Source: Chloropicon primus (lineage: Eukaryota > Chlorophyta > Chloropicophyceae > Chloropicales > Chloropicaceae). Taken from it: a stretch of DNA of 64,000 nt. Of this stretch, positions 1 through 64,000 are shown in pieces. The stretch covers positions 62,001-126,000 of the forward strand of contig CP060762.1 in the NCBI GenBank assembly GCA_023205875.1. The letters run 5' to 3'. Position 1 is the first letter of the stretch, and every line of letters starts with the position of its first letter. A program made the position numbers and the translations under genes. The notes under the pieces are model-generated. The model did no database searches, had not been told where the DNA came from, and was given only the letters and a program-made list of their open reading frames with translations.

Positions 1-1056
1 GAAGACTCTCCACCGGCTGGTGCCTCGCCCCCGCCATCCTCCTCCTCCTGAGGCTGCACCCCAGGGACCTCGTTTCCCTGTTCGTCGTCGTGTTCGTGTT
101 CTTCTTCGTCCCTCTCCTTCCTCTTCCTCTCCTTCTCCTTCTTCTTCTTCTTCCTACTCAGGATCTTCTGCGCGTCTGTCTTCATCCTGCCCTCTCCCTC
201 CTCCTCTCCTCTCTCTCTCTCCTCTCCTCTCCTCGTCCTCCGCCGCCTCCTCGCCGTCTCCCGCCCAAACACACACACACGATCACGATCACCGCGACCA
301 CGACGACGAGGACGACGACGACCGCGACCACGACGACGACGACGACGACGACGAGGAGGAGGAGGAGGGTGAGTGAAGGAGGAGGGGACAGGCGGAAGCG
401 GCGCCGCGTTCTCTTTCGAACGAACCCGAACAACACCAACAACGTGACGTGACGTGACGTGACGTGACGAACAGAAGAGGAAGAGGAAGAGGAAGAGGAA
501 GAGGATGAGAGGGTGAAGAGGTTTTGTGAGGAGGGACTGTGAGTCTGACGGGAGGTTTCGTTCGTTCTCTTGGTTGGAAGATAGGCAGGAAAACTCTTGA
601 CGAGGACGAAAACAGCGGAGAGGGGACACTAGCAACACTGCATGGTGGAGGTCCCGCACTTCGGGCGATACCTGGTAGGCGTTCTGGTGATGGTAACGGG
701 AGTCGTAAGTGAAAAATACGAACGAAGGGGGTTGGCAGACTCCGCAAGGGCGGGAGGTCGTGCCAGGGGGTCTCGTCCACCATCACCCTGTGCGTGCGTG
801 CGTGCGTGCGTGTGTGTGTGTGTGGAGGGAGGGAGGAAGGGGGCCGTGTCTGACCTCGTGGCTCGTGTCTGACCTCGTGTTGGTGCGCTTTCTTTCCCAT
901 TTCCTTCTCCAGTTGGTGCCATTGATTCTGGGTATGCTAAAGTTTAGAAGAACGCCTGTGAGACAGATCGCGAGAGCATAGAGAGGCACAAGCCTGTTGT
1001 AGTTGCAGAGCACGAAGAAGGAGAACGGAGCGGAGAGCGCGAGGGAGAACGACGAT
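1..1056. other. low-complexity intergenic region
   Basis: No gene is supported here. The stretch holds pyrimidine-rich runs (about 90-250), a GAC/GAG trinucleotide tract (about 295-370), a 5-bp GTGAC array (about 443-468), a GGAAGA array (about 475-505) and a GCGT/GT array (about 788-822). Every open frame through these tracts translates as homopolymer-like peptide. A block at 389-424 (CAGGCGGAAGC, then TTCTCTTTCGAACGA) resembles the promoter-side block found at 15818-15851. Confidence 0.7.
443..505. repeat. GTGAC and GGAAGA simple repeats
   Basis: About five copies of the 5-mer GTGAC are followed closely by about five copies of GGAAGA. They are ordinary microsatellites in an intergenic region. 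Confidence 0.8.
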
Positions 1057-1490
1057 ATGAAGCTGGAAGTCAGAGCCGAGTGGCGTGTCGCGGATGACGC
1101 CTGCGAGAGTGGTGTCCAAAAGTATCAGTACCAGTCCAACTGCGGTGAGTGCGGATTCCGGACGAGTGCAGGCGGGAGCAGAATGCATCCTGCCCCCGGC
1201 CCCCGTCGTCTGTCTGCCTGCATGTCTTTGCTGACACGCTAACGCTCTCGCTTTTTTGTTTCGCGCTTCTCTCGTGCACCCTTCCTTCCCACCGCATTCC
1301 CCCACCAGACCAATTGCACGAGTCGTTCAAGTACTTGAAGACCGAGAGCAACCGTCTGCTGACCGCCTGGATGAGCGGCAAGAAGATGAAAGTCGAGGAA
1401 ATCGACGTCTTGGAGGAGAAGGTCGAGGACGAGGAGGACGAGGCTGAAGCGAACCCCGCGTCCCCTGACGCGAAGAAGCAAAAGACCTGA
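1057..1490 (+). CDS. small acidic-tail protein, possibly GON7-like (KEOPS subunit)
   Basis: Two-exon model join(1057..1144,1309..1490), 89 residues. The intron (1145-1308) starts GTGAGT and ends CACCAG, and the phase is kept across the junction (TGC G|AC). The ATG at 1057 is the first in frame after a TAG at 1000-1002. An upstream exon using the AG at about 1008 is possible. The product opens with a short beta-like segment (MKLEVRAEW), has a helical middle (HESFKYLKTESNRLLTAWM), then a Glu/Asp-rich stretch and a basic KKQKT end. Small size, order of segments and acidic-then-lysine tail resemble GON7, a KEOPS (t6A tRNA modification) subunit, but these small proteins diverge fast. The gene call is firmer than the name. 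Confidence 0.45.
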
Positions 1491-2029
1491 GTGACGTAAT
1501 TATTAGTTCGATGCATACATGCATACAGAGAGAGAAAGAAAAAGAGAGTGTATATACCATTCTTAGCATCACTTACGCCCTTGTGTCCCGTCTTCCCCCC
1601 CCACCATCAAGTCCCTAGTCCTGGTCTTCTCCACCGCTTTCCACATTCCCCTGAGCACCACCATCACGAAGGAGCCCCTCCTCCGGTACAAGTGCTGCCA
1701 GTGGTCCCCCAGATTCCCCATCCTCCTCCTCCTCGCGCCATCCTCCTCCTCCTCGCGCCATCCTCCTCCTCCTCGCGCCATCCTCCTCGCCCCTCCGCTT
1801 GGGAGTGATGAGTAATTCGATCCTTGGACGGAGGGAGAAGACCCGCGGAGGGAAAGGAAGGAAGGAAGGGAGGAAGGAAAGGCGACGGTAACCGAGGGGA
1901 GGGAGAAGGTCGGTCGGTCGCCTCTCGAGTCCGCGCCACAATAAGCGTCCTCGTCTCTTGCTCCTTCCTCTTGCGCAGAGTCAGAGACAGAGAGACAGAG
2001 AGACAGAGAGACAGAGAGACAGAGAGAAG
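1491..2029. other. intergenic with simple repeats
   Basis: It contains an AG-rich tract near 1527, three near-exact copies of a 20-bp TCCTCC-rich unit (about 1720-1790) and an AGAGACAG array (about 1982-2026) that runs to just before the next start codon. No coding signal was seen. Confidence 0.6.
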
Positions 2030-2770
2030 ATGAGTTGGTGCTTGAGTTGCTGCGGGGTGTTTGGCCCGCGAGGGGACCAAGACAGGCTTCAGAGCACCTT
2101 GCTTATTCAGCCGGAGGCGCCGTGCGTTGCGGAAGCTGGAGTGAGGACGAGGCAGATGGAGAGCTCATCGGATTTGTCCTTCTCCTCGCTGGATGCGGTG
2201 AGTCCAGAGAGCCCGCAGCTTGTGATGATGCGGACGCAGCGGGAGAAGGAGCTCGTGGACATGGAGGAGGAGGAGGTCGAGGACATGGAGGAGGACGAGG
2301 ACGAGGAGAGGCGCGCCTCAGGGGACAAGAGTGGGGAGTCCTCCTCCGAGGAGAGCAGTCACTTGCTTGGCAGGAGGGGTGCCAAGGACTCTCAGGCCAC
2401 CTCGAGCAGCACGGGTGGTGGTGGCTCCCAACGGGGCAGGACTTCCAAGGCTCGGAGGAGGGAGAGGAGGAGGGAGAAGCAGAGGAGGAGGGGCAGGGGC
2501 GAGGGGGCGAACCAACCGAGGGAGGGGGAGGAGGAGGAGGACCTCAAGGCGGAGAAGGAAGCTGCCTTGAAACGATTCAAAACGCAGTCCCTGGACGAGT
2601 GCCCCATCTGCCTCGAGGAGTTTTCCCAGGACAGCCCCGCGGTCTTCTTGAATTGCGGCCACGCGTTCCACTTGCACTGCGTGTACGAGTGGCTCGAGAG
2701 GAGCAGTACCTGCGCGGTGTGTGGGATGGCCGTGGAGGACTACGAGGTGCACGAGGGACCAGTGGGCTGA
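2030..2770 (+). CDS. RING-H2 E3 ubiquitin ligase-like protein
   Basis: This 246-residue protein is probably a ubiquitin ligase. The C-terminal RING-H2 finger has its metal ligands in standard spacing: C191-x2-C194-x14-C209-x1-H211-x2-H214-x2-C217-x10-C228-x2-C231. The N-terminus (MSWCLSCCGVF) has three cysteines close together, which could be S-acylated; this is inference. Between lie a Glu/Asp-rich stretch, a Ser-rich stretch and an Arg/Lys-rich segment (about 150-175) that looks disordered. ATG 2030 directly follows the AGAGACAG array and is the first ATG in this frame near the gene. It converges with the lipase-like gene, with 81 bp between stop codons. The substrate is unknown. Confidence 0.85.
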   Translation: MSWCLSCCGVFGPRGDQDRLQSTLLIQPEAPCVAEAGVRTRQMESSSDLSFSSLDAVSPESPQLVMMRTQREKELVDMEEEEVEDMEEDEDEERRASGDKSGESSSEESSHLLGRRGAKDSQATSSSTGGGGSQRGRTSKARRRERRREKQRRRGRGEGANQPREGEEEEDLKAEKEAALKRFKTQSLDECPICLEEFSQDSPAVFLNCGHAFHLHCVYEWLERSSTCAVCGMAVEDYEVHEGPVG

Positions 2771-2851
2771 CACGCAAAGATGGATTGTGGATTGATATTT
2801 TTTGTTTCTAGTATTTTTGTAGCATATCTGATTCCAAGGTTCTGAGGCACT

Positions 2852-3959
2852 TCACCTTTTCACGGTGTACCCTCCCGTCTCCTCGCTGCAGTCTGCCTCC
2901 CCAGCGGTGCCTGGCTTGACGCGCTCCAGAATCCAATTCACGGCCAAGCGAATCACTTGCTTGCAACCCTGAGGCTCGTAGAGCAAAGAGTGGCTCATGT
3001 TGTTCATCCAAATCAACGTCTTGTCCTTGCTTGTCGTTTGCTCGAACATGTCGTGGCTTCCCGTGGAGTTGACGTGGGTATCGTTAGGCGAGGAGAGGAT
3101 GATGTACGGCAGCTCGATTTGCCCGCCGGCGCGGCTCCTGAGCTGCGCCTGCAACATGTTGGAGGCCATCCCAAAGTGCATCCTCCCGCAGTAATTCAGG
3201 GGATCCTCCTTCTCCGTTCGCCACATGTTCCTGTCGGTGGGCCTCTGGTTTTTGATCATCCTGACGCGGTACAGGATGGGCTTGAACCAGGTAAGCACAG
3301 GCTTCTTGAAAAAGTACCAGCAGCACCAGTGGTCCTCGTCCTTCATCATCACCGCTGGGCTCAGCAGCAACAACCCATCCACGATGGAGTTACCCTCTGT
3401 CTGAATCATCCTCGTCGCGACGAGCCCGCCCATGCTGCTCCCCATGACATACACCGGAGGCTGCTGCCCTCCTTTGGCTCGGTACTCCTCCCTCACGATC
3501 TTGACGAACTGGACGACGTCCTTGGTGAAGTCGTCGAAGTCCCTCACGTAGCACGGCATCTTCCTGTACTTGTCGCTCAGGCCGTGGCCCTGGAGGTCGA
3601 AGGCCTGCACGTCGAACCCCACCTCGTTCAACGCGTGCGTGATGCTGCCGTCGTACCTCGCGTGGCCCGGGGCCCCCTCGAACTCCGGTTGGAGAGCCTC
3701 GAACCTCGCGTGGACGCCATACCCGTGGACGAGTGTGACAACCGCCGCTGGAGGCAGCGTCCCTCCATCACCCTCGTCGTCACTCTCCCGTGCAGGGCTC
3801 CTGTCACCACCCGCAGGCTGCTTCGCTTTCGTGTCCACCACGCCAAAGCTCTTGGACATGAGGGCCGATGCGCGCCACGTATACCTCTCCAGCCTCAGCC
3901 CCCTTTCATTCACGAAGGACCCCCTCTCCGGCTCCACCATCACTCCGCTGCTCCCGTTC

Positions 3960-3996
<37 letters not shown>

Positions 3997-3997
3997 T
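2852..3997 (-). CDS. alpha/beta-hydrolase, monoacylglycerol lipase/lysophospholipase-like
   Basis: This 381-residue serine hydrolase is of the monoacylglycerol lipase type. The oxyanion region is VTLVHGYGVHARF. The nucleophile elbow GSSMGG fits GxSxG with Ser188. FDLQGHGLSDKYRKM is the usual motif for this family, the acid is likely the Asp in SPNDTHVNS, and the base the His in MSHSLLYEP. The family cleaves monoglycerides, lysophospholipids or, in plants, caffeoyl-shikimate; the sequence alone does not decide. The start codon is followed by a run of Thr from a GTC-type trinucleotide repeat (about 3961-3995), then a low-complexity leader of about 30 residues. No clear signal peptide or membrane segment is visible, so a soluble or membrane-associated enzyme is likely. 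Confidence 0.85.
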
Positions 3998-4250
3998 TGC
4001 CCAAACTCTCTCTCTAACGCTCGCTCATGCGTTTTTGCTTTTTGAATCGACTGGCGATGGATGGGATGGCGGGGGAATGAAAAGGTTGCTTTGCCTTTTG
4101 CCTGGGAGGCAAGGCGAAGAGGAGGAGGGGTCCTTGTCTTTGTGTTGCTGTTGCTGTTTGTTTGATGTTTCGTTGGATGGAAGAAATATAAGGGCTTAGG
4201 CTTTTAAAAACTTGCCGTGAATGCTACATGCAGTTCTGCAGTAGAACGCC

Positions 4251-6458
4251 TTACTGCTTGCTCCTGGAGGATCGCCAGACCCCCGCGTAGAACAATATGA
4301 TGAAGACCGGGAGACTTAAGAAGGCGTACAGGAGGCAGAGCCACTGGCTAGAGTGCGCCCCGGTTCCGAGGCTGAACATGTTCAAGGTGAAGTTGTTCAT
4401 GGCCGTGCACTGGTTGCCGTCGCCGTTCATGCCCGCGCTCTGGAAGAGCATGGGCAGCCTGTTGAGCAAGCTGCCCATTCCATCCGAGCACTTGGCGCCG
4501 CTGTCGAAGCTCGCCTCGCACTGCCCGTTCTGGATGGCCTCCTCGACACCGGACTGGTCGCTGTACTGGTTGATCATCAGGGCGCTCCAGGTCCACTGCT
4601 GGTAGGAGATCCAGTAGAGCCAAGACCACCATTTGGGAATCTGGCACTTTGGCAGGAAGAAGCCCGAGACCAGAATGTTGAGCGTGTTCCACACCGTGCA
4701 CAGGGCCTGGGGCAGGAAGTCGATCTGGATGTTGGACGCCAGCGCGAAGGCAATGGACGTGGAGACCATGTTGACCGTGAAGCTGCACAGGCAGTAGAAG
4801 AAGAAGGCGTAGGGAGTCATCTTGAGCCCGATGGCAAAGTAGGTGACGATGCCAAAGCCCACGGCGCCCAGCAGGCCGTAAGGGACCTCCTGGATGATCT
4901 TCTCCACGGCGAAGGTGCTGCTCCTGTAGTAAGCGTCCTGCCTCTGCCTCAGCACGAGGGGCCACTCGATCTTGAAGTCCTCCAGAGGGGTGACCGCCAT
5001 GAACCCGGCGAGGGCCACGGTCACGAAGAGCAGGCCCGCGGTCGTGAAGGACCCCCAAAAGTTCTTCGGCAAGTTGTTGAAGAAGGAGGCGTACACCAGC
5101 CCGACCAGGATCGGGATGGCGAGCTTCACGGCGATGTACCAGCCCCAGCCCCACTTGATCATCACCCTGTAGCGCACCAGGACGTAGATCTCCCTGAGGG
5201 GGGAGTTCGCGTAGCACATCAGGTCCTGCTGCTCGGCTTGCTGAGCCAGGGTGACGGACCACTTCCTCCTGTGCGTGTCCTTGTCGGCGCTCGGAGGCAG
5301 GGCGTCCCCGGGCTTGGTCTGGTGGATGAAGTCCTCCCAGATGGCGTCCGCCTGAGACTTTTGGGACTTGGCCTGCTCGCTCTCCTCGTAGACCTGCTGG
5401 AAATCGCAGGACGCGGCCTTGTCCGTCACCGTCTCGAGGATGAACTCGGCGATGTTGTAGCCAGGCCTGTAAGGGTACCCGAGGTCGGCGAAGATCTTGC
5501 AGGGCTCCATCCCCCCCGGCCCGAGGTAGATGATCTTCCCGGCCTTGAGCAGGATGAGCTGGTCCAGCAGGTCGAAGATCACGGGGGACGGCTGGTGGAT
5601 GGTCACCACAAGCGTGCACCCCAAGCCCTGCAGCTGGGACTTGACGATGTGCATGACCTCCGAGGCCATGGCAGAGTCCAGGCCCGTGGTCGGCTCGTCC
5701 AGGAAGATGGCCCTCGGGTTGTACAGCAGACCCATCGAGATGGAGAGCCTCTTCCTCTCCCCCCCGCTCAGGCCCCTCACGCCGATCCCGGGGTTCCCCA
5801 CGATGGTCTGCGCGGCCTGGTCCAAGCTCATCTGCTTCAGGACCTGGTGCACCCTCTGGATCTTCTCCTCCTTGCTCCACTTGTCGTGGGGAAGCTTGCA
5901 CATGGCCGCGAACAGGACGCTCTCGAACACAGTGCAGTGGCAAAGCCCGCTGCTGATCACGTCGTCGCTCTGCTCCACGTACGAGGCGTCCCTCCTGACC
6001 TCGGACATCGTCGGCCTGTGCGCGTCGTACAGGACGTCCCCGTACCTCTTCGCGGGCTTCTTCAGCCTGTGCGAGATGGCGTCCAGCAGGGTCGTCTTGC
6101 CCGCGCCGGACGGTCCCATCAGGCCGTACATCTCCCCGCTCCGGATCACCGCGGTCACGTCCTTCAACGTCGTCTTCGTCGACCTCTCCTTCTTGCTCCT
6201 GAAGATGTTGAACCCGTCGTTCTTCTCGATCTGGACGCTCACGTTGTGCAGGGAGATCGTCAGACCCCTCACCGCGTGCAGCCCAGTCACCGACAGCTTC
6301 TTCTCCATGACGCCCCCGGCGTTGCTCCCGTCGTCACCGCCGTGAAACGCGACCACTTCCTCGTACTCTGGCTTGATCTCCCCCCCCATCGTCGTCGTCG
6401 TCCTCATCGCTTCCTCCGGCGCAACTTGGTGCTTGTCGACCCCCTCAAACCCTGCCAT
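4251..6458 (-). CDS. ABCG (White/PDR half-size) ABC transporter
   Basis: This 735-residue half-transporter has the reverse order typical of ABCG: ATPase domain first, membrane domain second. Walker A GPSGAGKTT is at about 115-123, signature LSGGERKR at 230-237, Walker B IFLDEP at 251-256 and the H-loop His at about 288 (TIHQPS). The C-terminal half (about 430-735) has six hydrophobic segments with the ABCG pattern, including NMVSTSIAFALAS and SGFFLPKCQIPKWW, and a Cys-containing loop before the last helix. ABCG half-transporters dimerise and export lipids, sterols, pigments or hormones; the substrate cannot be inferred. The N-terminus has a short Thr run from a trinucleotide repeat. Its 3' end lies 253 bp from the lipase-like gene's start. 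Confidence 0.93.
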   Translation of the reverse strand: MAGFEGVDKHQVAPEEAMRTTTTMGGEIKPEYEEVVAFHGGDDGSNAGGVMEKKLSVTGLHAVRGLTISLHNVSVQIEKNDGFNIFRSKKERSTKTTLKDVTAVIRSGEMYGLMGPSGAGKTTLLDAISHRLKKPAKRYGDVLYDAHRPTMSEVRRDASYVEQSDDVISSGLCHCTVFESVLFAAMCKLPHDKWSKEEKIQRVHQVLKQMSLDQAAQTIVGNPGIGVRGLSGGERKRLSISMGLLYNPRAIFLDEPTTGLDSAMASEVMHIVKSQLQGLGCTLVVTIHQPSPVIFDLLDQLILLKAGKIIYLGPGGMEPCKIFADLGYPYRPGYNIAEFILETVTDKAASCDFQQVYEESEQAKSQKSQADAIWEDFIHQTKPGDALPPSADKDTHRRKWSVTLAQQAEQQDLMCYANSPLREIYVLVRYRVMIKWGWGWYIAVKLAIPILVGLVYASFFNNLPKNFWGSFTTAGLLFVTVALAGFMAVTPLEDFKIEWPLVLRQRQDAYYRSSTFAVEKIIQEVPYGLLGAVGFGIVTYFAIGLKMTPYAFFFYCLCSFTVNMVSTSIAFALASNIQIDFLPQALCTVWNTLNILVSGFFLPKCQIPKWWSWLYWISYQQWTWSALMINQYSDQSGVEEAIQNGQCEASFDSGAKCSDGMGSLLNRLPMLFQSAGMNGDGNQCTAMNNFTLNMFSLGTGAHSSQWLCLLYAFLSLPVFIILFYAGVWRSSRSKQ

Positions 6459-6651
6459 CGTTCACTCGCGAGCGTTCCACTCGACCGCGGCGCTTGGACT
6501 CCTTCTGGTACCCCCGACGGAAGGCGAACTCATCTCCTCGAGCTCTGCGGTCACGAGGCGCCGACCCATCGAGTTAATCGCTCCGCGCGCCGATCATTTT
6601 TATCGGGGCGTTACTGTCGGAGGTTTAGGTTTAGGTGTACATGTACACCAG

Positions 6652-6685
<34 letters not shown>

Positions 6686-7019
6686 AGGAAAAATCGACGC
6701 CCTCGTCACGGCAGAGACGGGGGGCGGGGAGACGGCGCCTATAGAGCTCGTCAGGCAAGCCTCGCAAGAAGCCTCGCAAGAAGAAGAAGAAGAAGAAGAA
6801 GGGCAAGAAGGCAGGGAAGCAGCCGGGTGGCTTGGCGGACGACAGCGTGAAGAACACCTGGTTCTCATCGATCAAGAAAAAACTTGAAGAGGTAAAGGGT
6901 CCGAAGACGGGATGGAGGTCGTTGAACTAACGGGTAAGTAGTGGCTGAAAAAAAAAAACTTTCTGCGGACGGACAGTTCAATAGATATCATTTTCTTTTG
7001 TTGTTCCGTCTAGCGAGGG
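6459..7019. other. intergenic with telomere-like units, palindrome and poly(A)
   Basis: Two GGTTTAG-type units (about 6620-6632) are followed by the perfect palindrome GTGTACATGTACAC (about 6633-6646) and a run of about 29 A (about 6652-6680). A coding-like segment at 6745-6930 is listed separately. A second A run lies near 6948-6958. Upstream of 6620 nothing coding was seen. Confidence 0.6.
6745..6930 (+). CDS. candidate 3' exon of a small Lys-rich protein
   Basis: This open frame of 61 codons plus TAA has no ATG but begins directly after a possible splice acceptor (GCCTATAG). It reads as a Lys-rich stretch followed by an ordered-looking tail (KNTWFSSIKKKLEEVKGPK, then TGWRSLN). The tail has balanced composition, unlike the simple repeats around it. 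The upstream exon was not found and the poly(A) tract intervenes. It may instead be chance or a gene relic. Function unknown. Confidence 0.25.
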   Translation, partial: SSSGKPRKKPRKKKKKKKKGKKAGKQPGGLADDSVKNTWFSSIKKKLEEVKGPKTGWRSLN

Positions 7020-8393
7020 CTAGAGCTCCAGCTTCCTCGTGACCTCCTTCATCTCGATGGAGTTGAGCTCGATGTCCGTCATGGGCGGCCTCCCTCGGCC
7101 ACTCGGCTTGCCGCCGGTCCTCCTGCCCAGGGACAGGGAGCCCAAGTTCCGCCTCCTCCTCCTCTTCTCTTGGGTCGTCCTGGTGGCGGCGGCGGGGCGG
7201 TGCGAGGTTCCCATCCTCATCAGGGGGGTCCCCGCCTGGATCCACATCTGGAGGGCCTTGCTGACCGGCGTCATCGGGATGCTCAGCTTGGCCTCGTCCT
7301 CCTTCTTCCTCTTGCCCTCAGCGGGGCCGCTGCTGCTGGGGACCACGACCCAGTCGTCCCCGCCGAGCCCCTTGGGCGGCGCCTCCTCCTCCCCGCTCTT
7401 CCTCTTCTTACCGCCACCGTCCTCCTCCTCCCGAGCCCCCTCCGCCACCACAGCCACCTGCTGGGCCTCGACGCCGGCGAGGAACTCCAGGACGCACTCC
7501 ACGTTCCTGCCGCAGCGCTGGCTGAGCACCTGGTACACGTCCCCGAGGTTGTCCTTGCCCAGGAGCTCCGCCTCGTTGGACTTGAGCAGGTGGAGGGCCA
7601 CCTTGTGGAGGAATCCCCGCCGGTCCCCCCGGAACACCCAGAAGGCGTCCCACACCTTGAGCAGGACCTCGGTCTCCAGCACCAGGACGAAGTTGCACAG
7701 GAGCCACTTTGGGAAGCAGAGGGAGAAGTCGTGCAGGCCGCAGGTCTTGAGGTGGGAACAAAGCCCCCCGAGGTGGGCCAGGGCGGCGCCCTGGAGGAGG
7801 TCGAGGTCCTTCTTCAGGCCGCTGAGGGGCGGGCTCTCAAAGTACCCGCGGAGGGACCTGAGGAGCGCCACGAAGACCCAGAAGGCCTCCTGCTCCGTCT
7901 TCACCGCGAGGAGGACGAAGCCCGCCAGAAAGTTCATCCCTTGGATGTACTCGAACCCCGTGTGCAGGCAGGCGCCCAGCAGGATCCTCCTTAGCTGCCT
8001 CCACTTCTCGCTCCCCTCGTCCTTGAACTGGTCGTGGTCCGGGAACGTGCGAGGCAGGTCGAGCGCGACCTGCTTCCTGGACGCCCCGTTGACCGCGTTC
8101 TCGCTCCTCTCCACGTCCTCGCAGATCTGCTCGTAGGTCCTCTTGCTCTTCTTCCTCTCTATCGCAGCCCCGCTCCATGTGTACCAGCACTTGGGCCTGT
8201 CGTTCTCGTCCAGGCCGTGCTTGCTCACCTGACTGACGAGCGCCCTCGTCCGTATCAGGCACCTCTCGCCCCTGCACTTCTTCTCCCTGTACTCCCTCCA
8301 CCGCTCATCGCTCCTGGCGCAAGACTCCTTGAGCCTCTTGTACCTCTCCGACGACGCCCTCTCCTCCGACACCTCGAACCCGAGCTCGTCCAT
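7020..8393 (-). CDS. TBC-domain Rab GTPase-activating protein
   Basis: This 457-residue protein is a Rab-GAP of the TBC (Tre2/Bub2/Cdc16) family, which speeds GTP hydrolysis on Rab proteins in membrane traffic. Motif A is RPKCWYTWSGAA. The arginine-finger motif VALDLPRTFPDH gives IxxDxxR, and the glutamine finger is in YIQGMNFLAG (YxQGM), so both catalytic residues are present. The C-terminal third is basic and low in complexity (GKKRKSGEEEAPPKG and RRRRRNLGSLSLGRR) and probably disordered. I chose ATG 8393 (MDELGFEVSEE); the frame stays open upstream into Ser/Arg-rich sequence that looks untranslated. Other family motifs are well spaced. The Rab partner is unknown. Confidence 0.88.
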   Translation of the reverse strand: MDELGFEVSEERASSERYKRLKESCARSDERWREYREKKCRGERCLIRTRALVSQVSKHGLDENDRPKCWYTWSGAAIERKKSKRTYEQICEDVERSENAVNGASRKQVALDLPRTFPDHDQFKDEGSEKWRQLRRILLGACLHTGFEYIQGMNFLAGFVLLAVKTEQEAFWVFVALLRSLRGYFESPPLSGLKKDLDLLQGAALAHLGGLCSHLKTCGLHDFSLCFPKWLLCNFVLVLETEVLLKVWDAFWVFRGDRRGFLHKVALHLLKSNEAELLGKDNLGDVYQVLSQRCGRNVECVLEFLAGVEAQQVAVVAEGAREEEDGGGKKRKSGEEEAPPKGLGGDDWVVVPSSSGPAEGKRKKEDEAKLSIPMTPVSKALQMWIQAGTPLMRMGTSHRPAAATRTTQEKRRRRRNLGSLSLGRRTGGKPSGRGRPPMTDIELNSIEMKEVTRKLEL

Positions 8394-8964
8394 GAACCTC
8401 CTCCTCCTCTTCTTCTTCTTCTTCGCAACAAGAGCCGACCGCCGCGTGCGCAGCAACGGAGACCACACCAACGGAACCGACTCGACCAACCCTCCCTCTC
8501 CTCTCCTCGCCGAACCAACCAACACCGACTCGAGCTCGAGTCGAGCTCGAGTGAATGAATGAATGAATGAATGAATGCGAGTGCGTCTTTCTTTTCGAAC
8601 CCGCTGACGTGAGGTATCGTCGTAAAGCCCGTAAAAACGCGGTTCTTCCCTCTTGCTCGTCCTCGTCTCTCCCTCCCTCGTCCCTCGTCCTTCCTCGCCG
8701 AACAAACCCTCTCTCTCCTCTCCCTCTCCTCGACGCGTCTGTCAATCCGTTTTTGAAACGATCGGCTCCAGGGCGGGGAACGGATAAAGGGATTGAGATC
8801 GATCGCGCGGCTGGAGAGGCGTTACGGTGTTTGGGGCGGGGGGGAGGCGAAGGGGAGGCGCGAGGAGGGGAAGGGAACACACGGGAGGGGGACGGGGGAC
8901 GGGGGACGGGGGACGATACCTTTCCGACGACATCTCAGTTGGGACGAGAGGGGAGGCGTGCGTG
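8394..8964. other. divergent promoter region, TBC and metal-ATPase genes
   Basis: About 570 bp separate two divergent starts. It holds a palindromic cluster of CTCGAG/GAGCTC (about 8529-8552), a GAAT tetranucleotide array (about 8553-8578), a GATCGATCG site near 8797 and three copies of GGGGGAC (about 8888-8913). No gene was seen. Confidence 0.6.
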
Positions 8965-11900
8965 ATGGAGTCGCTGCGGGATAAGCTGTTGAGGAGCCTG
9001 AGCAGCCAGGGGAGGGAGGGGTCTTGGTCGGAGACTTGTTGCGAAGGTGTGTCTGGGGAGGAGAAGGGGGATCGCTTGGACGAGATACTGAACAGGGAGT
9101 GCTGCGAAGGGCGGTGCGAGGAAGAGCACTGCGAGGAAGACTGCTGTGGGGAGGACGAGGACGACGAGACCGTGCCGCTGAGGGCTTGCGCCTTCAATGG
9201 CACGGTTGCGGACTTCTTGCGGGGGGAGAAACTGTGCTGCCGCCACAAGCACCTGAGCAAGCACTTTAACATGAACAGAATATTAGAGTACAGGTGGAGC
9301 TCGGGGGATGAGAGGACGGTCCGGGAGCTCTTCGAGCTGCGCAAGATGGGTGGTGGTGCACAGGATGATGCGGTTGGCCCAAAGCCCCGCGATCCCCCGC
9401 AAGTCCTGCGATCAAAGTTCATCGTGGAGGGAATGTGCTGCTCCGCGGAAGAGGGGCTCATCCAAGCCCTGGTGCAGAAGATGGACGGCGTGGAAAGGCT
9501 GGAGGTCAATGCCGTGACGAGGACGCTCCTCGTTTGGCACGACACCAACGCGGTCAAGGCGACGGCGATCCTGCAGCAATTGAACGAGGCCAAGATGGAG
9601 GCTCACCTCGCGAGCGTGGACAGGAAGGGAAAGAAGTGGACCGAGCACCTGCCGCCCTGGAGTGTCACCGCGTGCTGCTTGCTGACTCTCGTTTCCCTGG
9701 GAGGTTACAAGTACGACCCCATCAAGTGGTTCGCCCTGCCCGCCGTTGCGGTGTTCCTGCCTCAGCTCGTGCTGAAAGCCTGGAGCGGTGTCAAGAACTG
9801 CATGATTGGCATCCACTTCCTCATGATCATTGCCGTCCTCGGAGTGTTCGTGGTTGGAACCATGAACCATTCCACGGACATCATCGACGGAGGTGTGCTC
9901 ATCGCTCTGTTTGCAGTCTCCGAGTGGCTTGAGAGCAAGACTCTCGCCACCGCCAGGAACTCCCTCGAAGCTGTGATGGCCTTGAGGCCCGATGCTGCGG
10001 ATGTCGTCGGCGTTGGACTCGTGCCAGTGGAGGACGTCCACGTTGGCGACGTCGTTGCCATCCGACCCGGCGACAAGATTCCGGTCGACGGCGTTGTCGT
10101 CAAAGGGACCTCGGTCGTAAATGAGAGCTCTCTCACCGGGGAAGCCAGGGGCGTGGAGAAGGGAGAGGGCAGTCAAGTTTACGCGGGCACCGTGAATACG
10201 TCATCTTACCTGCAGGTTGTGGCCACAAAAGAGAGCGCTGACAGCACGGTCGCGAAGCTCGGGGATTTCATAGAGTCGTGTTCGATGCACAAGAGCAGCA
10301 CGGAGAAGATGGTGGAGAGCATAGCGAGGTACTACACCCCGCTCATCTTGCTTCTGGCGTTGTCGGTGGCAGGGGCTGCTTTCATTCCAGCAGTGGCACC
10401 GAGTGTGTCAGAACGCAATAGGTACATCAAGCTCGCTTGCAATCTCCTCGTCGCCGGGTGCCCCTGCGCCCTCGTTCTGTCCACGCCCGCTACAATGGTC
10501 TCGGGTCTCGCCGCAGCGGCAAACAACGGAGCACTGATCAAGGGAGGGCAGTACCTTGAGGTTCTGGGTTCCATGAAGCACTTGGCCTTCGACAAGACCG
10601 GGACGCTGACGGAGGGCAAGTACAGGGTCAACGGCATTGCGATGGCGAAGGGCAAGTCTGAAGATGATCTGCTGTACTGGTTGGCTTCAGTGGAGTCCCA
10701 ATCGTCCCACCCCATCGCCTGGGCAATCACAAAGTTGGCCAAGGAGAAGGGAATCAAGATTGCAGACCAGATCACAAACTACACCACGCTCGCGGGAGAA
10801 GGCGTGCGAGCAACGGTGCAGGGCAGCGAGGTCGTGGTGGGCAACATCAAAGTGGCCGCTAGGAATGGCTGGAGCTCTTCCGAAGTGTCCTCCCTGCGAG
10901 CACAGTACGAGTCCTGGGAGAGGCAGGGCTTCACCGTCTGCTGGGTTGGGGTTGAGGGTCAGGCTCTCGGTGTTTTCTCCGTGGCAGACATGGTGCGCCC
11001 TGGCACCAAGGCACTTGTCACCAAGTTGGTGAAGAGTCGTGTGAAGTGCTGGATCCTCACCGGAGATAACGAGGGAGCGGCCCTGAAGGTTGCCTCCAAG
11101 CTTCGACTGCGAGCAGATCGAGTGAAGTCTTCCCTCACTCCGGAGGATAAATACTGGCACGTGTCTTCGCTCAAGGAGGAGGAGGAGGCCGCAGGCAGGT
11201 GCTTCAAAGCGAGTGGAAAGGTGGGCATGGTGGGCGATGGAGTGAACGATGCCCCTGCTCTTGCGGGAGCTGATGTCGGCATCGCGATGGGTGCAGCTGG
11301 GACTCCAGTTGCAATGGAGACCGCCGACGTCGTACTCTTTTCCGACAATTTGCAGAAGCTGACGGACACAATCTCCCTCGCCAAGCTGTGCAGGCGCAAG
11401 ATTTTGGAGAACATCCTGATCAGCATCGCCATCAAGGCGAGCATCATTGTCCTGATCTTTTTGTACGAGGACTTTTCCATCGTGTACAACATCCTTAGCG
11501 ACGTGGGGGGCGCTCTTCTCGTCATCACGAACGGGCTCTCCGTGATGTGGAGCTGGAAGTCCGTGAAGCGGTCCTTGATGGCATTGACGGGCGGCGGAAA
11601 GGACGCGGAGTGCAGCGCCAAGAGGAAGGACAAGACGCTCAACAAGGCGTCCTGTGGGGGCGGTGGGTGCTGCGGAGGTGGTGGCGGCTCGCAGGAGAGG
11701 GAGGAGGAGAAGCCCAAGGAAGCAGAAACGTCCTGTGGGGGCGGTGGATGCTGCGGAGGTGGTGGCGGCTCGCAGGAGAGGGAGGAGGAGAAGCCCAAGG
11801 AAGCAGAAACGTCCTGCGGGGGCGGTGGATGCTGCGAAGGTGGTGGCGGCTCGCAGGAGAGGGAGGAGGAGAAGCCCAAGGAAGCAGAAACGTCCTGTGG

Positions 11901-12435
11901 GGGCGGTGGATGCTGCGGAGGTGGTGGCGGCTCGCAGGAGAGGGAGGAGGAGAAGCCCAAGGAAGCAGAAACGTCCTGTGGGGGCGGTGGATGCTGCGGA
12001 GGTGGTGGCGGCTCGCAGGAGAGGGAGGAGGAGAAGCCCAAGGAAGCAGAAACGTCCTGCGGGGCGGTGGATGCTGCGAAGGTGGTGGCGGCTCGCAGGA
12101 GAGGGAGGAGGAGAAGCCCAAGGAAGCAGAAACGTCCTGTGGGGGCGGTGGATGCTGCGAAGGTGGTGGCGGCTCGCAGGAGAGGGAGGAGGAGAAGCCC
12201 AAGGAAGCAGAAACGTCCTGCGGGGGCGGTGGATGCTGCGAAGGTGGTGGCGGCTCGCAGGAGAGGGAGGAGGAGAAGCCCAAGGAAGCAGAAACGTCCT
12301 GTGGGGGCGGTGGATGCTGCGGAGGTGGTTCACAAGAGACATAGCATTAATAATGATACTCGTCAATCGTTTTTTGTCCCAGCTCCCCCCCTCCTTTTCC
12401 ATGGGATCAATCAATCCTCCAAAATGCCCGTTTGA
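8965..12435 (+). CDS. P1B-type heavy-metal ATPase, Zn/Cd HMA-like, with Cys-Cys repeat tail
   Basis: This is a metal-exporting P-type ATPase. A Cys/Glu-rich N-terminus (CC pairs at 25-26, 46-47, 60-61, 91-92) leads to an HMA domain with the plant Zn/Cd-type motif GMCCSAEE at about 156-163. The transmembrane metal site is C499-P-C501, the phosphorylated Asp is D543 in DKTGT, the TGES-like motif reads TGEA, and GDGVNDAPAL closes the catalytic domain. From about residue 896 a 27-residue repeat (CGGGGCC, then GGGGSQEREEEKPKEAET) runs to the end. One repeat unit (12055-12134) is 80 bp instead of 81, so as read the last part changes frame and ends at 12435 (1,156 residues). In the original frame the repeats continue to a stop at 12344. 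ATG 8965 precedes the Cys-rich start. Likely role: Zn/Cd (possibly Co/Pb) efflux or vacuolar loading. Confidence 0.92.
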   Translation: MESLRDKLLRSLSSQGREGSWSETCCEGVSGEEKGDRLDEILNRECCEGRCEEEHCEEDCCGEDEDDETVPLRACAFNGTVADFLRGEKLCCRHKHLSKHFNMNRILEYRWSSGDERTVRELFELRKMGGGAQDDAVGPKPRDPPQVLRSKFIVEGMCCSAEEGLIQALVQKMDGVERLEVNAVTRTLLVWHDTNAVKATAILQQLNEAKMEAHLASVDRKGKKWTEHLPPWSVTACCLLTLVSLGGYKYDPIKWFALPAVAVFLPQLVLKAWSGVKNCMIGIHFLMIIAVLGVFVVGTMNHSTDIIDGGVLIALFAVSEWLESKTLATARNSLEAVMALRPDAADVVGVGLVPVEDVHVGDVVAIRPGDKIPVDGVVVKGTSVVNESSLTGEARGVEKGEGSQVYAGTVNTSSYLQVVATKESADSTVAKLGDFIESCSMHKSSTEKMVESIARYYTPLILLLALSVAGAAFIPAVAPSVSERNRYIKLACNLLVAGCPCALVLSTPATMVSGLAAAANNGALIKGGQYLEVLGSMKHLAFDKTGTLTEGKYRVNGIAMAKGKSEDDLLYWLASVESQSSHPIAWAITKLAKEKGIKIADQITNYTTLAGEGVRATVQGSEVVVGNIKVAARNGWSSSEVSSLRAQYESWERQGFTVCWVGVEGQALGVFSVADMVRPGTKALVTKLVKSRVKCWILTGDNEGAALKVASKLRLRADRVKSSLTPEDKYWHVSSLKEEEEAAGRCFKASGKVGMVGDGVNDAPALAGADVGIAMGAAGTPVAMETADVVLFSDNLQKLTDTISLAKLCRRKILENILISIAIKASIIVLIFLYEDFSIVYNILSDVGGALLVITNGLSVMWSWKSVKRSLMALTGGGKDAECSAKRKDKTLNKASCGGGGCCGGGGGSQEREEEKPKEAETSCGGGGCCGGGGGSQEREEEKPKEAETSCGGGGCCEGGGGSQEREEEKPKEAETSCGGGGCCGGGGGSQEREEEKPKEAETSCGGGGCCGGGGGSQEREEEKPKEAETSCGAVDAAKVVAARRRGRRRSPRKQKRPVGAVDAAKVVAARRRGRRRSPRKQKRPAGAVDAAKVVAARRRGRRRSPRKQKRPVGAVDAAEVVHKRHSINNDTRQSFFVPAPPLLFHGINQSSKMPV
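11650..12343 (+). repeat. 81-bp coding minisatellite in metal-ATPase tail
   Basis: Nine units start at 11650, 11731, 11812, 11893, 11974, 12055, 12135, 12216 and 12297; the last is partial. All full units are 81 bp except the sixth, which is 80 bp (GCGGGGCGG where others have one more G). Units differ mainly at GGAGGT/GAAGGT and TGT/TGC. Each encodes a Gly-rich CC motif plus a charged Glu/Lys linker. Confidence 0.95.
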
Positions 12436-12561
12436 AAATCGAATCGAAACGCTCCGCTCGCTCGCTGGCCGTTGAGGGGAGAAAGCGGAGGACGAGCGGC
12501 GACGAGGGCGACGACGACGAAGGCAGAAGGACAAGGAACGAAGGGAAGGACTTGAATTACC

Positions 12562-14317
12562 ATGCTGGTGGAGCACTACCGCAGGCTTCATCGCATCATG
12601 CGATCCCCGCGCCACGCGTGGTGGCCTTACGGCGGGGCGGACTGGAACATGCTGGCGCTTTGGACTCTGCTCATCAACGCCCCGCCGAGGGAGGAAGCGC
12701 TGAGGGCGTGCTCAGCGAGCAAGGTCGTGAGGGAGCTCAACGGCAGCGTCAGGGAGCGGTCTCGCTCTCTCAAGGTAAGCCCCTTCCCCTTCCACTGGAA
12801 GAGTTGTAACGGCCGAGGAAGCGTTTCGACACGACTAACCGCGATTTTTTTCTCTTTTGGGTTGAATGGTGTTGTTCTCTGCTATTTCACGTCGCCCTCA
12901 CGACGACGACGGTGCGCAATGACAGGCTCTGTTCAAGTGCGGCTTCATCTTCATCATGCCGATCATGGGCTGGTTCTTCCTTCCCATCTTCTCGCTGCTG
13001 GCTCTCATGAAGGGCAGGCGCGTGAGCGTCGTGAGCGCCATGCGCCTGGCCCTGTGCAGGGTCGACTGCTTCATGTACCCCATCATAGAGGACTGGGCGA
13101 GGGGCCAAGGGTCGGTCAGGGTCCTGGCCCAGGCGATCATCCACTTCAGCCTGGTCGACGTGTACCGTATGTACTCCCTCTTCATCAGGGCGGCCCACCA
13201 CTTGATCGACGTGTACAACGCCCCCGACCACGGCAAGGTTCAGGACAAGCTCACCTTCTACAGGATGTGCAAGGAGATCGGGCTTCCCTGCGCCGCTCCC
13301 CTGACGCCTGAGGACATCAAGAACTTGAAGCCAAAGGACATGCCGCTCTTCATGAAGCCGTCCAACGAGCAGGAGGCGGTGGGTGCCAAGGTGGTCGAAG
13401 TTGTGGACGACCCGGACCTCCAGAGGGCCGTGGACAAGCCTGACGAGTGGGTCGTGCAGAAGAAGCTCAGGAACTGCGACTTCCTCAGGCAGTACTTCCC
13501 GAACAACCCCCCTCTGTGCGGCGTGAGGATCACCACGGTGATGACAAAGAGCGGGCCAGAGATCCTCGAGTCCTGGATCAGGGTCGGAGCCGAGAACGCC
13601 ATGGCGGACTGCCCCTTCTCCGCGGGGGGCTGCGAGTTTGCCATCTACTCTGAGACCGGCGTGGTGTGGCAAGGGTCTGACGAGAAGCACATGAAGGTGC
13701 TGGACTCGAGCTTGGAGCCCTCCCTGACCATCTCCAACGGCGCCAAGAAGCCGATCGGAGGCGTCAAGATCCCAAACTGGGAGAAGAGCTTGGAAATGTG
13801 CAAGAAGGCCCATAGGGAGATGGCCCCCGAGGCGTTTACCATCGGCTGGGACGTCGCCCACACCCCGGAAGGCCCCTTCATGGTCGAGGCGAACCTGATC
13901 TCGAATGTCGGATGCTTCATGGGACTCAGGTACGGCTCCATGGCCCACGTCTGGCCGAGGGTCCCCTTGATGTGGCTGGACCTGGCGCAGTGGATGGAGG
14001 GCAAGTCGGATTTCCCACCAACCCCGCCCAAGGTGAAGGTGGACGGCATCAAGTCCGCCATCAAGGAGTCCGAGTGGCTGCTCAAGTGGGCGACCAAGGC
14101 CAAGGACGACCTCGCCAAGAAGATCAAGCGCTGCAAGGAGAAGGACCCCGAGAAAGCGAGCCCTTGCCTGACGAGGATGGAGACGCAGCACCTTCTCAGG
14201 GAGGGCGAGGTCAAGGGCTTGGGCATCGAGCTCGAGGCGCTGAAGGCCTACCTCGGAGAGACGGTCCAAGTCAAGCAAAGTCTTAGCAGGGAGCCAAGCG
14301 GCCCTGTCAGTGCCTGA
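12562..14317 (+). CDS. membrane-associated ATP-grasp protein (sugar-transfer-type ATP-grasp)
   Basis: Two-exon model join(12562..12774,12926..14317), 534 residues. The intron is 151 bp with GTAAGC and GACAG ends, and codons join cleanly (CTC AAG|GCT CTG). A hydrophobic segment (about 72-100, CGFIFIMPIMGWFFLPIF) suggests membrane anchoring. The rest fits the ATP-grasp group near PF14397 (ATPgrasp_ST): LFMKPSNEQ, WVVQKKLRN, GVRITTVMTKSG, and the metal-binding end GWDVAHTPEGPFMVEANLISN with E and N ligands. Such proteins carry out ATP-dependent ligation and are often linked to cell-surface glycan or peptide building, but this substrate is unknown. A coiled, Lys-rich tail follows (about 440-520). 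ATG 12562 is the first in frame. Confidence 0.8.
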
Positions 14318-14387
14318 AGAATGCCAGCGGTTAGGTTTAGGGGTGTGTAAATAATCGGTTTTGCGATTTAGTACAACAAGTGTTTAC

Positions 14388-15512
14388 TCATGCACGTGGT
14401 TTGAGTCCGAACCAGAAACCATTGCTCGACGAGGGCAAGTCATTGTCCGCGTTGATTTTCCTCAAGGGCTGCCTGAACCTCCTGTTTGGCTTCACGCTGA
14501 GAAGCGTGCTTGGGCGGGCACCCAACGCTTGAAGAACTTGCGCGCCCCGCAATGCCGCTTCCTCGCAGTAGTCCGTGGTCAAGAACGGCACCCCAGTCAG
14601 CTCGAGGATCAGCTGAATGGTTGGGATCCAGGAGGTGTAGGCCGCGAGGCCGGAGTTCTGAGCGAAAATCACGTCGGGTGACCCCACAGCCTCAAGCAAG
14701 GCCCGGTCATAAGCAGGGGCCCTCAGGCACTTGGCGGACACCGAGTGAGGGGTGTTGCGTGCCCCGTCCTCTGCATCAAAGTCAAGCCGGTACCCGATGG
14801 ATCGCCCTCCCACGTCATTCCGTTTCAAGAGCATGGCCTTGCCGTGCAGGTGATCCGGCACCCGGGGGCCCATGCAGACCAGTTCGACTCGCTTCCCGGG
14901 AAAAAATTCGCCCAACTCGGCGAGGCACGCGAGGAAAGTCAACTCTTCGTCGACTCCGAGCAAGTGGATCCGAATCACGTCTTCCCTTGTGCCCGCCAGC
15001 AAGCTGTCCAAGCACTCTGCTTCCTTGAGCAAGCTCACGATTGTGAGCGACGTGTGCAGAGCAAGGCCTGCGGGGGACTCCGCTCGGATCGACCTGGAGG
15101 CGTAGAACTCCGTCCACCCATTGGAGGCCGCGCCAGCCTCTGCGCAGACGCTGCTTGGGAATCCGCGCTCGACGTCAAAGGAGCAAACTAGAGGAAACCC
15201 TTCCCTCTCCGACCACCGGAGAGTGCAACCTCCAGTGCCCCCCGCCGCCTTGAACGCATCAACCAGTGTCCGCTCTCCGGAGGCGTAATCCCGCCAGGGC
15301 CACGCCCCGTCGAAAGACCCGTCCATCCCTTGGCCCTCCTCCCTCTGCCTCCCCATCCTTCGACACTCCTCCTCATCGTGCCCGAGCCTCTCCGTGCAAA
15401 CCCTCCAGTGCTCCTCGGAGCAAAAGTACAACGCCCTGCAACCAGGGCACTTCACCACCTCCGACACCGAAACCCTTTTCGAGCACACCGTGCACTCGAG
15501 GTCATCCACCAT
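14388..15512 (-). CDS. MYND zinc-finger protein, MSS51/ZMYND-like
   Basis: This 374-residue protein begins with a MYND zinc finger: C7-x2-C10, C22-x2-C25, then YFC31, H35, C39 and a final H-x4-C pair. MYND fingers bind proline-rich partners. The remaining about 300 residues (SLTIVSLLKEAECLDSLL, RIHLLGVDEELTFLACL, PDVIFAQNSGLAAY) resemble the C-terminal domain shared by MSS51 and ZMYND15-type proteins; the role is unknown. Divergent from the GNAT gene with 395 bp between starts, and the two upstream regions are inverted copies of each other. A short upstream ORF (ATGGCGGAGGGAGGGTAG) lies just before the start codon. Confidence 0.8.
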   Translation of the reverse strand: MVDDLECTVCSKRVSVSEVVKCPGCRALYFCSEEHWRVCTERLGHDEEECRRMGRQREEGQGMDGSFDGAWPWRDYASGERTLVDAFKAAGGTGGCTLRWSEREGFPLVCSFDVERGFPSSVCAEAGAASNGWTEFYASRSIRAESPAGLALHTSLTIVSLLKEAECLDSLLAGTREDVIRIHLLGVDEELTFLACLAELGEFFPGKRVELVCMGPRVPDHLHGKAMLLKRNDVGGRSIGYRLDFDAEDGARNTPHSVSAKCLRAPAYDRALLEAVGSPDVIFAQNSGLAAYTSWIPTIQLILELTGVPFLTTDYCEEAALRGAQVLQALGARPSTLLSVKPNRRFRQPLRKINADNDLPSSSNGFWFGLKPRA

Positions 15513-15527
15513 CCTCTACCCTCCCTC

Positions 15528-15917
15528 CGCCATCACGTTCCTCGTCCCCAAATCCTCACCACCGCTTCGTTTTTTTCGAGCGACGGCTCTACGGAAAGAG
15601 CAAGGAGCGATGCTTCCAAAATTTCTGGTTCCCTTCCCCCCTCATCCTCCTCCTCCCTCACGCCGGCGCCAAACGCTTCCTCCCTCGGGCTCCTCGTCTG
15701 TCCAGGTCACCACCAACGAGACCCTCACAATCCTCTCCCATCAGGATAAGTTTGGATAACGTTTGGATAAGAGGGGCGAGGGGAAGAGAGGGGAAGAGAG
15801 GGGAAGAAGAGAGTGATACAGGCGGAAGCATCGTCTTTTTCTCTTTCGAACGACCACTCGCGTGAAAGGAACGGTGGTCTGGTGAGGATTTGAGGACGAA
15901 GAACGTGATGGCGGGGG
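15528..15917. promoter_or_regulatory. inverted-duplicated divergent promoter (MYND/GNAT)
   Basis: On the GNAT side, + strand 15823-15914 reads GGAAGCATCG, then TCTCTTTCGAACGA, CGGTGGT, TGAGGATTTGAGGACGA and AACGTGATGGCGG. On the MYND side, the reverse complement of about 15535-15612 reads GGAAGCATCG, GCTCTTTCCG, GCGGTGG, TGAGGATTTGGGGACGA and GAACGTGATGGCGG. The arms are about 85 bp and roughly three quarters identical by eye, each pointing at its own gene. Common ancestry of the two promoter halves is likely, with gene conversion or an inverted duplication as the source. Between them (about 15640-15800) is repeated AGGGGAAGAG. Confidence 0.7.
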
Positions 15918-16567
15918 CACGCGTGCGAGTGATGCAGATGGAGGAGAGGCACCTGGAAGGGGTGGAGGCGCTGCAGACGGAGTGCTACCCGACGATGGCA
16001 GACTACGAGAAGATAACGGCGAAGCACGCGGCGAGGCACCTGGAGTTGTTCCGGCAAGGGCAAACGGTGGCCATCGACGAGAGCAGCTCGAGGGTCGTGG
16101 GGATGAACTCGGGGTTCCTCCTCAGCGATTTCGATTTCGACAACCCGGACCACAGCTTCCAGGAGGTGACGAGTCATCTGTGGTACACATCGCACGACCC
16201 CTGCGGAGAGTACTACTACGGGGGTGACATTTGCGTCTCGCCTTCTTACAGGAAGCAAGGCATCGGCAGGAAGCTCTACGACAGCCGAAAGGGGATCGCG
16301 AGGGAGCTGAACAAGAAGGGGATCCTGGCCGGGGGGATGCTCACGGGGTTGCTCAAGCACAGAAAGTCCCTCGGGCAAGGGGAGGAATGCACTGTGGAGG
16401 AGTACGTGGAGAAAGTGAGGGCTGGCACCCTCGTGGACCCGTCCTTGACTTTTCAAATGAAATGCGGGTTTCAAGTCAGAGGCTTGATGAAAAGCTACAT
16501 AGAAGACGAATCTTGCTGCAACAGCGCGGCGCTGATCTACTGGGAGAATCCGGACTACTGCGGCTGA
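15908..16567 (+). CDS. GNAT-family N-acetyltransferase
   Basis: This 219-residue acetyltransferase uses ATG 15908 (MAGARVRVMQMEERHLEG). The acetyl-CoA loop is in motif A: ICVSPSYRKQGIGRKLYDSR, with RKQGIG as the R/QxxGxG/A signature. The sequence EEYVEKVRAGTLVDPSLTF and the end YWENPDYCG match the GNAT domain that in many bacteria is fused to a carbon-nitrogen hydrolase. Here the frame stops right after the GNAT domain, so it stands alone. The substrate is unknown. It is divergent from the MYND gene and has a 3' end about 160 bp from the secreted protein's stop. Confidence 0.85.
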   Translation: MAGARVRVMQMEERHLEGVEALQTECYPTMADYEKITAKHAARHLELFRQGQTVAIDESSSRVVGMNSGFLLSDFDFDNPDHSFQEVTSHLWYTSHDPCGEYYYGGDICVSPSYRKQGIGRKLYDSRKGIARELNKKGILAGGMLTGLLKHRKSLGQGEECTVEEYVEKVRAGTLVDPSLTFQMKCGFQVRGLMKSYIEDESCCNSAALIYWENPDYCG

Positions 16568-16726
16568 AGCCTGGTCTGCAAGCTCGCCGAGCTCGTCCAC
16601 CCTTTCCATGCAAAAAGAAGGCGTAAGCTTTGGTGGTAGAAAGTTTTATTTTCAACATGCAACATGCAAAAAGCTTGCTCAAAACAACATGCAAAGGAGG
16701 GATCCCACCGGAGGAGGCGTCCCCAA

Positions 16727-19700
16727 TTAGTTTCCGCCGGCACCCGTACTTCCAGAAGCATCGCCGTCGCTGACAGCGGAGCTGGCGGTTGGCCCGAAAG
16801 CGGCTTCTCCGTCGACTCTGAAAAAGCCATCGGCGGAGGCGTCCGCTCCCCGGAACCCTGCGTACACACCAACGTTGGCCGCGGACTCTCCGTAGAGGTC
16901 AAGGCCAGCGACGGCGTTGCCGCCGGGAACACCGCCGTAGCCATCCGCCGTCCCCGATGCCGTGCCTTGGGCGGAAAAGCCTGCATCACCGACGGCAATT
17001 CCAAAGGCGCCGTCATCGGAATTCGATAAAGCATCCGCGGCCCCGAAGTCCGCTCCCCCGATCTCCTGCTGGGCGTCTCCCATGGCAAAGCTGACGCCTC
17101 TGGCAACGGCGGCCGCGTAGTCCAAGTAAGAGGACCAGTCATCCACGTAGAAGTCCAAGGCCTGGGCCCCGGCATTCGAGAGGGTGACGCCCATGCCAAT
17201 GGCTTGGGCCTTGGCGTAGTCGTCCCTGGCGTCGTCCATGCCAAAAGCCGAGGAAATCTCGGCGGCGTAGTCCTGGGCAAGGGCGGTGTCGTAGCTTCCG
17301 TAGAGACCCCCGTCCGGAGTGAGTCCGATGTACTTGCCGTAGTCTCCCTTCTCAAAGTACACGGATCTCGTGTTGGTGTCATACGAGTAACTCGAGCTCG
17401 AGATCAGATCCGCAACGAGGTCTGCGTCAACGTCGTTTCCGCCCATGTTCTTCGAGGCAATTGGTGAGACCATGCCTTCGCCCTCCACACTCGTCTCGAG
17501 CCCAATGGTAGCCGACGCGCCAATTCTGTCTCCGACGATCACCGCCTCGGCAGACGCCGTGTCATCCCTGTAGACTCCGGCCGCCGTGGCCTTCTCGTCG
17601 TAGACTCCGATCTCGTAAGTGAGCTCTCCCGCGCTCGAAACGGAGCCACCGGCAACAGCCAGATCGGCGCTGACATCGCCCACAACCTCAGCACCAGACA
17701 GGTAGTCAATCTCGCCTTCAAGGGGTTCGCCTTGGATGGAGGCCTTGGATCCGGCTAGTGCCTTCCCGTCCACGATCCAGGTGGTGGACGGTGTTGTAAA
17801 CTGACCACTCTCTCCCGCAAGGGTGACAGTCGCCGAGCTGCCATCGTTAACGTCGGCGACAGCGACGCCGCCCGTATTGCCGCTGGCACCGGCGCCACCA
17901 GCAAACTGACTCGTGCTGGTCATGGCATCCAAGGCTGCCCGGCCCGAGGACGTATCTCCATCGCCCATCAGAACGAAAACCGTGGATTCGGCGATGATGT
18001 CTCCCTCCACGAGGCCGTCAGGGCTCACCTCCAGAAGGTTCATTTGGAGGCCCCCCGCCATAGTCTCCGCAGCCGTGATGCTAACGCCCGAAGAGAATTG
18101 TCCTTGTCCAGCCGCCTCAATGTCCTGAGAGGCCGTCCCCCTGGTCGTGGCTTGGCTCCCACCGACGATAGTGAAGCCGTCGGAGTCGACCAGCATGCTG
18201 CCCCCGGAGAAGTAATCCCCGTACGCGCTGTTGGCAGAAATCGAGCCCATGGATTCGGTCTCGTCCGCCTCGCTGAAGGCCATGAGGCTTCCCTCGGTGT
18301 CCCCGGAGCCCGAAGCTCCTGTTTCGTCGACGCCTGGGGGGATATCGACCTGTGTCGTGGATTCGAGCTCGAGGCCGGTCTTGGTGAACGAGGAGACCTC
18401 GCCGCTTCCCTCCGAGGAGACCTCCCCTTCGATCTTGGACTCTGCGACTCGCTGGCTGACTCGCGCGATGCTGGGGATTTGGCCCATGCAACCCTCGCTC
18501 CCGCATGCACCCCCGCTCAGCGTGGTGGATTGTCCATCTCCGCTGACCGTGCTGCCGGTCATCGAGAAGTCGGATCCGTCCGCCATGACGACGTCGGAGA
18601 CCTTGATGGCGTTCTTGTCGGTGCTGACCGTCCCGTCCAACGCGCTCACGGCGGCCACCTCGTTGCTGGCTTCGAGGTCGATCGCGGCCCCGGAATCCGT
18701 CCCGGATCCACGGGCGAAGGAGTCCAAGGCGAACTTGTTCGTCTGCACGGTTCCACCGAACAAGCCGTTCGCGATGCCGACTCCGACGCCGCCTCCGACG
18801 CCCCTCACCACGGACACCGCGTCCTCCGCTGTGGTGTCGACGCTCGACTTGGCCATGATCATGCCGAGCCCGGAGACCGCGAAGGTCCTCCCGGTGGCGT
18901 CCGCGTCGGCGTCGGCAGCCAGCCCGAGGTCGCTCCTCAGGGTCGCGCTGATGCCAGCGCCCACGCCAGCGGCGTCGGAGGTGAGACCGGTGTCGTAGTT
19001 GGCCCTGCCCGTGTAAGCACCGAAGCCAGTGGACTTGGCCGCGACGTTGGCGTCGGCCGAGTAACCGGCGTCCTGCTCGGTCAAAAAGTTACTCTCGGTG
19101 CCCCCCATGAAGCTGAAGACGGCATCGGCCTCGGCGTTCTCGGTGGTGGAGGCCTCGAGGGTCGCCACGCCGGCCACCGCGGCCTCGCCCTCAACGGACT
19201 CGGAGGTCGCTTCGAGCTCAAACCCCGCGAAGACTCTCCCCTCGCTCTCTTGGCCGAGCGCCTGGTCGTCCGTGTAGCTGTCCGCCCCGATGTAGACGTC
19301 GGCGTCCGCATTCGCAAAGTCCCCACGGGACTCGGACGCGTAATCGGCCATCACGTCGGCGACGTCCTCGGCGATGTCCAAGGCGAGGCTGGCGAAGGAC
19401 CTGGAGGCTCCCCCGGTGGCGCCGATGCTGAAGGAGCCGACGTCGATGGAGCCTCCGCCGCCCGAGGACGCCGCGGCGTTCCTGGACGACGAGGACTCTC
19501 GCCCCCCGTTGCTGACGTACACGGTCGAGCCCGCATTGCCCTCGCCGGTGTAGCTGGCGTCCGCCTCCCCGGAGAAGGCATTGCCCATGAAGGAGGTGAC
19601 CGCGGAGGCCGAGGCCGAGGGGCCGATCGCTCCCGAGGACGCGATCGCGACGCCGTCGTCGTTCGAGACCTCCGAGTACGCGTCCGTGGCGAACGAGCTT

Positions 19701-19966
19701 CCGAGGTCCTCCAGGTTGTCCGAGACGTCCAGGTCGGAGCTCGCTTCCGCCGTGGCGGACTCCTCATCCGCCGAGGAGGAAGACGTGGTCGAGGCCGAGA
19801 ACGACGCGGGGCCCATTCCCGAGAAGGAACCCCCTCCCGAGGACGAGGCATCGGCTTGGTTCAGGAGCGAACGCAAGCGCAAGGTTTGCTGCTCGGCGGC
19901 GGCGAAGGAGACCAACACCGCAAGAACGAGCACCGCCGCAAAGGCGACCTTCTTCATCCTCGTCAT
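16727..19966 (-). CDS. large secreted Ala/Ser/Gly/Asp-rich protein
   Basis: This is a 1,079-residue protein of unknown function. A clear signal peptide follows the start (MKKVAFAAVLVLAVLVSFAAAEQ), with cleavage likely after AAA. The mature part is acidic and built from Ala, Ser, Gly, Asp, Val and Thr; Lys, Arg, Pro and aromatic residues are scarce and only one Cys pair is visible (GGACGSEGCMG). Many short alternations (SADADADATG, FSGEADASYTGEGNAGS) look like beta-strand/turn repeats, so an extracellular or cell-wall fibre or beta-solenoid is plausible; this is inference. Four in-frame ATGs come from a TGTCAT array; I chose 19966 (MTRMKK), and 19957 is equally good. The unrelated-looking frame upstream is a trinucleotide Thr run. 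Confidence 0.8.
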   Translation of the reverse strand: MTRMKKVAFAAVLVLAVLVSFAAAEQQTLRLRSLLNQADASSSGGGSFSGMGPASFSASTTSSSSADEESATAEASSDLDVSDNLEDLGSSFATDAYSEVSNDDGVAIASSGAIGPSASASAVTSFMGNAFSGEADASYTGEGNAGSTVYVSNGGRESSSSRNAAASSGGGGSIDVGSFSIGATGGASRSFASLALDIAEDVADVMADYASESRGDFANADADVYIGADSYTDDQALGQESEGRVFAGFELEATSESVEGEAAVAGVATLEASTTENAEADAVFSFMGGTESNFLTEQDAGYSADANVAAKSTGFGAYTGRANYDTGLTSDAAGVGAGISATLRSDLGLAADADADATGRTFAVSGLGMIMAKSSVDTTAEDAVSVVRGVGGGVGVGIANGLFGGTVQTNKFALDSFARGSGTDSGAAIDLEASNEVAAVSALDGTVSTDKNAIKVSDVVMADGSDFSMTGSTVSGDGQSTTLSGGACGSEGCMGQIPSIARVSQRVAESKIEGEVSSEGSGEVSSFTKTGLELESTTQVDIPPGVDETGASGSGDTEGSLMAFSEADETESMGSISANSAYGDYFSGGSMLVDSDGFTIVGGSQATTRGTASQDIEAAGQGQFSSGVSITAAETMAGGLQMNLLEVSPDGLVEGDIIAESTVFVLMGDGDTSSGRAALDAMTSTSQFAGGAGASGNTGGVAVADVNDGSSATVTLAGESGQFTTPSTTWIVDGKALAGSKASIQGEPLEGEIDYLSGAEVVGDVSADLAVAGGSVSSAGELTYEIGVYDEKATAAGVYRDDTASAEAVIVGDRIGASATIGLETSVEGEGMVSPIASKNMGGNDVDADLVADLISSSSYSYDTNTRSVYFEKGDYGKYIGLTPDGGLYGSYDTALAQDYAAEISSAFGMDDARDDYAKAQAIGMGVTLSNAGAQALDFYVDDWSSYLDYAAAVARGVSFAMGDAQQEIGGADFGAADALSNSDDGAFGIAVGDAGFSAQGTASGTADGYGGVPGGNAVAGLDLYGESAANVGVYAGFRGADASADGFFRVDGEAAFGPTASSAVSDGDASGSTGAGGN

Positions 19967-20547
19967 TGTCATTGTCATTGTCATTGTAGTCGTCGTCGTC
20001 GTCGTCGTCGTCCAAGGTCGACGAGGTGTTCTTACAACTGATCGATCTTTCCACCCTCCCGCGCGTTCGAGGCCGCTGTCCTCGTGTTTCACTGTGGTCT
20101 GGCATCGAAAGATCAATTCTTCGAGGGAAACCCGATCGTTCTGCGGAAGCCGTTACGAAGAGACCACGAGATGCACCCGGGCTCGAACGTCTTGGGAAAG
20201 AAAAATCCGAGGAGGTTGAGAGGTGAGGGAGGGAAAGAGTGTTCATTTCAGCGTGTGAGAATTGGCCCTCGCCATGAGGAGGAGGGAGAAGACTTTGGCC
20301 AATCAAGGAGGGGAGGGCTGTTCTTGTACAATTTCTCATTCCAGGGGAAATACGTTTAGGACAAAATATCTCCTCTCTCTCTCTCACGAGCCATTCCCAT
20401 TCTATGGCTTCATTCTATTGTTCCTTGGTTCATTGGTCCCATGGGCAGGCACTTGACCACACATCCCTCTTCTTGCCTTGTTCTTCTTGCCTCGTTCTTC
20501 TCCTCCACAACAGAACTTGGAACTCTCTCGCTCAACCCCTTCTCACC
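19967..20547. other. intergenic between secreted protein and ATP sulfurylase 3' end
   Basis: This stretch carries the TGTCAT and GTC arrays at the secreted protein's start (about 19964-20010) and a GATCGATC site at about 20039-20046. A CT array lies near 20369-20380. No gene was seen. Confidence 0.6.
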
Positions 20548-21882
20548 TCAACCCCTTCTCAGCACCTTGACGACGCTCTTGAAGGCGAACCACTCGGGGA
20601 TGTCCTCGCCGGCCCTGAGCATCTGCCTGAACTTGGTTCCGGACAGCTTCTTGATGCTCAGGCCCTTGTCGGAGGCGACGTCGGCGGTGACGTAACCCTC
20701 CTCCTCGGTGTACACGATGTTCAGGCTGGGCACCGTCTTGACGCCGAGCTCCTCGGACATCTCCTTGGCGAGGTCCTGGGCGTCGTACGCGCCGTAAAAG
20801 TCCTCCCCGTCCAGGCAGGACTTGCTTCCGGCCATGTCCCTGCCGATGATGAAGTGGGTGCACCCGTAGTTCTTCCTGATGATCATGTGCTGGATGGCCT
20901 CCCTTGGGCCGGCCATGTGCATGCTGTAGGGGAGGTAAGCCCAGTTGACCTTTGGGTCGGCGGTCTCCTCCTTGAGGACCTCGTAGGTCCTGTACCTCAC
21001 GACGCCTGGGATGTCATCGTCCTGGGTCGGGCCGCAGGTGGGGTGGACCAGGACGACTCCGTCCCCTCCCACGTTGTCGGCGTCCAGGGCCCTGGTGAAC
21101 AGCTCGTAGTGGGCCTTGTGGACGGGGTTCCTGCACTGGAAGGCCACGACGTCGACGTTCGCGGGGAGCATGGCCCTGACCTCGGCGGGGGTCTTGCAGG
21201 GGAACACCCTGGTGGGCTTCTCGAGCCCGAAGATCTTTCCTCCCATGTAGGTGCCTCCCCTCTCCATGGAGATCATCTGCACGCCGGGGTGCTCCAGGGA
21301 AGAGGTCCCGTAGCACTGCTTGGCCTCGAGGGGCTTGTTCGGCTTGTACGTGGACTCGATCTCCATCACGGCGAGGTCCTGGCCGTTGTACGTCAGGAGG
21401 ACCTTCATTCCAGGGGCGAGGGAGGCGTCGTCGGTGTCCATGACGACGGGGAGGCCGAAGAGGAGCCCGCTGGGGAGCCTCATGGTCTCCACGACCGACT
21501 TGTACTCTTCCTCGTTCATGAAGCCGTCGAGGGGGGAGAACCCGCCGACCATCAGGAGCTCCACGTCGCAAGCGTTCCTGTCGCTCAGCTCGATGACCCT
21601 GCCCTCGCACGCCGCGACCAAGGCCTTCCTCTCCGCCTCGTCCGTGACCATCAGGTCGGAGAGCTTGCCCCCGTGAGGCGCAGCCGTCGCACCCACTTCC
21701 CGCGTCGCCACCTCCGCGACCAAGGAGCTAAAGCAGAAGCTCCCCCTCGTCTCCACGTCTCGTCGTGACGAAGGCGCAACTCCCGCGAGGCAGCGGGACA
21801 TCGCCGCTCCTCCTCCCAGCGTCCTCCCAGCGCTCCTCCTCGCCAAGGCAGAGAGCGCACCACAAACAACCCGACCAAGCAT
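20548..21882 (-). CDS. ATP sulfurylase (sulfate adenylyltransferase)
   Basis: This 444-residue enzyme makes adenosine 5'-phosphosulfate from ATP and sulfate, the first step of sulfate assimilation. The substrate-binding motif VAFQCRNPVHKAHYELF matches QxRNPxHxxH, and GRDMAGSKSCLDGEDFYG matches the conserved GRDHAG region. VHPTCGPTQDDDIPG and YAPYSMHMAGPREA-like (here LPYSMHMAGPREAIQHMII) segments are also conserved. No APS-kinase domain follows. ATG 21882 gives an Ala/Arg-rich leader of about 55 residues (MLGRVVCGALSALARRSAG) typical of a plastid or mitochondrial transit peptide. The frame is open further upstream, but that sequence runs into the MLH1 copy at 22022, only 140 bp from the start, which leaves little room for a native promoter. 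Confidence 0.95.
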   Translation of the reverse strand: MLGRVVCGALSALARRSAGRTLGGGAAMSRCLAGVAPSSRRDVETRGSFCFSSLVAEVATREVGATAAPHGGKLSDLMVTDEAERKALVAACEGRVIELSDRNACDVELLMVGGFSPLDGFMNEEEYKSVVETMRLPSGLLFGLPVVMDTDDASLAPGMKVLLTYNGQDLAVMEIESTYKPNKPLEAKQCYGTSSLEHPGVQMISMERGGTYMGGKIFGLEKPTRVFPCKTPAEVRAMLPANVDVVAFQCRNPVHKAHYELFTRALDADNVGGDGVVLVHPTCGPTQDDDIPGVVRYRTYEVLKEETADPKVNWAYLPYSMHMAGPREAIQHMIIRKNYGCTHFIIGRDMAGSKSCLDGEDFYGAYDAQDLAKEMSEELGVKTVPSLNIVYTEEEGYVTADVASDKGLSIKKLSGTKFRQMLRAGEDIPEWFAFKSVVKVLRRG

Positions 21883-22021
21883 CTCGTTCTCGTTCTCCGC
21901 ACCTCGTAACGCCCCAACGCCCAACGACTGACTCGACTCCTCCGTAACGCGCAGTGGCGGAAAGATGCGACGCCCTTCCCTTCCTGCCCCACTGTAACGC
22001 CCCATTGCCCCAAAACGGTAC

Positions 22022-22655
22022 AGGAGATCCTGGAGAACTGCATTGATGCGGGGTCGACCAAGATCAGCATCGTGGTGAGGGACGGGGGGAACACGCTGAT
22101 ACAGGTGCAGGACAACGGGAGCGGGATCCACGCGGAGGACCTGCCGATGCTTTGCGAGAGGCACGCAACGTCAAAGCTGGAGAAGTTCGAGGACCTGGCG
22201 AAGATGCGGACGCTGGGCTTCAGGGGGGAGGCCCTGTGCAGCATAAGTTACGTCTCGCACCTCACGGTGACCACCATGAGGCAGGGGGACGGCCACGCGA
22301 CCAGGACGGTGTTTCGGGACTCGAAGATCGAGGAGGGACCAAAGGCGTGCGCCGGACTGGTGGGGACGACGGTGCACGTGGAGGACCTGTTTTACAACAT
22401 GCCGATAAGGAGGAAGGCGCTCAAGAGCTCGAGCGAGGAGCTGTCCAAAGTCCTCGAAGTGGTCGGCCGGTACGCTATCTTTCACGAGGGGGTGGGGATA
22501 ACCCTGAAGAGGCAGGGGAACCAGAGGCCGGATTTGTGCACGGGCCAGAAGGACACGACGCTGGAGAAGATTCGGATGGTCTTCGGCTCTCAGGTCGGGT
22601 CGAACCTCCTCCCCTTCGAGTCCTGCCCGCAGGACTCCAGCAACGGCTCCACCCC
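22022..22655 (+). pseudogene. duplicated internal fragment of MLH1
   Basis: This 634-bp block matches 24774-25407 of the MLH1 gene at a constant offset of 2,752 bp, and every stretch I compared by eye was identical. It covers residues about 54-265 of MLH1 (ENCIDAG to SSNGSTP) in the same orientation, without start codon or C-terminal two thirds, and stops shortly after the junction. It abuts ATP sulfurylase upstream sequence on the left and a GC-rich unexplained stretch on the right. Either a very recent duplication or gene conversion, or an assembly error. Confidence 0.92.
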
Positions 22656-22795
22656 TTCGTGACCGAGCTCAGGACGGAGACGAGCAGCGCTTCTGTGGGA
22701 CTGGCGGAGCTCCTTCACGGCGAGGAGGACGAACAGATATTGGCGGAGCTCTCCTCCCCGGTGCAGACCGGCAATGATGGTGATGAAGTGCAACG

Positions 22796-24076
22796 TCATG
22801 AAGGTACCAGTTCGCAGTGCCATTTCCCTGTACCATATATGAAGTGGCAGGACTCCTCCATTTTGTCCTCAGACGTGAATAGCAGGTCCTCTGGCTTGAT
22901 CCAGTACCCATATCGAAGAGCCATTCTCTGGGCCATAATGGCCATTGTCATGTTTGCCTCACCCAATAATGCCCACGAAAGTTCCTCCTCCGATTTCACA
23001 GTGTGGTTGGTGTTCTTATTCGATGGAACCTTTAAGAGGGCTTCATTCCACTCCCTTAACCCAGGACAATCACTGCCATCTAGGATGTACTCTCTGCATA
23101 TCTCCATCAAAATCATTGCTCCTTCATGACCATGAAGTGACTCTACTGTCACTCTCTTATCTGCCTGCGCCTCCACAAAAAGGTTCCACAGAACCCAGTC
23201 CATAAGAACAAACTCCAAGCTGTTTTTGCTGGACCACGCTATGGTATCCGTGTTGCATGACTAGGCCCAAAAGAAAGAAATAATGGTTAGCAGCAGCATC
23301 AGTAATTGTACAGGACCATGAGAGAAAAGGTAAGAAAGCGAGGGTGGCACGCTTACCATATGCTTAATGACTGAGGAGCCCAGGCTGCCATTGTTCCAAC
23401 GAGACTTTATTGATTGAATTGGGTTTCTCACCAAATGCACCACATTTTTGAACCTCGTGTGATTGCTTGTGGTGTCATGATCCCCCTTGTGATAACCCCA
23501 ATACCAATTTGGAAGCCAGCACTATCCAGCAGCTCCTATCTCGTCAAAGACCAAAGATTCGAAGTCCATTTCCTTCCTGAATAGCTCATCTGAGAAGGCA
23601 TGAGGCCAGCTCACTGCTCCATGTATATGGGGCTCTTTGTCATGCCCATCGTCGTGGCTTAGCTGCAAGCCTGCCTGTTTGAAAACGGCTTTAAGGTAGG
23701 ATGTGCCCGATCTACCCGTTCCAGTTACAAGGAGTGGGTGTGAGGGGGGAATAGTACCACAGGAAACATCTGCCTTCAAGGTGCGCTTTACAAAATAGCA
23801 CCACAACACACTTTTTTGCTTCCGCTGAAGATACGCTGACAATGACATGTCTTTGTCCTTTGGGCTGCGAAATACTAGTCGCTCGAAGCCAACCGTGTAG
23901 CCAACCGTATAGCCAACAAGGTCAAGGCCCAGGTTCGAGCTCGGGCCGAGCCACAAGCGGCGGACGTCCGTGACGACGCTGCGCGGCTCAAGGAGACTGT
24001 GCGCCAGCGCCACTGCAACGACGCACGCGCACAGCAGCTGGAGGGCCCGTCGGCGGAACCCTCCGCCGTGCTGCAT
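22796..24076 (-). CDS. Golgi-type sulfotransferase, AT-richer, with in-frame TAG
   Basis: Model complement join(22796..23260,23357..24076), 394 codons. A signal anchor near the N-terminus (RRALQLLCACVVAVALAHSL) suggests a type II membrane protein. The 5'-phosphosulfate (PAPS) loop is PLLVTGTGRSGTSYL and the 3'-phosphate site is VVHLVRNPIQSIKSRW. The 96-bp intron has GTAAGC and CCTAG ends with phase kept. Codon 185 (23522-23524) is TAG, in an otherwise open frame that continues in register (FDEIGAAG, TAG, CWLPNWYWGYHKG). The gene may be inactive, may carry a sequencing error, or may be spliced differently. Base composition is visibly lower in GC than neighbours, and it sits between the MLH1 fragment and MLH1. 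Confidence 0.7.
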
Positions 24077-24613
24077 CGCGTTCGCGGCTCTCACGCAGAG
24101 TCTCAAACCCGCGCTCTCCTTCGTCGGACGAGCCTGCAGGAGGAGTGGCTCTGCCTGGACGAGTGGCTCGTGGCGGGAAATTGTTATTTTTTCCACTCAT
24201 TTTTTTTCAGAAAAAAGGCGCGAGAGGACGCTGGGCGGAGAGAGAGAGTTTGTTTGTGTTTGTGTTTGTTTGTTGTGCGGTGTTGTTTCGGGGAACTGCA
24301 GACGCGCAATCGAGTGGAGGACCTTGCTCTCCTCTCCTCCTGCTTTCGTTTGTTTGGTCACGTGCATCTTCATCCGAAGCGGCGGAAGGGAAGGGAAGGG
24401 ATCCGACCAACGGTTGAGACAACCCACCTAACAACGCCAGCACCAGCACCCACAGGTACGGGTAGTATTAGGGACCAAGGCGTATAGCCCTCCCTCTTCC
24501 TTCCTCCGCGGCGCTGGGACTCTTGTTCCTCTTCCCTGATGCGTCATCGCCAACTCTCAGAGTAAGACGAGACGAGGACGAGGCGAGTGTTCGCGACGAC
24601 GAGAACGAGGACG
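24077..24613. other. divergent upstream region, sulfotransferase and MLH1
   Basis: About 540 bp between divergent starts. T-rich runs near 24186-24210 and a GTTT-rich run near 24250-24272 are seen. No gene is supported; a longer sulfotransferase start at 24196 is possible (MEKITISRHEP). Confidence 0.5.
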
Positions 24614-26944
24614 ATGGATTCGTCGGCTCCTCCTCCTGCTGCTGCTTCGTGCTGCCCCACCTCTCCCTCTCCCTCCTGCTCTCGCCCTGCCGGTCGCATC
24701 GTGAAGCTGGAGGAGAGCGTGGTGAACAAGATAGCGGCGGGGGAGGTGGTGCAGAGGCCTCACAACGCTCTCAAGGAGATCCTGGAGAACTGCATTGATG
24801 CGGGGTCGACCAAGATCAGCATCGTGGTGAGGGACGGGGGGAACACGCTGATACAGGTGCAGGACAACGGGAGCGGGATCCACGCGGAGGACCTGCCGAT
24901 GCTTTGCGAGAGGCACGCAACGTCAAAGCTGGAGAAGTTCGAGGACCTGGCGAAGATGCGGACGCTGGGCTTCAGGGGGGAGGCCCTGTGCAGCATAAGT
25001 TACGTCTCGCACCTCACGGTGACCACCATGAGGCAGGGGGACGGCCACGCGACCAGGACGGTGTTTCGGGACTCGAAGATCGAGGAGGGACCAAAGGCGT
25101 GCGCCGGACTGGTGGGGACGACGGTGCACGTGGAGGACCTGTTTTACAACATGCCGATAAGGAGGAAGGCGCTCAAGAGCTCGAGCGAGGAGCTGTCCAA
25201 AGTCCTCGAAGTGGTCGGCCGGTACGCTATCTTTCACGAGGGGGTGGGGATAACCCTGAAGAGGCAGGGGAACCAGAGGCCGGATTTGTGCACGGGCCAG
25301 AAGGACACGACGCTGGAGAAGATTCGGATGGTCTTCGGCTCTCAGGTCGGGTCGAACCTCCTCCCCTTCGAGTCCTGCCCGCAGGACTCCAGCAACGGCT
25401 CCACCCCCTCCACCTCGGGCGGCGAGCTGCAGTTCTCCGCCAAGGGCTTCGCCTCGAGCGCGAACTACACCGCCGGGAGGAGGACGGTGCTCGTGCTCTT
25501 CATCAACGGCAGGCTGGTGGAGTGCACCCCCCTGAAGAGGTCCCTGGAGACAGTGTACGCCTCGATCCTCAGCAAGACGAGCAAGCCCTTCTTCTACGTC
25601 TCCGTGACGATGCCGACGGAGCACGTCGATGTCAACGTGCACCCGACCAAGAAGGAGGTTCACTTCTTGCACCAGGACGACCTCATCGAGTCCCTGAGGT
25701 GCTCCGTCGAGAAGGCGGTGTTCTCAAGCAACGACCACAGGACGTACTACAAGCAGACGCTGATCCCGGGGGCCGGGAACATCAACACGACGGAAGCCGA
25801 GCCGGCCCCGAGGAAGAGGCGGCTCGAGGGCGGCCAGAGCCAAGGGGCGACGCGAAGGGACAGGGCCGGGGGGGACTACAAGCTCGTCAGGACTGATGCT
25901 CACGAGAAGAAGCTCGAGACTTTCTTCTTCTCCCAGGACAAGGCTCTGAGCTCGAGCCTCCTGGAGGATTCCTCTTGGGAGAAGCGCAGCAGCGGCACCG
26001 GTGGCCTCTCCAAGGCGGGCGACCAACAGAAGGACAATGACCCGGGAATGGGCGAGAGCAAGAGGCCCAGCATGCACCAGGAGATCCTCCTGTCGCAGCT
26101 GGAGGCCTCTCCCCCCGAGGAGGAGAGGGAGGAGGAGATCAGAGCCGCCAGGAGCAAGGAATCCTGTGGTCTCACGAGCGTGAAGGAGCTCCTGGCGGAG
26201 GCGTTCGTGGACACGCACTTCGAGCTGACCGACATTCTGAAGAACCACGTGTACGTTGGAATGGCGGACGAGAGGAGGGCCCTGATCCAGCACAAGACCA
26301 AGCTGTACTTGATCAACGTGAAGACGATGTCGAAGGACATGATGTATCAGCAGACCCTCCACAAGTTTGGAAGGCTTCCCAAGCTCAGGTTCCAGAGCAA
26401 GCTCAGTCTGAGCGGCTTGCTGATGCTTCAGATGGAGGTCGAGGAGGAGAAGGGCAACTGGACGGACGAGGACGGGGACAAGCAAGAGGCAGTCGACCTG
26501 GTGGTGGACCTCCTCGTGAGCAAGAGCGAGATGCTCGAGGACTACTTCAGCCTTGAGATCGACGCCGAGGGCTACCTCGCGGCGATTCCGCTCGTCGCGG
26601 ACAAGTCCTACGTGCCGGACATGAGGAAGCTTCCCAACTTTTTGCTGTGCCTCGGCCACGACACGGACTGGGAGAGCGAGAAGGGCTGCTTCATGAGCAT
26701 CGCCGACGCGATCGCGGACTTTTACTCTGCGGAGATGACGTGCGTTTCCCCTTACAGGAACCCCGAGGAGGGGAAGGATGAGGAGCTGGAAGCCCTCTGC
26801 AAGGAAGAGGAGCACACCATCCAGAACGTGGTGTTCCCCTGCATGAGAACCATGCTCAAGCCCTCCGCGAAGAGGGCCACGGACGCCACCGTCGTGCAGG
26901 TGGCGAGCCTGGAGAGGCTCTACAAAATTTTTGAGAGGTGCTGA
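24614..26944 (+). CDS. DNA mismatch repair protein MLH1
   Basis: This 776-residue MutL homologue forms the MutL-alpha heterodimer with PMS1/PMS2 in mismatch repair. The N-terminal GHKL ATPase is complete: NKIAAGEVVQRP, KEILENCIDAG, QDNGSGI and KMRTLGFRGEAL. VEDLFYNMPIRRKAL and VDVNVHPTKKEVHF mark the second domain. A variable linker (about 390-530) precedes the C-terminal dimerisation domain. The last residues LYKIFERC match the conserved MLH1 FERC end that completes the partner's endonuclease site. ATG 24614 gives a 26-residue Ser/Pro/Cys leader before GRIVKLEESVVNKI. Part of its N-terminal coding sequence is duplicated at 22022-22655. It converges with the Y14 gene, 85 bp between stops. Confidence 0.97.
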   Translation: MDSSAPPPAAASCCPTSPSPSCSRPAGRIVKLEESVVNKIAAGEVVQRPHNALKEILENCIDAGSTKISIVVRDGGNTLIQVQDNGSGIHAEDLPMLCERHATSKLEKFEDLAKMRTLGFRGEALCSISYVSHLTVTTMRQGDGHATRTVFRDSKIEEGPKACAGLVGTTVHVEDLFYNMPIRRKALKSSSEELSKVLEVVGRYAIFHEGVGITLKRQGNQRPDLCTGQKDTTLEKIRMVFGSQVGSNLLPFESCPQDSSNGSTPSTSGGELQFSAKGFASSANYTAGRRTVLVLFINGRLVECTPLKRSLETVYASILSKTSKPFFYVSVTMPTEHVDVNVHPTKKEVHFLHQDDLIESLRCSVEKAVFSSNDHRTYYKQTLIPGAGNINTTEAEPAPRKRRLEGGQSQGATRRDRAGGDYKLVRTDAHEKKLETFFFSQDKALSSSLLEDSSWEKRSSGTGGLSKAGDQQKDNDPGMGESKRPSMHQEILLSQLEASPPEEEREEEIRAARSKESCGLTSVKELLAEAFVDTHFELTDILKNHVYVGMADERRALIQHKTKLYLINVKTMSKDMMYQQTLHKFGRLPKLRFQSKLSLSGLLMLQMEVEEEKGNWTDEDGDKQEAVDLVVDLLVSKSEMLEDYFSLEIDAEGYLAAIPLVADKSYVPDMRKLPNFLLCLGHDTDWESEKGCFMSIADAIADFYSAEMTCVSPYRNPEEGKDEELEALCKEEEHTIQNVVFPCMRTMLKPSAKRATDATVVQVASLERLYKIFERC

Positions 26945-26974
26945 TCTGACCATCCGCACACAAACGTTTCGTGT

Positions 26975-27001
26975 ACATATATATATATATATATATATAA
27001 C
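26975..27001. repeat. TA microsatellite
   Basis: A run of AT dinucleotides lies in the short gap between the MLH1 and Y14 stop codons. It may form part of both 3' ends. Confidence 0.85.
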
Positions 27002-27029
27002 TTCCAGATACAATCGCCTGGGATGGTGG

Positions 27030-27383
27030 TCAGCCCTTGATCGGCCTGTTCCTGAACGCCCACGAGACCCCGAGGACTTTCCCAAGCAGCTCCGTCTCGT
27101 TCATTCCCTCGATAGCTTCAGCTGCTTCGTCCCTCGACGAGAACTCCAGCAGGGCGTATCCTTTGGCGTACCCCGTCCTCCTGTCCACGTTCAAGGCCAT
27201 GTTCACCACGTTGCCGTACTCGCTGAACGCTTCGAAGAGGTCCTCGTCCTCAGCCTCCTCGTGTATCCCTGTCACGAACACAGCGTAAGTCCCTGAAGGT
27301 GATTTCATTCCTCCTCCTCTCGAGGACGACAATGACGATGACGATGGCTTCGCACCCCTTGGTTCTCCTTCCCTTTCCTCCAT
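27030..27383 (-). CDS. RNA-binding protein Y14 / RBM8A (exon junction complex)
   Basis: This 117-residue protein has one RRM: VFVTGIHEEAEDEDLFEAF, with the Y14-specific NVDRRTGYAKGYALLEF where RNP-1 would be, and ends VSWAFRNRPIKG. Y14 pairs with Mago and loads on spliced mRNA as part of the exon junction complex, so it acts in the nucleus and cytoplasm in mRNA surveillance. ATG 27383 (MEEREGEPRG) is chosen; the frame upstream has only non-ATG starts. The N-terminal tail is short and Ser-rich, shorter than in animals. Its presence fits a genome that still has introns. Confidence 0.92.
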   Translation of the reverse strand: MEEREGEPRGAKPSSSSLSSSRGGGMKSPSGTYAVFVTGIHEEAEDEDLFEAFSEYGNVVNMALNVDRRTGYAKGYALLEFSSRDEAAEAIEGMNETELLGKVLGVSWAFRNRPIKG

Positions 27384-27891
27384 CTTCCGCACAACCACCG
27401 GAGCGAGGTCCCTCTCCGCTGGTTCCCCTCCTCCAAAAGGCTCCGAGGAACAACTTCAAGCAACTCCTCCTGATCACTCCGAGTGCCAAACGAAGCGATC
27501 AAGGTGTCTTTGGAAAGCCCGTGAGACGTACTTTCCAATGACTCTTCCCTCTGTCTCCACTTCTCTCCCTCCTTCGACCTCCTCGACCTTCCAAACCCCA
27601 GACACCTTCCTTCCTTGTCAGTCTCCCGCCAAAAGAGAGAGAACGCTTCACGCTCGTGGCGCCAACGAGGGAGGACGAGGAGGAGGACGAGGAGGACGAG
27701 GAGGAGGACGAGGAGGACGAGGAGGGAGGGGATTGATGGATTGATCGATCGATCGAAGCGTCATCTGCTTCGCTTTCGTTTGAACCCGCGCACGACGCGA
27801 ACGGACGAAGAGAGAGAGAGAGAGAGAGGGAGAGGGAGAGAGAGGGAGAGGGAGAGAGGAAGGAGTGTGTGTGTGTGTGTGTGTGTGGAGG
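27384..27891. other. divergent promoter, Y14 and TFIIH p62
   Basis: Contains a GGA/GAC trinucleotide tract (about 27670-27735), a GATCGATCGATCG run (about 27741-27754), a GA array (about 27812-27860) and a GT array (about 27864-27886) ending beside the p62 start. No gene was seen. Confidence 0.6.
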
Positions 27892-29721
27892 ATGGGAGGG
27901 TACAGGTGCGTGGCGGATAGGCAGGTGGCGAAAGGGGTTTGGATACCCGGGAAGGTGGAGTGTGTGGGTCGGGCTGGGTTGCTGTGGGAGGCGACGGGGG
28001 TGGAGGACCCCACGGTGCGAGAGAAGGTGGAGGAGAGCCTTTTGTCGTCCAAGCCGAACTCGTCGAGCGCAGAGATCGCAAAGGCGTTCCGTCTGGAGGT
28101 TATGCTCGAGGACATCGTGGGGCATCCCCAGAGGAGCAAGCCCCCGACCAAGCCGCTGATGCGTTTGCAGGTGCAGCCACCGAACAAGGCAAAGTCCAGC
28201 GTGGTCCTCCGGTTCGTGACAGACGAGAGCAGGGACACGATCATCGATGTCATACAACCCCTGCTGGCCCAACTTCGAAAGGGTTCCGGGACGCCGGGCA
28301 AGGGCGGTGACCCCTTCGCCTCCGTCTCGGGCACGAACGTCCAGGCGAAGAGGAAGCTCTTGCTGAAGAACGAGGACTTGGGGGAGCTGTACAAGCAGGT
28401 GGTCGCGACGGGCGCGGTGACCGACCAAGAGTTTTGGGTAACGAAGAGGAAGCTGCTGGAGAAGGAGTTGTCCTCGGTGCAGCAGACGCAGAAGAGGGGG
28501 AAGAGCTCGGCCATGCTCGCCGATGTGGAGCTCACAAACGATGGCAAGAACTTCGTGGTCAACTTCAAGCTGACGGACGAGGTGAAGAAGCACATCTTCG
28601 CGGAGAAGCCAAAGGTGTACCAGTCCTACCTGAAGAACGTTCCCTCCAAGTTGTCCGAGAAGGAGTTTTGGACCAAGTACTGCCGGCACTTGTACTACCA
28701 GAAGGTGAGCAAGAAAAACAAGAAGCAAAAGTTGAACACGGGTGGCATAGGAAAATCGATCGAGGAGGCAGAGGAGAAGGAGCTGATGAAGGAGCTCTTC
28801 ACGGAGAATGACGGGGAAAGGAGGAAAAGGCAAGCCCTCAAGGAAAAGAAAGTGACGTCCGTGGACCCCTCGATCGATCTGACGACAGACCACCACGACG
28901 GCTTCAGCGAGGGGTACGGATTGAGGCACAATGCGGCTGGGGTCATTGGCGACACGTCCCGCCTGAAGACCAGCTCCCTGGTGAGAGACTTGAACCGCCA
29001 CGCTGCCGTGGTCGTGAGCAACGCCCCAGAGACCGTGGGGGAAGCCGTGGAGCTCGCGGGCTTGGCACCGAAGGGCAAGAGGGAGCCCGCCAGCTCAAAA
29101 GGCAGAGATCCCGGGGGGTCTCAAAATGTCAGGCCAAGGGCGCAGGCGAGTATTCTAGACGACCTCGTGCAGGCAAGGACGGAGGGGTTCGAGGCGCTCG
29201 ACGTTCGGGAGAGGTCCCTGCGCACGGAAGCTGCAGCGGAGGGCTCGCGCGGTTCCAAGACGACGGAGAGAGAGGCAGCGATGTCCCTCTTGCGCGGCCT
29301 GCGGGAGGTCAGGGTGAAGATGCCTCTCACCACCAGCGAGGAGGAGAAGGGGGTTCTGGAGGAGCTCGAGAAGAGGAATCGACTGATTCAGTCTAGAAAC
29401 AGCATGCTGAGGAGCGTAGCTAATGGCGATGGGCCAGAGGGCTCAGACCAAGAGGTCTTCCAGCAGGTGCGGAGAGCTTCCATAGCCGTCAACGAGCTGC
29501 TTCGCCACTTTTGGGCCTCCTTCCCCCTCTCCTCTGAGCACAGGATTGAAAAGGTGAAGAGAATCAACCAGGCCCTGGTCGCGCAGTACGAAAAGATCGA
29601 GAAGATGAGGTCGAACCTCGATTCTGGCACGACGCAGTTTGCCAGGCCACTCATCGGCCAGGTGCTCGCAGTATGCGACAAAGCCTTTGAAAAGTATGAC
29701 GCGGCAGAACTTGTAAACTAG
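27892..29721 (+). CDS. TFIIH core subunit p62 (GTF2H1/TFB1)
   Basis: This 609-residue subunit belongs to TFIIH, which opens promoters and acts in nucleotide excision repair. An N-terminal PH-like region (about 60-125; PLMRLQVQPPNKAKSSVVLRF) is followed by two BSD domains with the usual FW pairs: DQEFWVTKRKLLEKE (about 180-195) and EKEFWTKYCRHLYYQK (about 260-275). The C-terminal half contains helical segments, ending NELLRHFWASFPL and EKVKRINQALVAQYEKI. ATG 27892 follows a GT repeat; non-ATG codons further up are not used. It is a single-copy core gene, so it is expected to be essential. Confidence 0.9.
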   Translation: MGGYRCVADRQVAKGVWIPGKVECVGRAGLLWEATGVEDPTVREKVEESLLSSKPNSSSAEIAKAFRLEVMLEDIVGHPQRSKPPTKPLMRLQVQPPNKAKSSVVLRFVTDESRDTIIDVIQPLLAQLRKGSGTPGKGGDPFASVSGTNVQAKRKLLLKNEDLGELYKQVVATGAVTDQEFWVTKRKLLEKELSSVQQTQKRGKSSAMLADVELTNDGKNFVVNFKLTDEVKKHIFAEKPKVYQSYLKNVPSKLSEKEFWTKYCRHLYYQKVSKKNKKQKLNTGGIGKSIEEAEEKELMKELFTENDGERRKRQALKEKKVTSVDPSIDLTTDHHDGFSEGYGLRHNAAGVIGDTSRLKTSSLVRDLNRHAAVVVSNAPETVGEAVELAGLAPKGKREPASSKGRDPGGSQNVRPRAQASILDDLVQARTEGFEALDVRERSLRTEAAAEGSRGSKTTEREAAMSLLRGLREVRVKMPLTTSEEEKGVLEELEKRNRLIQSRNSMLRSVANGDGPEGSDQEVFQQVRRASIAVNELLRHFWASFPLSSEHRIEKVKRINQALVAQYEKIEKMRSNLDSGTTQFARPLIGQVLAVCDKAFEKYDAAELVN

Positions 29722-30329
29722 GTTGGATTGCAACATCCCGACCCGTGTACTCTATATATTCTCACTTAGGTTTAATGGAAACTGTCATGTGCAAGTCCAA
29801 CGCCCTCCCCCTCCCCCTCCCCTCACACGCACGCACGCCAGAGACAGAGACAGACAGATCCATCGCATCAATCGATCTGGAGGGAGCGTTTTGCCGAGAG
29901 CGAGGAGAGGAGTTGGATATCCTAAATCAAAAGAACTTCCTCTTCACACTAGAACAAAGACTAACCACCGCTTCATCCTCCCCCCTCTTCATCACCTAAA
30001 ACCTAACTTCATCCTCCCCTCATCTTTGTTCCCCTCCATATGATTATGGATCACATGCTTTTCCTCTGATTCATCTGAAACGACAGGTGGGTCATGGAGT
30101 GGCCCAAAAGGCCAGCCAAGGGCGAAACCGAAGCGACAGGTCCCTCGATGAGGGGCCTAAGAGCGATGGGAAGGGAGGCAAGCCCCCCAGAATATCGAAG
30201 AGGCGGTTGCCCTTCCCCGCTGCGGTTGCCCTTACCACCGTGTGACAACCTGCGAACAAAGGCAGAGACGGAAACAGGAAACAGACCAAGATCGAACCTT
30301 TACGAGTACCAGTGGACAACATCAACAAC
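29722..30329. other. intergenic
   Basis: About 600 bp. It contains a CCCT-rich run (about 29805-29825), short CA and GACA runs, and an ATCGATC site near 29868. No coding signal was found. Confidence 0.55.
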
Positions 30330-31565
30330 ATGCCGGTTGACCAGGACGAGAACGAGGGGTTGGGAGTCGAGACGGTTCCCGTAGAAGTCGTGGTGGCACG
30401 CGATGACTGCAACGACTGTGGGTCGAAAGAATCCGGTGCTGGTAGCGACGACCTCGAGGACGGGGGCTCGGCCCCCGCTGGTGCGAAGGTTTGGAAGAGG
30501 CGTGACAGTGAGGGCCTCAAGAGTGACATGGAGAAGTACGCTCCCGCTCCAAAGACGCTTGGGGGCAGGCTCTTCTGCCTCGCGGGCGAGGAGAACTCTT
30601 TCCGTGCCAAGCTCGTCCGCTGCGACAGGGAGTACTATCCTGGCGAGGACTGGACCAGGGCTGACACACAGTACACGGCCGTGGCCGTGTTCGTGTTCGT
30701 CGTCTGGGCTTGCATCAACGTCTGGCAGGACAGGAACTCCTTCATGTACAACACCAGCATCAACTACCCCTTCTGGCTCAAGATGTTCTTCACGGTCTTC
30801 TTCAACATCATCATATCGGGCTTCGTGGGCTACTTTGTGGTGACTAGGGAGTGGCGCATCGGTTACGGCAGAAAGATCTTGCACTTTTGTCTCTTTGCGA
30901 GTCCAGTGCTTGTGAACTCGATCTTCGGTGAAATCGACACCAAGGTGATGGGTCTGAGCTGGCTCGCTTTGGTCTGCCAGGCGTACTTCTTCATCTTGCT
31001 CAAGCCCATCAGAAGGAGGTTGCCCATCCCCTTCTTGCTCGCGTTCAGAGCCATGGACAGACCAAAGGACAGGCCATACACGGTCCCGTGGCTCTGGGTT
31101 CAGAGCTTCTTCGGTTTCTTGGCCATGCTGCTGCTCCAGATCTACCTGAGCTCGAAGAACCTCTCGGACGCCTTCTTTTTGATCCCTCTCGTGGTCAATG
31201 GACTGGGAGACGGCTTGGCGGAGCCCGTCGGCATCCGATTCGGCAAGCACAAGTATCAGACGAGAGCCTTGTTCTACAAGGGCAAGTTCTGCTCCGGGGA
31301 ATTCATCAGATCCCTCGAGGGCAGCGCCTGCGTGTTCTTCTCGGCAGTCATGGCGGTTTTCATGATGTACAATGAATGGCAGAACACGACGAGGTTCGTG
31401 ATCGCCCTCGCCATCGTTCCCATCACCATGACCGCCGCGGAGGCCTTCTCTCCTCACACTTGCGACACGCCATTCATCTTCTTGGTGGCTACTGCACTGA
31501 TCTGCTTCCTCTTCGAAGCAGTGGATGACAACTTTGATCCATTCTCCCCAGACTACTCGCACTAG
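30330..31565 (+). CDS. CTP-dependent lipid kinase-like membrane protein (dolichol/phytol kinase superfamily)
   Basis: This 411-residue integral membrane protein starts at ATG 30330 (MPVDQDENEG). About 100 hydrophilic residues precede several hydrophobic segments (AVAVFVFVVWACINVW, FFTVFFNIIISGFVGYF, FILLKPIRRRLPIPFLL and others). YGRKILHFCLF matches the RK-lipid-kinase start motif. NGLGDGLAEPVGIRFGKHKY is the family's nucleotide/metal motif, followed by RSLEGSACVF and AEAFSPHTCDTPF. The superfamily includes dolichol kinase, phytol kinase, diacylglycerol kinase (CTP) Dgk1 and CDP-DAG synthase. The sequence does not tell which lipid is phosphorylated, though the arrangement suggests a kinase rather than a cytidylyltransferase. 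Confidence 0.8.
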   Translation: MPVDQDENEGLGVETVPVEVVVARDDCNDCGSKESGAGSDDLEDGGSAPAGAKVWKRRDSEGLKSDMEKYAPAPKTLGGRLFCLAGEENSFRAKLVRCDREYYPGEDWTRADTQYTAVAVFVFVVWACINVWQDRNSFMYNTSINYPFWLKMFFTVFFNIIISGFVGYFVVTREWRIGYGRKILHFCLFASPVLVNSIFGEIDTKVMGLSWLALVCQAYFFILLKPIRRRLPIPFLLAFRAMDRPKDRPYTVPWLWVQSFFGFLAMLLLQIYLSSKNLSDAFFLIPLVVNGLGDGLAEPVGIRFGKHKYQTRALFYKGKFCSGEFIRSLEGSACVFFSAVMAVFMMYNEWQNTTRFVIALAIVPITMTAAEAFSPHTCDTPFIFLVATALICFLFEAVDDNFDPFSPDYSH

Positions 31566-32043
31566 GAGAAAGAGTGTGCGCGCTCTATATGCCCTGACCG
31601 CGTTGCACCCGGGGTCCCTCCTGCTTCGGGCTTTTTGTGTTTCTCTCTTCCAATCAACCACAGCAGGGATGAGTTTTTCGAATTGTAATGCATGGTCTCT
31701 CATCACACCGACACCCACAATGGTATTGTCACTGCGTCCTCCCTCTCCCTCCCCAGGTCCCGCCCTCTCTCCTCCGATCAAGCCTGGAAATCATCCAAAG
31801 CTTTGCCCGCTTCGCCTCACGTGCTCCAGTCCAAGACAAGGGGTTCCAGGAGCAAGAAGGTTTGCGTCTCCTCGCCTCTCCCTGCCCAGAGTAACCGCAG
31901 AGCCAAGCTCTCCAGCTATTCCAGAATTTTGTTTGGGCGAGGCCGCGTCCTTTAAGATCTTTTCCCGCGGTCTCCAAGTTCAAGGCACCTCAGGACGCCC
32001 CAGGAGGACACAACGCACGTCGGGTGACCACAGGACCACCAAG
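31566..32043. other. intergenic or 5' leader of AAA fusion gene
   Basis: The frame of the next gene stays open through this stretch, and an ATG at 31669 would add 125 Ser/Pro/Arg-rich residues. This could be a transit peptide, but composition looks untranslated. No other gene was seen. Confidence 0.5.
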
Positions 32044-35000
32044 ATGGATCCGAGGTGGAGGAAAGGCGGCATCTTGGTGACCAAACTCACAACCTGGTTC
32101 GCTCTTGGCCTCCTCTTCGCGACACTGCCCTGCGGCAGAGGCGCAATTGGTGCCAGTGCCAAATGGACCAGCAAGTACACAAGTCTGGACACCGAGGTGA
32201 AGAGCTTGCTGCTGGAAGAGTCCATGTCACAACTTCGGCAGCTGGTGCCCACGAGGAAGAGCAATGGCCTTGTGTTCGGCACGCACTGCGCCTTGGAGGC
32301 GGAGACCACTGCCGTCCCTGCCGAGGAAGGGAACGGGACGGCTGCACCAGCACCAGTGGAAGTGGAGGAGACGGAGACCGGCGTGGTGCTGTTTCGAGTG
32401 ACTCGGGAGGACGTGAAGGGAATGGACGTCTCCAGGGCGACCCTGGCGCTTCACATACGAAGGTATGACTTGGAGCTCGACCAGGTTGACTTTTACTACT
32501 TGGACCAGACGTGGAAGTCAGCGGTGAGCCCAGGGACTGTGCTGGAGAACCTGAGAGCGAAGCAGAGCAAAGCCTTCGCCTCGATTGACTTGTCTCTTCA
32601 AGACAGAGGGTCCTGGGGGGCGCACAACGTCGACGTGACCCAGTACGTCCAAAAGGCATCGCAGGGTCTGAAAAGCTTGGGGGGGTTCCTGGCAGTTGGC
32701 TCCTCCAAGTCAGGCAGTTGCCGTGCCAGGGGCTTCATGCCCTCCTCGAGCTACAGTCCCACCGAGGGCCTTCCGCGGGTGCAGGTCGATTACAGAATCG
32801 ACATGTTCCCGCCGGTTGGGTCGATCACGGAGCAGCCTCCTCCGCTGACACGGCTGTCTACGGCAACGCTGCACTTTGCGGGAACGGACCTTGAGAGTGG
32901 CATGTCTCACTTCAAGTGCAAGCTGGACGACGGGGAGTTCCAGGACTGCACGAGCCCTTGGACGTACGAGAATCTGAAGGATGGGGCCCACAGCTTCGCC
33001 ATGAAGCCCGTTGACAACAGCGGGAACGAGGGGCACGTCGTGTTCAGCGAGCCTTGGCTGATCGACACCGTGCTCCCCGTCGCCCACCTGGTGGAGGGTC
33101 ACCACCCGCCTCAGAATTCCTTGAGCCAGTCCGCGACCTTCCTGTTCCACACGGAGGATAACGTCGTGAAGGGGGGGAGTGCCCAGATGACGACCGAGTG
33201 CAGGCTGGACGGCATGGAGTACTTTTTGTGCTACAGCGGGGCGCCGGTGACGTTCTCCGACCTCGACCAAGGCGTTCACAACTTTTACATCAAAGTCCAG
33301 GATGCGGCTGGAAATGTGAACGAGCTCGAGCTGTGGACGTGGCAAGTCGACATCCCCCCCGCTTGCTCGGTGCAAGTGAACAAGAGCACGGACAGGAGGG
33401 GGCACTCCGCTTTCGCGTTCACCTTTGCGTGGAGCGAGGAGGTGAAGGGATTCTCTCCGGACGGCGTGGTTGTCGGCGGCGTGGGCGCCGAGCTCAAGGC
33501 GTGGAGGCAGATCAACGAGACGCATTACCAGGCCAGTTGCGAGCCGCTCACCGACGGCGACATTACGGTCCAAGTCAAGAGCAATGCGGCCCAAGACATG
33601 GAAGGAAATTGGAACATCGAGCCGTCTAACACCGCGAGGATCTCGTACGACGGGACGCCTCCAAAGTGCACTCTGAAGACCCTGCATCCGGCAAACACCT
33701 TCTCTGGCAAGTTTTCCTTGACGATCGCTTGGAGCGAGGACGTTAAGGGCTTCTCGCCAGACGCCATCTCCATTTTGGGGGACTCTAAGAAGGTCGGAGC
33801 CACGTTTGCGTCCAAGTTCTCTGCAGATACCGTGGGAAGCCATTTCACGGGAACCATCGTTCCTTTCGGCATGGGCACCCTGAGCGTTAGCGTCAAGTCA
33901 AAGTCCGCACGGGATTTGTCCGGGAACACGAACGAGGACTCGTGTTCGTTGGATGTCACCATATCGAACACGGACGTGTATTACGCCTCCCAAGGCGGGT
34001 CCTACCTTTCCTCGATCGGCCAGGAGGCCCTCAAGACGTTTCAAGTTGTGCCCAAAAACGCCGTGAGCAAGTACAAGGTGCCTGGCAGGGCAGGGGCCTT
34101 GGAGGTGGACGGCCAGAACCACCTCTTCGTTGCGGTGAATAACCAGAGCATCTACATGTACGAAGCGAGCAAGATGGAAGCGATGCACACGGTCGCCCAG
34201 ACGGGAAAAATTGTTGGCCTGAAGACTGATGCGCATGGAAGGCTCTTTGCGGCCGAGGGGGAGAGCGGCGTCATCAGGGTTTTCGACATCTCGGAATCGC
34301 GTTTCGAGCTTGTGAACGAGTTCCCGATCAGCGCATCCTGGAACTACGAGGACGAGGACGTTGACTTCATTTCCATGGATTTCGACTTCACGGGTCAGCT
34401 CCTCGTGCTGAATCCTTTCGAGCCCAAGCTGCACATCTTCAACGCGGAAGACTTTTCTGCCGTGAAGACCGTGGACTTGAAAGCGGGCACGCGGGAGCCC
34501 TTGGCGCTCTCTGTTGACGGCAAGAACATGGTGAATGTTCTGGACAAGGCGTCCCGGTCCGTTCACAAGTACGGCAAGGGCTTCACAAAGGTTAGCGAGA
34601 CTTTGGTGCTGGAGGGCTGCGACGGTTTGGAGCCCAAAAGGATGTCCATCGACTCGTACCAAAATCTTCACGTGGTTGACGCGTCCAAGAGCAACATCTG
34701 TGTCGTGGACACCAAGCTCCAGGAAGCTTGGTTGGTTTCCATCGAGGGGAGCGGGGAAATCTTCGCGTCCTCGTCGTTTCACCAATCGCAGCCACCGACC
34801 TGCACGATCCTGACCCCTCCAGACAACCAGCACGCGGACTTTAACGTGACCTTCAAGTGGGATCGACCTGTGGAGGGCTTTGAGGTCGAGGACATCAACC
34901 TCGGCGGCTCTGGCGGCACCATCAGAGATCTCAGGCCGCTTGGTGGCGAGGGGGTCGCATCCGAGTTCACGGCAAGCGTCACTGCGGGTGGCATCGGGAT

Positions 35001-36588
35001 CGTGTCCTTCCAGATCAAGCCCTTTGCGGTGCAAGACGAGAATGGCATCTGGAACCCAACTCCGAGCGAGGTCTCGAAGACTTCCTTCTTTGGTGGCCAG
35101 TGCAGCGTGGAGCTCGGGTGCCAGTGGCAGCTGGCGCAGTACCAGAGTCAGCTTGCACTGGACAGGGTCCAAAAGGAGGTTGAGATGGAGCTCGAGAAGG
35201 AGGAGAAGGCGGCGCAGATCCGGGAGGAGGCCAGGATTCGAGCGGAAACCGCGATTGAGACCGCAAAAATGGAGATCGAGAAGGGTAAGATCATACTGGA
35301 GAAGGAGGTCATCAGGGCCCGCATTCAAGCCGAGGCGGACGAGCGGATCCGGGAGGCGAGGATGACGGAAGACATCCGGCTTCGAGAGATCAGGGAAAAG
35401 GGAGCAGAATACACGAAGACTGCGCTGGAAGTGGTTAACACCGTCCTCAACTCCATGCATTCGGTTCTGGAGAATCCTGAGCAGATGAAGCGCATCATCT
35501 GGACCCTCTTCGCCTTCTTCATGGCTTACTTCATCTCCAAGGAGGCAATCCAAGTCGTCGCGAAGTACATCTCCAAGTTGCTGGGAAAGCCATCCTTGCT
35601 GAGGGACACCACGAGGGGATCCATCGCTTCGCTGTTTTCTTTCCTTGTGAGGGCCCAAAAGGCGGAGACCGTGAGCCGGCAGGCCATGTTCAGAGGCATA
35701 GTCCTGTGCAAGGATCTCCTGAACCAGATGGAGATCGTTGCCAACTCCATCATCTGCAGGAAGCAGAACGACCTCCCGTACAGGCACATCCTTTTCCATG
35801 GAATGCCCGGCACGGGTAAGACGATGGTGGCCGAGAGGCTCGCCAAGCAGTGCGGGGTGGATTACGCGATCATGAGCGGGGGAGACGTGATCCCACTGGG
35901 AAAGTCCGCGGTGACCGAATTGCACAGGCTCTTCAATTGGGCCGAGAGAAGCAGCAAGGGGGTGCTCATTTTTATCGACGAGGCGGAAGCGTTCCTCCAG
36001 AAGAGAACCAGTGGGGTCCAGCAGAGCGAGCACATGAAGTCAGCGATAAACGCGTTGCTTTCGAGGACGGGGCAGCCCACGAGGAAGTTCATGCTCGTTC
36101 TTGCTACGAATCGGCCCCAAGACTTGGATTCTGCTGTCCTGGACAGGATCGATGATTCGATTGCTTTCCCCCTCCCCGGGGACAAGGAGCGGATGGAGCT
36201 GCTCGATCTGTACTTCACGAATTACATCGGCGCCATCTCCAAGGACAAGGAGGACAGCAGCGGGGGCCAAATTCTTGGGTGGACCATGGCGACGGTGCAG
36301 AGAAACAGGGGATTCCTCATGAACCAATTGTGCGCTTTGTTCCCATCGGTGTCTCCGCCCAAAATCATCAAGCTCGTTGGATTCCCGAACGGGGAGACCT
36401 TCAAGACCTTGTCGAAGATGACGAGCGGCTTCAGCGGTCGGGAGGTGTCCAAGCTCATCTCCTCTGTGGGGACCTACGCCATCAGCATGGACGGGAAGGG
36501 GGGCTCTTCCTTGTCTTGGAAGGAGTGCGTCGCCGTCGTAGAGCAGAAGGCAAAGGAGCACGCTGTGAAGAGATCCTTTTACGCGTGA
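32044..36588 (+). CDS. ATAD3-type AAA ATPase fused to Ig-like and beta-propeller region
   Basis: This 1,514-residue protein joins two unlike halves. Residues 1-36 look like a signal peptide or anchor (TTWFALGLLFATLPCG). Then come a region with a DNRLRE-like jelly-roll look (about 110-260), two Ig-like modules of the CKLDDGEFQDCTSPWTYE type (about 265-430), two bacterial-type Ig modules with FSLTIAWSEDVKGFSPDA (about 435-640), an NHL-like propeller (about 650-915) and a third Ig module (about 918-1010). A long charged coiled coil (about 1030-1150), a membrane segment (about 1151-1170) and an AAA domain follow. The AAA part matches ATAD3: LLGKPSLLRDTTRG, Walker A GMPGTGKT with K1259, VDYAIMSGGDVIPLGKSAV, Walker B FIDEAEAF (1310-1317), LATNRP and DRIDDSIAFPLPG. 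ATG 32044 is used; 31669 would add a leader. Confidence 0.85.
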   Translation: MDPRWRKGGILVTKLTTWFALGLLFATLPCGRGAIGASAKWTSKYTSLDTEVKSLLLEESMSQLRQLVPTRKSNGLVFGTHCALEAETTAVPAEEGNGTAAPAPVEVEETETGVVLFRVTREDVKGMDVSRATLALHIRRYDLELDQVDFYYLDQTWKSAVSPGTVLENLRAKQSKAFASIDLSLQDRGSWGAHNVDVTQYVQKASQGLKSLGGFLAVGSSKSGSCRARGFMPSSSYSPTEGLPRVQVDYRIDMFPPVGSITEQPPPLTRLSTATLHFAGTDLESGMSHFKCKLDDGEFQDCTSPWTYENLKDGAHSFAMKPVDNSGNEGHVVFSEPWLIDTVLPVAHLVEGHHPPQNSLSQSATFLFHTEDNVVKGGSAQMTTECRLDGMEYFLCYSGAPVTFSDLDQGVHNFYIKVQDAAGNVNELELWTWQVDIPPACSVQVNKSTDRRGHSAFAFTFAWSEEVKGFSPDGVVVGGVGAELKAWRQINETHYQASCEPLTDGDITVQVKSNAAQDMEGNWNIEPSNTARISYDGTPPKCTLKTLHPANTFSGKFSLTIAWSEDVKGFSPDAISILGDSKKVGATFASKFSADTVGSHFTGTIVPFGMGTLSVSVKSKSARDLSGNTNEDSCSLDVTISNTDVYYASQGGSYLSSIGQEALKTFQVVPKNAVSKYKVPGRAGALEVDGQNHLFVAVNNQSIYMYEASKMEAMHTVAQTGKIVGLKTDAHGRLFAAEGESGVIRVFDISESRFELVNEFPISASWNYEDEDVDFISMDFDFTGQLLVLNPFEPKLHIFNAEDFSAVKTVDLKAGTREPLALSVDGKNMVNVLDKASRSVHKYGKGFTKVSETLVLEGCDGLEPKRMSIDSYQNLHVVDASKSNICVVDTKLQEAWLVSIEGSGEIFASSSFHQSQPPTCTILTPPDNQHADFNVTFKWDRPVEGFEVEDINLGGSGGTIRDLRPLGGEGVASEFTASVTAGGIGIVSFQIKPFAVQDENGIWNPTPSEVSKTSFFGGQCSVELGCQWQLAQYQSQLALDRVQKEVEMELEKEEKAAQIREEARIRAETAIETAKMEIEKGKIILEKEVIRARIQAEADERIREARMTEDIRLREIREKGAEYTKTALEVVNTVLNSMHSVLENPEQMKRIIWTLFAFFMAYFISKEAIQVVAKYISKLLGKPSLLRDTTRGSIASLFSFLVRAQKAETVSRQAMFRGIVLCKDLLNQMEIVANSIICRKQNDLPYRHILFHGMPGTGKTMVAERLAKQCGVDYAIMSGGDVIPLGKSAVTELHRLFNWAERSSKGVLIFIDEAEAFLQKRTSGVQQSEHMKSAINALLSRTGQPTRKFMLVLATNRPQDLDSAVLDRIDDSIAFPLPGDKERMELLDLYFTNYIGAISKDKEDSSGGQILGWTMATVQRNRGFLMNQLCALFPSVSPPKIIKLVGFPNGETFKTLSKMTSGFSGREVSKLISSVGTYAISMDGKGGSSLSWKECVAVVEQKAKEHAVKRSFYA

Positions 36589-36675
36589 GAAATTGGCAAA
36601 ATTTGTAAAAAAAAGATAATCATACACACGAAAACCAAAACTTAAGTCATCATCGTCAAGAGCGCAGGGCCTCGT

Positions 36676-38097
36676 TCAGTTCCCGTTGGCCTCTTCGGAG
36701 TCGCTGTCCCCGAGAGAGAAGACCGCATCCCCGCTGCTGGGCAGCTTGCCGTTGAGCAACCCTTGGTCTTCTAAGCTTTCAAGGCTATCCAGCTCCAACT
36801 CTTTCGTCCCCGCCACCGCCTTTCCTGCACCTTGCTCGCTTTGCATGTGCTTCCTGATCTTGTAGCGATTGTACAAGAACACTCCAATGATGAGAATTCC
36901 CAGGCCCACCCCGTTCACTGCACTTATCTTGTCTCCGAAGAAGACGATTCCCGCGAATATAGTCAGCAACTCCTTGAGAGCTCCCGCGACAGTGAAAGTC
37001 ACGGCGCTGGTCTCTGCCACGAGCACAAACTCTGCCAAGACCATCAAGAATGCGATGGACCCGGAGAACACTATGAAGCCGGTCGTCAGCATCAAGTCCC
37101 CGGCGCTGCTGAAGTAAGCAGACGTGCCGATCAGCTTCCAGGGCCTCTCGATGATCAGGGAAAAGAAGAGGACGATCCCCGACATGAGCGGAGTCATGTT
37201 GTACAGCGTGATCACGGAGTTCTGCAGGTTCCTTCCTTTCCCGAACCAGGATCCCTTCTGCAGCAGCAGCTGGACGTAGCCCCATCTCCAGCCCGACAGA
37301 AACGCCGCGAGCATGACCAAGAAAAACCCGAACGCGTTGAACTTCACTTCCCCGAAGACAGACATCATCACACCCGTCATGATGATTCCCATGATCCCCG
37401 TCAGCTGGAAACTCGGCTGCTCCAGCTTGAGGAGAAACGCGAACATCAGAAGAAACAGGGGGCTGCTGCTCTTGCACATGGTGTAGAACGAGACCGTTAT
37501 GTACACAAACGAAAGGTTGGAGGCTCCGTAGTCCAGGCCAGTCATGAAGCTCACCGGGGCAAACCTCTTGGCCCACAAAACCCAGGACTTCCCCTCCCTG
37601 TCCTCCGTGTGCAAGTTCGGGTCGCAGCGCATGACTGCCTCCGGGAAGCTCTCCCTGAGCACGAAGATGTGGTGGGCCAGGAAGTAGAGCCTGCAGAGGA
37701 AGAACTGCAGCAGCATGCCGCTCCCGGTGACCAGGAGGGGCGCCGGGAATTTCCCGTGCTCCGCCCCATAAATAGCCTTGTTAAAGACCGTCAGAGTGGT
37801 GCTGAGAGTATACCAAGAACCTATGAGCCCGATGACCTTGAGCTTGAAGTGCAAGGAGTTTTTGTCGGTCTCTCCTATCGAAAGCAAGCCCCTGCGCTGC
37901 CTATCCCGTTGCGCCCGCTCCCTGTCCTGCTTGTATATCGTGAACGCTTGCTGTATCCGCGAAGCAGCTTTGAAGGCCTTCGAGTCAGAGCTCAGCAGCT
38001 GCGGCGACGCGGAGGAAGCCTCTCCGTTCTCGAAGAGCTGCGGCGAGGATTGCCCGTTTATTTCAGAAGCCACGAGCTTGCTCAGATCGGCATTCAT
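36676..38097 (-). CDS. SLC35/TPT-type nucleotide-sugar transporter-like protein
   Basis: This 473-residue transporter-like protein belongs to the drug/metabolite transporter group, closest by pattern to SLC35C2 and other triose-phosphate/nucleotide-sugar translocators. About ten hydrophobic segments run from 90 to 420. Typical motifs include TVFNKAIYG (the SLC35 STLNKWIF equivalent), TGLDYGASNLSFVYITVSF, MCKSSSPLFLLMFAFLLKLE and TSAVTFTVAGALKELLTI. The hydrophilic N-terminus carries an IQ-like helix (SRIQQAFTIYKQDRERAQRD), and the tail is acidic. A Golgi or ER location is likely; substrate unknown. It is convergent with the AAA fusion gene, 87 bp between stops. Confidence 0.88.
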   Translation of the reverse strand: MNADLSKLVASEINGQSSPQLFENGEASSASPQLLSSDSKAFKAASRIQQAFTIYKQDRERAQRDRQRRGLLSIGETDKNSLHFKLKVIGLIGSWYTLSTTLTVFNKAIYGAEHGKFPAPLLVTGSGMLLQFFLCRLYFLAHHIFVLRESFPEAVMRCDPNLHTEDREGKSWVLWAKRFAPVSFMTGLDYGASNLSFVYITVSFYTMCKSSSPLFLLMFAFLLKLEQPSFQLTGIMGIIMTGVMMSVFGEVKFNAFGFFLVMLAAFLSGWRWGYVQLLLQKGSWFGKGRNLQNSVITLYNMTPLMSGIVLFFSLIIERPWKLIGTSAYFSSAGDLMLTTGFIVFSGSIAFLMVLAEFVLVAETSAVTFTVAGALKELLTIFAGIVFFGDKISAVNGVGLGILIIGVFLYNRYKIRKHMQSEQGAGKAVAGTKELELDSLESLEDQGLLNGKLPSSGDAVFSLGDSDSEEANGN

Positions 38098-39065
38098 GGC
38101 TCCGCTCTCCTCCTAATGCTGATACTGACACACACACACACAACGCTCCACACTCGGAAAGACCTCGGTCTCCTGGTGCGAAACCCTCGAAATTCCTTCG
38201 TCGCGAGCCAGCCACAGACTGCGAGCCCCGCAAGACGGACGCCGTGAGGTCCAAGCGGTTCCCCTCCTCGGCTTTTGCCTACACCGCCACCCTCTTGGGT
38301 CCAGACTCCTGGATCCCGACGCCCCTTCCCCTCCGTCCTCACCACAGCGTCCTTTCTCTCAAGTAAGGGCTCTTTCGAAAGATAAAGAGACGATCTTTCC
38401 GATAGTCACCTTGTCCTTCCCCCTAAGCCACGTCCTCGACCCTCTCTTGCCCTCTCTTTGTCCCTCCCTCCCTCTCCCTCTCGCCCTCCGCGATGGGGCC
38501 CTGGGGAAATCAATCCATCTTCCATATTTCCTCCTAGGTTTTAGGGTTTAGGTTTTAGGGTTTAGGGGTCGGGATCCCAAGGACACACTGGAGCCTCACG
38601 AGCAGAGCAGAGAGACACCTTTGGCGCCTTGAGGGGCAGAGAGGAGGCCGCAAGTGAGTCACACAACCTTGTCGTCGACGACGGAATTCAATCCAAAGGG
38701 TTTGGCTTTGGTTTCCCTTTCTCTCTTTTGTTTTTTGGGGGGCTGGATTGGACGCGAGGAGACGTAAAGGTGTGAATAGATTCGGGAGCAAGGCGGGAAC
38801 AAACTCGATCCCTCCAGTTGCTGATGGAGTTGGTGTTGGATCGAATTGTTTTGTTTGTTGTGTCGAGTTCTGAGCTTGTGATCGGCCGCAATCATTGACC
38901 AGCAGCGAAAGATGGACCAAGGAAGGGTTTAGGCGAGAACAGGAATAGAAGATTTTGATTTTACAGTCGAGAAGAAGAGGGAGCACGGCAACACAAGGCT
39001 TTGCTTTGTAGGGGACAGGCACAGGGGGCAGAGAGCGCGTTCGCTGCAAGACCGGGCTCAGAATC
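38098..39065. other. divergent intergenic region
   Basis: Nearly 1 kb between divergent starts. Contains an inverted repeat GAAAGAT/ATCTTTC (about 38367-38389) within a TCTTTCGAAAGA context, and a telomere-type array at 38535-38570 listed separately. No gene is supported. Confidence 0.6.
38535..38570 (+). repeat. interstitial telomere-type array
   Basis: About four imperfect units of TTTTAGGG and TTTAGGG. This is the plant/green-algal telomere repeat type, in an intergenic region. Shorter related sites lie at about 6620 and 14331. Confidence 0.8.
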
Positions 39066-40190
39066 ATGGACGATATCAACCCGGGGGACTACCAGATGCT
39101 CATTCAGGAAGCTGCCAAGATGAAGAACGCTCAGCTGGAAGAGAAGCGGAAGGATTGGCTCAAGGCACCCGATTTTCTGAAGCGGACGCTGACGAACAGG
39201 GAGGACATCGTTTCTGTTCGGAAGCTGCCCACCTTCGCCGAGCGCCTGGTCTTCGTGTCCCAGCACAAGGACCAGGGCAACACCCTCTGCCAGGACGGGC
39301 AGTACGAGCCGGCGCTGTTGGAGTACGCGGAAGCTCTGAGTGTTCTGCTCTGGTTCCACCTTCCGAACGGCAAGCACAGCGAGGAGATCCCTCTTTTCCT
39401 CGGGTACGAGGCCTTCAAGAGTCCTGAATGCATGTGCCTCGCGAAAGATAGCGTCCAAGTGATTCTGCTGAACATAGCACACTGTCTTAACAAGCTCAAG
39501 AACTGGGATGCGAGCGTGTACGCCTGCACTTTCGTGCTTCAGAGGCTCGACAGGCACAGCGTCAAGGCCCTTTACAGGAGAGCAGTGGCCTACTACAGTC
39601 AAGGCACGTCGTTCTCCTTGGACCAGGCGGTGGAGGACCTCCTCAGTGCGAATTCCGTCGACCCGGAGGACAAGCAAGTGGCGAAGCTCTTGGCAAGATT
39701 TTTCAAGGAGAAGGTGAAGCAGGACAGGTAAGTCAGGGAGAAGAAGGAGCCATGTGACGAAAGCGTCATGTATGAGTTGTCTATGTTACATCGAAGTCAA
39801 AGATGAAAGCTTTCTTTTATGCGCGTGTGAGCTTGCATTTTCAAATCCCTCCACTGTTCATTCTTGTTCCTTATTTATTTAGCCAACTGACACGTTGTCG
39901 TTGACGATGGAATAAAAACGTTTCTCCTCCCCTCCAGGAAAGACAGTACAATCTGGAAGCGGAGCTTTGCCCGAATGAAGGAGCTTCCCAGAGAAGATTT
40001 TGAGGACATTGACGTCCCACAGAAACCCTCAGAAGCTGGCTCCAGCAGCAAGATTGCATCACCATTTAGCTGGCTGTTTCGGTACGCACACAGCAATCCT
40101 CTCGTCTTTGCCGTCTATCTTTTGATATTTGGGCACGCCATCTATCGCATTGTTTTGATCCTTACGAATCCTCTAGGGACGACAAACTAA
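39066..40190 (+). CDS. tail-anchored TPR co-chaperone-like protein (AIP/FKBP-TPR type)
   Basis: Model join(39066..39727,39938..40190), 304 residues; the 210-bp intron has GTAAGT and CTCCAG ends, and phase is kept (AG|G). TPR units are visible: FVSQHKDQGNTLCQDGQYEP and LLEYAEALSVLLW, then LLNIAHCLNKLKNWDASVYA and SVKALYRRAVAYYSQG. The layout resembles the TPR half of AIP and FKBP-type Hsp90 co-chaperones, but no peptidyl-prolyl isomerase domain is present. A C-terminal hydrophobic helix (PLVFAVYLLIFGHAIYRIVL) suggests a tail anchor in ER or organelle membranes. It probably helps target or hold Hsp70/Hsp90 clients at a membrane. Confidence 0.85.
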
Positions 40191-40301
40191 ACCCTATTAG
40201 TATATCAATACACCCCAGAAGAACTTCCACGGTTCAGACCTAAGCTTGGAGACAGAGGCTTGCGCCCTGTGTGCCGCAGGCTCCTTGGCGGCCCTCGGCC
40301 C

Positions 40302-43300
40302 TTAGATAGGCTGAACCTTTGCCTTCTTCTTGTTTCCTTCAATCGTTCTCATGACGAACTTGGTGAGGAAGCCTATTGGCAGGGAGGCGATTCCGATAGC
40401 GATGCTGCCGATCCACTCCTCCAAGCACAGGCTCCTCAACTCGAAGAAATCTGCAATCACGGTTTCCATGATGATGACCTGAATCACGATAGTGAAAACA
40501 AGAACACAGGCAAAGATTGGACTGTCGAAGAAACCTTCGAAGATGTTGTACTCGTTCGCAATCTTTCTCGCGTTGATCTCGTTGAACACCTGCATGAAGA
40601 TGAAAGTGTTGAACAAGAAAGAGTAAAGCTGCCTCTCCACCTTCCCGTGCTCCTTGTCGTACTCGTCCTTCTGGTGATCGAACACAGATTTCGTGACGGT
40701 GTACTCTGGCACCTTGAGGACTTCCTTGTCAGGCTCGTCTATCTTGCACGGAGACTGGATGTACTGCAGGAAGTTCGTGTTGAGCTCCAAGCACTGCTGG
40801 TTCCATTCCTCCTGGCCGGCACAGAAGTTGGTGTACTGGGTGTAGCCCGCCGTGGTCATCACATCAGACATAGGCAGCTTGCACTTGAGAGGAAGCTTGT
40901 ACTGCGGCGCAACATCGTGCATCTCCTGAAGAGCGAAAAGAATGAAGAGCAGGACAGCGAGCTGATACATTCCTTGCACCACGATGTGCACCGTCATCGT
41001 GTCACTCACGAGGGGCTCATCTCTACCGTGGGGCTTGTCCAAGAGCAAATCTTGCGTCGGCTGCTCCGTGGCAAGGGCCAAGGCCGCCATGGAGTCCATG
41101 ATCAAGTTGACCCAAAGAAGCTGAAGGACCGTGAGCGGCATACCCTTCTGGGAGATGACAGCCACGAAGGACAGCGCCAGGGCAACCAAGTTGATAGTCA
41201 CCTGGAACACCAAGAACTTACGGATGTTCCTGAAGATACTTCTGCCCCACAAGACGCTCTTGACAATGGAGCTGAAGTTGTCATCAAGGATGACGATGTC
41301 ACTGGCCTCCTTGGCCACCTCAGTTCCGGTCTTACCCATACTCAATCCAACGTTACTCTCTTTCAGCGCAGGGGCGTCGTTCGTTCCGTCGCCGGTCACA
41401 GCAACGACCTCGCCCTGCTTCTTGAGCAGCCTGACCAAAATGAGCTTGTCGCTCGGGCTCGACCTGGCCAGCACCTGAAGTTTTGGAAGCATGGGGATCA
41501 GCTCCTCCTCAGACATTGCCCTGAAGTCTTGCCCCTCGAGGCAGATTCCATCTCCGAAGAAAATTCCACACTCCTCTCCAATGTGCTTTGCGGTCTTGAG
41601 GTTATCTCCCGTGACCATGCGGACGGTGATGCCCGCGGCCTTGCACTTGGCCACGGCATCGGCAGTCTCCCTCCTCAGAGGGTCCTTGATGCCAACGATT
41701 CCGGCCAGAATGAGGTCTCTCTCCACAAGCTCGAGGTCCTCGGACTCGTTCACGTTCCTGTAACACAAGCACAGGGTCCTGAGGCCGTTGGACGCCAGTC
41801 CATCGATGAGGTCCTCGAACTTCTTTCTCTGCTCGTCATCCAGCGGCAGAATCTCGTTGTTCGCGCCAAGAATGCTCACACTCTTCCTCAAAAGAATTTC
41901 TGCCGCGCCCTTGGAGTACAAGACCAACTTCCCTGAAGCCTTCTTGATAACGACACTGCTCATCTTTCTCTCACTCGTGAACTGGAAGAGCTTGGCCACA
42001 TCTGCAGTCTTCCTGATGGGCTTGTACTCTGTGCCCCAGTTTCTGAGCATCATCAGCAAAGCACACTCAGTCCTGTTGCCAATGAACTGGATCGTCTCCT
42101 GGTCCTCCTTGAGAAGAAGATGGGCCTTCGAGTTGATGGAGATTCCATCGGCCAAGATGTCCTTCAGCATCGGATCAATCGTGTCGCCCTTTGGCACCTC
42201 CTCGTGCAAAACTCCGGCAAGCCAGCATTTGATCACAGTCATCCTGTTTTCGGTCAAGGTACCCGTCTTGTCACTGCAGATCGCGGTGGCACCTCCCATC
42301 GTCTCGCATGCTTCAAGCACTCTCACAAAATTGTTGTCCTTCATCATTTTCATCATCGAATAGGCCAAGGAGATGGTCACAGCAAGGGGCAAACCTTCTG
42401 GGACCGCGACCACGATAATTGTGATGGCGAAAATGAAGAACTCGAGAATGTGATTGATATCACTGATTCCAAAGCCGGAGTTCTTCGAGAAGTGGGACGC
42501 AACCAAAACAATGAAGCAAGCGGCCGCAACGACGGTACCAATTTTGCCGATCAAGATCGCGAGCTCCCCGAGCTTCTCCTGCAAGGGCGTCTCCTCGTTC
42601 TCGCCGACGATCATCGCCATTGTCTTTCCCCACTCCGAGCGCTCTCCAACAGCCGTGACCAGGAACTTCCCAGACCCCTCGCTGACTTGGGTGCCCGTCC
42701 ACACGAAAGGCTCCTTCACGCGGTCCTTCATCATGGGCTCGCTCTCGCCAGTAAGACTCGATTCATCGATGATGAGGTCGTTGCCGAGCACCAGAAGTCC
42801 ATCCGCTACAAGCTTGTCGCCCGTGTCCACAAGCATAATGTCTCCCACCACGATCTGGTAGCTCGGGACCGTCATCTCCTTTCCGGACCTCAAGACAGTC
42901 ACGTCAATCGCATCGCGCTGCTGATTGATGTTCCTGAACTGCTTTTCCTTTTGGTAGTTGTTAACAGCACCAACCATACTAACACAGACCACTGCAACCC
43001 AGATAGCAATTCCATCTACGTACGCCCCTTCATGCCTCTGCTCTTCGACGGCCACACCCAACACTGTGGAGATCAGCGCAGCGAACATGAGCAACTGCAG
43101 CACTTGGTCCTCGAACTGCTCCGTGATCAAGGACCACAGCGACTTTGGTGGTTTCTCTTTATATATATTGGAACCAAACATGTTCTGTCTTGCCCTTGTG
43201 TTCACCATGTCGTGGGGGATTCCGGCCTCGCCGCTCACGCAGAGCTTCTCCAGCATTGCGTCAATGCCTCCAAGCTCCTTCAACACTTCCTTTTGACCAC

Positions 43301-43517
43301 GATTCTCGTTCAGTCTCTCGATCTCGTCCGGGTTTGTCGAGAACCCTATTTCCACGTTCCCGAGTCCGAAAGAGGACAGACGGCGTTTCACGACCGCCCC
43401 CAGCTCCTTAATCTGGAGTCCCCCTGGCATGGAGGTCTTTCTGGTTTTCCGGCTCAGGCTTCGTCCCACCCCGCCGACGTCCACCTCCTTGCCATCTTTG
43501 GGCTTCTCCTGGCCCAT
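40302..43517 (-). CDS. plasma-membrane-type Ca2+-ATPase (P2B/PMCA)
   Basis: This 1,071-residue pump moves Ca2+ out of the cytosol. The frame carries all P2-ATPase motifs: TGESEP, the PEGLPLAV transmembrane Ca2+ site, phosphorylation site CSDKTGTLTENRMTV, TGDNLKTAKHIGEECGI, and GDGTNDAPALKESNVG. NLVALALSFVAVI and the TEQPTQDLLLDKPHGRDEPL region match PMCAs. The N-terminus is short and basic (LSRKTRKTSM, VVKRRLSSFG), which could be a regulatory site as in plant ACA pumps. The C-terminus ends soon after the last helix (EGNKKKAKVQPI), so no long animal-type calmodulin tail exists. ATG 43517 is the first in frame; upstream codons are open but lack ATG. Confidence 0.94.
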   Translation of the reverse strand: MGQEKPKDGKEVDVGGVGRSLSRKTRKTSMPGGLQIKELGAVVKRRLSSFGLGNVEIGFSTNPDEIERLNENRGQKEVLKELGGIDAMLEKLCVSGEAGIPHDMVNTRARQNMFGSNIYKEKPPKSLWSLITEQFEDQVLQLLMFAALISTVLGVAVEEQRHEGAYVDGIAIWVAVVCVSMVGAVNNYQKEKQFRNINQQRDAIDVTVLRSGKEMTVPSYQIVVGDIMLVDTGDKLVADGLLVLGNDLIIDESSLTGESEPMMKDRVKEPFVWTGTQVSEGSGKFLVTAVGERSEWGKTMAMIVGENEETPLQEKLGELAILIGKIGTVVAAACFIVLVASHFSKNSGFGISDINHILEFFIFAITIIVVAVPEGLPLAVTISLAYSMMKMMKDNNFVRVLEACETMGGATAICSDKTGTLTENRMTVIKCWLAGVLHEEVPKGDTIDPMLKDILADGISINSKAHLLLKEDQETIQFIGNRTECALLMMLRNWGTEYKPIRKTADVAKLFQFTSERKMSSVVIKKASGKLVLYSKGAAEILLRKSVSILGANNEILPLDDEQRKKFEDLIDGLASNGLRTLCLCYRNVNESEDLELVERDLILAGIVGIKDPLRRETADAVAKCKAAGITVRMVTGDNLKTAKHIGEECGIFFGDGICLEGQDFRAMSEEELIPMLPKLQVLARSSPSDKLILVRLLKKQGEVVAVTGDGTNDAPALKESNVGLSMGKTGTEVAKEASDIVILDDNFSSIVKSVLWGRSIFRNIRKFLVFQVTINLVALALSFVAVISQKGMPLTVLQLLWVNLIMDSMAALALATEQPTQDLLLDKPHGRDEPLVSDTMTVHIVVQGMYQLAVLLFILFALQEMHDVAPQYKLPLKCKLPMSDVMTTAGYTQYTNFCAGQEEWNQQCLELNTNFLQYIQSPCKIDEPDKEVLKVPEYTVTKSVFDHQKDEYDKEHGKVERQLYSFLFNTFIFMQVFNEINARKIANEYNIFEGFFDSPIFACVLVFTIVIQVIIMETVIADFFELRSLCLEEWIGSIAIGIASLPIGFLTKFVMRTIEGNKKKAKVQPI

Positions 43518-44794
43518 CTTGGCCTTCTCCTTCAGACGCACGAGTGACAAAGCAGAAAGGGAAAAAGAACGCTCGGTCAGCTTTCTTGCTTCACTTGTGT
43601 TGGAACAAGAGCCCAAGAGCTCTTTGTCAACCAACCCCAAAAGACTCTCCTCCTCCACTAAAAGACTTAAGAACTTACCGCTCCATTGTTCTCCATTGTT
43701 GTCGCCTTTCTGTTTTTGTACAACCTCTGCCTTGTTTCTGGATTCACCCAGTGGTACTACTTCTCCTCTCTACTCGTATTGCTGCAACGCTCAGCAGCGT
43801 CCAGCGCAACACGACAAACAAAAACGGGGACTCGTTTACTGTCTACCGTGTTAATGTTTGACTAACTCCGAGCATTTTCCTACCAACTACCACTGTACAA
43901 AAGTAATGTTCGTGCAACAGAACAGCCTTGGCTCCGGGTTATGCTTCCCGCTCCTCCTTTCAATTGCCTCTCTCCTCGTTTGGCTCTTCCAATAACTTGT
44001 GCACAAGAGGATCCAATCGAATGGTGTTTAGGGGTTTGAATTGCTGTCGACCAGAAAACACCGAAAGGGTTAGGATACGACGCCTTGTTTCATTTGTTGC
44101 GTGTCCCGTGTTGAGCTAACAGTGCTTCTAGCCTCCTTGTTGTGTTTGGTGTTTTGTCCCAAGTCCTGTGCGCACTCTTGGCTCGGTGTCCAAGTCACTT
44201 GGTCCTTGTCTTCCCCTCCGCCGGTAGTACGAGTACGACCGCTGCCCAACGCGACCTCAAGGCTCCTCCGCTTTCTCTTAAAAAGTAGAGAGATGCAAGG
44301 GAAGAGAGGTGAGACCACCACAAGGAAGAAGAAGAGTACAGGACACTGGAGGAGGAGGAACGCAGGACACAGGAGACAATGAGAGAGAGACAAGAGAGAG
44401 ACAAGAGAGAGACAAGAGAGAAGAGGCACACCACACCACACCACACCCACACAGAGAGAGAGAGAGAGGAGAGGAGAGAACCCAAGAGGACTCGAGAAGA
44501 GAATCTAAAGAGGCGTAAACCACGAGCACGAGCAAACGTTTTGCAATGTTCTGTTCTTCTTCTTCTTCTTCGTTGTTGTTCATGAAACAAACGGGCGGAC
44601 ACAAAGAGAGAGAGCTGTTAAGAAAGAATAAGGCAATGGGAAAGATTCCAAAACCAGCAGAGAGCGAAAGGACCACCGGAGAGGAGAAAACACCTTGGTT
44701 TGAACATTCTAATCAATTCCAAGGCGAGGGTTGGGGTTGACCCTTGCAAGGACGAGAACACTGCGTAGATTCTCCTTTCTAGGCCGAAAAGGGT
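43518..44794. other. long upstream/intergenic region, AT-richer
   Basis: About 1.3 kb with no supported gene. Features: polypurine stretches (about 44320-44430), a CACAC/CCACA repeat (about 44428-44448), an AG array (about 44453-44475) and a TTC array (about 44555-44572). Short coding-like fragments were not convincing. Confidence 0.5.
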
Positions 44795-44997
44795 CAAGAT
44801 GAACTTTTAGCCAACTTCTTCGTGCGAACTTCTTGAAGTGTGTTCTCTTCGGTGTACTGGGCCCCGAACTTTTCCACTACAGAAAAGTTTTTTTTTTTTT
44901 TAACGCCCGCTGAAAGCGCCTTGCCTTCGTTGTCCTCGTCGGCCCCTCTTCCTTCCGCTGCTGGATGACGCTCCATCCTCCTTTGCTTTTTCATCAC
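44795..44997 (-). CDS. candidate small basic protein, unknown
   Basis: A 67-codon frame from ATG 44997 to TGA, 53 bp downstream of the SUZ12 stop on the same strand. The product is charged (MMKKQRRMERHPAAEGRG, then KNFSVVEKFGAQYTEENTL and VRTKKLAKSSS). A run of 12 A splits it and codes for Lys, so a slip there would change frame. It could also be SUZ12 3' untranslated sequence. No family recognised. Confidence 0.25.
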
Positions 44998-45050
44998 CGT
45001 GGGTATTCTCCTTTGTGATCAATGACACAAGCTTCTTTTCAATTACAAAT

Positions 45051-47153
45051 CTAAAACACAGACTCAATCAACTGCCTGGCCTCCTCCCTTGTGAGGACCC
45101 CGTGGTCCCACAGCACCAGGACGTGTTGCTTGAAGCAATCTCTCGACCCCCCGTCCCCTCCCTGGAGCTGCTCCAGAAACTTGGAGGCAAGGTGGAAGAC
45201 CTCCTTGTCGTGGACGGGCTGGCACTTCTTCTCCTGCTGGAGGATGAATCTGTTCCACTCCAACATGAAGTCCGATTCGGAGTGGGTGAACTTTGACCTG
45301 AGGCGACCCAGGCTGGAAATCACGACATCCAAGTAATTGGTGTCCCCCTCGTCGTCGCTGTCCGCGCCAGCCTCGATCTCCTCCCGGGTCATTACCTGGC
45401 CCGTTCTCGAGTGGTAAAAGACCCGGGCCTCCTTCGCCTTTTGAATCTTTTCAACGACTTTGGCCCCGCCTGAGCGCGCCCTCTTCTTCTTGTAGCCCCT
45501 CTTGACGCCCGCCAGGACATCGCGAATGGCGTACTCGCTTCTCACGGCCGCGATCAACGAGTCCTCGTACCTCCGCCTCTGGGCCTTGGTGGCAAAATAG
45601 CCGAAGCTCTTGTTGAAGTTCTGAATGAAGTCGCTCGATTGCTTCGTGAAAAAGGTGTCCTCGTGAAAAACATCGAGCGTGGGGGGGCGCACTTCGATGG
45701 TGTAGCACACCTGCTTGTGCTCCACCTTCGTGTCGATCAACTCCCACGTGAAGAGGCTGTGAACCATCTGCAAGTGCTTCAAGAGGCAGAAAACGGACGA
45801 GAGCGTGAAGTGCGAGTCGCAGGTGTACCCGGAGACGACTTCTGTGCCGAGATCTTCGTGGTCGTTGTGAAGCTCCAAGCACAACGGGCAGGTGAACTCG
45901 GTATACTTCTCGCTCTTCAACCACTTGATCCTCCTGGTCCTCCCGTCATTGACCCCGCTGAAATAGTTGTACCTCAGGCCCACCCTCATGGTGGGCGCCG
46001 GGTACCCCTTCAAGGCCCCCATCCACTTGCTCACCCGCCCTGCCCCCTCGTCCTTCGGCACCTCCTTCAGGGACAGGATGGAATGAATCGCAAAAGGGAT
46101 GCTGCTGCCCGTGCTCCCTTGCCCCGAGTACTTGTTTGAAGGGTACACCGTCAAGTTCAGGGGCTCGGATGACGACGGCTCCCCGTCGGAGCACAGAACA
46201 ACCCGCCTCAGCTTCAAGACGTCTTGCCCTATGTCCGCGAGCTCCGTGAAAGGGTCGAATGAGAACTCCCCCGTCGCCTCATCCTTGGTGAGTTCCGGCA
46301 GCGGCCTTGCCTCGAAAATGATCTCAGAGCCGTCAGGGATGACGGAAAAGATTTTCCCCCTCCTGACACGGTCGGTGAGGTGCCTCGCCCCGACGGGGGC
46401 CTCGCTTCCCTCGCCGCCGTCGCTGTGGCTGTGGCGCGCGTCCCCCCTCCTAGGAGCCATCACCGAACTCAAGTCCATGTGATCGTCCCACACAAAGTAC
46501 ATCAAGCCGATCCCCCCGTCCCCCCTCGCGCTGGCGGAGGTGTTCGGGGAGGAAGGGCCCTGGGACGTGCTCTGGGACCTCAACCTCCCGTCGCCGTAGA
46601 TGGGAAACTCCAAATCGATCTCAGCGTATTTGCCGTGCGAGCAATTCACGGCGCCGACCGAGATGGGCTCGATAAAGGCCTCTTGCGCGTCATAAATCCC
46701 CACGATGCAAAACACGGTCACGTCTCGCCTACCGCCCCTGGTCACCCAAACGCCCTCGCCCCTGTCGAGCGTCACCTTCAGCTTCACGTTCAAGCTGACC
46801 ATGGCGTGGGAGCACGGGTCGGCCGCCGCGTCCTCGGCTCGAGCGCTCTCCGCTTGTTCCATCCACACCTTCTTGTCCGCCCTGCAGTAGGACAGGTTCC
46901 GCCGCAGGAACAGCTTGCAGGAGGACGCCGTCCCTCTGCTCTCGCCCCTCTCCCGCAAGCTCTGCTTCTCGAAAAGCTGAGAGTACAGCAGGGAAGGTCG
47001 CTTGTACTCCTCGCCGAGCGGGTCGTTGTCGGAGGTCCCGCCCCCCTCGGTGCTGGCTTGCGGGTTCTCCCTCCCGGACTCCCGCGAGTTGCTCTCCACG
47101 GCCTCGTCGGACCCCGTCCACATTTCCTCCGCATAGTTCATCCCCGTCGACAT
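45051..47153 (-). CDS. Polycomb PRC2 subunit SUZ12 (VEFS-box protein)
   Basis: This 700-residue protein is a SUZ12/EMF2-type subunit of PRC2, which methylates histone H3 at Lys27. The C2H2 zinc finger is CPLCLELHNDHED with HLQMVH (about 420-475). The VEFS box follows near the C-terminus: EARVFYHSRTGQVMT and REEIEAGADSDDEGDTNYLD, then FMLEWNRFILQQ and LVLWDHGVLTREEARQLIE. The N-terminal 150 residues include a WxxE-like segment and polar linkers typical of the neck-binding part. ATG 47153 (MSTGMNYAEEM) is the first in frame. PRC2 also needs E(z), ESC and p55, which are not in this window. Confidence 0.93.
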   Translation of the reverse strand: MSTGMNYAEEMWTGSDEAVESNSRESGRENPQASTEGGGTSDNDPLGEEYKRPSLLYSQLFEKQSLRERGESRGTASSCKLFLRRNLSYCRADKKVWMEQAESARAEDAAADPCSHAMVSLNVKLKVTLDRGEGVWVTRGGRRDVTVFCIVGIYDAQEAFIEPISVGAVNCSHGKYAEIDLEFPIYGDGRLRSQSTSQGPSSPNTSASARGDGGIGLMYFVWDDHMDLSSVMAPRRGDARHSHSDGGEGSEAPVGARHLTDRVRRGKIFSVIPDGSEIIFEARPLPELTKDEATGEFSFDPFTELADIGQDVLKLRRVVLCSDGEPSSSEPLNLTVYPSNKYSGQGSTGSSIPFAIHSILSLKEVPKDEGAGRVSKWMGALKGYPAPTMRVGLRYNYFSGVNDGRTRRIKWLKSEKYTEFTCPLCLELHNDHEDLGTEVVSGYTCDSHFTLSSVFCLLKHLQMVHSLFTWELIDTKVEHKQVCYTIEVRPPTLDVFHEDTFFTKQSSDFIQNFNKSFGYFATKAQRRRYEDSLIAAVRSEYAIRDVLAGVKRGYKKKRARSGGAKVVEKIQKAKEARVFYHSRTGQVMTREEIEAGADSDDEGDTNYLDVVISSLGRLRSKFTHSESDFMLEWNRFILQQEKKCQPVHDKEVFHLASKFLEQLQGGDGGSRDCFKQHVLVLWDHGVLTREEARQLIESVF

Positions 47154-47411
47154 ATCGCTCGCTCGCTCTCAAAGATGATTGATTATTGGAGCCCAAACAT
47201 CCAAACAACCAACCGAACTTTGGGCGAAACGGAAAGACCGAAGACGAGCCGACCAAGTTCACGCGCAAGCAAGCGGGCAGACGAGGGATCGAGCGCGACG
47301 ATGAGGACCGAAAAACGCCCTTCAGTCCAAAGCTCACCCCCCTTCCGACCGACCGGAACCCGACGGGAAGGGAAACCCCCACCCACCCACCCACTGCTGC
47401 GCTGCTGCACA

Positions 47412-47454
<43 letters not shown>

Positions 47455-48435
47455 GTCCCTCGTCCCAAAACACACAACACGTTCCAACGCCAAACCCTTC
47501 GACCGACCCGTCGATCTAACCCTCTCGAGACGCTCTCTCCCGTGGCGTGGCGCACCTCTCCGTCACCATCACCGTCCCGCCCCTCGCGATCGATCAAGGC
47601 TCCCCTCCCCACGGATCCTCGAGATTCGATCGATCGTCATTTCGCGAGAGAGGTGATCGCGTTCTTTTTTTGCGCGCGCGCCGCCGGGGAGCCGATCAGT
47701 TTTTGCGATCGATCGTGGCGCACACCCGCGATCGATCGCGCTCCACGGCGGGCGACGAAGGCCGAGCTTGTGGTCGTCGTCGTCGTGGTCGTCGTCCTCC
47801 GCTTGGGGCGGCGTTCCTATCGCGTTCGTTTTCTTTCTTTTCTTTCCTTTCTTTCTTTCTTTTTCGGAAGAGGGAAAGAGGGAACGGTCATAACGCCGCC
47901 GTGCCACAAGTTCTCCCAAGGTCTGGGCGCCACGGCTGCGACGGCGTGACGGAGTCCTCCGCCTTGTCGCCGCCTCCGTGTCCTCGTCGCGTTTCTCGTC
48001 TCGCCTGTCTTCTGGTACGAGGTAGGTTGCTCACTCACTGAGACGCTTTGCGTGTGCGCGCGTGTTTTCTTGCTTGGGAAGGAAGTAGGTCAGGCGCCGC
48101 CAAGGAGGAGATGAATACAAACGTGTCGCCCCAAACTGAAACAAAGCTGTGGATAGACACAACCATTTACCCACCTTTCTGATCCTTGCGCGCCTGACTG
48201 AACCCAGAGGGAACACGAGTGCTCGCCGCGCCCTCGCTTTGCTTGCTTGCTTGCTCGGTCGGTCACGCACGACTGGTTATTCTTGGAAAGAGGCCGTGGT
48301 GACGATTACGAACTAACCCCAGCTCGCTTTGAGTTCAACGAACGTTGAAGAGAAACTGTTCCTCACTAAGCTTCACAACCTTTAGAGAACTCTGAACGGC
48401 AAACCAACTTTCCAAGAGCAAAATAACCTTTCTCA
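47154..48435. other. SUZ12 upstream region, GATCGATC-rich
   Basis: Contains a CT array (about 47416-47452), several CGATCGATCG sites (about 47587, 47627, 47704, 47729), a GTC/GTG run (about 47771-47795) and a TTTCTTTC run (about 47828-47865). Beyond 48000, GC falls and exon-like pieces begin (for example after CCCCAG at 48321), which may belong to the next candidate gene. Confidence 0.5.
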
Positions 48436-48436
48436 G

Positions 48437-50489
48437 AGCAAGCAAGAAGCAAGAAGAGGCGCGCCAGACGCGGAAGAGGAAGGACGAGCCAAAACGCTCT
48501 TCCCCTTTTCTCGTGGTGACTAACTCCTTCGCGTTCTTCGGCTTGCCGTTTCTTTGCACAGGCTTCGAGGGGGGAGGCCAAGAACTCCCTTTGCTGTACG
48601 ACTATTTATGGGAAGGGTAAGTTTGCGCACGACGGTGGAACCGTTCCCCGCTTCATCTCGTTACCGTGCTTGTCTCTCTGCGCAGCCCTGACTTGAGAGA
48701 GAAGGAAGAAACACCGTGCAAACCGCCAAAGCACGGGACGTTGTGAGGTGACGAGGCAAATCCATGGTCCGTGTTTTGTATTCAGCCACCGCTGATGCCG
48801 AGAAAGTGGAAATTTTGACCGATCACAACAGTTCTTACCCTTCTCCCGAAGTCTTGGGGTTGCGTGGACGAGGGGTGAGGGCTCTTTCCGTCTACCGCTT
48901 GAATGAGTGCAGTTCCTTTTCACGGTGATGAAAACTTTGGTTTGGACTAGAGTATCCGAAAATCAAAATTTCTTGACGATTACCTCTTGGCTGTCTGAGT
49001 GAAACGAGAGCATCCTCATTCAAAGGGCGTGGCACGAATTGACGTGCGGGACGTGCGTGCTTTTCTGCGAGGAGCGTGGCACTGACTCCGTCTCTCTTTT
49101 GTGTCCAATTGTTTCCGACAGGTGCATCGCAAGCTGTGACGTCTCAGGGAGGCGAGCTTGGTCATGCACGGGTGTACAATACGAAAAGGTACGAGAAAGA
49201 GTTCGAGACACCCCAAGGCTTCTATAAAAGTTGGTTGTGCTGCCGTTTTCCTTGGTGCAAAGCCCGTTCCCAGAAGCAAGAGCAAACTTATAGAGAATGA
49301 AGGACCTCTTGGGTCTCGCTATCTTTGGTTGCAGCTAATACATCTGAACGAATGATGCATAGATCCAGACATTTCGTGTGAACGCGCTACCAAAATGCTC
49401 CGGTTGGAGGACTTTTGACTGACTTTTTTTTTTAATATTCTTTTCGACAAAACGACAAAAGAAGACCCTTGTATATAATGTATCAATAGGTGAGTCCCAA
49501 GGAAGAGTCAGCCGTCACGCCGATTTCCACAAAGGGTTGTTCATCAGGCAACTGAATTATGCCTCACAGTGCATTTTTTTCGGTGTTCAACAGCCCTGAT
49601 ATCGTAATCACTTGTCTAAACTGGCAGGCTTATTGGGGTACATGGTTCTTACCCGAGACTTGTACTCAAGTGAAGTCTGCCCGGGAAAGCAGGTGGACAT
49701 TCCACACTCAAAACCTTTGCTTCTTTTTGGGCTCGAGGTCTTGAATACTGAAAAGCATCGACGCGTTTCCTTGTCTTCTTCTCAGCAGGAATGTGAACTC
49801 TTCGTGCGGGGAAAGCTTGCGCTGCAGAGAGAGAGAGAGAGAGAGAGAGGTGAGGTTGGAAATGTAAGTGATTCCTCTTATCTTGCTTTTGAGGTATGTA
49901 CGCTATAGACGGTCGAATGCAGGGTTTTCTTGTTCTTGCAGTTTATACACTTCTATAGCAAAATCAACACCCGCATTGGAAGCAACGGTTGGAATTCACT
50001 CCCCATTGAGCTTCAACTGCTGCTGAAACTCCAAAGACATCTACTTTCTTTCGTTCGTCAAGTATTCTGACGCGAAGTCTTTTCTCGATCGCTTCAGGAC
50101 CTTGCTGGGCTGTTTGGATCTAAGGAATCTGCTGCATGGTTTCTAGGAGGTGAGTCACTGCACGCCTGGGGACTTCTTCTAGTGTGTGTGCAATGATTAC
50201 ATCGGACGTTTATGATCATCAATGATTATACCATCCAGAAAATAAACGACTTCTCTTTCCACTGAGCACGCGAAGAGACTAGAGACATCAGCGACGAAGA
50301 GTTGGAGCGTATTTCGTGGAATCCTGCCAATCATACTCAACGTCTTCTTCCTTTGCTTGTTCACGTTCAAGTTCAGACCCAAAGGTGAGTTGAACTATTT
50401 TCGCAGCCTATGTATTGCTGATTGGTCCATGATGATAGTACGCCACCCTTGATGTAACTCGCTGCAGGATCCTGGCTGGACGCCTGTAA
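48437..50489 (+). CDS. candidate intron-rich gene of unknown function
   Basis: This AT-richer tract has no long frame but a phase-consistent chain of small exons with GT and AG ends: 49122-49188, 49548-49582, 49628-49863, 49942-50061, 50098-50149, 50267-50384 and 50468-50489 (ends TAA). The pieces read as ordinary protein: ASQAVTSQGGELGHARVY, GLLGYMVLTRDLYSSEVC, FIHFYSKINTRIGSNGW, NSLPIELQLLLKLQRHLL, DLAGLFGSKESAAWFLG, DISDEELERISWNPANH. Further exons at 48437-48515, 48562-48616 and 48686-48742 also join in phase (SKQEARRGAPDAEEE, GFEGGGQELPLLYDYLW). The link between 48742 and 49122 is unresolved, and some introns would be only 36-46 bp. An alternative frame of the 50267 exon gives a membrane-like helix. 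No family recognised; it may be decaying. Confidence 0.4.
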
Positions 50490-50970
50490 AGGTAGAACCT
50501 ATCCAGCCACCCTGTGAACCTTTGGCACTGCCTTGGTATGTGCCAAGGGGAAGGCTTTGCATACACGGCGCATGGTTTCATGCAGTCTGAGACTTTCCTT
50601 TTTCACCGTAGTCAGAAAGAGTAAAGATTGGTGCAGGGAGAGAGAGAGAGAGAGGTCTTTTGTCGTGTCGTGCGCTGACATTTTTCCAGTCTTGTTGCAG
50701 GTTTCTCATGCGCAAGCTCGAACGAAACGGATGCGATTGTGAATGATGATTTTGTCTTTTTATTCTCACAACGTAAGTGGATTTTGCGTTCACCTTGTCG
50801 TCCATCGCAGGAAGAGAAGTCCTAACGTTGCCTTTCCCCTTTTCTCACTCCAGGGTCTTCTGAATATTCCGTGACTGACAACGAGACATACATTCTGACA
50901 CATCGTTACGCTCCAAGTTCGGCATGGCCGAGGCTCAATGCTCTTTGTAATCGCATGACCTCTCTTTTTT
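50490..50970. other. intergenic, exon-like fragments
   Basis: Contains an AG array (about 50640-50655) and a 69-codon open frame ending TGA at 50742 that could be another exon of the candidate gene. The antisense JmjC gene ends at 50971. Confidence 0.4.
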
Positions 50971-52701
50971 TCACTTGCTTTGAGAAGGACTGTACGTCCT
51001 GTAATCAGCATTTGCGGGCATGTTGTATCCAGGGATGGGCACGGTGCTCCTGGACTCGGGTACCTGCCAGCCCTCGCCCTTTAGCTTGTTCCGGAAGAAC
51101 TCCGGGTACTTCTTCTCTAGCTCTGTCCTGGTGTCCTCCAGGGTGAAGGGCTTGTCAAGCAGGTAGAGCGGCTCCCTGAACTCCTTTTTGTTCAGCCAGG
51201 GCGTCGGCATCAGCCTCCCTTCCACCATGGCCTTCAAGAATGCGGGAACCTGGCCCTTGCCAAGATTCTCTTCCACTTCCTCGTAGACGCTCTCCACGAA
51301 CTTTATCCGGCTGTGGCCCTTCACAGTTGAGGTGTCTATCCACTCGCTTTCCTCGCCGTGGGCAATGACGCTCAACCAGTGATGAGCGTCTCTTATGCTC
51401 TCCAGCTCGCTCACCCTCTCCTCGAGAAGCCTCGAGATCTGCAACGGGATGGCCGCTCGGTGCCTGGTGCGCTTCCCTTGGGACACACTCACATCGAGAG
51501 CAACCACCTCCTCATCCAGGTCTTGCCTGTGCAGGAAAAAGTACTGGGGAACGTACAAGACCTCGCCGGGCTCCAGAATGCACTCCTTTCCCCTCACATT
51601 CTCGCCAAAGAGAGGCCAGAGACTCTTGTTGGCGTCCTCCTCGGCCTCGAAATCTACCATGCTGTACCCGTCGTAAGGGTGGTGGACGGGGTAAGGGTAC
51701 AAGCCCTCGAACGCCAAGGACGGGTCGAGCAAGAGCACCCTCGTCCTCCCCCTCACCTGCACCAAGAGCCTGTCGATGTTCTCGTACTTGCAATGGTGCA
51801 AGCTGTTCCGGGTTCCGCAGTGGAGGTGAACGTCTCTGATGCTGCCAAAATTCTGTGCCCCGAGGTAGGAGATCATCCAGGACCAGTCCACAGACCCCAT
51901 CAGGTCCCTCCTCAGGGGGCTGCCGCAGATCGGAGTGAGCTCTGGCATCGTCTCTGGCGACATGATCCTCCGGTAGTGCTCTTGCAGGCCAGCGGCGTCC
52001 TCGCCACTCGCGTCCTTCCTCCTCATCAAGGGCACCCTGGCGTGGACGTGCTTCTGCTTCCACTTCTTCGCGCAGTCCACGAACTCCCCGAACGTCGTGA
52101 CATCCCCCAATCCAATCGTCTCGGGCTCTCTCACGTGGTAGAAGGACCCGTACACATTCTTCCCCCCGTCGAGTCGAACAAACCGATTCGCGCCGTCCAT
52201 CGAGCAGAGCACTTCGACGTCCTCCTCGTCCCCGGCGGCCGCGAGGGCGCCGTTCTCCACCTCCTCGCCAGCCCCCCGGATCGTTCGCGAGAGGTACCCA
52301 AAGGTCCACTTGGTGGTCAGGGCTCTCACCACCCCGCTCGAGGTCATCACGACGGGCTCCCTCGCCCTGGAAACCTTGTGAGCCCTCTCCCTCGCCACCC
52401 CCCCGCCCCCCTTGCCCACGTCGAAACGCTCCACTCGACCACCACCAGCGACCCAATCCGGGTAGCGCCGGGGAGGAACGAACGTCTCCCCCGTCGAACC
52501 CTTGAGGAGGTGGTCCGACTGCCTTCCGGCGTGGGATGACGTGAGAAGCTTCCTTGGACCCACGCCACTCCCTTGCTTCAGCCCCCCGTCACGTCCCTCC
52601 TCCTCCCCTCCTCCTCCCCCCCTCTCCCTCCTCCTCCCTTTCCCTTTCTTCCTCTCCCTCACCACGCCCTCCCCCTTGGTCCCCGCCCTCGGCACCGCCA
52701 T
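50971..52701 (-). CDS. JmjC/cupin-8 (FIH-type) domain protein with altered iron ligands
   Basis: This 576-residue protein matches the FIH-like cupin/JmjC fold. Conserved parts are WMISYLGAQNFGSIRDVHLH, LLVQVRGRTRVLLLDP, LYPYPVHHPYDGYSMVDFE and LEPGEVLYVPQYFFLHRQD. In active enzymes the first two iron ligands lie in an HxD pair about ten residues before the VQVxGxxR segment, and the third is the His in a YWWHH motif. Here those positions read HHCKYEN and YFFLHR, so the Asp and probably the last His are absent. It may be a pseudo-enzyme or bind metal differently. The N-terminal 110 residues are Gly/Arg/Lys-rich and low in complexity. ATG 52701 is the first in frame. Confidence 0.8.
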   Translation of the reverse strand: MAVPRAGTKGEGVVRERKKGKGRRRERGGGGGEEEGRDGGLKQGSGVGPRKLLTSSHAGRQSDHLLKGSTGETFVPPRRYPDWVAGGGRVERFDVGKGGGGVARERAHKVSRAREPVVMTSSGVVRALTTKWTFGYLSRTIRGAGEEVENGALAAAGDEEDVEVLCSMDGANRFVRLDGGKNVYGSFYHVREPETIGLGDVTTFGEFVDCAKKWKQKHVHARVPLMRRKDASGEDAAGLQEHYRRIMSPETMPELTPICGSPLRRDLMGSVDWSWMISYLGAQNFGSIRDVHLHCGTRNSLHHCKYENIDRLLVQVRGRTRVLLLDPSLAFEGLYPYPVHHPYDGYSMVDFEAEEDANKSLWPLFGENVRGKECILEPGEVLYVPQYFFLHRQDLDEEVVALDVSVSQGKRTRHRAAIPLQISRLLEERVSELESIRDAHHWLSVIAHGEESEWIDTSTVKGHSRIKFVESVYEEVEENLGKGQVPAFLKAMVEGRLMPTPWLNKKEFREPLYLLDKPFTLEDTRTELEKKYPEFFRNKLKGEGWQVPESRSTVPIPGYNMPANADYRTYSPSQSK

Positions 52702-53290
52702 CTTCCTCCAACACCCTCGACCCCGGTACCAATCGAAAGAGCAAGAGATAACCCTTCCGAACCTCCCACCCTCCGCTTCCCTCCCTCTCGTCCCTCCGCG
52801 CCCTTCGCCTCTTTCTCTCTCTCTCTCTCGTGATCGATCGTGCCCGAGCGTTAAGCGTTTTTTCTCTCTCTCAAGCGTTTTTCAAAAACTCCGTGGACAG
52901 CGGAGGAGGAGGAGGGCCAAGGCGTCGCGCGTGAGGAGGAACAGCGGGGAAGGCGAGGGAGGAGGACGAGGAGGGAGGGGACCCACGGAAGTCTCTTTCG
53001 AAGAGGATTCCGTCGACCCAAGGGTCGAGGCAAACGACCCAAGGGGTGAGGGTTGGACGACGAGGAAACCCCAACGGAACGGCACGGCCGAGGGATTGGC
53101 ACGGCCGAGGGATTGGGACGGCCGAGGGGAAGGCGAGGGAGGAGGGAGGAGGGAAGGGACCGAGAGAAGCGTCTTTCAAAGAGAATTCCATCGACCCAAG
53201 GGTCGCTCCGCTCGAGGGAAGCGGCGGAAGGGGTGAACGTCCCCGTGGAAAGGCCAGGAAGGCTTTGTTGGAGAGAGAAGGCAAATCGGG
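52702..53290. repeat. divergent promoter with ~179-bp tandem duplication
   Basis: The segment 52951-53028 (AAGGCGAGGGAGGAGG, then CTCTTTCGAAGAGGATTCC and TCGACCCAAGGGTCG) recurs at 53130-53206 with changes (CTTTCAAAGAGAATTCC). Offsets are 179 bp at the start and 178 bp at the palindrome GACCCAAGGGTC. A shorter GGCACGGCCGAGGGATT repeat lies between (about 53083-53125). GATCGATCG sits near 52833. It separates the JmjC gene and the HNH-like gene. Confidence 0.75.
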
Positions 53291-54379
53291 ATGGTTTGGA
53301 CGCCGTGGGGGAGGGGAGAGCGGGACAAGGAGGGCTCGTCGCGTCGGAAGCATCGTGACAACAAGCGTCGCGGCGACGAGCTGAAGTCTGTGCTCGAGCA
53401 CGACAGGGTGGACGACGGGAAGAGGGCTTTGGAGGACTGGGCGAGGAGCTCGAGGGAGGCCCTGGAGAGGACTTCGGCGGTGGCCTCGTCGGTGAGCTCG
53501 AGGGACGTCGTGCCCTTGGCGGTCTCGTGCGCCGCGTCCCTCTCGGTGCACTGCGCGGTGCTCAAGGGCTGCCAGGTGGCTTCCGCGAGCGTCCTTCGGG
53601 TCTCGTGCGCCACGCCCGTACTCTCCACGCTCGTGGGGGGGGCGACCGTCGCCCTCGCCTCCGTCGCCTCGGGGTCGATCTCAAGAGCCTTGCAGCAGCC
53701 CTTGCTGGCGGGGGATGGCAGGCGGAGGCCCCTCTTGACGTGGGGGGACGACTCCAGCGGTGGCGGAAATAATCCCTTCTGGGAGGCCGTGCGAAGCACG
53801 ACGACGACCAAAGACGTCTTGCTGGACGCGGCGGTTGGCCTTGCGTGCTTCGCCGCGCTCGGGGGGAGGGCGAGGTCGGTTCTCGCGAGCGACGTGAGGT
53901 ACCCCGGAGCGAATGCCAGGGCGAGCATGCCGGCCGTGGGCGCTTCTTACGCGACCAAGTTCCAGAGGTCGGAGCTCCTCCGGATGCTTCGCTTGCACGG
54001 GTGCCACCACTGCGGCAAGAGGTCAGGGCCGGTGATCGCGGATCACATGCCGCCGAACCACTTCGTGGAGAAGGCCAGGCAAGGAAGTCGCAAGGGCCTG
54101 GGCTGGGTTCTCACGAAGATGAGGTTCTCTGGAAGGCTCTCTCAAAGGTTTTACCCCCAGTGCAGAGGCTGCTCCCAAAAGCAAGCCGTCGCCGTGAAGA
54201 AGAACGCAAAGTCGTTGGTGACGCACTTGGGTGGCTGGCACCCGCATTACCTGGCCGGGCCTTTCGTCATGTTCAGGACTTACGATCTGGCGAACCAGGG
54301 AACCGTGCTGCAGAATGCGCAGTCTGCAAAGGAGGAGGTAGGAAAGTTCCTGCTCGCGCAGGCGGACAAGTTCGCGTGA
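53291..54379 (+). CDS. HNH-like zinc-motif membrane protein, unknown function
   Basis: This 362-residue protein has hydrophobic Ala/Val/Ser-rich segments in its middle (about 70-130 and 175-192) and a C-terminal zinc motif. The motif is C238-x2-C241, then D251-H252 in IADHMPPNH, then C291-x2-C294 (QCRGCSQKQA). The order CxxC, DH, CxxC matches the HNH nuclease beta-beta-alpha-metal fold, including the catalytic-type His. Activity is not shown; a structural zinc site is also possible. The hydrophobic part suggests a membrane-associated protein. ATG 53291 is the first Met after the duplicated GA-rich upstream region. Confidence 0.7.
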   Translation: MVWTPWGRGERDKEGSSRRKHRDNKRRGDELKSVLEHDRVDDGKRALEDWARSSREALERTSAVASSVSSRDVVPLAVSCAASLSVHCAVLKGCQVASASVLRVSCATPVLSTLVGGATVALASVASGSISRALQQPLLAGDGRRRPLLTWGDDSSGGGNNPFWEAVRSTTTTKDVLLDAAVGLACFAALGGRARSVLASDVRYPGANARASMPAVGASYATKFQRSELLRMLRLHGCHHCGKRSGPVIADHMPPNHFVEKARQGSRKGLGWVLTKMRFSGRLSQRFYPQCRGCSQKQAVAVKKNAKSLVTHLGGWHPHYLAGPFVMFRTYDLANQGTVLQNAQSAKEEVGKFLLAQADKFA

Positions 54380-54445
54380 AGAGCCGTGTAGCGGCTCCTA
54401 TTATTGATAATATTTTGGCCTGTATTTAATGTAGACTCTCGGTCG

Positions 54446-56446
54446 TTACGTTCGCACCGAAACGGTTGGGAGGGCCTCAACGTGCAGCTCCAAGCTCTTC
54501 AGGACTTGGCAGTCTGGCTGCAACATGGGTTGGTACTGCAGTTGTGAACTCACATTTGCTTGGAGTTGCGAAAGCGCGGAAAGATCCTCCGTGTTGACGA
54601 GCCCTTCCGGCTTCAGAAGAACTGCCCTGAAGGACTTTCCTTCCGCGCACTCGAACACGTTTGCCTTCCAAGCGAGCTGGCTTTGCCTCGAATCTAGCAT
54701 GGCCTTTGGAGCAGCATGCTTCACTTGCCACCCACTGAAATGGTGCAGCAAGGGGATTTGGATCGCGCAACTCGCAGTGTTGATCGACGTGCTCATCCTT
54801 GGCGACTTGAGCAGCTGCACGTGGAGCTCGACCCACCTCGGGGCAACCCTGATCTCGAAGAACGTCCTCGCCGGAAGCGGGAACCGATTCGGCTTCACGC
54901 TGTACCTGATCACGTCTTGCAGGGCCCCGTAACTAGGGGCGGCGCCACAGTCCAACACCAAATCTTGTGAAAGAGTCCCTCCCGCCAAGATGTGCAAGGC
55001 ACCGAGGTCTCTCAACCAGACTGGGTTCAGCTTGATCAGCGCATTCGAGACCGTGGTCCCCCGGTCACACCGAATGCCCACGCTTCCGGTGCACCGTGCC
55101 TGAAGGCACCCGGCCTTCACTTTCATGGTAATCCGCTCATTGATTATCGCCGTGGTCTTTACCCCTCCGCTCCAACGATTGGTGTCGTCGCTCCGAAACA
55201 TTGTATTGATCATGGTCATCGGGGAGTCGACCCTGATTTCGTTCGATCCACCGGCCAGGAGGCCGCGTCCAGTGCGCATCGCAGGCGGAATGACCGCCGG
55301 AACGGGTTGGAAGCCCGCTTGATGATCTTGTTCGGCCACCACTTGTTCTTCCGCAGAGAAAGGAGGTGCGGGCTCCTGGCTGAAGGAATCGGGTGAGGGG
55401 CCCTCCGCCACGTCGCTTGCGCCAAAGTTCGCTTCCAGCGCCCCAGAATCTTGCGTGGGAGGCAAGCCAAACAGGTCAAATGGATCTGCTGGTTCTGCTG
55501 CTGGTGTGATCGTCGTTTCTGGGAAACTCCCGGGCTCCGTCTGCGCAGGAGCAGCACCAATCGGAGCTGCACCGAAGTCAAGTGGATCCCTTGCATCTTC
55601 TCCTCGCACGTCCTGGTCCTGGGAGATCAGGGGCTCTGGAATGGCGCCATTGCTCGGGCCTGGTGGTTCTGCTTGCCCCCCTTCTCGCGAGCTCAACGAT
55701 TGTGGAGCAACCGTTGCCACAAGATTTGGATTCGTCCCCTCCTGCAGAACCTCTTTCGTTTCTCTCTCTTGTTCTGCGATGGGGGAAACAGCGCCGTTGG
55801 CGTCTTCCCGCGAGTCAGTGGGAGTGCAAGTTGGCTGAGGACCACCGAACATGCCACCGCCAGGTTGCGGATCTTCCACCGGCGTCGCCATGGTTGCAGA
55901 CGCCTCAGGCAGCGTCTCCGACCCTTCGTCGGGGCTCCAAGTCAGTGAGTGCGGTCGGATTTCCTGAGAAAGATCGAAGTTTTGCTTCTGGCTACCCTCG
56001 ATTGTGGTCAAGCAATCGAGACTCAGCACTTTGCGCGTGCAGTGCAGCATGTGCGGAACCAAGACAGCTTCAACGAGGGCGACAACTTTTTCAGAGTCCT
56101 TGACAATGTCCTCCATCGTGAGCCCGGCGCTCTTGGCGCTGCATCTGACTTGCAGGAGCTCCGACATAAGATTCTCCAGGGCGAACGTGTTCGTTTCCGA
56201 TGTGAACAGGTAGAGGTAACCGTCCGCAAGTTTCCCTCGAGTCGCCATCATCCTAGCGTTAAGACTTGGGATAGAGGCGTGCTCCACCTTGTTTTGGACG
56301 CTCCCGTTCGGTCTCTTCCCACTCCACTTCGATGCGGCAGAGTGCATCATCCTGAGAACATCCCCCTCGTCCGTGCCATAGCAATTGAGAGCCTTCCCCC
56401 ACGTCGTCCCGTTGTTGGTGACCACCACTGCCACTGGAGTCTCCAT
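54446..56446 (-). CDS. mu-homology-domain adaptor, TML/muniscin-like
   Basis: This 666-residue protein has a longin-like N-terminus (about 1-150; GYLYLFTSETNTFALENLM), a disordered middle with clathrin/adaptor-type DPF motifs (ADPFDLFG, DPLDFG), and a C-terminal beta-rich mu-homology-like domain (about 390-665; ITMKVKAGCLQARC, VIRYSVKPNRFPLPARTF, IQIPLLHHFSGWQV). Domain order and length (plant TML is about 650 residues) suggest TML of the TSET/TPLATE complex or another muniscin, acting in endocytosis. Identity is low by eye, so an AP-complex mu-like protein is the alternative. A triplicated 181-bp unit begins 4 bp before its start codon. Confidence 0.55.
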   Translation of the reverse strand: METPVAVVVTNNGTTWGKALNCYGTDEGDVLRMMHSAASKWSGKRPNGSVQNKVEHASIPSLNARMMATRGKLADGYLYLFTSETNTFALENLMSELLQVRCSAKSAGLTMEDIVKDSEKVVALVEAVLVPHMLHCTRKVLSLDCLTTIEGSQKQNFDLSQEIRPHSLTWSPDEGSETLPEASATMATPVEDPQPGGGMFGGPQPTCTPTDSREDANGAVSPIAEQERETKEVLQEGTNPNLVATVAPQSLSSREGGQAEPPGPSNGAIPEPLISQDQDVRGEDARDPLDFGAAPIGAAPAQTEPGSFPETTITPAAEPADPFDLFGLPPTQDSGALEANFGASDVAEGPSPDSFSQEPAPPFSAEEQVVAEQDHQAGFQPVPAVIPPAMRTGRGLLAGGSNEIRVDSPMTMINTMFRSDDTNRWSGGVKTTAIINERITMKVKAGCLQARCTGSVGIRCDRGTTVSNALIKLNPVWLRDLGALHILAGGTLSQDLVLDCGAAPSYGALQDVIRYSVKPNRFPLPARTFFEIRVAPRWVELHVQLLKSPRMSTSINTASCAIQIPLLHHFSGWQVKHAAPKAMLDSRQSQLAWKANVFECAEGKSFRAVLLKPEGLVNTEDLSALSQLQANVSSQLQYQPMLQPDCQVLKSLELHVEALPTVSVRT

Positions 56447-56450
56447 ACTG

Positions 56451-56993
56451 ATACACTACGAAGGCCTGTGGTTGCTTGGACCTGTTTTACCGCCGCTTTC
56501 CAGTAACCCTGGGCGTGTCAGCGATCTGCTGAAAGACGATGCACGCTCTAATGAGATCCACTGCAACGCTCCCTCCTTCCCGCTTCCCGCTTCCCGTCGT
56601 CCACACGCCTCCCAAAGTCCACCTTCCCTCAATACACTACGAAGGCCTGTGGTTGCTTGGACCTGTTTTACCGCCGCTTTCCAGTAACCCTGGGCGTGTC
56701 AGCGATCTGCTGAAAGACGATGCACGCTCTAATGAGATCCACTGCAACGCTCCCTCCTTCCCGCTTCCCGCTTCCCGTCGTCCACACGCCTCCCAAAGTC
56801 CACCTTCCCTCAATACACTACGAAGGCCTGTGGTTGCTTGGACCTGTTTTACCGCCGCTTTCCAGTAACCCTGGGCGTGTCAGCGATCTGCTGAAAGACG
56901 ATGCACGCTCTAATGAGATCCACTGCCACGCTCCCTCCTTCCCGCTTCCCGCTTCCCGTCGTCCACACGCCTCCCAAAGTCCACCTTCCCTCA
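56451..56993. repeat. three tandem copies of a 181-bp unit in a divergent promoter
   Basis: Units start at 56451, 56632 and 56813 (ATACACTACGAAGGCCTGTG each time). The copies look almost identical; the third has one visible change (CTGCCACG for CTGCAACG). The array fills the space between the mu-homology gene start (56446) and the TPR gene start (56994). 181 is not a multiple of three, and open frames within it shift between copies, so it is not coding. Confidence 0.95.
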
Positions 56994-58040
56994 ATGCTTC
57001 ACTCGTTCCTTGGGATGAATGCACCGAGGGGGACCAGAGCAGAGCCAGAGGGGATGGGGAGGAGAGAGATCTCCTTCTGGAGGGGAGGGGAAGTGCGCGC
57101 GGTGCGGGACACTCGGGAGGGAAGAGGCGTGATGAAGTCATTGGTCTTGAGGATACCTTGTACCAGGCCTCGTTGTCTTCCCTCCAGGAGGGAGGCAGGG
57201 AGAGGGAGGAGGACAGATCAGACGTTGAGATCATCATCCTCATCATCCTCATCATCCTCATCCTCATCGTCATCGTCATCGTCATCGTCAGCTTCACCCT
57301 CTTCTTCTTCTCAAAGCGACTGGCAGCTTCGACAAGCGGAGGAGTGGATGAAGGCGAAAGCGGCCGGGCTGGAGGATGACGATCTGATTGCAGCGACGTT
57401 CGGCAAGGAGACGAAGGAGGACCTTTCGGAAACGGAGCTGGCGTACGCGGACAAGCTGGTGAAGCTGATGCAGGAGAAGGTGAACACTATAAACGAAAGA
57501 GACGCGAGAGCGAGGGCGTTCATTGCGAGGGGGAAGAAGCTGTATGCCAAGGGGGGCTATGGCGAGAGCATACCGGCCTTCGAGTCAGCGATCGAGTGCA
57601 CGACTGCGGATACGCTGGTTGGAGGGGAGGCATCCATGTGGCTTGCCCTTGCGCTGGACGGCTCGGGAAAGGTGGAGCAGGCCAAAGGCATCTATTTGGA
57701 GCTCAAGGAGAACCACCCCTTGCCCTCCGTTCGATCCCAGGCTGGGGACCTGCTTTACATACTCGAGGCGCCAAAGCTGAAGATCAAGAAGGAGGAGAGG
57801 TTGATGATTCCGGACCTCTCGCAGGTCGACGAGTTCAGGAACAGGAGGAAGTCGACGAGGCCTCCTGGCGGGCCAAGGAAGGCTCCGAAGAAGGTGGTGA
57901 AGAAGAAAGACCCCACGTGGGAGGACAAGTTCGTGGCCAACTCGCGGATCATCAGAACCTTTAAGAACAGGTATGTCCAGGTTGCCTTCCTCGTCGTTTC
58001 TGCGGGGCTGTCCGTCTACTCTGCCGTGTACATCAAGTAA
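56994..58040 (+). CDS. TPR protein with Ser-rich leader and C-terminal membrane helix
   Basis: This 348-residue protein has a leader of about 115 residues: basic, then a Ser run from a TCA/TCC/TCG microsatellite (57228-57300), suggestive of a plastid transit peptide. The conserved body holds a TPR-like part (GKKLYAKGGYGESIPAFESA and MWLALALDGSGKVEQAKGIY), followed by LPSVRSQAGDLLYILEAPKL, which resembles conserved plant chloroplast TPR proteins of unclear role. A C-terminal helix (VQVAFLVVSAGLSVYSAVYI) would anchor it. ATG 56994 is the first outside the repeat array; an in-frame ATG at 56901 lies within it. Its stop lies 48 bp from the TPK stop. Confidence 0.75.
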   Translation: MLHSFLGMNAPRGTRAEPEGMGRREISFWRGGEVRAVRDTREGRGVMKSLVLRIPCTRPRCLPSRREAGRGRRTDQTLRSSSSSSSSSSSSSSSSSSSSASPSSSSQSDWQLRQAEEWMKAKAAGLEDDDLIAATFGKETKEDLSETELAYADKLVKLMQEKVNTINERDARARAFIARGKKLYAKGGYGESIPAFESAIECTTADTLVGGEASMWLALALDGSGKVEQAKGIYLELKENHPLPSVRSQAGDLLYILEAPKLKIKKEERLMIPDLSQVDEFRNRRKSTRPPGGPRKAPKKVVKKKDPTWEDKFVANSRIIRTFKNRYVQVAFLVVSAGLSVYSAVYIK

Positions 58041-58088
58041 TTCTTTTAGGGGATACCATTGTTATCGTTTTGCACAATTACAACCGCT

Positions 58089-58841
58089 TCACAGGTTGCT
58101 GTCCGAGGACCAAATCAGTGCCTCGTCAGTCTCCACGACGACCGTCGACGCCTCTGCTACGTTGGAGGTGCTGACCAATTCGCCGAAGAGCAAGGGCGTG
58201 TTGTTCAGGTTCCACTTCAAGCCCTCGGTGGTGACGAGGCACTTTCGTCCCAAGGGAATCAGCGAGCACCCCGGCCCTTGCACATCCGGATCCACGCGCA
58301 CCTCGCTCTTGCCGGGGCCAAGGACTCTGGCCAAGGAGCAATCACCCACCAGGACGGAATTCAAGTGCGAGTACTTCATCATCACGTGCAAGTTTGACAT
58401 CTCCCTGTCCCACTTGCCCCCGAACCCCCCCAAGATCACCAGGACGTCTTCCGCCCCGGCCGCTCCGTCGTTGTCGCTGTCCCGCCAAAGCTCGGTGCGT
58501 TCCAACAAGACCCTGTAGCACTTGTCGAGGTCCGTGGTGTCTTGGTCCGGCGACAGGTCCACGACTTGGGTTCCCTCGCGACGGTAAAAGTCAAGCGTAT
58601 CTCCCGTGACCGAGTCGAGGTCCCCGACGATGAAGTGAGGCGGAGGGCACCTCTCGATGCCCAAGTCCCTCAGTCGCGAAGCACCTCCATCCGCGCAAAC
58701 TCTGGTTGTGGCCTGCTTCCAGAGACGCTCGGTACACTTTGGCAAGTCATGGTTCAGCAGGAGCACGCACGTGTTCCCCCTCCCGGACCAATCCCTCCTC
58801 AGGAATTCGGTCCCGACCGCCCTCGGAGCTGAAGGGGCCAT
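58089..58841 (-). CDS. thiamine pyrophosphokinase (TPK)
   Basis: This 250-residue enzyme converts thiamine and ATP to thiamine diphosphate in the cytosol. Conserved TPK motifs are LLLNHDLPKCTERLW, TTRVCADGGASRLRDLG, PPPHFIVGDLDSVTGDTL, DLSPDQDTTDLDKC and the C-terminal ILGGFGGKWDREMSN, followed by the beta-domain GCSLIPLGRKCLVTTEGLKW and LSTSN-like (here LVSTSNVAE). Length fits the family. ATG 58841 is the first in frame. Its upstream side holds a 180-bp tandem duplication. Confidence 0.95.
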   Translation of the reverse strand: MAPSAPRAVGTEFLRRDWSGRGNTCVLLLNHDLPKCTERLWKQATTRVCADGGASRLRDLGIERCPPPHFIVGDLDSVTGDTLDFYRREGTQVVDLSPDQDTTDLDKCYRVLLERTELWRDSDNDGAAGAEDVLVILGGFGGKWDREMSNLHVMMKYSHLNSVLVGDCSLARVLGPGKSEVRVDPDVQGPGCSLIPLGRKCLVTTEGLKWNLNNTPLLFGELVSTSNVAEASTVVVETDEALIWSSDSNL

Positions 58842-59415
58842 CGGGAACGACTCAAACCACTCCGTCCCTTTACGACCTCGGCATCACCGTCCACTCACCT
58901 TCCACTTGCCATCATCCACATATCCAAACCCAAGGGGAAAGAGGTCGTTTCAGTCTCTCCTCTCCTCGCCAGGACGGCGTTCGTTTCAAGCGACCGCATT
59001 TTGGAAAGAGAAAGACGCAAGGATTCCATCAGTCGCTTAATGGACTCGCCCACTCCCCTCCCTCAACCTCAGCACCGCCAGCACTCACCTCTTCACCTCT
59101 GTTGAAACTCAAGGGGAAAGAGGTCGTTTCAGTCTCTCCTCTCCTCGCCAGGACGGCGTTCGTTTCAAGCGACCGCATTTTGGAAAGAGGAAGACGCAAG
59201 GATTCCATCGGTAACCTTTCCCCTGCCACCCGTCTTCGTCCTCGTCCTCCCTCGCCCACCATCCACTCACCTTGGCTTGGTCCTCCGCTTAGAGAGAGAG
59301 AGAGAAGAGAGAGAGAGGCCAGCGCCGCACGGGAGGAGGCGACGAAGGGGTGTTGTCCTTAGAGAGCGGTCGAAGGGGGGTTGTCACAAGCTGAGTGGGG
59401 CGGAGGGTCTTCACC
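58842..59415. repeat. divergent promoter with 180-bp tandem duplication
   Basis: Sequence 58931-59030 (CAAGGGGAAAGAGGTCG through GACGCAAGGATTCCATC) recurs at 59111-59210 with two visible changes (GAGA/GAGG and CATCAG/CATCGG). The spacing is 180 bp and about 100 bp are duplicated. An AG array lies near 59290-59316. The region separates TPK (minus) and RPB8 (plus). Confidence 0.9.
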
Positions 59416-60302
59416 ATGGATGTGGAAGTCGAAGGAGTTCAGTTCGAGGATGACTTTGAGATTAACGAAAAGGATCCGGACGGGAAGAAGTTCGATAGAG
59501 GTGAGGCTCAAGTCCAATCGAGTCCACCACCAACTCCAAGTTGTTGCTACTGGTGGCGGTGGTGGAGCGGAAGGGGGAGAGAGGGGCGAGGGGATTGGGC
59601 GAGGTGTTCGAATCGTTCGTGTGTGTGGACGCCAAGCCTTGACGTCGCAAGCGTTGGGTTGATTTCGTTTCATTTCATTTCATTTCGTTTCGTTTCGTTT
59701 CATCGAGACTGACACAATAAAACGTCTTGCTGCCTTTGCCTCTTGCCGGTGTGCAGTCTCGAGGTACATCTGCCAGAGCGATCTGTACGATATGAATCTG
59801 ACCTTGGACGTGAACACGGAGATCTACCCTCTGAGCGTCGGCGAGCGCATCAAACTGATGCTGACCAACACGCTAGAGGGTGAGCAGAACGCTTCCGGCG
59901 AGGCGGTTTGGGAACAGGTAAGGAGGCTAGCGCCACTCCAGGAGCCAATGCAGTGTGTCTCGTGTTCGGCGTCTTTCAGGTGGTCAATGGCTCCCCCAAC
60001 CTCCCCTCTCGGTGGAGGAAACCCACTTCTGAGCTCTCACACGAAGAGTCTGTCTCCTTTGACTGACGACGCCTTTGCTCGCTCGCTTGGCACAGACGGG
60101 CACGCAGATGGACGACTTTGAGTACGTGATGCACGGGAAGATCTTCAAGATAGAGACGAGTCAAAACGTCGACAACCAGCAAAAGCTTTACATCTCTTTT
60201 GGAGGCCTTCTCATGCTTTTGGTTGGGGACGCCAAACCTCTCGAGCAGTTCAAGCTGGATATGTACGTATACCTCATGGTGAAGAAGCTGGCCGCGAACT
60301 AA
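59416..60302 (+). CDS. RNA polymerase common subunit RPB8 (RPABC3)
   Basis: Model join(59416..59500,59757..59917,60096..60302), 150 residues, the usual size. All three RNA polymerases share this subunit. Exon 1 gives MDVEVEGVQFEDDFEINEKD and DPDGKKFDR; exon 2 VSRYICQSDLYDMNLTLDVN (first beta strand and the conserved TEIYPL); exon 3 DDFEYVMHGKIFKIE and YISFGGLLMLLVGDAK. Introns of 256 and 178 bp have GTGAGG/GTGCAG and GTAAGG/GCACAG ends, with phase kept at both. Intron 1 contains a TTTCG/TTTCA pentanucleotide run near 59663-59704. This gene has the best-supported intron structure in the window. Confidence 0.97.
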
Positions 60303-60454
60303 GCGTTCGCTCCACACGGGACCCCCAAAAAATAAAAATAAAGAAAACAAATTGTTTTGTCACAATAAAAAGTATCGTCGAGTGCGGTTGCACACATTTA
60401 ATTTACGTTTTGGTCATTGGGCGCGCGCGTTCCAATCCCTTGCTCCCGGTTATC

Positions 60455-61039
60455 CTACTCCTCAGTGGAGAAGATGGCGGCCTTGATCTCGTTGATGGAG
60501 GCGACCTCCTTCCCTTCCAGCGCAGAGTTGAGGCGGTCCTTCATGCTTCCCGTGACGCTCTCATCCCTCGTGGACAGGAACTCGAGGACTCCTATGATTT
60601 TCGAGACTGGTAAGTGGTGCTCCGAGCCCAGCACGTCGAAGGTCAGCTCAAGAAGGTTCTCTAGGTTGCTCGCGACCATCGTCAGCAGCAGGACCACGGC
60701 GTTGGCCGTGTCAAAGTCAGGAGAGTCCAGGGTGAAGGCCCTCTCTAAGATTTCCGGCGAGATGCCCACCTGCGTGCACACCTTGGCGAAGTCCCCGGCG
60801 GTCGGGTTCGCAATCTGAGCCATGGTGGCGTTCACCTCCTTGATCTGACCCAAGTCTGGCGTGGCATCCACGACCAGGTTGGTCGAGTAGTCTGCAAGCT
60901 TCGTGAAGTAGTTCACAGAAAAGGCTATGATGTCTTCCGGGTTCGCCCTTATCACCTCCTTCGTGTACGCTTTCAGGGCGTCCGCCAAGTTGGGCGGTAT
61001 CTTGATCTGCTCCGCGCAGTAGATTGGTTCAATGTCCAT
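60455..61039 (-). CDS. ropporin / RSP11-like protein with RIIa domain
   Basis: This 194-residue protein has an RIIa-type dimerisation/docking domain at about 5-50 (EQIKIPPNLADALKAYTKEV, ANPEDIIAFSVNYFTKLAD) and an alpha-helical C-terminal part (LLLTMVASNLENLLELTF, LPVSKIIGVLEFLSTRD). Size and order match ropporin and radial-spoke protein RSP11, which dock A-kinase anchoring-type helices in motile flagella. Close RIIa proteins outside flagella exist, so function is inferred. Single exon; ATG 61039. Confidence 0.82.
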   Translation of the reverse strand: MDIEPIYCAEQIKIPPNLADALKAYTKEVIRANPEDIIAFSVNYFTKLADYSTNLVVDATPDLGQIKEVNATMAQIANPTAGDFAKVCTQVGISPEILERAFTLDSPDFDTANAVVLLLTMVASNLENLLELTFDVLGSEHHLPVSKIIGVLEFLSTRDESVTGSMKDRLNSALEGKEVASINEIKAAIFSTEE

Positions 61040-62076
61040 GATGTCGGCTTCTTCCTTCGTTCACACGACTAAGAAGTCTCGCCTCGCTCTGCCCAAGCTT
61101 CTCTCTCAGGGTTGGCACAACCTCCAGCGTTGGCACACTTTATGGAAAGTCCACAACACAAGAGACGCAGCGGCACCCCTTCCCCGTCTTCCTTCCAAGG
61201 TCCCGCCTTGGCCTAAAACACCAACTCGTGACTGTTGTCCGGCACAGAGCCAACCACCACACCAACACCAGCACAAGAGCGCAAGAAGAGTTAGTTTCAA
61301 CGCGTTCCAATACACTTCTATGAGTCCACCAAAGACGCCTCCTACGTCCACCAAGGTCTCAAACGGAAGGAAGGCCAGGAGTCCAGGTCCCTCCCAAGGT
61401 CCCTGCTTCTTCTCCGTCCCTGGGCACAAGGACCCGTCCTCAACACCCAGTCACTCACCTCAAAACCTCTTGGGACGTCCTCTGTCCTCCTTCGCCCCCA
61501 GTCAGTCAACACAAACGGCTTCCTCGTCGAAAACCATTGGAATCGCTGGGGTCAACCGTATCCGCAAATTATCCAGTAGTCTATCAAGTATAATCACACA
61601 TGTAAAAGTAGTCCGTTCGTCCGTCACGGATTCACTTCACTCTGGATAAGGATCGACGGACAGAGGACGAGAGGGGTTAGGACCAGGAGGGGAAGGAGGA
61701 GGGCAGGGGAATGTGTTTGAGGTGTCGCTCACCGTTTTCCTCATCTCGTCAGCTTTCTTTGGATACCAAACTTGAAGGATTCTGTGCTGTGTGGAACAAG
61801 GGAGGCCACATGGCTTGAGGAGAAGAGGTCACGGACAGATTGATTTGAAAAGGAGGTCACGTCTCACAGACGGAGGAAAGGGGAGAGGCGTCGGGCGGCG
61901 GGGTTTCGCGTTTGATTGAGACGATCTCTTTCTCTCTCTCTCTCTCGTTGCGTGGACCGCTTTCACTCCAGCGCGCGCAAGAGAGAAGTTTTGTTTTGAA
62001 TTGGTTTTTGAGGAGACAACAAGAGGGAAGGGTCTTGCGTTTGGTGAGCATTGGAGGGGCGACGCCTGGCGTGTGG
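61040..62076. other. long intergenic region
   Basis: About 1 kb. A 205-codon open frame on the plus strand (61032-61649) is Ser/Pro/Lys-rich without a family match and overlaps the RSP11-like start, so I do not call it. A CT array lies at about 61930-61946. No other gene was seen. Confidence 0.55.
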
Positions 62077-62610
62077 ATGACATTGGCGTGCAGCAGACAG
62101 GGCACTACTTTGGTCTCGCGACGTTTTACGTCATTCAGTCCAAGGCGAGTTTGGGTTTGCCCTCGAGGGAGCAAGGGAGGAGTAACGAGGATTGTGAGGA
62201 TGAGTGGAGGGGAGGCGAAGCACACGATTGATGCGGAGGGGCTGCCCTACGCCCCCGAGAAGCTGGAGAGGAAAAAGGACGTCAGTTGGAAGGATTTCAG
62301 CGGGGTCGACCTGCGGGCAGGGAGGATCTTGCGGGTGGAAGACTTTCCCCAAATGCGGAAGCCGAGCTACAAGCTCGAGGTGGACTTCGGTCCGGTGGTG
62401 GGGAAGCTCTGGACGAGCGCCCAAGTCACGAACTACTCCAAAGAGGAGCTCCTCGGCCGAATGGTCGTGGGGACGATCAACTTGGGGAAGAAGAAACTTC
62501 CAACAGGTTTCATCTCCGAGTTCCTCGTGATGGGAGCCCTGAATCCGGACGGCACGGTGAAGCTGCTGCAGCTCCCGGGCGACACCTTGGAAGGGAGCTG
62601 CGTGATGTGA
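62077..62610 (+). CDS. CsaA-like tRNA-binding (EMAPII-fold) protein
   Basis: This 177-residue protein has one tRNA-binding OB-fold: FSGVDLRAGRILRVEDFP, SYKLEVDFGPVVGKLWTSAQ, VTNYSKEELLGRMVVGTINL and LVMGALNPDGTVKLLQLP. The VDLRAGRI/VGTINL/GDTLEG order matches CsaA and the C-terminal domain of methionyl-tRNA synthetase and ARC1. A start at ATG 62077 gives an Arg/Ser-rich leader (TLVSRRFTSFSPRRVWV) that suggests mitochondrial or plastid import; ATG 62200 (MSGGEAKHTIDAEG) would give a 136-residue cytosolic form. The frame is also open further upstream. Role: RNA-binding cofactor or chaperone; uncertain. Confidence 0.8.
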   Translation: MTLACSRQGTTLVSRRFTSFSPRRVWVCPRGSKGGVTRIVRMSGGEAKHTIDAEGLPYAPEKLERKKDVSWKDFSGVDLRAGRILRVEDFPQMRKPSYKLEVDFGPVVGKLWTSAQVTNYSKEELLGRMVVGTINLGKKKLPTGFISEFLVMGALNPDGTVKLLQLPGDTLEGSCVM

Positions 62611-62835
62611 GAAACGCAAGGTGGAGGAGAGCTGAAGGGCTTCTGTGTTTCGACTACGCAAGTGGCTTCAAACCAAACAAGACCTAAGATTCCCTAGGCA
62701 CATTGATATTCATTGATTCATTCCAGGATTTCTCTAGACACAACAACACAAGAGAGAGAGAGAGAAGGAGATCGGCGCTGAGGCGGGCGACCGACCAACC
62801 AATCGAACCAAAGAGCCTTATCAATTCTCGGTAGG

Positions 62836-63239
62836 ATGTCACTCCAGGACTTCCAGGACTACGTCAATGAAGCGAGAAAGAGCATGCAGGGGAGGAAGGG
62901 TGAGCGTCTTCCCCTACTGGAGTTTCACCTCGAAGAAGCGGAAGCGGAACTGGGTCTGAGCAAGAAGAAGGTGTGTTGATTTCGGTCCCCTTCCTCGTAG
63001 CGCATCGCACGGACTGCTAAGGCGTTTCTCTCCCTGTCTCTCTGCCTTCCCCACCAATTCCTATTTTGTTTCAGATGAAGGAATACGCCCGAGCGACCGG
63101 ACTCTGTCTCTCAAACTTCGTCCTCTATGGGTCGCCAGGGAAACTCCGTCGCTTCCTTCGCGATCATCCTTCCCAGATCATCAGCAGAGAGAAAGCTAAA
63201 GAGCACAAGCTCGTGAAGTTCTTCCTGGTTCGCTTATAG
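62836..63239 (+). CDS. small two-exon protein, unknown
   Basis: Model join(62836..62970,63075..63239), 99 residues. The 104-bp intron has GTGTGT and TTTCAG ends, in phase. The product is helical and charged: MSLQDFQDYVNEARKSM, LLEFHLEEAEAELGLSKKK, then KEYARATGLCLSNFVLYGS and SREKAKEHKLVKFFLVRL. No family was recognised. The composition is that of a normal protein, and the exon junction keeps the frame, so the gene is likely real. Confidence 0.6.
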
Positions 63240-63361
63240 CTTTGAACCACAGCAAGGGCAGCTGATAAAATTTTCCTTGGCACCAAACGCCAGCTCGGGT
63301 TCCTATGCTCGAAAGCAGCTGTGCATTAGCTTGAATGAAAAATACATTTACAGGAAGCGTC

Positions 63362-63949
63362 TTAGGACGACGAGGACTTCTTTCTCTGCACGTTCGCGTC
63401 TTGCGTTTCCCTTCTCTTCCTCTTCAGGTTGGCGGCCTGCTTCTTTTTGTTGTCCATCTCGGCCACTTCGGCCTCCGTCTTGCTCACGTAAGCGTGGTAG
63501 AGGACCTTCCCCTCGCAGACCCCCTCTTCAATCTTCACCAGGCTAAGCTCCAGCCTTGGTCCTATCTCCCGAAGCTTCACCACATTCTTCTTCACCCCTC
63601 CACCGCCCCTGACCTTTGCGACTGCAGCCACGCCATCGCTGCCCCCGGCCTCCGCGTCCACGGTGTTCTCCTCCTTCTCTTCCGGGTCCGAGTCCTCTGA
63701 GCCGCTTGAGTCCTCGTCGCCGCCATTCAGATCGTCCTGGAGGTACTGGCTTATATCTTGCAGGTGGCCGAGCTCCGGAAGGTCCCTCTTCAGGATGTTC
63801 CTCACGCTTTTCGAGATCCCCGCAGGCTGCTGTGAGATGTTGTAGTGCCTGAATTGGAACTTGTTCTCCTCGCTCGAGTAGTGGACCATCACGACGCGCT
63901 GACAGTTTGCTATCTTGAGGGAGTTCACCTCCATCGTCGGAAACATGTT
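63362..63949 (-). CDS. PPAN/SSF1 (Brix-domain ribosome biogenesis factor), C-terminal part
   Basis: The last 195 codons of a Peter Pan/SSF1-type protein, needed for 60S ribosomal subunit assembly. NMFPTMEVNSLKIANCQRVV, FQFRHYNISQQPAG and the GPRLELSLVKIEEGVCEGKV and YHAYVSKTEAEV segments are diagnostic of the Brix-domain C-terminal half. An acidic Asp/Ser stretch (about 75-105 of this exon) and a basic Lys/Arg tail follow. The exon begins at a good acceptor (GTTGCCCCAG on the minus strand); the 5' exons lie beyond the window, whose last 50 bases are intron with a TTTCG run. Confidence 0.92.
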   Translation of the reverse strand, partial: NMFPTMEVNSLKIANCQRVVMVHYSSEENKFQFRHYNISQQPAGISKSVRNILKRDLPELGHLQDISQYLQDDLNGGDEDSSGSEDSDPEEKEENTVDAEAGGSDGVAAVAKVRGGGGVKKNVVKLREIGPRLELSLVKIEEGVCEGKVLYHAYVSKTEAEVAEMDNKKKQAANLKRKRRETQDANVQRKKSSSS

Positions 63950-64000
63950 CTGGGGCAACCAACCACGGGTTTCGTTTCGTTTCGTTCAGCAGAGAGAGAG

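Follow-up and report, generated by a model that had tools for sequence, protein, structure and literature searches.

A second, strongly diverged ATAD3 of the green alga Chloropicon primus appears to carry a secretory-type ectodomain

Results

The locus and its reading frame

Chloropicon primus RCC138 is a picoplanktonic green alga whose genome is given in Table 1 of PMC12301720 as 17,584,162 bases on 20 chromosomes, with a mean of 0.54 introns per gene. In the stretch of 64,000 nucleotides of this alga analysed here, C9:62001-126000 (from here: the window), the forward strand carries a gene at positions 32044-36588 that encodes 1,514 residues followed by a stop codon; its translation upheld the claim of an earlier note, made from the letters of the DNA, that a single open frame of 1,514 codons lies here. 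The encoded protein begins with a signal-like start and a region of weak resemblance to DNRLRE/CBM96. Two Ig-like and two Big_12 modules follow, and after them a probable beta-propeller and a weakly matched third Big_12 module. Then come a charged helix and one membrane segment, together matched by the ATAD3_N profile, and finally an AAA domain. The upstream neighbour is a frame of 417 codons with no Pfam match at 1e-5, and the downstream neighbour, on the opposite strand, encodes a triose-phosphate-type transporter. Elsewhere in the window, open frames of 1,129 and 666 codons at 16727-20116 and 54446-56446, both on the minus strand, likewise have no Pfam match at 1e-5.

The ATG at 32044 has a fair start context (AAGATGG) and opens the signal-like stretch, and the same open frame extends further upstream to an ATG at 31525. 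At the base composition of the gene, the chance of 1,514 stop-free codons is about 1.4e-25. The GC content at third codon positions (GC3) is even along 32044-36588, ranging from 0.73 to 0.89 over the 15 full blocks of one hundred codons and being 0.67 over the final 14 codons; where the ectodomain joins the ATAD3 part, the two blocks have values of 0.77 and 0.80. Between 34701 and 35600 the frame of the gene has no stop, compared with 7 and 4 in the other two forward frames. A pattern search for GTRAGT or GTGCGT splice donors in the coding sequence returned a sole instance at 36525, 63 bases 5′ of its end. Only 46 codons separate the end of the third Big_12 match (residue 981) from the start of the ATAD3_N match (residue 1028), leaving little space for a terminator, untranslated regions and a promoter. 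An internal methionine is present at residue 1048, within the ATAD3 part.

Modules of the N-terminal arm

All features of this gene described from here on lie on the plus strand of the window. The signal-like sequence comprises residues 1-39 (32044..32160), as delimited by hydropathy and by an Ala-X-Ala-like end recognised by eye. Among the first 14 residues four are basic and one is acidic; a hydrophobic stretch follows at about residues 15-29 and small residues come after it, an order that resembles a secretory signal. With a value of 1.72 over 19 residues, starting at residue 10, this is the highest hydropathy peak of the protein, and on these grounds the signal-like N-terminus proposed earlier stands, as judged by hydropathy and eye. 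A basic N-terminus with a hydrophobic stretch may also serve as an organellar sorting signal.

Residues 124-224 (32413..32715) resemble two profiles over the same stretch, Pfam CBM96 (E 0.0033, searched with the piece) and NCBIfam DNRLRE (E 0.0073), both under their cut-offs. A genome-wide search with the CBM96 profile returned 0 matches at E up to 1, residues 124-224 included, and the AlphaFold single-sequence model of the DNRLRE-like piece was uninformative (pLDDT 33.7). The idea of a sugar-binding arm, which was suggested by these two sub-threshold profiles, failed in the genome-wide CBM96 search.

The first Ig-like module, of the OmpL47 type, spans residues 272-329 (32857..33030), contains the pair Cys292/Cys302 and reached 44.9 bits on the piece and 37.8 on the whole protein at an NCBIfam cut-off of 40. 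For the second, residues 405-436 (33256..33351), the end of Pfam Big_13 matched under its cut-off (26.5 bits on the piece, cut-off 27), and the pair Cys386/Cys396 lies directly N-terminal of it; in a genome-wide Big_13 search the single match was again under the cut-off and fell in another protein, the protease L036 described below, the window gene being absent at E 0.001. Pfam Big_12 matched the whole protein at E 1.1e-16 and 61.4 bits (cut-off 27) in three stretches, two of which pass singly, residues 438-533 (33355..33642) and residues 536-635 (33649..33948). The third, residues 916-981 (34789..34986), is under the cut-off, with E 0.0024 and 18.5 bits on the piece. Hence, the Ig-like modules of the earlier reading were recovered, two of Big_12 type and one of OmpL47 type over the cut-off and the others more weakly. 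As judged from these profile matches, the Big_12 and OmpL47-type modules mark the arm as being of the exported- or extracellular-protein type.

Residues 674-901 (34063..34746) probably form a beta-propeller, with five blades recognised by eye and a possible sixth, also by eye, at residues 640-673. Several WD40-type profiles matched this piece weakly, among them THOC3 with an E-value of 7.3e-08 yet 32 bits against a cut-off of 305. The AlphaFold single-sequence model of the piece is of low confidence (pLDDT 47.4, pTM 0.48); with this model Foldseek returned 1,812 matches, and among the 50 listed the TM-score normalised to the query was 0.25-0.41. We take most of these 50 titles to be WD40, NHL or BamB propellers; the titles of three rows, given as Cu/Zn-superoxide dismutase, do not identify them as propellers. 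A search of the piece against the PDB gave 8 matches, the best at E 0.066. The blades resemble one another weakly (mean z 1.3 over 10 pairs, of which 3 are negative), and the sequence is thus no proof of a propeller. The propeller-like region that had been proposed accordingly keeps its weak WD40-type profiles and its Foldseek propeller matches, set against weak similarity between blades and a pLDDT of 47.4. Structure prediction, which had been put forward as a check, gave poor models for pieces of the arm; the propeller matches came from the 47.4-pLDDT model, and nothing was gained from the DNRLRE-like piece.

Residues 32-644 had 0 matches in the PDB at E up to 10, and the ectodomain was without a match in viral contigs. 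The missing ectodomain homologues say little, since the collections scanned were viruses and prokaryotes, the latter with the ATAD3 half only.

Two further proteins of this alga have modules of related types. On contig C2 (L036:2397-7979, minus strand), a subtilisin with a PA domain and several Cys-paired Ig-like modules is encoded; by eye, its start is signal-like and a membrane segment lies at the C-terminal end, and judging from these features it is likely a surface protease of C. primus. It resembles the window protein in the Cys-pair pattern of its Ig-like modules, in its signal-like start and in the membrane segment near the C-terminus, whereas it has a protease in place of the propeller and no ATPase. 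On contig C5 (L037:1591-2940), a surface-type protein consists of a proline-rich stretch followed by a Big_12 module; among the genome-search matches listed, this is the only Big_12 locus beyond the window gene.

The ATAD3 half and its paralogue

Pfam ATAD3_N matched residues 1028-1187 (35125..35604) at E 1.1e-21 and 77.8 bits (cut-off 25). This match is incomplete, covering positions 101-265 of the 265 of the profile (the back 62%), with the first ~100 positions missing, and we therefore class the protein as an ATAD3-derived paralogue and not as a canonical ATAD3. One clear hydropathy peak (1.54) precedes the AAA domain and predicts a membrane segment at residues 1151-1169 (35494..35550). The 20 residues before it contain two Lys or Arg and two Asp or Glu, and residues 1171-1200 after it five Lys or Arg and one Asp or Glu, so that the net charge is higher after the segment than before it, the stretches compared being unequal (30 and 20 residues). 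Pfam AAA matched residues 1249-1377 (35788..36174) at E 1.9e-25 and 90.2 bits (cut-off 21.2). The motifs GMPGTGKT (1253-1260), FIDEAEAF (1310-1317) and LATNRP (1353-1358) were located, and Walker A, the Asp-Glu of Walker B, the Asn of LATN and the Arg of V-L-x-R-I, which we take to be the arginine finger, are all retained. Retention of the Walker motifs, the sensor-1 Asn and the arginine finger is expected of a working ATPase. In alignment A1, the C-terminal part of the AAA region has an insert of about 35 residues relative to the paralogue (36274..36393), seen as gaps of 26 and 8 columns.

The intact AAA domain of the earlier note and, as a prediction from hydropathy, its one membrane segment are borne out by these peaks, matches and motifs. 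The stretch that it called a long coiled coil is charged, proline-free and homologous to ATAD3_N, but heptad and hendecad tests gave no signal above shuffles for it, nor for the canonical paralogue.

Searching the genome in six frames yielded two ATAD3_N loci at E up to 1, the window gene and a canonical ATAD3 on contig C6 (from here: C6 ATAD3). The latter has 570 residues, covers positions 10-265 of the ATAD3_N profile, likewise retains both Walker motifs, the LATN Asn and the V-L-x-R-I Arg, and also has one clear hydropathy peak before its AAA domain, from residue 243; it has no N-terminal hydrophobic peak. Over residues 1028-1397 of the window protein, the two are 41% identical. Since the only other ATAD3_N locus found is canonical, we regard that one as the housekeeping copy and the window gene as a paralogue.

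A maximum-likelihood tree of 26 AAA regions, rooted at the midpoint and built from rows of C. primus and Dependentiae with no animal or plant ATAD3 among them, paired the window protein with C6 ATAD3 at 98/95. Both fall in an ATAD3-like group of 14 rows (12 Dependentiae, the window protein and C6 ATAD3) at 100/99, outside of which are 11 other AAA proteins of C. primus and one Dependentiae AAA protein, an FtsH by eye. The end branch of the window protein has a length of 0.87. Of 42 distinct rows, 16 had been dropped: L010, L031, L032 and L212 as cut rows, the first three of them being copies of the window gene, L004 and L018 as overlapping stretches from the L001 gene, and the further AAA rows L006, L007, L008, L016, L019, L020, L026, L027, L201 and L202 to keep the tree small. 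An FtsH- or CDC48-type identity was considered and rejected; the best PDB and NCBIfam matches are VCP/Cdc48, PAN and FtsH, but the tree places the AAA region with ATAD3. The Pfam matches, the 41% identity to C6 ATAD3 and the tree together support the ATAD3-type identity that had been proposed. From these comparisons, the window gene appears to be a strongly diverged second ATAD3 of C. primus, its front replaced by a secretory-type ectodomain.

Relatives in viruses and Dependentiae

In viral contigs, 158 relatives were obtained with alignment A1; identity among the best 80 is 26-38%, mostly in the AAA region. With the single protein as a query, two pattern matches to the ATAD3 half were obtained in viruses; neither was confirmed, and both were discarded. 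Against prokaryotic genome contigs, the same alignment gave 317 relatives, and from the best 80 of these 317 we followed L118 (WJIY01000035.1, 5368-6954). Like the window protein, L118 has a signal-like start, a helix, a membrane segment and an ATAD3-type AAA domain; Pfam ATAD3_N does not match it at E 0.01.

ATAD3-like AAA proteins are encoded by Dependentiae bacteria (L118, with loci L199 and L203-L214). Of 86 Dependentiae genomes, 39 have a match to the ATAD3 alignment at E up to 1e-20 and 33 at E up to 1e-34. Six of the 39 have weak matches confined to the AAA region, at 72-82 bits, scores that ordinary AAA proteins also reach, and 19 have two or more matched places. We inspected 13 Dependentiae rows, chosen as best-scoring or as coming from the genome of L118; one is cut. 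Of the 12 complete rows, nine have, close to the first methionine, a hydrophobic peak over 15 residues, and eight have a peak at the expected position of the membrane segment. Given the N-terminal peak in these nine rows, a layout of signal, helix, membrane segment and AAA domain already exists there. The Dependentiae proteins differ from the window protein in their length of about 500-600 amino acids, in having no arm of surface modules and in lying outside the pair formed with C6 ATAD3. In the tree the Dependentiae rows are split (2 changes; united in 2% of bootstrap trees), and L199 sits on a long branch.

Discussion

ATAD3 homologues are present in plants and algae (PMC13249166), and ATAD3 is described as essential in mouse embryos (PMC3556029) and in Plasmodium (PMC13249166). 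Two membrane segments are reported for human ATAD3A (PMC10419812, PMC13249166). Reviews locate the ATPase of the mammalian protein in the matrix of the mitochondrion; the coiled coils lie outside the inner membrane, either within the intermembrane space (PMC10419812) or extending to the cytoplasm (PMC13249166). PMC12933880 deals with contacts between endoplasmic reticulum and mitochondria. The window protein shares with the ATAD3/ATAD3A family the ATAD3_N helix, a membrane segment and an ATAD3-type AAA domain with intact motifs. It differs in lacking the first ~100 ATAD3_N positions, in place of which stand a signal-like start and Ig-like, propeller-like and DNRLRE-like modules over about 1,000 residues; its C-terminal AAA part also has an insert of its own. 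The word ATAD3 is absent from the main texts of the two Chloropicon genome papers, and our literature search found no paper on an ATAD3 paralog in a green alga, none on an AAA ATPase with an extracellular domain, transmembrane segment, beta-propeller and Ig-like modules, and none naming both ATAD3 and Dependentiae; by title, nothing was found on algal (Chlamydomonas) ATAD3 or on the domain architecture of ATAD3. To our knowledge, the action of the ATAD3 ring and the contacts of its N-terminal arm are unsettled.

The explanation we favour, with a probability of about 0.62 as a whole, is an ATAD3-derived membrane ATPase of type I that resides in the secretory route and is anchored or gated by its arm. 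The signal-like N-terminus would send the protein into the secretory route, where the arm of modules would face the lumen or the exterior of the cell, with the ATP-hydrolysing AAA ring on the cytosolic side of the membrane. With a signal peptide placing arm and ATPase in this way, the sidedness of ATAD3 would be kept. This reading draws support from the exported-type modules, from the protease L036 of the same alga with its similar Cys pairs and signal-like start, from the higher net charge after the membrane segment and from the layout seen in Dependentiae. The five N-X-S/T sites all lie N-terminal of the membrane segment, which is expected by length alone about one time in four and is therefore weak support. 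The subunits may assemble into a hexamer, as proposed for ATAD3, and the arm may bind a partner in the wall or the lumen, either a glycan or a protein, such binding anchoring or gating the cytosolic motor. That the arm senses something in the lumen or outside, as the earlier note had suggested, we infer from the signal-like start and the module types, which fit. A bolder version, in which the ATAD3 machine has left the mitochondrion for a surface or secretory membrane and an outer arm that binds wall or ligand directly controls the cytosolic AAA+ ring through a single membrane helix, making a receptor-type AAA+ ATPase, is put forward tentatively.

The same sidedness would also result in an organelle, if the N-terminus were a bipartite sorting signal for the mitochondrion (or the plastid) and the arm lay in the intermembrane space and the AAA domain in the matrix. 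This would match canonical ATAD3A, whose ATPase is in the matrix and whose N-terminal part is on the other side of the inner membrane (PMC10419812). The four basic residues and one acidic residue among the first 14 fit such a signal. We consider this placement unlikely in view of the strong hydrophobic stretch near the N-terminus, of surface-type modules whose Cys pairs resemble those of the secreted-type protease L036, and of the canonical paralogue on C6, which is without an N-terminal hydrophobic peak.

Improbable to a greater degree is a protein that enters the secretory route and is inert there, either a tether or adhesion protein with the AAA domain as an oligomerisation anchor or a decaying paralogue. 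Its long divergence from the paralogue (41% identity, end branch 0.87) and the private AAA insert would suit this, but the retained Walker A, Walker B Asp-Glu, Asn of LATN and Arg of V-L-x-R-I argue against it. It is very improbable that an ectodomain gene and an ATAD3-like gene share the frame by accident or by assembly; the methionine at residue 1048 could start such a second gene, but the frame is open throughout, including the 0 stops against 7 and 4 around the junction, the gap is 46 codons, GC3 is even and no strong donor lies near the junction. On these grounds of frame, spacing, GC3 and splice sites, both the two-gene reading and an intron were rejected from the DNA itself.

The ATAD3-like proteins of Dependentiae pose the question of ATAD3 transfer between these bacteria and eukaryotes. 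For the family, a natural ATAD3 relative with a different, recognisable arm separates the ATPase half from the arm half. The prediction that follows is of an ATPase core that works as a portable trans-membrane machine, with the choice of partner left to the N-terminal part. If the protein is located at the surface, the alga would possess an unusual design, in which an arm that binds outside is joined directly to a cytosolic AAA+ motor.
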